IMG/VR virus record: IMGVR_UViG_3300045131_002193
Span: 1 to 22,871 of that record
DNA from: a virus
DNA: 22,871 nt
Strand: one strand, 5' to 3'
Part shown: one piece after another, positions 1 through 22,871 of the stretch
Layout of the letters: each line of letters opens with the position of its first letter
Position numbering within the stretch: the stretch's first letter is position 1
Position numbers and translations under genes: made by a program
Notes under the pieces: model-generated
Databases searched by the model: none
The model's input: only the letters and a program-made list of their open reading frames with translations
What the model was told of the DNA's origin: nothing

Positions 1-300
1 TTCCACCATTATCTACAACTGTGGGAGATTCACTTTACGGTAGCCTCTCTAACGTTACCTTGACACTCTGAGGTGGTATCACACCTTGAGTACTTCTGTT
101 CCTAGGTTACACGTACATCGACCCGAACGTTGTTCTCTACTAATTAAGCAGCAACAACACTTTCTTCACGGATTAAACCGATAGCAGAAAGCTTAGCAAA
201 AGTTTTGCCATTTGTGTTTTTAAATCAGTTGTTACGGAGTTAACTCAGCTCCGACGTGCCATTTATCCCATTACATACCAATCAATGCCAAAGCATCCCC
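1..300 (-). ncRNA. ssrA: Phage-encoded tmRNA (partial, 3' end outside window)
   Basis: Read on the minus strand, the RNA starts at base 300 with GGGGATG, then a D-arm-like stretch (TTTGGCATTGATTGG), as in tmRNA 5' ends. A pseudoknot matching PK1 follows: CGGAG (253-249) pairs with CTCCG (239-235), and AGTT (245-242) in its loop pairs with AACT (230-227). About 11-14 nt later a tag reading frame begins near 215-212 and stops at TAA (146-144). It encodes roughly 22-24 residues starting (T)NGKTFAK and ending IREESVVAA, a typical small hydrophobic, Ala-Ala-terminated degradation tag. The rest has hairpins consistent with later pseudoknots, for example AGGTG/CACCT. The TΨC arm and 3' acceptor strand must lie left of base 1. 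tmRNA rescues stalled ribosomes and tags nascent chains for Clp proteolysis. The resume codon cannot be fixed by eye. The assignment is strong because 5' end, PK1 and tag all agree. Confidence 0.86.
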
Positions 301-319
301 ATATTTTAAAGAACTTAAA

Positions 320-351
320 CAAAGTTAAATATAAATATGGAACAAACCAAA
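320..351 (-). promoter_or_regulatory. Candidate Bacteroidota-type promoter for the tmRNA
   Basis: On the minus strand TAACTTTG (327-320) matches the Bacteroidota -7 element TAnnTTTG. A TTTG (351-348) lies 20 nt upstream, the usual -33 spacing. The tmRNA 5' end is 20 nt downstream, which allows a short leader removed by RNase P. This would be read by the host housekeeping sigma factor, so the tmRNA could be made early. Confidence 0.45.
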
Positions 352-360
352 CGAAAATTG

Positions 361-368
361 TATTTATA
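361..368 (+). promoter_or_regulatory. TATTTATA box (candidate phage late promoter)
   Basis: GTATTTATA lies 14 nt before the TTG start at 383. The same octamer stands ahead of several other genes in the window. It equals the reverse complement of the T4 late -10 element TATAAATA. A TATAAATA in T4 orientation also occurs on this strand at 330-337. Confidence 0.4.
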
Positions 369-382
369 AGAAAATTATTACT

Positions 383-1429
383 TTGGCGAACTCAGGAGAA
401 CTATTTCAGAATTTAAGAAAATACGTGAGAGGGACTATTGATAGATATGAATTGGAGAGATCCGATTCTTCTATTTATCGTGTTAATGAAAACTCCACCA
501 AAGGATTGACTCAAATTATTTTTGACTTCAAAGATGACGATGAATTTTTTGGTTTACTAGATCTTAGTGATGATGATGCGTGGTTTGCTAAGGTTGTCGA
601 CTCTTCATATTCTGATGGTTACACCTTTAGAGATTATCATCAAATAAAAGAGGATTTCAGAGACGGATACAGTGTTTTTTATGAATTCAACGAAGAAAAT
701 AAAGAAAAACTACTATCAATTTTATCAATACTTGATCCTACTTTCAATTATGAAAATTTTCCGTCAGAAGAAACAAATAAAAAGGCGGCTAGTGTCATAT
801 CTAAATTTTTTGAAAAAGAAACTGATAATATAGTTGATGATTGGGGAACTGAAATGAATAGCGCAGCAAATAAAAGTGCTGCCGAATACATTAATAACGA
901 AATTGGAAGGGTCCTTAACGAGAATGGTTTCCAATTGTATAGTAAATATAATTCCGTTAAGATTGATGTTGGGCATTTAATAATGTTATATGTTAAAACA
1001 GGTAAAGCGTGGTTAAGTTTCAAAAAACTATTTAAAGAAGTTTATAAAGATCTGAAAAATATCGGAGGTTGGGCCGAAGATACATACCAGTATGAAAGCG
1101 AGTCTGATTTTGATAAAGATTCTTTTAATTACTATGTGGACCGACAATTAAGTAATATGGAAGAAGAACTGGAAAAAATTGAAAACCTTCAATCCTTCAC
1201 TGAAATGGTTACCAGAATCAACAAGCAATTTAAGCCCAATGTTGCATATAATTTACCAAAATTGAAAGGGGTTACTTTTGTCATTAAAGGTTTTGATAAA
1301 GATGATATGAAAATTAATGTAGATCTAAGACATGGATTGAAAAAGATAAGTAGAAAAGTATCCGAGGAGAATTTCTATAATTTACTATATCAGCCTGAAT
1401 TATTTGACTTTGGATTTGGTAATGTGTAA
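383..1429 (+). CDS. Unknown 348-residue phage protein
   Basis: I do not recognise a family. The start is TTG at 383; the first in-frame ATG would remove about 155 residues, and a TATTTATA box lies 14 nt upstream, so TTG is preferred. The protein is soluble-looking, with no signal peptide or membrane segment. It is acidic in its first 110 residues, with runs such as KDDDEFF and DLSDDDAWF. The middle, about residues 185-240, is lysine/aromatic rich. An acidic helical stretch around 255-285 (NMEEELEKIENLQ) may form a coiled coil. The C-terminus (KGVTFVIKGFDKDDMKINVD) looks like a small beta-rich end. It lies between the tmRNA, transcribed in the opposite direction, and the M20 peptidase on the same strand 33 nt downstream, so it may be cotranscribed with the peptidase. 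No function is assigned. Confidence 0.72.
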   Translation: MANSGELFQNLRKYVRGTIDRYELERSDSSIYRVNENSTKGLTQIIFDFKDDDEFFGLLDLSDDDAWFAKVVDSSYSDGYTFRDYHQIKEDFRDGYSVFYEFNEENKEKLLSILSILDPTFNYENFPSEETNKKAASVISKFFEKETDNIVDDWGTEMNSAANKSAAEYINNEIGRVLNENGFQLYSKYNSVKIDVGHLIMLYVKTGKAWLSFKKLFKEVYKDLKNIGGWAEDTYQYESESDFDKDSFNYYVDRQLSNMEEELEKIENLQSFTEMVTRINKQFKPNVAYNLPKLKGVTFVIKGFDKDDMKINVDLRHGLKKISRKVSEENFYNLLYQPELFDFGFGNV

Positions 1430-1462
1430 AACTTTTCATACATTTACTTCAAATAATTTATA

Positions 1463-2302
1463 ATGTCAGAAGATTTACAACTTTTAAAATCAGTTCTTAG
1501 CGTACCTACAAAAACTTATAAGGAAGACCTTATGGTTAAATTCCTTGTTGAATGGTGTAAAAAAGAAGGATTGGATCATTATGTGGATGAATATAAAAAC
1601 GTCTATGTAACAAAATCACAGGAAGATGTTTCTGATGACTTTTATTATCCTTGTGTCGTTGCTCACACCGATACCGTTCACGAATTAGATACTATTAACA
1701 TACGAGAAGAGCAATTACCTAATACTCAAAAAGAGATTAAATTAGCACTTAAGGCGTATAACAATCAGGGAAATCCAACAGGAATTGGTGGTGATGATAA
1801 GTGTGGTGTTTTTGCTTGTATGAAATTGTTAAAAGAACTTCCATATTTGAAAGCAGCTTTTTTTGTGTCTGAAGAAACTGGATGTCATGGATCAGGTAAA
1901 GCTGATCCAGAATTCTTCAAAAATGTCGGATATGCAATTCAATTTGATGCACCTGAAAACTGGATGATTACTGAAAAATGTTTTGGTCAAGTACTGTTTG
2001 ATAGAGACTCTGAATTTTACACCGTAATTGATTCTATCTTAACAGAAGGAATGATTAAAGAAGATATGGAATACATGGTACATCCATATACTGACGTGTA
2101 TGCCCTTAGAGGTAAATTTGATTTCTCTTGTATAAACTTTTCCATTGGATATTACAATTATCACACAAAAAACGAATACGTTGTTATTGATGATGTTTAT
2201 AATGGAATTGAGATGGGTAGAAAAATGATAGAACAGTTAGGTTATAAGTTACACTTTAAAAAATCTGCCCCATACATGCGTCAATCGAATCTTTGGGATT
2301 AA
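1463..2302 (+). CDS. M20-family zinc metallopeptidase, short (lid domain apparently missing)
   Basis: All the metal-site motifs of M20/peptidase-T-like enzymes are present in order: HTDTV (H68, D70), GGDDKCG (D111/D112), SEETG (E137, E138), QFDAP (D162) and YHTKNEY (H234). The family binds two zinc ions and releases amino acids from short peptides in the cytoplasm. At 279 residues it is much shorter than the roughly 400 usual for the family. Only about 50 residues separate D162 from the C-terminal half of the catalytic domain (TDVYALRG), where a lid/dimerisation domain of more than 100 residues is normal, so the protein seems to be a bare catalytic domain. No signal peptide is seen. It lies 33 nt after the unknown gene on the same strand. 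Its stop codon overlaps that of the convergent HExxH gene by 3 nt. A role in recycling Clp-generated peptides is inference. Confidence 0.85.
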   Translation: MSEDLQLLKSVLSVPTKTYKEDLMVKFLVEWCKKEGLDHYVDEYKNVYVTKSQEDVSDDFYYPCVVAHTDTVHELDTINIREEQLPNTQKEIKLALKAYNNQGNPTGIGGDDKCGVFACMKLLKELPYLKAAFFVSEETGCHGSGKADPEFFKNVGYAIQFDAPENWMITEKCFGQVLFDRDSEFYTVIDSILTEGMIKEDMEYMVHPYTDVYALRGKFDFSCINFSIGYYNYHTKNEYVVIDDVYNGIEMGRKMIEQLGYKLHFKKSAPYMRQSNLWD

Positions 2303-2955
2303 ATAAATTCTTCTAATTTATCTAAATGTTGTTTTACAAATGGATGATCAGAAATGTCTTTAATTTCTTGTCCACTGTCTCTCATGTGCTTTAATTGATT
2401 CGCAAGTTGCGTGATCTGAAACTTAACCATTTTTGATAGTGTAGGATATTTTTCAATATAATCGGATAGTCTAAATAAAATTTTAGCCTTCTCTATTGGA
2501 ATTTTTGAGTTCATCACAATTTCTGCAATTTTCTTTTTCGCAAACTCATCAGCATCTAACTCCATTTTCCAGTATTTTTCAGATAATTCCTCGAAATCGT
2601 CTAAACTATCTATAGTGGGATTACCCATTTTAAAAACTGATATTTGTTGTTCATGTCTCATTTCATGAAAAATGGTGTATAAAAAATCACCAATACCTGA
2701 CATAAAATTTGGTGAACAAATAACGACGGCTTTATCTAACCTAACTCCACTAAACCCTGTAGAACAACTGTTCAAAAATTTTACAGTATAGTTGTTATCT
2801 CTAATATAAGATTTAACATAATCAGATATCTTGTCTACCTCATTCTTATGTTCTTCAGGAAATGATGATTTGAACTTATCCATCACTTTATCAAAGTGAG
2901 AAGTTTTGATAACTTCCTCTTGTTCCTTCATTAAATGTTTAATTAGATCGATCAT
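2299..2955 (-). CDS. HExxH metalloprotease-like protein (gluzincin type)
   Basis: A 218-residue protein with FHEMRHEQQ (H97, E98, H101), the zinc-binding and catalytic motif of many metalloproteases. It is followed 30 residues later by MELDADEFA, where E132 is the likely third zinc ligand and the xDADxFA context is typical of small HExxH peptidases. The N-terminal 60 residues are charged and helical, and the C-terminal 80 are helical. There is no signal peptide, so it probably acts in the cytoplasm. The start ATG at 2955 has a TATTTATT box on the minus strand 3 nt upstream, just after the clpC terminator, so it seems to have its own promoter. Its stop overlaps that of the convergent M20 peptidase gene. 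Its substrate is unknown; processing of a virion or host protein is possible. Confidence 0.75.
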   Translation of the reverse strand: MIDLIKHLMKEQEEVIKTSHFDKVMDKFKSSFPEEHKNEVDKISDYVKSYIRDNNYTVKFLNSCSTGFSGVRLDKAVVICSPNFMSGIGDFLYTIFHEMRHEQQISVFKMGNPTIDSLDDFEELSEKYWKMELDADEFAKKKIAEIVMNSKIPIEKAKILFRLSDYIEKYPTLSKMVKFQITQLANQLKHMRDSGQEIKDISDHPFVKQHLDKLEEFI

Positions 2956-2958
2956 AAT

Positions 2959-2966
2959 AATAAATA
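2959..2966 (-). promoter_or_regulatory. TATTTATT box before the HExxH gene
   Basis: On the minus strand TATTTATT lies 3 nt before the ATG at 2955 and directly after the clpC terminator. It is a one-base variant of the TATTTATA boxes ahead of several plus-strand genes. Confidence 0.35.
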
Positions 2967-2967
2967 C

Positions 2968-2992
2968 AAAAAAAGGGGGAATTACTTCCCCC
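2968..2992 (-). terminator. Intrinsic terminator of clpC
   Basis: On the minus strand, a perfect 7-bp stem GGGGGAA / TTCCCCC with a 4-nt loop is followed by seven T residues. It begins 6 nt after the clpC stop codon, which separates clpC from the HExxH gene. Confidence 0.9.
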
Positions 2993-2997
2993 TTATA

Positions 2998-5007
2998 TTA
3001 TTTACCCTTTTTAACTTTTATTTCATCACCGTCAGCGATTACTTTATAGTTAGAGTTTTCCTTTATGGTACCTTTCAGTACTTCTTCGGAGATTAGATCT
3101 TCAATCTTATCTTGGATTGCTCTTTTTAGAGGTCTAGCTCCATATGTGTCATCGTATCCAACCTTTGATATGAAATCAACTACGCTTTCATCATAATTGA
3201 TTTTATAGTTCATGTCTTTAAGACGTGTGAACAATTTATTGATTTCAATCTCAGCAATCTTCTTGATGTCTTCATTATTCAAACTATTGAATGTGATGAT
3301 ATCATCGATTCTGTTTAAGAACTCAGGTGAGAAGAAGTTTTTCATTTCTTTCATAAGAACTTCCTTCTTTTTCTCATCATTACTGTATTTCGAAGAACCG
3401 AATCCAATACCTGTTCCGAAGTCCTGAAGTTTTTTCACACCAAGATTTGATGTCATGATAATCATGGTATTTCTGAAATTAATCTTTCTACCTAAACTAT
3501 CTGTTACGTGACCATCATCCATAATTTGAAGAAGGACAGAGAAAATGTCTTTATGAGCTTTTTCAACCTCATCAAATAAAATTACTGAGTAAGGTTTGTT
3601 TTTAACTTGTTCAGTTAATTGACCGCCTTCATCGTATCCAACATAACCTGGAGGAGCTCCCACTAATTTAGATATTGTGTGTTTCTCTTGGTATTCACTC
3701 ATATCTACACGAATTAATGAATCCTCTGTTCCAAAAATTTCTTTAGCCAATTGTTTTGCTAAGTGAGTTTTACCTACACCTGTTGATCCTAAGAAAATGA
3801 ATGATCCGATAGGTCTATTTGGATCTTTGATTCCAAGACGATTTCTGCGAATGGATTTAACAATCTTAAGAACTGCCTCATCTTGACCAACAACCTTTTG
3901 TTGAAGAGTTTTATCTAAATCGACTAACGCTTTGGTATCGTCAACAGACATTTTGTTCACAGGAATTTTAGTCATAGTTGAAACAACATCGTAAACTAAT
4001 TCTAATGTGATTTCACGTTTAGATTTAGACATTTCTTCTTCAAATTTTTTCTTTTCAGAATCTAATTTGGCGATAATCTTTCTTTCTTTATCTCTTAACT
4101 CAGCGGCTTGTTCGTAGTTTTGTTTTTTAACTACATCAATCTTAAGTTGTTTGATTTCAGATGCCTTTGTCTTTAGATCTTCAATAACTTGAGGAATCTT
4201 CATGTCCAGTTGACAACGAGCACCTACTTCATCTAAGATGTCGAAAGCTTTATCAGGGAATTCACGATCAGTGATATAACGGTCAGCAAGTTTTACACAA
4301 GCTTTCAATACTTCATCACTATAAGATACTTTATGGAAAGACTCATATCTGTCTTTAGAATTTAAAAGGATTTGGAAAGTTTCTTCCATACTCGCACCGT
4401 CAACAACAACCTTTTGGAAACGTCTTTCTAATGCTCCATCTTTTTCAAAATTTTTACGATATTCATCAAGAGTTGTCGCACCAATACATTGTATTTCACC
4501 ACGAGCTAAAGCTGGTTTGAATATATTGGATGCGTCTAATGAACCTGAAGCATTACCAGCACCTACAATGGTGTGGATTTCATCGATGAATACAATGATA
4601 TTTGGGTTAGCACCAAGTTCTTCAATTATCACTTTCAATCTTTCTTCGAATTGACCACGATATTTTGTACCAGCTACAACTGAATTGATATCGAGATTTA
4701 CAATTCTTTTATCCATCAAATTTTTGGGACAATCACCACTAAAGATTTTCATGGCCAAACCTTCAACGATTGCAGTTTTACCACAACCAGGTTCTCCAAT
4801 GATAATTGGGTTATTCTTTTTTCTACGGGAAAGAATTTGTGCGATACGGATTATTTCTTTTTCACGTCCAATAACAGGGTCTAATTTACCTTGTTCTGCT
4901 AATTTAATCAAATCTCTACTGAAGTTATCCAACACAGGTGTTGAACTATCAGACTGAGATTTCTTTTTACTCATCATTTTGTCGTCGTCGTCCATTAAAT
5001 CGTTCAT
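2998..5007 (-). CDS. clpC: ClpC-type AAA+ unfoldase lacking the N-terminal Clp_N domain
   Basis: This 669-residue two-ring AAA+ ATPase unfolds proteins. The D1 module has Walker A GEPGCGKT (71-78) and Walker B VFIDEIH (139-145). The middle region carries a UVR-like ClpC segment ([15 protein letters not shown], 294-308). The D2 module has Walker A GSTGVGKT (407-414), Walker [12 protein letters not shown] (475-485) and sensor-2 GARPLKRAI near the end. A TGIGFG loop (IGF at 534-536) matches the motif by which ClpA, ClpC and ClpX dock onto ClpP; ClpB lacks it. Host ClpC proteins are usually above 800 residues because of an N-terminal adaptor- and substrate-binding domain. Here that domain is absent and replaced by about 25 charged residues. 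The gene ends in a strong terminator and is divergent from hsp20. No clpP is in the window, so partnering with host ClpP is inferred. Confidence 0.95.
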
Positions 5008-5051
5008 ATGTTATTAATTTTTACAAAGATGTATCAAAAATTAGACACCAC

Positions 5052-5135
5052 CAAATATATTGTCAAATTGTCAGTAATTATTTTTTTAACTGACATATTG
5101 TCGTTTTTATATTTGAAGAACTGAAAAATTTTCAG
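5052..5135. promoter_or_regulatory. Divergent clpC/hsp20 control region with inverted repeats
   Basis: The 194-nt gap between clpC (-) and hsp20 (+) holds TATATTTG on the minus strand (5059-5052) and TATATTTG on the plus strand (5108-5115). Both match TAnnTTTG; the plus-strand copy has TTTT 20 nt upstream, a weak -33. Between them lies the inverted repeat TGTCAGT (5069-5075) / ACTGACA (5089-5095). The pentamer TTGTC occurs three times (5060, 5068, 5098). Next to the plus -7 element is a palindrome CTGAAAA-A-TTTTCAG (5121-5135). These look like operators co-regulating the chaperone pair; the regulator is unknown. Confidence 0.45.
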
Positions 5136-5201
5136 TAATTTTTGGGTGGCATATAAGTTGATTCTGTAAAGGTAATAAAATAAATTTAAAACAAAAAAAT
5201 T

Positions 5202-5606
5202 ATGATTTACAGAAATTTATTCGGAGGACCGACTTATGATTTTGAAAAAGTGTTGGAGATGCTTAATTACGACAGGCCAACATACAGAACAACTAAAATC
5301 ACAACCCAAGATGGGAATGCTCATGAGATTAATTACACAAAAGATGGTGCGTATCTTTTCTTTGAAGCTCCAGGTTTTAATAAAACAACTTTGAAAGTTG
5401 AAGTGGAAAATGGAATCATACATATCCAAGGAAGTAGAACGTACAAGTTAAATGGGGAAGAAAAAACAAAATCAATTGAACAACAATTTACAATTGGTAC
5501 AGATTTGAATCCAGAGTCTATCGAGGCAACAATAGAAGACGGTCTTTTAACCGTGTTCATTCCTAATTTTAAAAAGCAAGAAAAGAAAAGAGTTAGTCTT
5601 TTATAG
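5202..5606 (+). CDS. hsp20: Hsp20-family small heat-shock protein
   Basis: A 134-residue protein with an alpha-crystallin domain at about residues 30-128. Visible signatures are YLFFEAPGFNKTTLKVEVENG (split here as YLFFEAPGF then the strand TLKVEVENG), IIHIQGSR, and the conserved ATIEDGLLTVFIPN near the C-terminus. Small heat-shock proteins hold unfolding proteins for later refolding or degradation by ATP-driven chaperones. The N-terminal arm is short (about 30 residues), and the C-terminal tail KKQEKKRVSLL is brief with no clear I-x-I motif. The leader is A-rich with no Shine-Dalgarno sequence. It is divergent from clpC, sharing a repeat-rich control region, and is followed by a strong terminator, so it is probably monocistronic. 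Similar genes occur in marine T4-like phages, where a role in head assembly has been proposed. Confidence 0.92.
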   Translation: MIYRNLFGGPTYDFEKVLEMLNYDRPTYRTTKITTQDGNAHEINYTKDGAYLFFEAPGFNKTTLKVEVENGIIHIQGSRTYKLNGEEKTKSIEQQFTIGTDLNPESIEATIEDGLLTVFIPNFKKQEKKRVSLL

Positions 5607-5625
5607 TGATTAACCATTCAAGATT

Positions 5626-5654
5626 AAATCCCTCGTCCAAATGACGGGGGATTT
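5626..5654. terminator. Strong stem-loop terminator after hsp20
   Basis: A 12-bp stem AAATCCCTCGTC / GACGGGGGATTT (one T-G wobble on the plus strand) with a 5-nt loop CAAAT. The A/T-rich ends make it usable in both directions. It lies 20 nt after the hsp20 stop and directly before the next TATTTATA box. Confidence 0.85.
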
Positions 5655-5655
5655 G

Positions 5656-5663
5656 TATTTATA
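5656..5663 (+). promoter_or_regulatory. TATTTATA box
   Basis: GTATTTATA follows the hsp20 terminator. It lies 4 nt before the ATG at 5668 and 10 nt before the second in-frame ATG at 5674. The usual 12-14 nt spacing elsewhere makes 5674 a credible true start. Confidence 0.4.
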
Positions 5664-5667
5664 ATAT

Positions 5668-6003
5668 ATGGATATGATTGATAAATTTTTGGAAAACAAT
5701 GTAAGCCTAAGGGGGATGTTAGATACGTACCTTGAATTGAGATTACATTTACAAGAGGAGGGATATAGTCAAGAATCATTGGAAAGGGTTGTGCGTCCTA
5801 CGAATAAGATGATTGAATTACATGAAAGGTTTGTTAGTAAGAAAAATTCTTTATTTAAACAAATTAAGGCTTATGGTTTTGAAATAAATCAGGGTGAGTT
5901 ATCTGAATACATCCAGCCGTTATTAAATAAAATTGATGATATAACCCCACTTAAAGAAAATGGCAATAACGAAAGAAACGATATCGGGAACGAAGATTAT
6001 TAA
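5668..6003 (+). CDS. Unknown small helical protein
   Basis: A protein of 111 residues, or 109 if the second ATG at 5674 is used, which would give the more usual distance from the TATTTATA box. No family is recognised. It looks alpha-helical and soluble: DKFLENNVSLRGMLDTYLEL and RPTNKMIELHERFVSKKNSL are amphipathic, while the C-terminus is polar and disordered (KENGNNERNDIGNEDY). The disordered tail is encoded where the reading frame overlaps the start of the KTSC gene by 44 nt, so the last 15 residues are constrained by two frames. The overlap suggests translational coupling. Function unknown. Confidence 0.68.
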   Translation: MDMIDKFLENNVSLRGMLDTYLELRLHLQEEGYSQESLERVVRPTNKMIELHERFVSKKNSLFKQIKAYGFEINQGELSEYIQPLLNKIDDITPLKENGNNERNDIGNEDY

Positions 6004-6202
6004 CGAAATTAAATCTTCCAATATTAAGAAAACTGAATATGATACAGAGACTAAATTAATGATCTGTGAATTCAATAATGGACTCAAATATGAATATAAA
6101 GATATACCACACGCAATCTACACAAAATTCAGAATGTCCGAATCACAAGGAAAATTTTTCACAACAGACATCTCAAAGAAGTATCAGTATAAAAAACTCT
6201 AA
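5960..6202 (+). CDS. KTSC-domain protein
   Basis: An 80-residue protein whose residues about 18-77 match the KTSC domain pattern: SSNIKKTEYD, then a strand ending CEFNNGLKYEYKDIP, then HAIYTKFRMSESQGKFF and a final ISKKYQYKKL. KTSC domains are small and widespread in bacteria and phages. They occur alone or fused to other proteins, for example lysyl-tRNA synthetase-like ones. Their function is not established; nucleic-acid binding is only a guess. The start ATG at 5960 lies inside the preceding gene in another frame, so the two are probably coupled. The next TATTTATA box lies 10 nt after its stop. Confidence 0.8.
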   Translation: MAITKETISGTKIINEIKSSNIKKTEYDTETKLMICEFNNGLKYEYKDIPHAIYTKFRMSESQGKFFTTDISKKYQYKKL

Positions 6203-6211
6203 CTGACGGAG

Positions 6212-6219
6212 TATTTATA
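6212..6219 (+). promoter_or_regulatory. TATTTATA box
   Basis: GTATTTATA lies 4 nt before the ATG at 6224. The very short gap implies a nearly leaderless transcript, or a start further downstream than annotated. Confidence 0.4.
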
Positions 6220-6223
6220 TGTG

Positions 6224-8227
6224 ATGAGTAATTTCCAAAAAATATTAGATAGCTTTAATCTCAGGGATACTTTAAACCCAAAAATATGGGATAATCCAGA
6301 AGATCCTAAAAAAGCAAAAATGAAACCCAAAGTTAAAAATGCTTTGATGAAGATTGCAAATGAGTTTATCGATTATCTCGGTGATGATGCTTTTGTGGAA
6401 GATATCACCCTTACAGGATCCCTATCTAACTTTAATTGGTCTGAATATTCAGATTTTGATTTACATGTTATTGTAGATCTTGAAAGATTTGAAAAAGAAG
6501 AAGAAACTTACAAAGAACTTTTTAACCTTAAAAAACAAGTTTTTAACGACAAACACGACATCAAAATTTTCGGATATGATGTTGAATTGTACGCACAAGG
6601 TTCAGAAGAAAAACACGAAAGTTCAGGTGTTTATTCTGTAATGGAAGATAAATGGATAAATCAACCTGAAAAATTAAAAGTTAATATTGATAAGTCAGTA
6701 ATAGAAGACAAGGTAAAAAATTGGAATGAAAAAATCGAGAACGCATTAGAAGAATTAAAAGGAGATAACTTAGAAAAAGGAAAAAAGAAAATTGAAGATT
6801 TAAAAACTAAGTTGAAAGATTATAGAAAATCAGGTTTAGATAAAGACGGAGAATTATCATATGAAAATTTAACATTCAAATTCTTGAGAAGAAATGGGAT
6901 GATTGAAAAATTATTTAATACCTATAACAACTACATGGATAGAGAATTATCGATAGAACAATCTTTATCTGAATCAATCGTGAGTTATTTAAAAGAGGTT
7001 AGCTCTGATTCATTATTGGGTGGAAGTAGTGTAACAATTCCAAAAGATGGAGCCCATGGAGGACAGAGTGGATGGCATTCAAGTAATGCTTGGGATATTA
7101 AAGCATCAATCGGAGATCCTGTTTTTGCATTAGCCGGTGGTACTGTTCAGACTTTTTCTGATTACGGTGCGGATGTGATTAAAAGAGGAGGAAAGAAATT
7201 ATACGGACAAAGTTTTACAGTCAATAGTGACGGTGGTTTACCAGACATTTATTATACTCACTTAAAAGGAGCCACAGTTGGTAAAGGAGATAAGATCCAA
7301 TGCGGTCAATTAATTGGATATGTTATGGATTTTCCTGGCAGTTCTTATGATCACGTACATATAGGTGTTGAATCAGGACATAATATTCGTGAATTTTTAA
7401 ATGACGATGGTTCATTAAAATGTGCCAAAGGTCAAAAATTAGGAAAATACGGTAAAAAATTCAGTGAAGACGGGGAAATTTCAGATTTAGTTGGAGACTC
7501 AAAGTTCATCCAAGAATTAATGAAAATGGCTGAATCTAATAAAAGTGCAGAATACTTACCCGGTAAAATTAACTACGATAAGGACGTTGAGGTAATACAA
7601 ACTGCATTACAATTTTTAGGTTTCTCATTACCAAAATGGGGTGTGGATGGAAAATTTGGTCCTGAAACTCAAAATGCAACAAAACTGTTTCAAAAATCAG
7701 TTGATTTAACAGAGGATGGAAAGATAGATGGATTCGATTTAAGGTATTTGACTGCCATGTTAGTTATCAGAAAATTTTCTGACGAAGACTTAACAAAAAT
7801 TCAAACGAAAAAAGAAATTGACACTACCAATATCACAGACAAAAATTTTTATGAAAAATTATTAACTGAATTAGGCGCACCCGTAACTTCTGAAAATTTA
7901 AAATATCTATACGCTTGGAGACAAGCTGAAGGTAAAGGAGGAAGATACAACCCATTCAATACTACGTGGAAAAGACCAGGTTCAACTAAGATGAACTCTG
8001 ATGGTGTACAACACTATACATCATTGGAAGAAGGAATGATTGCAACTTTAAAAACCTTAAGAAATGGTTATTATGATTGTATTGTTAATGGTCTAAAAAA
8101 TGATATAGGAGCCGCTCAAATTTCAAAATGTCCATCACTTAAGACTTGGGGGACTGGTAATTTAGTTGCTAAAGTAGTTAAACATTACGAATCAGGAGCG
8201 TCCCCGAACATAAAGAGCCTCGCATAA
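6224..8227 (+). CDS. Four-module cell-wall protein: nucleotidyltransferase + M23 peptidase + peptidoglycan-binding + lysozyme-like
   Basis: A 667-residue protein from ATG 6224 (a GTG lies just upstream at 6221). Module 1, about residues 30-150, has LTGSLSNFNWSEYSDFDLHV with GS at 65-66 and D77/D79 plus a later VELY. These are the catalytic signs of a Pol-beta-fold nucleotidyltransferase. A lysine/glutamate coiled coil follows (about 160-210). Module 2, about 275-395, is an M23 zinc endopeptidase with H285, D291 (WHSSNAWDI), the YYTHL histidine and HVH at 377-379. Module 3, about 447-511, is a PG_binding_1 repeat (DVEVIQTALQFLGF, GVDGKFGPET). Module 4, about 540-667, resembles phage lysozyme/transglycosylase domains (YAWRQAEGKGGRYNPFNT). 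No signal peptide is seen. It is probably a virion-associated lysin or an endolysin; no holin is nearby. The nucleotidyltransferase fusion is unusual. Confidence 0.85.
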   Translation: MSNFQKILDSFNLRDTLNPKIWDNPEDPKKAKMKPKVKNALMKIANEFIDYLGDDAFVEDITLTGSLSNFNWSEYSDFDLHVIVDLERFEKEEETYKELFNLKKQVFNDKHDIKIFGYDVELYAQGSEEKHESSGVYSVMEDKWINQPEKLKVNIDKSVIEDKVKNWNEKIENALEELKGDNLEKGKKKIEDLKTKLKDYRKSGLDKDGELSYENLTFKFLRRNGMIEKLFNTYNNYMDRELSIEQSLSESIVSYLKEVSSDSLLGGSSVTIPKDGAHGGQSGWHSSNAWDIKASIGDPVFALAGGTVQTFSDYGADVIKRGGKKLYGQSFTVNSDGGLPDIYYTHLKGATVGKGDKIQCGQLIGYVMDFPGSSYDHVHIGVESGHNIREFLNDDGSLKCAKGQKLGKYGKKFSEDGEISDLVGDSKFIQELMKMAESNKSAEYLPGKINYDKDVEVIQTALQFLGFSLPKWGVDGKFGPETQNATKLFQKSVDLTEDGKIDGFDLRYLTAMLVIRKFSDEDLTKIQTKKEIDTTNITDKNFYEKLLTELGAPVTSENLKYLYAWRQAEGKGGRYNPFNTTWKRPGSTKMNSDGVQHYTSLEEGMIATLKTLRNGYYDCIVNGLKNDIGAAQISKCPSLKTWGTGNLVAKVVKHYESGASPNIKSLA

Positions 8228-8251
8228 ACTAAATTATTTCATAGGATCATA

Positions 8252-8259
8252 TATTTATA
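8252..8259 (+). promoter_or_regulatory. TATTTATA box
   Basis: ATATTTATA lies 13 nt before the ATG at 8273. No terminator is visible between the preceding stop and this box. Confidence 0.45.
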
Positions 8260-8272
8260 AAGAAAAAATTAA

Positions 8273-9103
8273 ATGGCATTAGTTACATATCTCATAGGGC
8301 CTTGTTCTGGCGGAGCATCAATATTAGTTGATTTTGATAGTTCATCATTGCCTGCAGTTAATGGAAATTATTATTTAACATTTACTGGTGGAACAACTCA
8401 GGGGTGTTATGATATTATTGATAACGCAGAACCAGCAACAGGAGTTGATAAAGTTTTAACCTTATCGGTTGACTACGGAGATTGTGGAACTTGTCAAGCA
8501 GTTGTTACTCCAACACCAACACCATCTACAACAGCGGCTGTAACACCGACACCAACAGTTACAACAACTAAAACTCCAACACCAACACCAACTCAAACAG
8601 GAACACCTTCAATAACATCAACATCAACACCTACACCAACAAAAACTCAAACAGGAACACCTTCAATAACATCAACATCAACACCTACACCTTCGGTTAC
8701 AACAACTCAAACAGGAACACCTTCAATAACATCAACATCAACACCTACACCTTCGGTTACAACAACTAAAACACCTACACCAACCCCAACAAAAACTGCG
8801 GGTGTCACACCAACACCAACAGGGACTGCGGCGGTTACACCAACACCAACAACAACTGTTACTCCAACAAACACGGCTACACCAACACCAACCCCAACAG
8901 CATTTGGAGTATTTTATGCTAACGAATATTACGAATTTACGGATGGAATGTTTGGATCTTATAGTGGAGGAACCGCACCTGTGGTACCACCTCTTGTAAA
9001 TGTTCCTCACCCAATAAATCAAGCAATGATTGGAGACCAAAGAGGTACAGTACAAGATCAAAGTGCTGTTGCTTTAGGAGGATTCAACGGATTAAATAAC
9101 TAA
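8273..9103 (+). CDS. Thr/Pro-rich repeat protein, probably a virion surface or fibre-like protein
   Basis: A 276-residue protein in three parts. Residues 1-80 form a compact beta-rich domain with four cysteines (GPCSGG, GCYDII, DCGTCQ) that I do not recognise. Residues about 81-210 are almost wholly Thr, Pro, Ser and Val, as TPTPT runs plus three copies of [15 protein letters not shown]. Residues about 211-276 are a second small domain ([20 protein letters not shown]) with a Gly/Asn-rich end. Such linkers are extended, protease-resistant and often O-glycosylated, so an exposed spacer on the capsid or tail is plausible. There is no signal peptide. It has its own TATTTATA box and is followed by the acidic protein gene 20 nt downstream. 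The function is not known. Confidence 0.75.
8591..8767 (+). repeat. In-frame tandem repeats in the Thr/Pro-rich gene
   Basis: Three near-perfect copies begin ACTCAAACAGGAACACC at 8591, 8645 and 8705, giving periods of 54 and 60 nt. The last two agree over at least 60 nt at the DNA level, including third codon positions, which points to recent duplication by slippage or recombination. All periods are multiples of three, so the reading frame is kept. Shorter CCAACACC units flank them on both sides. Confidence 0.9.
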
Positions 9104-9123
9104 AAAAATTAAATAATAATAAC

Positions 9124-10494
9124 ATGGCAGACATTAGACCATTAGGAAGTGAAAGATTAGAAGGGATTGACAAAATTAAAAGAATTATGGAAATCTCTAA
9201 GTACAAAGAAGTTTCAAATGAAACTATCAATGAAAACGCTTCAACACACTATAACATTACTTTTGCCGATGGTAACGAATACGGTATCATAAAAGAAAGA
9301 CAAGGTTATATCATCAAACAAATCGTTTCAGAAGGTCAATCAGATTATATTGATCAAATTAAAAATAGAAAATATTTTTCAAGTTATTCTCAAGCGTTAA
9401 GAAAACTTAATCTAATGATTAAGGAAAATAATTCTCTTGTTGGTAACGACGAAGAACTTTCTTTATTTGGAGAACAAAAAAAGTTTGTCTTAAGAACTCC
9501 TAAACCAGAGATTGAGGCACCTGTTGAACAAGCACCTCCGATGCCAGCCGCACCACCACTTCCTGAACCAGAATTACCTGCTCCTGACGCAACATCTCCT
9601 GAAGGTGATGTTGATGCTGAGTTAGATATGGATTTAGAGATGGGTGACGATCAGATGGATGCCGAAATGGATGTTCAGTCAGAACCAATGGATCAAGAAC
9701 AAGTAACTTTTAAAACAATTCAAAAACTTACTGGTAAATTAACTCAAAAAGTTAGACAGTTTGCATCAGAAAATGATATGTCTTCTGAAGATATAAAGTA
9801 TGTTATTAATATGGTTTTATCTTCGGTTGATTTAGATTCATTATCTTTTGAAGATAAGGATGAAATTTTAGGTAAGTTTGAATCTGATGAAGAAGGTGAT
9901 ATGGGTGGTGATGATATGGGTGGTGAAGATCTAACTGATGACAGTGAGGTTGAAGACATTCAAGCTGATATGGATATTGAAAACGACGCTGATATGGTAG
10001 ACGATGGAGCAGCTGGATTTGGTAAAGTTGAAGCTGATGAACAATGGCAAGCAGCAATCGCACCGGCACTTGAAAGAATGGCTGTGGGATATGTTGCGGA
10101 CAAAGCCGTGGATAAGGTATCTGATATGTTTTCAAGTAACGAAGGTGAGATGGAAGAAGATGTTACACCGGCAGAAAAAAGTATATTAGATCATTTATTT
10201 TCAGAATCAAAAGTAGATAAAGTTTTATCGAAATATTTTGAAGTAGGTGTAAGTGAAAAGAAATTAAACGAAGAAAAAAGAATGAAGAAAAAACTTCAAT
10301 CAAAACATAATGTTGTTAAGGTAATGGAATCAGTTAAAAAAATATCTGAAACTGTTGAACAAGAATTAGCGTCTGAGAAGTTTTTAGAAGAAAATATCGG
10401 GTTTCACCTTGTTGGAAAAACAAATAAGAAAAATTTAGTTTTCGAACATGGAACTAAACAAACAAAAATTTCACCTGAAGGATTATTAGTATGA
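9124..10494 (+). CDS. Acidic unknown protein, possibly an internal head or core protein
   Basis: A 456-residue protein of no family I can name. The N-terminus (about 1-125) looks folded: GSERLEGIDKIKRIMEISKY, then ITFADGNEYGIIKERQGYII. Residues about 125-165 are Pro-rich (APPMPAAPPLPEPELPAP). Residues about 165-190 and 250-300 are strongly acidic with a D/E/M bias (DAELDMDLEMGDDQMDAEMD; GDMGGDDMGGEDL). The C-terminal 130 residues are lysine-rich and helical (KKLNEEKRMKKKLQSKHN). The composition resembles the scaffold protein encoded at 19393-21057. It overlaps the next gene by 4 nt (ATGA), so the two are translationally coupled. It may be a core, internal or chaperone-like virion protein; this is inference from composition only. 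Confidence 0.75.
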   Translation: MADIRPLGSERLEGIDKIKRIMEISKYKEVSNETINENASTHYNITFADGNEYGIIKERQGYIIKQIVSEGQSDYIDQIKNRKYFSSYSQALRKLNLMIKENNSLVGNDEELSLFGEQKKFVLRTPKPEIEAPVEQAPPMPAAPPLPEPELPAPDATSPEGDVDAELDMDLEMGDDQMDAEMDVQSEPMDQEQVTFKTIQKLTGKLTQKVRQFASENDMSSEDIKYVINMVLSSVDLDSLSFEDKDEILGKFESDEEGDMGGDDMGGEDLTDDSEVEDIQADMDIENDADMVDDGAAGFGKVEADEQWQAAIAPALERMAVGYVADKAVDKVSDMFSSNEGEMEEDVTPAEKSILDHLFSESKVDKVLSKYFEVGVSEKKLNEEKRMKKKLQSKHNVVKVMESVKKISETVEQELASEKFLEENIGFHLVGKTNKKNLVFEHGTKQTKISPEGLLV

Positions 10495-10883
10495 GTTATC
10501 TAATCTATGTAAACGGTTTAGGACCTAATTACAAAGGTGATAATTTATATGAATTTATATTTTCAGAAAAAAAAGATGTTTGGGGAGAAAACTGGGAGAG
10601 TAAACCTTCAAATGGTTATCCTCAACCACCCGAATTAAAGTATGTAAAGAAAGTAGGAGTTCTGAAAAACACCGATGTAAAATTGGAGTTAATTCAGAAC
10701 TCTGATTATTTTAGTATGATCGATGCTGTGGATGGAGTTGTTGCTTTGGCTTGGGAAAAGGATGATACGGAATCTGAAAGAATGGTTTTTAGATTTGGAC
10801 AAACAGAAGACGAAATAAATGACATTTTATATTCAAGAGATTTAATTCTCTCAATAGATAAAAAAGAAGTATATGAAAATTAA
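10491..10883 (+). CDS. Unknown 130-residue phage protein
   Basis: No family is recognised. The protein is soluble and looks alpha/beta, with an aromatic-rich N-terminus (YLIYVNGLGPNYKGDNLYEF, then KDVWGENWES). A Pro segment YPQPPELKYV is followed by beta strands (LELIQNSDYFSMIDAVDGVV, ALAWEKDD) and a final helix. Its ATG overlaps the stop of the acidic protein gene (ATGA) and its end overlaps the next gene by 11 nt. It therefore lies in a tightly coupled cassette running from 9124 to the terminase, which suggests a structural or assembly role, but nothing in the sequence proves that. Confidence 0.78.
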   Translation: MSYLIYVNGLGPNYKGDNLYEFIFSEKKDVWGENWESKPSNGYPQPPELKYVKKVGVLKNTDVKLELIQNSDYFSMIDAVDGVVALAWEKDDTESERMVFRFGQTEDEINDILYSRDLILSIDKKEVYEN

Positions 10884-11619
10884 TAAGAAAGCCCTTGAAT
10901 TGATTGAGAAAGGATTATCATCAGGAACAGTTTATAAATTAACTGAATCTCAGATTAATGATCTACATTCTAAATTAGTATCTGAAGTTACTATGGTTTC
11001 AAAAAGTGATGCTGATACAATTAACAGATTGAAAACTGAGAAAAAACCTTTTGAGGTGTATGAGAAGGAGATGAAAGAAGACGAAGAAGATACTATGGAT
11101 TTTGAGAAGGGAGAGAGAACTCAAGATCCTAAACAAGTCGGTCCATCAAGCAATGATGGTTTTGACAATTACGGAGATGGTACAGGTGAGTTTAATGAAT
11201 CTAAAACTAAAAGTAATGCATATTCTATCTGTCATTCTCAAGTTGGTCCTAAAAAATCAAGAAAATGGCAAAGATGTGTTAAACAAGTAGAAAAACAATT
11301 GAAGGAAGGAAAAAATCCCGTATCTTTGTTTATAGAAAACAAAATTATGGAACTAGTATCAAAACACATACCTGCTAAGATGACAAAAGGAGATTTATTA
11401 AAATACGTTAATGAAGATGGTCCTGCAGTTGCACCAAGTAAACCTAAGACAAGTCCAGGAACAAAACCAGGAAAGCCGGCAACAAGACCACAGAAACCTG
11501 GACACCCATTAAAGAATCCAAATCCAGGTGAAAAACCAGCACCCAAAGCTTCTAAGAAATCTCATGAAGATGCGAAAGACGAGGTTTTAGATTTAATAGT
11601 TCAAATTTTAAATAAATAA
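10873..11619 (+). CDS. Unknown protein with CHSQVGPKK motif and basic Pro-rich tail region
   Basis: A 248-residue protein. Residues about 1-50 form a helical N-terminus (KALELIEKGLSSGTVYKLTE). Residues 55-110 are acidic and disordered. A compact motif NAYSICHSQVGPKKSRKW, then QRCVKQVEKQLKEGK (about 115-148), contains two cysteines and a histidine and is the most conserved-looking part; I cannot name it. Residues 190-230 are a Lys/Pro-rich disordered segment (KPKTSPGTKPGKPATRPQKP). The end is a helix (DEVLDLIVQILNK). It overlaps the preceding gene by 11 nt and ends 2 nt before the next start. A basic disordered tail would suit DNA or acidic-protein binding, but this is speculation. Confidence 0.75.
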   Translation: MKINKKALELIEKGLSSGTVYKLTESQINDLHSKLVSEVTMVSKSDADTINRLKTEKKPFEVYEKEMKEDEEDTMDFEKGERTQDPKQVGPSSNDGFDNYGDGTGEFNESKTKSNAYSICHSQVGPKKSRKWQRCVKQVEKQLKEGKNPVSLFIENKIMELVSKHIPAKMTKGDLLKYVNEDGPAVAPSKPKTSPGTKPGKPATRPQKPGHPLKNPNPGEKPAPKASKKSHEDAKDEVLDLIVQILNK

Positions 11620-11621
11620 TC

Positions 11622-12923
11622 ATGGCAAAAAGAGTTAGAGAACAGATAGACTACGGTAATAGACCTGAAAGAATGGATCCTAATTTGGAAAGAAAATTAA
11701 GTGATCCTGAAAGTTTGTATGGTAAAAATCCTGCCATGAAGAAAGGAGCTGCTGATGTTGAAAGATTAGTTAGTTCAAGATTTAAGAAAGTTGCAGATAA
11801 GTTGAAAAAATCTGCAAATATCCCTAATTTGAGTCCTAATGCGGTACAAAGCCTTTACATGCAAATGATGTCAAGGATTCCTTATATCATGCAAATTGAA
11901 GCTGCCAATAAAGAGGAACTTGAACAATTAGCAATCCAAGCGTCTTTAGATGAAACTGAAGTCCCTGAGGGTTGGGTCGATATTCAAGCTAACTTAGGTG
12001 TTCCAATTGATGTTTCTAATTTTAGATATCAACCTGAGGAGCCTAAAGATGATGAGGAAGACGAAGAAGAAAAAAAAGAAAAGTTAAAGTTATCTTCATT
12101 TGATGTTGATGAGTTAACAGATGAAGAACAATTAGAGTTAGAAAAACATAAGAGAAATATTATTAACGCAATAATTCAGGGAGCGGCGAAAAGAGGACAT
12201 TATATTTTTCAAAAGCCAAATATAAAAAGAGCGTTGGATAGAATTAATCCAGAATTATTCTCTCTTTATCTTGCAATAATGGCAGTAAACGATTACATGT
12301 ATTTCACTCAAGAACAAATGATTGAAATGATGAGTCAAACAGGTCAAGGAGTTGCTGGTAAGGTTGAATTAGATCCTGATGAAGACGGAGAAGAAGGTGA
12401 TGAAGACGGAGAAGGAGAAGGAGAAAGTGATACAGTGATTAAAGCTGACGGATTAATATTCCCAATTTTATGTCATGAAATTATAAAAGGTATTGAAGAA
12501 TCAAAAGGAAGACACGGATTACCAAAGGAATCTGGAATGCGTGAGAAGGTACAAGGTCAAGTTGATACATTAGCGAATGAGCCAATGCAACTTAGAATTG
12601 GACCTGAGATTGTTGAAAAAATTAGATACTCACTACCTGACCAAATGTTTGATGAAGATAACAAGGGTCTAATAAACTGGTTCCATATCTTGTTATACCA
12701 AATTGAAGCAACCGAATTCTTAGAAATTATTGGTAATTCGATTTCTGATGAAAAATCTAAGAACAAAAAAGCAACTGAAAGATTTGAAGAAATCATGAAG
12801 GAAGCAATGGAAATGAAAAACGAGTTCGAAAATTATCAAGAGGAAAACGATATTGATCCTGAAGATGAAGATGACGGACTTGACGATTTCTTCGGAAGTT
12901 TAGGTATATCGAGACCTAAATAA
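11622..12923 (+). CDS. Unknown 433-residue protein directly upstream of the terminase
   Basis: No family is recognised. The protein is largely helical. Its N-terminus is basic (AKRVREQIDYGNRPERMDP) and leads into an ordered region (about 70-140: SPNAVQSLYMQMMSRIPYIM, GWVDIQANLGVP). An acidic linker follows (DDEEDEEEKKEK), then a helical core (about 175-235: NIINAIIQGAAKRGHYIF, NPELFSLYLAIMAVNDYMYF). A second acidic insertion (EDGEEGDEDGEGEGE) and a C-terminal domain (about 265-380) complete it, with a final acidic tail. No membrane segment is convincing. It ends 6 nt before the terminase start, so the two are cotranscribed. This place is often taken by packaging or head genes, but it does not look like a small terminase (about 150-200 residues). 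Confidence 0.78.
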   Translation: MAKRVREQIDYGNRPERMDPNLERKLSDPESLYGKNPAMKKGAADVERLVSSRFKKVADKLKKSANIPNLSPNAVQSLYMQMMSRIPYIMQIEAANKEELEQLAIQASLDETEVPEGWVDIQANLGVPIDVSNFRYQPEEPKDDEEDEEEKKEKLKLSSFDVDELTDEEQLELEKHKRNIINAIIQGAAKRGHYIFQKPNIKRALDRINPELFSLYLAIMAVNDYMYFTQEQMIEMMSQTGQGVAGKVELDPDEDGEEGDEDGEGEGESDTVIKADGLIFPILCHEIIKGIEESKGRHGLPKESGMREKVQGQVDTLANEPMQLRIGPEIVEKIRYSLPDQMFDEDNKGLINWFHILLYQIEATEFLEIIGNSISDEKSKNKKATERFEEIMKEAMEMKNEFENYQEENDIDPEDEDDGLDDFFGSLGISRPK

Positions 12924-12929
12924 GTCTCT

Positions 12930-14684
12930 GTGACAAAAGAACAACTAATTATTGAAGCCACGAAGTGTATGAAAAACACTCCGTACGCCATGAGGACATA
13001 CCTTCAAACGTTTGATAATACGGTGAAGAAGTATGTTCCTTTGGATTTATTTCCCGACCAAGTTACTTTGGTTGAAGATTACGACAACTATAACGAAAAT
13101 ATTGCCCTGAAATATAGACAAGCGGGTGTATCAACAGTGACAGCTGCTTGGGCATCAAAAAGACTTGTTTTTGCAAAAAAGAATAATCCTGAAAAGGTTC
13201 TAATCATTGCAAACAAACTTGATACGGCGGTAGAATTTGCAAACAAAGTTAGATCATTTACGGAGCAATGGCCACAATGGGTTGGTGCTGGGTTTTCTCC
13301 TGATAAAAATGCGGCTCGACATTTCAAACTATTAAATGGGTGTGAAGTTAAAGCGGTTGCCACTTCAAAGGATGCCTTACGTGGATATACCCCAACAATT
13401 CTAATATTTGATGAAGCGGCATATATTGAAGCCGATGATGATTTCTGGGCAGCCTGTATGGCCTCACTATCTACGGGTGGTAAGGTTATTGTTATTTCTA
13501 CTCCAAACGGATATGATCAAATTTACTATGAAATTTATGATCAAGCCCTTAGGAAAATGAACACATTCAATATTACTGAGATGTTTTGGTTTAAAGATCC
13601 AAGATATAACAAAGATTTACAGATGATTAAAACTGAGGATCTTGTTGAATATCTTTTAAATAGAGAAAACTATCCAGATACAGAAATAGTTGACCTTACA
13701 GTTGAAAATTCATATGAGAGAGATTATACCGTTGTAAGTGAATATTTGTCTAAAGGATTTAAACCTTACTCAACATGGTTTGAGGGAATGGTTAAAAAAC
13801 TTAAGTATGATAAGAGAAAAGTGGCACAAGAGTTGGAATGTAATTTCTTGGGGTCGGGTGATAATGTGTTTGACGCCATTCAATTAATGAGAATTAAAGA
13901 AAACGACATCAAAGAACCAGATGGTAAGATGATGGCCGGTAATTTATGGATATGGAAAGAACCTGTATTAACACACAAGTATATTATGGGTATTGACGTT
14001 TCAAGAGGTGATTCTGAGGACTTCTCGTGTATTGTGATAATAGACTTTGACGATAGAGAACAAGTGTTTGAATACGTCGGAAAATTACCACCAGACACAT
14101 TGGCTGAAATTGCGTTTAAGTGGGGTAACATGTATAACGCATTTGCCGTTACGGATTTAACAGGAGGTATGGGGGTTGCAACAGCAAGAAAACTACAAGA
14201 ATTGGGATACAAAAATTTATATGTTGAAGGTGTTACAGATAAAAACAAATATAAGTGGGACCCCAAAAGAGACGAAAAAATACCTGGAATTAATTTTAAT
14301 AATAAACGTGTTCAAATTATTGCAGCATTTGAAGAGGCACTAAGGCATGATTTTAAAATTAGATCATCAAGGTTATTGAATGAGATGGGTAAATTCATAT
14401 ATGTTCATGGTAGACCAGATCACCAAAAAGGACATCATGATGACTTAATCATGGCAATATCTATGGCAATTTATGTTGGAGACACCTCATTCCAAAGTTT
14501 ATCTAAAGTAGTTAATCAAACAAAAGTCATGATTGATGCATGGCATACAAGCGTAAGTGATAATAGAAATAGATCTGACTTTTTTAATCCTATGATACCT
14601 TCGGGTGGATCAAATAGTGGAAGGTATCCATCAGAGGCGTCAAAAAGTGATTATGAAAAGTATTTATGGTTATTCGGGAAGTAA
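12930..14684 (+). CDS. terL: Terminase large subunit (T4 gp17-like)
   Basis: A 584-residue packaging motor protein that cuts concatemeric DNA and pumps it into the prohead through the portal. The ATPase domain has a Walker A-like loop YRQAGVST (62-69), where a serine replaces the Lys of RxxGKT-type loops, and Walker B ILIFDEAAY (about 155-163). A coupling motif VISTPNGYD follows. The C-terminal RNase H-like nuclease domain shows GIDVSRGDSEDF (first metal Asp), AVTDLTGG, and a final acidic motif GHHDDLIMAISMAIY. The start is GTG at 12930, 6 nt after the preceding stop; the first ATG would lose 13 residues. It lies immediately upstream of the portal gene. In T4 the tail genes 18 and 19 lie between these two. 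Confidence 0.96.
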   Translation: MTKEQLIIEATKCMKNTPYAMRTYLQTFDNTVKKYVPLDLFPDQVTLVEDYDNYNENIALKYRQAGVSTVTAAWASKRLVFAKKNNPEKVLIIANKLDTAVEFANKVRSFTEQWPQWVGAGFSPDKNAARHFKLLNGCEVKAVATSKDALRGYTPTILIFDEAAYIEADDDFWAACMASLSTGGKVIVISTPNGYDQIYYEIYDQALRKMNTFNITEMFWFKDPRYNKDLQMIKTEDLVEYLLNRENYPDTEIVDLTVENSYERDYTVVSEYLSKGFKPYSTWFEGMVKKLKYDKRKVAQELECNFLGSGDNVFDAIQLMRIKENDIKEPDGKMMAGNLWIWKEPVLTHKYIMGIDVSRGDSEDFSCIVIIDFDDREQVFEYVGKLPPDTLAEIAFKWGNMYNAFAVTDLTGGMGVATARKLQELGYKNLYVEGVTDKNKYKWDPKRDEKIPGINFNNKRVQIIAAFEEALRHDFKIRSSRLLNEMGKFIYVHGRPDHQKGHHDDLIMAISMAIYVGDTSFQSLSKVVNQTKVMIDAWHTSVSDNRNRSDFFNPMIPSGGSNSGRYPSEASKSDYEKYLWLFGK

Positions 14685-14686
14685 TC

Positions 14687-14694
14687 TATTTAAT
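14687..14694 (+). promoter_or_regulatory. Weak TATTTAAT box before the portal gene
   Basis: TATTTAAT lies 28 nt before the portal ATG. It is a two-base variant of the recurring TATTTATA box and could be chance in this AT-rich DNA. Confidence 0.2.
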
Positions 14695-14722
14695 ATTTCC
14701 ACGAAACAAATAGAATTATAAC

Positions 14723-16555
14723 ATGAGTGAAAAGAACCTAACGGTCTGGCAAAGATTATCCCAAGCTTTTGGTCCTAATTCTCTTTTGAATCAAGATTAT
14801 CCTACGCTTAAATTTGATAAGAAAGAGTTATTAAGAACACAAGATAAGGAACAATATGAGCGTGAAAAACTTCAGGCACAGCAAACCTTTTATCTGTCCA
14901 ACCAATGGGCAAAAGTGGAGAATAACATGTATTCTCAAGCGGTTTATTATGAACCAACAAGACTTGCATCAGTTTATGATTATGAATCAATGGAGTATAC
15001 TCCTGAAATTTCTGCCGCGTTAGATATCTACGCTGAAGAATCTACTACAACAAATGAAGATGGATTTATATTACAAATTTATTCTGAATCAAAAAGAATA
15101 AAAGGTGTATTAGCCGATTTGTTTAACAATACGATGGATGTTAACACTAACTTAGCGATGTGGACAAGAAACACATGTAAGTATGGTGATAATTTTGTAT
15201 ATCTTAAATTAGACCCTGAAAAAGGTATTGTTGGTGTACAACAATTACCGAACATTGAAATTGAAAGGGTTGAGGCGGGTATGCACGAAAGAAGAGCACA
15301 ATCTATTGAAAATCCAACAGAACATAAGGCACTTCATTTCACTTGGAAGAATAAAAATATGGAGTTTCAATCATGGGAAATTGCTCACTTTAGATTATTG
15401 GGTGATGACAGAAAATTACCTTACGGTACTTCTATGTTGGAAAAAGCAAGAAGAATTTGGAAACAATTATTATTGTCTGAAGATGCGATGTTGATCTATA
15501 GAACTTCAAGAGCACCTGAAAGAAGAATATTTAAAGTGTTCGTAGGTAACATGGAAGATGCCGATGTTGAGGCTTACGTACAACGTGTTGCAAACAAATT
15601 CAAAAGAGATCAAGTTGTTGATCAAAAAACAGGTAATGTTGACATGAGATTTAATCAGATGGCAGTTGACCAAGATTATTTTGTACCTGTTAGAGATCCT
15701 GCAGCACCAAGTCCGATTGATACATTACCGGGAGCCACAAACTTATCCGAAATTGCGGATATTGAATATATTCAAAAGAAACTTTTAACGGCACTTCGTG
15801 TACCTAAAGCTTTCTTAGGATTTGAAGAAGTTGTTGGAGACGGAAAGAATTTAGCGTTACAAGATATTCGATTCGCCAGAACTATTAATAGAATTCAAAA
15901 GAGTATGTTAGCTGAACTTAATAAAGTTGCTATCATTCATCTGTTCTTATTAGGATTTGAAGAAGAGATTGAAAACTTTACACTTGGGTTAACAAACCCT
16001 TCAACACAAGCAGATCTTTTAAAGATCGATGTTTGGAAAGAAAAAATATTATTATACAAAGATGCAGTTTCAGATCCAGGAAATGGTATACAACCTGTAT
16101 CGTCTACTTGGGCTAAAAAACATATTCTCGGATTCTCTGATGAGGAAATTAAAGTTGATTTACAACAACAAAGAATTGAAAAGGCTGTTGGTGAAGAACT
16201 TAAAAATACTCCGGCTGTTATTCAAAAAACAGGAATATTCGATAATATAGACAAACTATATGGAAGTGTTTCAGGTTCTACAGTTGCAGGAGCAACACCT
16301 GAAGGTGAAGTTACAGAACCATTAGGAGGAGGATTCTCTACACCACCATCAGGAGGTGAAGAATTGACACCTAGTCCTGAAGAGGCACCTGCGGGAGAAA
16401 CACCACCAGAAACGGTACCAGAATCTCGTTTTTCTAACATGAATATTTTGTTAGATAACGATATGATTAAAGGTAGAGATGTTTTGGATTTAAGCCAAGG
16501 TCAACAATTTTTAGGAGAAATGGAAAAAGAATTGGATAACTTATTAAATTCCTAA
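14723..16555 (+). CDS. 20: Portal vertex protein (T4 gp20-like)
   Basis: A 610-residue protein that forms the twelve-fold ring at one capsid vertex, starts head assembly and docks the terminase. Recognisable gp20-type segments include MEYTPEISAALDIYAEEST (about 92-110), the block YRTSRAPERRIFKVFVGNM (about 260-278), NIEYIQKKLLTALRVPKAFL-like residues (IEYIQKKLLTALRVPKAFLG, about 348-367) and NLALQDIRFARTINRIQ. The last 90 residues are a Pro/Gly/Glu-rich linker (GGGFSTPPSGGEELTPSPEE) ending in a short helix. It lies 38 nt after terL on the same strand. T4 gp20 is 524 residues; the extra length is mostly this C-terminal linker. Confidence 0.96.
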   Translation: MSEKNLTVWQRLSQAFGPNSLLNQDYPTLKFDKKELLRTQDKEQYEREKLQAQQTFYLSNQWAKVENNMYSQAVYYEPTRLASVYDYESMEYTPEISAALDIYAEESTTTNEDGFILQIYSESKRIKGVLADLFNNTMDVNTNLAMWTRNTCKYGDNFVYLKLDPEKGIVGVQQLPNIEIERVEAGMHERRAQSIENPTEHKALHFTWKNKNMEFQSWEIAHFRLLGDDRKLPYGTSMLEKARRIWKQLLLSEDAMLIYRTSRAPERRIFKVFVGNMEDADVEAYVQRVANKFKRDQVVDQKTGNVDMRFNQMAVDQDYFVPVRDPAAPSPIDTLPGATNLSEIADIEYIQKKLLTALRVPKAFLGFEEVVGDGKNLALQDIRFARTINRIQKSMLAELNKVAIIHLFLLGFEEEIENFTLGLTNPSTQADLLKIDVWKEKILLYKDAVSDPGNGIQPVSSTWAKKHILGFSDEEIKVDLQQQRIEKAVGEELKNTPAVIQKTGIFDNIDKLYGSVSGSTVAGATPEGEVTEPLGGGFSTPPSGGEELTPSPEEAPAGETPPETVPESRFSNMNILLDNDMIKGRDVLDLSQGQQFLGEMEKELDNLLNS

Positions 16556-16563
16556 TATTTATT
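16556..16563 (+). promoter_or_regulatory. TATTTATT box
   Basis: ATATTTATT begins 1 nt after the portal stop codon and 16 nt before the ATG at 16580. It is a one-base variant of the recurring box. Confidence 0.35.
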
Positions 16564-16579
16564 AAAAAAATAAGTCCCA

Positions 16580-17278
16580 ATGACATTCGGAGAAGTAAAA
16601 TCCATAATAGAAGAGAGTTTGATTGAGTCGTACAAAGACCAAAAAAATTTCAAGAAAGTGATGAACGAGTTTCATCAAAACGTGCTGACAAATAAATCAA
16701 TCTCAAAACTATACTCTTTATATGATGATTTAACATCAGAAAAGGGTATGTCCGAATCTGACGCCAAAGAATATTTGGAGGAAGGGGTTAAATTAATTCA
16801 AACAATTTTGAGTTCTTCAAAATTACCTAAATCTAGTTCTAAGAGTATCAATAACAAATATTCTGACTTAGATAATATTGTTTATACTAAAACGTTGAAT
16901 ATCTCCGAGAGAATCCAATCTAAGAAAAATCTTGTAGACACATTAAAAAAGTCACCTAATAAAGTTAATGAATCTATCAATATTCCTTTAAAGTCTATGG
17001 TTAGCGTTGCTAATCAAACTTTAAAAAGTTATATTGATACAATGGATGAGAATACTAAAAAAGATTTTTTAAAAGTTGTTACCGGTAATCCAAAAGAATT
17101 AGAAACAGAATTCACAACTATAAAAGAAAGTGCAATAACAAAGTTACAAACTATCTTAGAGGGTGAAAGTGAAGTTGAGTTAAAGACTAAAATCTCAGAA
17201 ACTATTAATAAAATCAAAGGAGAAGAATTTAATCAAATGAACTATGTTAGAATTAGTTCGTTAGAAAAATCAATCTAA
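16580..17278 (+). CDS. Unknown helical protein between portal and protease
   Basis: A 232-residue, lysine/serine/glutamate-rich, predicted all-helical protein. Examples are TFGEVKSIIEESLIESYKDQ, ITKLQTILEGESEVELKTKI and SETINKIKGEEFNQMNYVRI. No cysteines, signal peptide or membrane segment are seen, and no family is recognised. In T4 the small prohead-core genes 67 and 68 lie between genes 20 and 21, so by position this may be a core protein. It is larger than gp67 (80 residues) or gp68 (141), and no sequence match is claimed. It ends 2 nt from the end of the convergent bS21 gene, with no terminator between. Confidence 0.75.
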   Translation: MTFGEVKSIIEESLIESYKDQKNFKKVMNEFHQNVLTNKSISKLYSLYDDLTSEKGMSESDAKEYLEEGVKLIQTILSSSKLPKSSSKSINNKYSDLDNIVYTKTLNISERIQSKKNLVDTLKKSPNKVNESINIPLKSMVSVANQTLKSYIDTMDENTKKDFLKVVTGNPKELETEFTTIKESAITKLQTILEGESEVELKTKISETINKIKGEEFNQMNYVRISSLEKSI

Positions 17279-17280
17279 AC

Positions 17281-17460
17281 CTATTTCATTTTTTGAGAGT
17301 AGATTGCCTTTAATTTCTGTGTTCTCTTTTTAACCGATGGTTTCACAAATTCCTTTCTTTCAAAAAGTATTTTTTGTTGTTTTGTTTTAATAACTTTAGA
17401 CTTAAGAGTTTTTAATGCTCTTTCTAAATTTTCGTTTTTTCCAATTTCTACAATTATCAT
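17281..17460 (-). CDS. rpsU: Ribosomal protein bS21, phage-encoded
   Basis: A 59-codon minus-strand frame from ATG 17460 to TAG 17281-17283. The protein begins MIIVEIGKNENLERALKTLK and has the family's central FERKEFVKPSVKKRTQKLKA (33-52), then IYSQKMK. This matches bS21 in order and spacing: MII-start, ENxExALKxxK, (R)xxFxKPSVxKR, then a Tyr near the end. Host bS21 is about 64-70 residues, so only the C-terminal tail is shorter. bS21 sits on the 30S platform beside the 3' end of 16S rRNA. In Bacteroidota it helps bury the anti-Shine-Dalgarno sequence. A tyrosine at residue 54 fits, from memory, the one implicated in Flavobacterium. It is the only minus-strand gene in the head block, with a TATTTAAT box 3 nt upstream. 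Other phages are known to carry bS21. Confidence 0.93.
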   Translation of the reverse strand: MIIVEIGKNENLERALKTLKSKVIKTKQQKILFERKEFVKPSVKKRTQKLKAIYSQKMK

Positions 17461-17463
17461 AAT

Positions 17464-17471
17464 ATTAAATA
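17464..17471 (-). promoter_or_regulatory. TATTTAAT box before rpsU
   Basis: On the minus strand TATTTAAT is followed by ATT and the ATG at 17460. The arrangement copies the TATTTATT-ATT-ATG before the minus-strand HExxH gene. Confidence 0.3.
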
Positions 17472-17490
17472 TATTTTAGATTTGTCATTT

Positions 17491-17522
17491 TTTGACTAAT
17501 GGTGTAAAATTTTCTATGTTTA
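17491..17522 (+). promoter_or_regulatory. Candidate Bacteroidota-type promoter before the 17557 gene
   Basis: TTTG (17491-17494) and TATGTTTA (17515-17522) are separated by 20 nt. This fits the TTTG / TAnnTTTG pattern except for the last base. The start codon is 34 nt downstream. Confidence 0.35.
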
Positions 17523-17556
17523 TACAAACAAATAAACTTTTATAACATGAAACATA

Positions 17557-18021
17557 ATGAAGAAAGGAAAAACATCGAGAATAAATAATTTCGAATCCTT
17601 AAAAGTTAATTTTGGAACAGTCGATTCCAAGAATCTAAAATCAATATACATAAACATACAATCATGGGTTAATCCCAAAATATCATCAGACAATTGGAAT
17701 AGAGTTGTCTGTAATCTTAGTAGAGAAATAAAACATTCAGTATACAATAATCTTGATAGAACCTTATATGAGGAAAAGACAATAGTCGATCTTGATCTTA
17801 GAACTAGCGGAATTGTTTACGGTAAAAAATCATTTCTTAATTTAGAAATTAATCTTTTTACATTATTAGAATTGGATTTTAAGTCCACACAAGTTAAAGA
17901 CTCCATCAAAAAAATTGTACAAAAAATCAATAATGAAAACTTTAATAGTAATTCTTATTTTGATTTTACATTAACAAAGAACGGAAATATCGATAAATCA
18001 GAACCGCAAGTATATTTATAG
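17557..18021 (+). CDS. Unknown 154-residue protein upstream of the protease
   Basis: No family is recognised. The protein is basic at its N-terminus (KKGKTSRINNFESLKVNFG) and looks alpha/beta: IYINIQSWVNPKISSDNW, then a helix CNLSREIKHSVYNNLD, strands TIVDLDLRTSGIVYGKKSFL and LNLEINLFTLLELDF, and a C-terminal helix. There is no signal peptide. The alternating hydrophobic strands fit a small folded structural or assembly protein. It lies between the bS21 gene and the prohead protease, and its own promoter is possible. The next TATTTATA box overlaps its last codons, so the protease can be transcribed independently. Function unknown. Confidence 0.75.
   Translation: MKKGKTSRINNFESLKVNFGTVDSKNLKSIYINIQSWVNPKISSDNWNRVVCNLSREIKHSVYNNLDRTLYEEKTIVDLDLRTSGIVYGKKSFLNLEINLFTLLELDFKSTQVKDSIKKIVQKINNENFNSNSYFDFTLTKNGNIDKSEPQVYL
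18013..18020 (+). promoter_or_regulatory. TATTTATA box before the prohead protease
   Basis: ATATTTATA lies 12 nt before the protease ATG at 18033. It overlaps the final codons and stop of the preceding gene, so the sequence serves two roles. Confidence 0.45.
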
Positions 18022-18032
18022 AAAAAGTTTAA

Positions 18033-18752
18033 ATGAAAGAATTACGTATACTTGGTCCTAATGAATCAGGAAGAGGAATTTTGATTGAAATGGACGCCGG
18101 TTATGTTTCTCCTACGGACATACTTAATGAGTCTGTGTTTAAAGAGAGTAACATGTTGGATTATAAAAAACCGTTTGAATTCTATGCTGTTTTACAGAAA
18201 TATAACACACCTAATAGAAACGGAAGATTTTATCCTGAAAGAATCCTGAAAAGAGAAGCTGATAGATATAAGAAAACTATATCTAAAGGATTGTCCACTT
18301 CAGAATTAAACCATCCAGAATCTTCATTAATTGACCTTGATAGAGTTGCCCATATTATCACCGATATTTGGTGGGAAGGAAATATTCTAATGGGTAAATT
18401 AAAATTATTAACATCTCCAGGATTTCATGAGAGTGGTGTTGTATCAACTAAAGGAGATATTGCAGCTAACTTAATGAGACAAGGAGTTACCATGGGAGTA
18501 TCATCAAGAGGTGTAGGGTCCTTAAAAAAGGTTGGTGAAAGAAATGAGGTACAAGATGACTTTGAATTGATTTGTTTCGATTTAGTATCATCTCCATCAA
18601 CTCCAGGAGCATATTTATTCGCTAACCCTGAAGACAGATTAAAATATGAAGAGAATTTAGATGAAGAGAAAATAATGTCAGGTTCTATTCAAGGAGACGC
18701 GGGTAAGTCTATTGATTTAATGAAAAAATTATCCGATTATTTGGGTAAATAA
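18033..18752 (+). CDS. 21: Prohead core protease (T4 gp21-like)
   Basis: A 239-residue serine protease that matures the prohead by cutting the scaffold and the capsid-protein N-terminus before packaging. The expected catalytic signatures are present: His in SELNHPESS (H94), Ser in MGVSSRGVGS (S157/S158) and a conserved FDLVSSPSTPGA (D183). The spacing is as in gp21/U9-type (herpesvirus assemblin-fold) proteases. The N-terminus contains ILNES (E33/S34), which looks like a self-cleavage site. The gene lies between the head genes and the scaffold, as in T4, and is preceded by its own TATTTATA box. The DUF4494-like gene follows after 6 nt. Confidence 0.94.
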   Translation: MKELRILGPNESGRGILIEMDAGYVSPTDILNESVFKESNMLDYKKPFEFYAVLQKYNTPNRNGRFYPERILKREADRYKKTISKGLSTSELNHPESSLIDLDRVAHIITDIWWEGNILMGKLKLLTSPGFHESGVVSTKGDIAANLMRQGVTMGVSSRGVGSLKKVGERNEVQDDFELICFDLVSSPSTPGAYLFANPEDRLKYEENLDEEKIMSGSIQGDAGKSIDLMKKLSDYLGK

Positions 18753-18758
18753 AACATT

Positions 18759-18968
18759 ATGGACGAAAAATATTTTGTAGCAAAAATTACTTATGATTTA
18801 CCTGATGAAAATTCTGGTAAAATTAAAAAGATCAGAGAAGAAAAACTTGTTAAAGGTTTTTCTGTTACCGATGTAGAAGCAAAGGTTACTAAGAAGTATG
18901 AAGGTTTCTCACACGAATGGAGAATAACTTCAGTATCTGAAAGTAAAATTGATGAAGTAATTGATTAA
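18759..18968 (+). CDS. DUF4494-like small protein
   Basis: A 69-residue protein resembling the Bacteroidota DUF4494 family. It starts YFVAKITYDLPDENSGKIKK, then has EEKLVKGFSVTDVEAKV and ends EWRITSVSESKIDEVI, matching the family's strand, charged turn, strand, helix and closing strand. Family function is unknown to me. The gene is 6 nt after the protease gene and is followed by a strong terminator, so it is probably cotranscribed with gene 21. Its presence supports a Bacteroidota host. The assignment is from memory of the pattern, without a search. Confidence 0.72.
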   Translation: MDEKYFVAKITYDLPDENSGKIKKIREEKLVKGFSVTDVEAKVTKKYEGFSHEWRITSVSESKIDEVID

Positions 18969-18976
18969 AAAGAATA

Positions 18977-19002
18977 AAGTGGTCTCAGACCACTTTTTTT
19001 TT
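18977..19002 (+). terminator. Intrinsic terminator after the protease operon
   Basis: A perfect 8-bp stem AAGTGGTC / GACCACTT with a TCA loop, running into nine T residues in total. It lies 9 nt after the stop at 18968 and just before the next TATTTATA box. Confidence 0.93.
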
Positions 19003-19011
19003 GCCTGGATA

Positions 19012-19019
19012 TATTTATA
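19012..19019 (+). promoter_or_regulatory. TATTTATA box
   Basis: ATATTTATA lies 12 nt before the ATG at 19032 and directly after an intrinsic terminator, so it must start a new transcript if the downstream gene is expressed separately. This is one of the best-placed copies. Confidence 0.5.
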
Positions 19020-19031
19020 GAGTAAAAGAAT

Positions 19032-19343
19032 ATGAATATATTAATATCAAGCAGCAACGTAAATAAGGTTATTCAAAACGGTACAATCGAAGAAGGAATT
19101 ACCGCAGCAACATCATTAGGTTTAACACAATACAGTGTTTCTCCATTATCAGCCCCTAATTTCTTTGTTAACAATGAATTAGGAGAGGGATATACTTTTA
19201 TGTTAACTGATGACTCATCAACTAATCGATTCTTAGTATTTGATACATCTGCAAGTAATGTTTTGTCATGGGTTGATACTAATTACCCATCCGCAACTAT
19301 TACAAGTTTCTCAAAAACATCGTGGTCATTATACACAATTTAA
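19032..19343 (+). CDS. Unknown 103-residue protein
   Basis: No family is recognised. The protein is Ser/Thr/Asn-rich with few charges, for example ILISSSNVNKVIQNGTIEEG, FMLTDDSSTNRFLVFDTSAS and NYPSATITSFSKTSWSLYTI. The pattern suggests a small beta-rich fold, as in capsid decoration or other virion proteins. There is no signal peptide or hydrophobic membrane helix. It is flanked by a terminator and a TATTTATA box upstream and a TATTTATT box downstream, so it seems to be an independent late transcription unit between protease and scaffold. A decoration role is only a guess. Confidence 0.72.
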   Translation: MNILISSSNVNKVIQNGTIEEGITAATSLGLTQYSVSPLSAPNFFVNNELGEGYTFMLTDDSSTNRFLVFDTSASNVLSWVDTNYPSATITSFSKTSWSLYTI

Positions 19344-19362
19344 TTTTTTTCCATTTAGACAC

Positions 19363-19370
19363 TATTTATT
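19363..19370 (+). promoter_or_regulatory. TATTTATT box before the scaffold gene
   Basis: CTATTTATT lies 22 nt before the scaffold ATG at 19393. A second A/T element ATATAAAT follows at about 19379, so the true promoter element is uncertain. Confidence 0.3.
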
Positions 19371-19392
19371 AGGATAAAATATAAATTTTTCT

Positions 19393-21057
19393 ATGCAAGA
19401 AAATAAATCAATTGTTGAAGAGGCGCTTATTCAAATGAGAAATGTTGAAGAAGCTATCGCCCAAAATGCAAAAGGAATACTTGCTTCTACTATGAAGGAA
19501 GAAATCAGTCAATTAGTAAAAGAATCTCTATCTGAACAAGAAGAAGAAGAAGATGAGGTTGAGTTAGACTTAGATACTGAAATGGACATGGACTCTGATG
19601 AAGAAGAAATGGATATGGATGTTGATAACGAAGATGAAGACGAGATCGAAATGGATCTTGATGCATCTGACGACTTTGATTCTGAAGAACCAATCGATTT
19701 AACAGGAGCATCTGACGACGAAATACTTAAAATTTTTAAGGCTATGGGAGAAGAAGATGGTATCATCGTTAAAAAAGACGGTGAAGATATTCACATCACT
19801 GATAACAATCAAGATGCTGAGTACTTAGTTAAATTAGGTGAATCAGAAGAAATGGAAGAGTCTATGTATGATGAACTTGATGAAGAAGACATGGAATTAG
19901 ACATGGATTCTGAAATGGGTTCTGACATGGGTGCAGATGCTGATATAGACATGATCGTTAACAAATTATTCGACGGAGATTCTCACCTTGAAGAAGATGA
20001 GGATGAAGAAGACGAAGATGAGATGGACGAGATTGTTTATGAAATAGAGATGGATGACGAAGTGACTGAAGATGATGACATCGACCCAATGGGTGGAATG
20101 TCAATCGACGTTGACTCAGAAATGGGTGAACAATCTATGGATTCTGAATTAGACATTGAGATGGAATCAGAAATGTACGAGGAAGATGAATTAGATGAAT
20201 CTTACGACCATAAAAGAGTCGGAGTAAAAGAGGCTAAAATGGCAATTAAACCTAAGGGTGTTGGCATGGGAAAGCCTGACTTCAAATATGATGGTGAAAC
20301 AGAATACAAATCACCTAAAAAAATGAAGCAAGGAACAAAAGGCGTTGGTATGGGTAAACCTAAGTTCGATTACAAGAAGGGTGAAAACATGGTAGGTAAA
20401 GCTAAAAAAGTTGAAACTAAAGAAGGTCAAGGATACGACGATAGAGAAGATGAAAAGTTATCTATGAAGCATGGTAAAATTGCTTCTAAGAAACTTGACT
20501 CAACAAAAGCACGTAGAGATGATGCTAAATTCGAAAAGGAAGAAACTAAAGAAGCTGCACGTACATATGGTTTTGGTTCTAAAGACGGATCAAGAGGTTT
20601 AAGAAAGGGTATCACTAATAACAGAAACTATGTTTATGGTAAAGGTGGTGTTCAAAAAGAATCTATTGAAGAAGAAGTAAAACAATTAAGAGAGAAGAAT
20701 GAAGAGTACAGAAAAGCACTTAACATTTTTAGATCTAAACTTAATGAAGTTGCAATCTTCAATTCGAACTTGGCATACGCTACAAGATTATTTACAGAAC
20801 ATTCAACAACTAAGAAAGAAAAGATTAACATCTTAAGAAGATTCGACGGAGTTGAAAGTTTAAAAGAATCTAAAAATCTATACAAAACTCTAAAAGATGA
20901 GTTAGGTCATGAGACACCAACTAAATCTATCAACGAATCTGTTGGTAAGATTGATAAAGTGGTTACTACAGGATCTTCAGCAACTCTAATGGAGAATAAA
21001 ACTTATGAGGCACCTCAATTCTTAAGAATTAAGGATCTTATGAGTAAAATAGGATAA
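19393..21057 (+). CDS. 22: Prohead core scaffold protein (T4 gp22-like), very acidic
   Basis: A 554-residue internal scaffold that shapes the prohead and is destroyed by the gp21 protease. Assignment rests on position between genes 21 and 23 and on the C-terminal region (about 430-554), which has the gp22-like block AIFNSNLAYATRLFTEHSTT and KKEKINILRRFDGVESL. Residues 1-50 are helical. Residues about 50-280 are extremely acidic with a D/E/M bias. Two copies of KGVGMGKPxFxY (about 286-297 and 315-326) begin a basic stretch to about 420. The protein is twice as long as T4 gp22 (269 residues), mainly through the acidic and basic insertions. Possible protease sites include KLNE/V and SINE/S. It ends 30 nt before the capsid gene. 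Confidence 0.9.
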   Translation: MQENKSIVEEALIQMRNVEEAIAQNAKGILASTMKEEISQLVKESLSEQEEEEDEVELDLDTEMDMDSDEEEMDMDVDNEDEDEIEMDLDASDDFDSEEPIDLTGASDDEILKIFKAMGEEDGIIVKKDGEDIHITDNNQDAEYLVKLGESEEMEESMYDELDEEDMELDMDSEMGSDMGADADIDMIVNKLFDGDSHLEEDEDEEDEDEMDEIVYEIEMDDEVTEDDDIDPMGGMSIDVDSEMGEQSMDSELDIEMESEMYEEDELDESYDHKRVGVKEAKMAIKPKGVGMGKPDFKYDGETEYKSPKKMKQGTKGVGMGKPKFDYKKGENMVGKAKKVETKEGQGYDDREDEKLSMKHGKIASKKLDSTKARRDDAKFEKEETKEAARTYGFGSKDGSRGLRKGITNNRNYVYGKGGVQKESIEEEVKQLREKNEEYRKALNIFRSKLNEVAIFNSNLAYATRLFTEHSTTKKEKINILRRFDGVESLKESKNLYKTLKDELGHETPTKSINESVGKIDKVVTTGSSATLMENKTYEAPQFLRIKDLMSKIG

Positions 21058-21060
21058 ATA
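21054..21060 (+). promoter_or_regulatory. ATAAATA element before the capsid gene
   Basis: ATAAATA, in the orientation of the T4 late -10 element, overlaps the scaffold stop and lies 27 nt before the capsid ATG. The leader is A-rich with no Shine-Dalgarno sequence. It could be a late promoter or simply an A-rich initiation leader. Confidence 0.3.
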
Positions 21061-21087
21061 AAAATAAAAAAAACAAAACATACTAAA

Positions 21088-22871
21088 ATGGGAGCATTAT
21101 TAGAATCAGGTCTTGTTGGTAACATCGGTCTTAAGCACCTTAAAGTTATCAAAGAAGACACAATCAACAAATGGGACAAATTAGGCTTTTTAGAAGGTCT
21201 TAAAGGTCACCAAAAGGAAAACGTAGCTCAGTTATTTGAGAACCAAGCATCATATTTGATCAATGAAGCTGCAACAACAGACTCATCAGGTTCTTTCGAA
21301 ACTGTAGTTTTCCCTATCGTTAGAAGAGTTTTCTCTAAATTATTAGCTAACGATATCGTATCAGTACAAGCAATGAACTTACCAATCGGTAAATTATTCT
21401 ACTTTGTACCTCATATCCAAAGATATCAATCACCTAACGAGTTATTACCTCAAGATGGTGGAGATCACTACGCACCTTTTGGTTCACCAAACGGTCCTGC
21501 ATCTCAACAAGCTGGATATAACCAAAACGATAAAGATTTATATGACCTTTTCTACGAAGGTAACGAACCAGATTTGGATCCTCCAGGTCTTTTCGATTAC
21601 TCTAAAGGTACTTTCTCTGCAGAGACTTTCACAGCTTCAACTCAAGTTTGGGATTCAGCAGGTAACGCATTAATCCAATCAGGATATGGTGCAGGTACTT
21701 ACAGAAAAGTTATCATGGCTTTATCTGGTTTCCAATCAGCAGGTCAAGGTCAATTAATCGGACCAGATGGTAACGAACAAGATACAGAAGCTTTCTTAGC
21801 TTCATTACAAGTGTTAAAAATCACTAACCCTAATACAGGTAATGGATTCTCAGGTGTATCTTCACCAGTGTTATTCAGAGTTGTAACTCAGGTGTATGGT
21901 CAAGGTATTGTACAATACGGTGGTCAATCATCTACAACATTCCCTTCAACAGGTAATGGTGGTTCTTACAACAACGTTTGTGATGCAAACGGAGTTATCT
22001 ATTTAGAGGCTGACTTACAAGTTCCTTGTGAAGTAACTTCAAGTTCACTTGATGGTTATTCTGGTTACACTTCAGTTATTGATACAGCTTACAACCAAGC
22101 GTTCAAATGTAAGTACAGAGTGTACAAAGAAATGGAATTTGAAGACAGATTAGGTGAGGTTTCTTTTGACCTTCAAGCAGTAACAGTTTCTGTTACAGAA
22201 AGAAAGTTAAGAGCACAATGGTCACCTGAATTGGCTCAAGACGTTGCGGCATTCCACAACATCGATGCTGAAGCTGAATTAACAGCTTTATTATCAGAGC
22301 AAGTTGCAGCTGAAATCGATAGAGAAATCCTAAGAGACCTTAGAAAAGGTGCGGCTTGGAACTTAAGATGGAACTACAACGGTTGGAAGCAACTTGGTAA
22401 CAACGCAGTACCTTACACACAGAAGGACTGGAACCAAACACTTATCACAGCAATCAACCAAATTTCTGCACAAATCCATAAGTCTACTTTAAGAGGTGGA
22501 GCAAACTGGATCGTTGTTTCTTCTGAAATCAGTGCTATTTTTGATGACTTGGAATATTTCCACGTATCAAACGCAGCTCCTGAACAAGATCAATACAACA
22601 TGGGTATTGAAAGAGTTGGTACTCTTGCTGGTAGATATCAAGTTTATAGAGATCCTTACTTCCCACCAAACCAAGTGTTATTGGGTCACAAAGGAACATC
22701 TTTACTTGACACAGGTTACATTTACGCACCGTATGTACCTTTACAACTTACTCCAACAATGTACAATCCATTCAACTTCACACCTATCAAGGGTATCATG
22801 ACTAGATACGCTAAGAAAATGGTTAACAACCGTTTCTATGGTAGAATCACAGTTGATGGTGTTAGAACATT
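21088..22871 (+). CDS. 23: Major capsid protein (T4 gp23-like), 3' end outside window
   Basis: An open frame of 594 codons that reaches the right edge without a stop. It has gp23-type features: a basic/helical N-terminal propeptide, then LINEAATT, where cleavage after E60 fits the T4 gp21 rule and position (T4 cuts after E65). The conserved block FPIVRRVFSKLLANDIVSVQ follows. The middle is a long insertion-rich region, then LTALLSEQVAAEIDREILRD and RGGANWIVVSSEISAIFDD, and the end is YAPYVPLQLTPTMYN, MTRYAKKM. Reaching the last of these blocks implies only a short C-terminus is missing. T4 gp23 is 521 residues, so this one is longer, mainly in the middle. It assembles the hexamers of the head shell. 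Codon use looks more uniform than in the left region, as expected for a highly expressed protein. Confidence 0.96.
   Translation, partial: MGALLESGLVGNIGLKHLKVIKEDTINKWDKLGFLEGLKGHQKENVAQLFENQASYLINEAATTDSSGSFETVVFPIVRRVFSKLLANDIVSVQAMNLPIGKLFYFVPHIQRYQSPNELLPQDGGDHYAPFGSPNGPASQQAGYNQNDKDLYDLFYEGNEPDLDPPGLFDYSKGTFSAETFTASTQVWDSAGNALIQSGYGAGTYRKVIMALSGFQSAGQGQLIGPDGNEQDTEAFLASLQVLKITNPNTGNGFSGVSSPVLFRVVTQVYGQGIVQYGGQSSTTFPSTGNGGSYNNVCDANGVIYLEADLQVPCEVTSSSLDGYSGYTSVIDTAYNQAFKCKYRVYKEMEFEDRLGEVSFDLQAVTVSVTERKLRAQWSPELAQDVAAFHNIDAEAELTALLSEQVAAEIDREILRDLRKGAAWNLRWNYNGWKQLGNNAVPYTQKDWNQTLITAINQISAQIHKSTLRGGANWIVVSSEISAIFDDLEYFHVSNAAPEQDQYNMGIERVGTLAGRYQVYRDPYFPPNQVLLGHKGTSLLDTGYIYAPYVPLQLTPTMYNPFNFTPIKGIMTRYAKKMVNNRFYGRITVDGVRT

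Follow-up and report, generated by a model that had tools for sequence, protein, structure and literature searches.

A tmRNA-ClpC locus of large bS21-encoding Bacteroidota phages as a candidate ribosome-rescue and proteolysis module

Phage tmRNAs have, to our knowledge, been known for years and have no agreed purpose. A phage locus in which such a gene is accompanied by a Clp unfoldase, a small heat-shock protein and peptidases raises the question of whether tagging and proteolysis belong together. The locus occupies one end of the window, which is the whole 22,871-bp contig analysed here (a 22.9-kb genome fragment). It had been described in a preliminary way as a proteostasis island, and the five parts then named are indeed present within 5.6 kb, the tmRNA lacking its 3′ part in the window and being complete in the close relatives L005 and L006. 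The features are as follows:

1-300, minus strand: tmRNA gene, 5′ part (the contig end removes the 3′ part); RF00023 match; tag GKTFAKLSAIGLIREESVVAA
383-1429, plus strand: g348, conserved protein between tmRNA and M20; AF2 model, pLDDT 93
1463-2302, plus strand: M20-type metallopeptidase resembling PepT and aminoacyl-His dipeptidase; Pfam M20, phrog_4191, conserved metal ligands
2299-2955, minus strand: accessory HExxH metallopeptidase-like protein (FHExRH ... MELDAD); invariant motif residues
2998-5007, minus strand: N-domain-less ClpC-type AAA+ unfoldase; AAA_2 E 7.5e-70, UVR M-domain motif, IGF tripeptide
5060-5103, no strand: operator region in the ClpC/Hsp20 divergent promoter; TGTCAAATTGTCA at 5061-5073, TGACATATTGTCG at 5091-5103
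5202-5606, plus strand: small heat-shock protein Hsp20; Pfam HSP20 E 5e-11, 43 bits (cut-off 20.8), alpha-crystallin domain
5960-6202, plus strand: KTSC-domain protein, invariant neighbour on the terminase side (context)
12930-14684, plus strand: terminase large subunit (context, lineage marker)
17281-17460, minus strand: ribosomal protein bS21; PF01165 E 2.3e-11; strand opposite the head genes

The window is a piece of a T4-like, bS21-encoding Bacteroidota phage; its bS21 gene, which runs against the head genes, marks it as bS21-type. bS21 exceeded the cut-off in 39 of 50 related contigs. Dereplication of the relatives gave 88 clusters. A ClpC-anchored set of 67 clusters was built from the top 80 among at least 597 ClpC matches and therefore represents one clade.

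Neither ARAGORN nor Rfam at the gathering score detected a tmRNA within the window. A permissive RF00023 search gave a match on the minus strand (300 to 1, E 7e-4) with 14.4 bits against a gathering score of 47, a low value because the gene is cut off by the contig end. At the same place, L006 (98.6% identity, 420 nt) and L005 (95.8%, 358 nt) carry a complete tmRNA whose tag is GKTFAKLSAIGLIREESVVAA. The window tmRNA is genuine, with its 3′ part missing, and the tag had been read correctly from the start as ending in VVAA, as the complete genes of these close relatives attest. Across the 88 clusters, the tmRNA was full-length in 76, partial in two and not found in ten; in all ten of the latter the contig stops no more than 82 nt from g348, M20 or ClpC. 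With the covariance model, RF00023 was over its curated cut-off in 44/50 and 25/40 related contigs. The acceptor stem is of the alanine type, with G3-U70, in 71 of 76 relatives, this position being unreadable in the window, where the 3′ end is absent. The five relatives without G3-U70 (L063, L089, L117, L133 and L142) have other or mis-trimmed ends.

The encoded tags were compared with those of hosts. All 76 phage tags are 21-22 residues long and none ends in LAA or MAA, whereas 29/29 Bacteroidota tmRNAs encode 9-residue tags with one of these endings, such as GENNYALAA (29 of 30 genomes searched; a low-quality second ARAGORN prediction in host locus L313 was excluded). The phage counts leave out the distant phages L216-L219, including one ARAGORN call (L216). 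Most host tags begin with G, and so do 73/76 phage tags. The front half is conserved as G-N-x-x-x-K-(L/M)-x-x-x-G-L, with K6 in 74/76, G11 in 76/76 and L12 in 74/76; the end is variable, the last residue being alanine in 71 tags, isoleucine in four and serine in one. In the 61 tags that have 21 residues, pN/pS was 0.58 in frame versus 0.89 and 0.87 in the shifted frames: the reading frame of the tag is under peptide-level constraint.

A tag of this kind might protect or sort, truncated phage proteins without an LAA/MAA end being kept from host ClpXP. That this ending separates all phage from all host tags, and that positions 6, 11 and 12 are nearly invariant while the end varies, would fit such a role. 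However, a small end is kept, with alanine last in 71/76 tags, and ClpC and ClpP are retained in the same clade, so that we regard a protective tag as very improbable. We assume, from E. coli data, that the small terminal residue is degron-like. Reuse of the tag motif as a signal in phage proteins was also considered and rejected. Run against the ORFs of the loci analysed, the tag profile gave 38 hits at E up to 50: 15 were strong and overlapped tmRNA genes, and the remaining 23 began at E 0.36, so that no ORF outside tmRNA genes is matched. No adaptor joining the tag to ClpC was identified.

The unfoldase of the window is a ClpC by its best PDB match, and its UVR motif (E 1e-4) is over the Pfam cut-off. 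Both AAA+ modules are intact (Walker A/B, pore loops and Arg fingers) in all representatives that cover them (88, two of them partial), and the ClpP-docking tripeptide IGF, VGF or LGF is found in 83 of 86 full-length phage sequences. What is missing is the N-domain. No Clp_N occurred among the best 25 of 26 Pfam matches for the window ClpC, and 36-63 residues precede the DPVIGR motif in 85/86 phage sequences, compared with 199-253 in 79/80 host ClpCs. In a tree of 18 phage representatives, 16 of 80 host loci and two huge phages, the phage sequences grouped in a single clade, separate from the host rows used (support 100/100). The ClpC of G003 is 86% identical to that of the window.

It had been suggested that the phage could redirect host ClpP to phage-tagged targets. 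As the main route this is probably wrong: ClpP is encoded in 29/50 related contigs (Pfam CLP_protease over cut-off, E 1e-60 to 4e-50), with the Ser-His-Asp triad intact in 28/28 distinct sequences, and host ClpP need not be borrowed since the clade encodes a catalytically intact enzyme. The gene is located 9-27 kb past the tmRNA, in the direction away from the head module, and is on the tmRNA strand in 24/24 cases; it was found in 23 of 26 contigs having at least 18.7 kb beyond a tmRNA over cut-off. ClpP is absent from G045 (44.7 kb past the tmRNA), G049 (30 kb) and G039 (18.7 kb), despite the presence of tmRNA and ClpC. There is no ClpP among the 69 ORFs of the window; judging from its relatives, the window phage probably has its own. 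Against NCBIfam, phage ClpP scored 233 bits with the ClpP model and 71 and 83 bits with two prohead ClpP-like models, all below the respective curated cut-offs (361 for ClpP); the difference favours ClpP over a protease of the prohead type. A ClpP tree that included E. coli and 15 of 30 hosts, and in which this clade supplied the only phage sequences, gave one phage clade separate from the host rows used (support 100/99). A histidine stands in 26 of 28 phage sequences where all 30 host ClpPs have Y62, a position that we take to be the docking pocket. SmpB was found in only 3/50 contigs, in two of them adjoining the tmRNA, and is therefore mostly supplied by the host.

ClpC and Hsp20 are divergent, with 194 bp between them, and the preliminary description had placed a shared control region there. 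This region is genuine, and in relatives it is conserved as a palindromic operator. TGTCAAATTGTCA and TGACATATTGTCG each differ by one mismatch from the clade palindrome TGACA-N3-TGTCA. In the window alone, two operator matches against 1.19 expected are not above chance, and the evidence comes from the relatives: all 57 perfect palindromes in 1.59 Mb fall in the intergenic region between ClpC and its partner. The gene facing ClpC encodes a UVR-repeat protein in 41 and Hsp20 in 31 of 86 clusters. Hsp20 was counted at E<1e-30, because a relaxed iteration had drifted into KTSC proteins and those rows were dropped; UVR motifs were present in 10/10 other divergent ORFs checked with Pfam, and the UVR calls beyond those ten rest on the profile. 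A palindrome or at least two half-sites occurs in 69/72 clusters with Hsp20 or UVR and in 0/14 without.

We also considered that the tmRNA is under the ClpC operator, and rejected this. Compared with shuffles that preserve base composition only, operator words were not enriched upstream of the tmRNA (25 vs 26.5, 78 upstreams) or of ClpP (6 vs 10.3, 17 upstreams), so that co-regulation of tmRNA and ClpC, and likewise a single regulon, is unsupported. In 79 host ClpC promoters no palindrome was found, and half-sites were mildly enriched (55 vs 34.9 in shuffles). Upstream regions of host hsp20 genes, read in 28 of 30 loci from the most upstream in-frame ATG (a choice that may overshoot), are enriched in sites similar to the phage half-sites, an indication of stress-type regulation.

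This likeness bears on a role in virion assembly, where ClpC, Hsp20/UVR and M20 would clear misassembled head proteins and digest prohead-protease peptides, the tmRNA being incidental. Its appeal is positional: the block is fixed beside KTSC, the M23 protein, terminase and portal in relatives, and the S77 prohead protease and Gp23, both present in the window, adjoin it. However, ClpP lies away from the head module, ClpC is encoded on the other strand and has an operator of its own, and that operator looks like a stress-type one; we consider such quality control improbable.

Is the block more than a shared address? Wherever the contig is long enough, the order tmRNA-g348-M20-ClpC is invariant in the clade. 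In the ClpC-anchored set, clusters with sufficient flanks contained M20 in 58/58, g348 in 49/49 and the tmRNA in 43/43 cases; by the same flank-corrected counting, HExxH (21/63) and Hsp20 (22/65) are optional. The island as described thus holds for the conserved block of tmRNA, ClpC and PepT-like peptidase, but HExxH and Hsp20 are accessory. The head-side neighbours are equally conserved (flank-corrected, KTSC 60/60 and M23 protein 59/59; without correction, four of five head-side ORFs 66/66, M20 63/66 and g348 60/66). Because adjoining head genes are as conserved as the block, synteny alone is no proof of cooperation; co-occurrence as sole proof of function was therefore rejected, and inside the clade it may reflect descent only. 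The preliminary description had held that single parts at unrelated loci would speak against an island. This is not the case within the clade but is largely so in distant huge phages: LR745206, LR756502 and LR756508 have no M20 or g348 within 10 kb of ClpC, LR756504 has neither in the 1.5 kb examined to either side of ClpC, and no tmRNA was found in LR745206 or LR756502 at E<=1e-10.

It is conceivable, then, that the genes are independent and share a locus by descent. The tmRNA would only rescue ribosomes under heavy late translation with phage bS21, host proteases would read the tag, and ClpC, ClpP and M20 would each have a task of their own, for instance the removal of host defence or takeover targets. 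The conserved head-side genes, the lack of enrichment of operator words upstream of tmRNA and ClpP, the separate occurrence of parts in distant huge phages, bS21 in 39/50 contigs and, according to the relevant passages of PMC4131195 and PMC9004378, tmRNAs in unrelated phages are all in its favour. Host proteases as readers are, however, hard to square with a tag that in 76/76 clusters is unlike that of the host and whose peptide sequence is constrained, and ClpC and ClpP are each retained as one phage clade. On balance, independence appears unlikely, although clearly less so than a role in virion assembly.

The Pfam M20 match of the peptidase of the block (E 2.7e-5) scores 24.6, exactly at the curated cut-off of 24.6, and that to phrog_4191 has E 7e-35. 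The metal and catalytic residues HTD / GGDD / EE / D / H are conserved in 86 representatives (one partial; GGDN in four), H234 is invariant in 27 sequences, and all four PDB matches are PepT and Xaa-His dipeptidase. The neighbouring g348 is divergent from the tmRNA in 78/78 cases; it had no PDB sequence match at E<=0.01, its AF2 model no PDB fold match at E<=0.001, and no Pfam family was common to more than two of 48 members.

Taken as a whole, we give about even chances to a vertically inherited ribosome-rescue and proteolysis module in a clade of large, bS21-encoding, T4-like Bacteroidota phages. This reading starts from what the sequences establish directly, namely the genes, the tag and its conservation, active sites that are intact in both the ATPase and ClpP, the docking tripeptide, and the operator with its link to Hsp20/UVR. 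Trans-translation and a ClpCP route that would belong, at least in part, to the phage alone may be combined in the following way. During infection, phage tmRNA and host SmpB (own SmpB in few members) would free stalled ribosomes and add the phage-specific tag of 21-22 residues to the stalled chains. Hsp20 would hold other unfolded proteins, or a UVR-repeat protein, as a putative adaptor, would bring them to ClpC. The N-domain-less phage ClpC would read the phage tag, unfold these substrates and preferentially pass them to the phage's own ClpP for cutting, and the PepT-like M20 enzyme would act downstream by trimming the peptides; tagged proteins would thus be recycled or degraded. One palindromic operator would switch ClpC together with its Hsp20 or UVR partner, and we infer both a factor binding it and the timing of the module in infection. 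A more specific version is tentative, and we hold it only slightly more probable than independent genes: an orthogonal channel whose tag is read poorly by host ClpXP and well by phage ClpC and ClpP, the front half being the recognition element, while a host-like heat-shock operator drives ClpC with interchangeable Hsp20/UVR. If true, ribosomes would be rescued to the benefit of the phage and disposal would be out of host control.

Bacterial trans-translation (tmRNA-SmpB with ClpXP/ClpAP) shares with this locus the tmRNA model match, the Ala-type acceptor and a tag followed by a stop; here, however, the system is phage-borne, has a tag of 21-22 residues instead of 9 that never ends in LAA/MAA, and comes with its own ClpC and ClpP. 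As far as the relevant passages go, phage ssrA genes are described in Bxz1-type mycobacteriophages and Bacillus phage G (PMC4131195), the OM43 phage Melnitz (PMC9004378) and huge phages (PMC7162821), and the Melnitz paper offers proposals for their purpose, including degradation of tagged host proteins. No Clp tie is described there, "Clp" being absent from the main texts of PMC9004378 and PMC7162821, whereas in our clade tmRNA, g348, M20 and ClpC are invariant neighbours. The preliminary description knew of no phage system combining these parts. This needs qualification, since Chen et al. 2022 (PMC9723584) mention chaperones and Clp protease as proteostasis genes of bS21 phages; the statement is partly right. 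Those phages, of up to 331 kb, likewise have bS21 opposite TerL, portal, protease and MCP and a Bacteroidota host, but the main text does not mention a tmRNA, and the relevant passages describe neither the tag, the ClpP-ClpC pairing, the UVR partner nor the operator. Moraphages (PMC12619734) are similar by description, as T4-like large aquatic Bacteroidota phages, some with HSP20; the relevant passages give a ClpA-type ATPase and a "putative peptidase", each with occurrence 24, among shared VOGs, but do not link them or mention a tmRNA. Sinorhizobium jumbo phage AP-J-162 (PMC11242549) has one tmRNA, six Clp-like ORFs, Hsp20 and DnaJ, but a different host and relatives, and its account, in the relevant passages, describes no linked module or tag analysis. 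Published surveys already record genes for Clp, Hsp20 and peptidases in phages of this kind; of the combination and of the rewritten tag we found no report in the published literature, as far as its accessible text goes.

The UVR partner resembles McsA/ClpC-type partners in that it shares an operator with a ClpC bearing a UVR M-domain motif. By this likeness to McsA, which is our assumption, it is a predicted partner of ClpC. UVR proteins have been trapped on plastid CLPC1, according to the relevant passages of PMC8889267. The swap of UVR and Hsp20 behind one operator offers a handle on ClpC regulation in Bacteroidota. More broadly, large Bacteroidota viruses may run a private protein-disposal line in infected cells. 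With an invariant tmRNA beside phage ClpC, mostly accompanied by ClpP, and a long non-host tag, the tag-protease question becomes directly testable. If the reading holds, tag and protease would form a naturally occurring pair, different from that of the host, which would be useful as a tool and would inform how large phages control protein turnover.

For the accessory HExxH protein of the window, neither Pfam nor PHROG gave a family at E<=0.001; among 32 members, DUF6782 was found in 16, with a best E of 0.0046. Foldseek gave a best E of 0.2, with PprI, ArdC and selecase among the weak matches. H97, E98, H101 and E132 are invariant in 32 sequences, corresponding to HExxH plus a glutamate ligand as in gluzincins, and some relatives carry a zinc-ribbon insert in this protein.

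The window comprises in full an IMG/VR contig of 22,871 bp, which is a linear fragment, and carries the terminase, portal, S77 prohead protease and Gp23 capsid genes of a T4-like head module. A further gene lies between those of portal and protease, in the orientation opposite to the head module:

17281-17460, minus strand, ribosomal protein bS21

This layout has been described, in the accessible text of PMC9723584, for bS21-encoding Bacteroidetes phages, and we therefore placed the window among the bS21-encoding Bacteroidota phages. bS21 scored over cut-off in 39 of 50 related contigs. Judged by sequence, annotated phages are distant from the window phage; among the best 30 of 1541 terminase records, the top-ranked match was 28.5% identical.

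Relatives were collected by three single-protein scans of viral contigs (M20: best 80 of 170 matches; ClpC: best 80 of at least 597), and the loci were merged by shared 200-mers into 88 clusters, the window's own included. In the ClpC-anchored subset of 67 clusters, presence was scored only where the flank sufficed. Here the M20 peptidase was found in 58/58 clusters, g348 (the conserved protein between tmRNA and M20) in 49/49, tmRNA in 43/43, KTSC in 60/60 and the terminase in 51/52; the HExxH protein was present in 21/63 and Hsp20 in 22/65. The block is no better conserved than the whole region, since, of the five ORFs that separate the M23 protein from the terminase, four occurred in 66/66 clusters. 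Despite the shared region, divergence within the clade is large at the sequence level (identity to the window copy 72-89% for ClpC and 21-56% for g348). The preliminary description had proposed a possible phage proteostasis island; as it stated, the window encodes Hsp20, a ClpC-type ATPase, an M20 peptidase and an HExxH protein. What it observed is real, and the early hunch pointed in the right direction. Nearby, one ORF (6221-8227) joins a nucleotidyltransferase-like domain to M23-peptidase and peptidoglycan-binding domains, and its match is only about 250 aa long in many relatives. The ORF at 8273-9103 has a long Thr/Pro repeat tract; homologues were found in 48/66 clusters, a count that low complexity possibly aids.

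Huge phages outside the clade were read around ClpC over 10 kb per side (LR745206, LR756502, LR756508) or 1.5 kb per side (LR756504), and neither M20 nor g348 was present beside ClpC in these stretches. tmRNA was detected at E<=1e-10 in LR756508, LR756504 and Lak-C1; Lak-C1 gave no ClpC of the clade type at E<=1e-20. ClpP and M20-like places also occur in LR756504, all of them widely separated. The linked module is a feature of the clade and no general phage rule.

The window tmRNA is interrupted by the contig end and was missed by ARAGORN and by Rfam at curated thresholds. Its presence, claimed beforehand, is borne out by a 14.4-bit match in a permissive scan and by a complete gene at the matching place in two close relatives, the window copy being incomplete. 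With a profile built on tmRNAs of the clade itself, 76 of the 88 clusters yielded a full copy and two more a partial copy; the remaining 10 contigs end at most 82 nt from g348, M20 or ClpC. The Rfam model exceeded its cut-off in 44/50 contigs of one set and 25/40 of another. tmRNA and g348 were divergent in 78/78 cases, with a median gap of 75 nt. G3 with U70, the alanine identity element, is kept in 71 of 76 phage tmRNAs. SmpB is encoded in 3/50 contigs, and in two of them it directly adjoins the tmRNA (L169 of contig G031, and G049:C1:83981-84397); in the third, G024, it lies far away. LR756508 has, as well as a full tmRNA, a 112-nt tmRNA-like RNA (L219, 414804-414915) of barely more than the tRNA-like ends, which is reminiscent of the TLD-only RNA that PMC4131195 describes for mycobacteriophage DS6A.

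The tag could be decoded in 76 clusters and has 21 residues in 61 and 22 in 15. K6 (74/76), G11 (76/76) and L12 (74/76) are near-invariant. None of the 76 ends in LAA or MAA; frequent ends are VVAA, VAVA, VTVA and VVGA. A host tmRNA was found in 29 of the 30 Bacteroidota genomes searched, and all 29 host tags have 9 residues and end in LAA or MAA. The resume codon of the phage tmRNA is GGC in 69/76, GGA in 4/76 and GAC in 3/76, and G is the commonest first residue in host tags too; because of this common start, the phage tag resembles a host tag that has been rewritten. Since pN/pS was 0.58 in frame vs 0.89 and 0.87 in the other two frames (61 tags of 21 residues), selection appears to act on the tag peptide itself.

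The ATPase motifs and pore loops of ClpC are intact in all representatives covering them, and the docking tripeptide of 86 full-length proteins is IGF (67), VGF (15) or LGF (1). Ahead of DPVIGR, 36-63 residues are found in 85/86 phage proteins and 199-253 in 79/80 host proteins; the N-domain is gone from the phage ClpC. The nearest solved structures are ClpC, and the bacterial relatives number at least 80, those listed being all Bacteroidota by title. ClpP is encoded in 29/50 contigs, 8.8-26.8 kb beyond the tmRNA 3' end and on the tmRNA strand in 24/24. Of the 26 contigs that extend 18.7 kb or more past the tmRNA, 23 have it, and it was not found in the other three (G039, G045 and G049). All 28 distinct phage ClpPs retain the catalytic triad. 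Position Y62 of E. coli ClpP, a tyrosine in the ATPase-docking pocket, is H in 26/28 phage and Y in 30/30 host proteins. For the ClpP of locus L167, the best NCBIfam ClpP model gave 233 bits vs 71 and 83 for two prohead ClpP-like models, neither kind reaching its curated cut-off. The ClpC and ClpP trees each contain one phage clade, apart from the included hosts. None of the window's 69 ORFs was recognised as a ClpP; we infer one for this phage from relatives such as G003, a ClpP-encoding contig whose ClpC is 86% identical to the window's and whose tag is near-identical. The earlier suggestion was that host ClpP could be redirected to phage-tagged targets; more probably, the actor is the phage's own ClpCP. 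The candidate link of the tag to this ClpCP would be the central functional step.

The module is a variant form of trans-translation plus Clp proteolysis. In the accessible parts of the literature, tmRNAs in phages are already on record (PMC4131195, PMC9004378, PMC7162821). PMC9723584 mentions Clp and other proteostasis genes for bS21 phages, PMC12619734 lists ClpA and peptidase among the VOGs that moraphages have in common, and PMC11242549 describes a jumbo phage that carries a tmRNA as well as Clp ORFs. The same accessible parts, mostly of papers outside subscription journals, yielded no report of the long tag, of the tmRNA-M20-ClpC linkage, or of the UVR swap or operator described below.

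Across 86 clusters, the product of the gene opposite ClpC is a UVR-repeat protein (41 clusters), Hsp20 (31) or another protein (14); Pfam confirmed the UVR motifs in ten of the UVR-repeat proteins. In L094 (9457-9828) and 40 other clusters, this small UVR-motif protein replaces Hsp20 behind the same operator. The ClpC intergenic region contains TGACA-N2-5-TGTCA in 45/86 clusters vs 0.03 on average and at most 1 across 200 shuffles, which preserve base composition only. The palindrome or at least two half-sites occurred in 69/72 Hsp20/UVR clusters vs 0/14 others, and all 57 palindromes in the longest locus per cluster (86 clusters, 1.59 Mb) fall in the ClpC intergenic region. Upstream of 28 host hsp20 genes we counted 49 half-sites vs 13.6 in shuffles (largest 24), with the palindrome in 3 of 28; 30 host control regions had 8 vs 15.1. 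Host ClpC upstreams (79) had 55 half-sites vs 34.9, and the palindrome in 0/79. It is plausible that the phage uses a putative host heat-shock type operator. UVR-domain proteins interact with plastid CLPC1, according to the accessible text of PMC8889267, which by analogy supports the UVR-repeat protein as a candidate ClpC adaptor.

g348 (383-1429, plus strand) is an invariant tmRNA neighbour that evolves fast. Its structure was predicted with confidence (pLDDT 93), and the model had no PDB match at E<=0.001. The M20 protein retains its catalytic motifs and resembles PepT and Xaa-His dipeptidase, which fits a role in finishing peptides, as predicted from family knowledge. In the HExxH protein, the motif and a downstream glutamate are invariant; family and fold searches gave no confident match. 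The window copy is without the CxxC...CxxC zinc ribbon that is inserted near the N-terminus at loci L025, L028, L039, L053, L064, L099, L105, L120, L121, L127 and L131.
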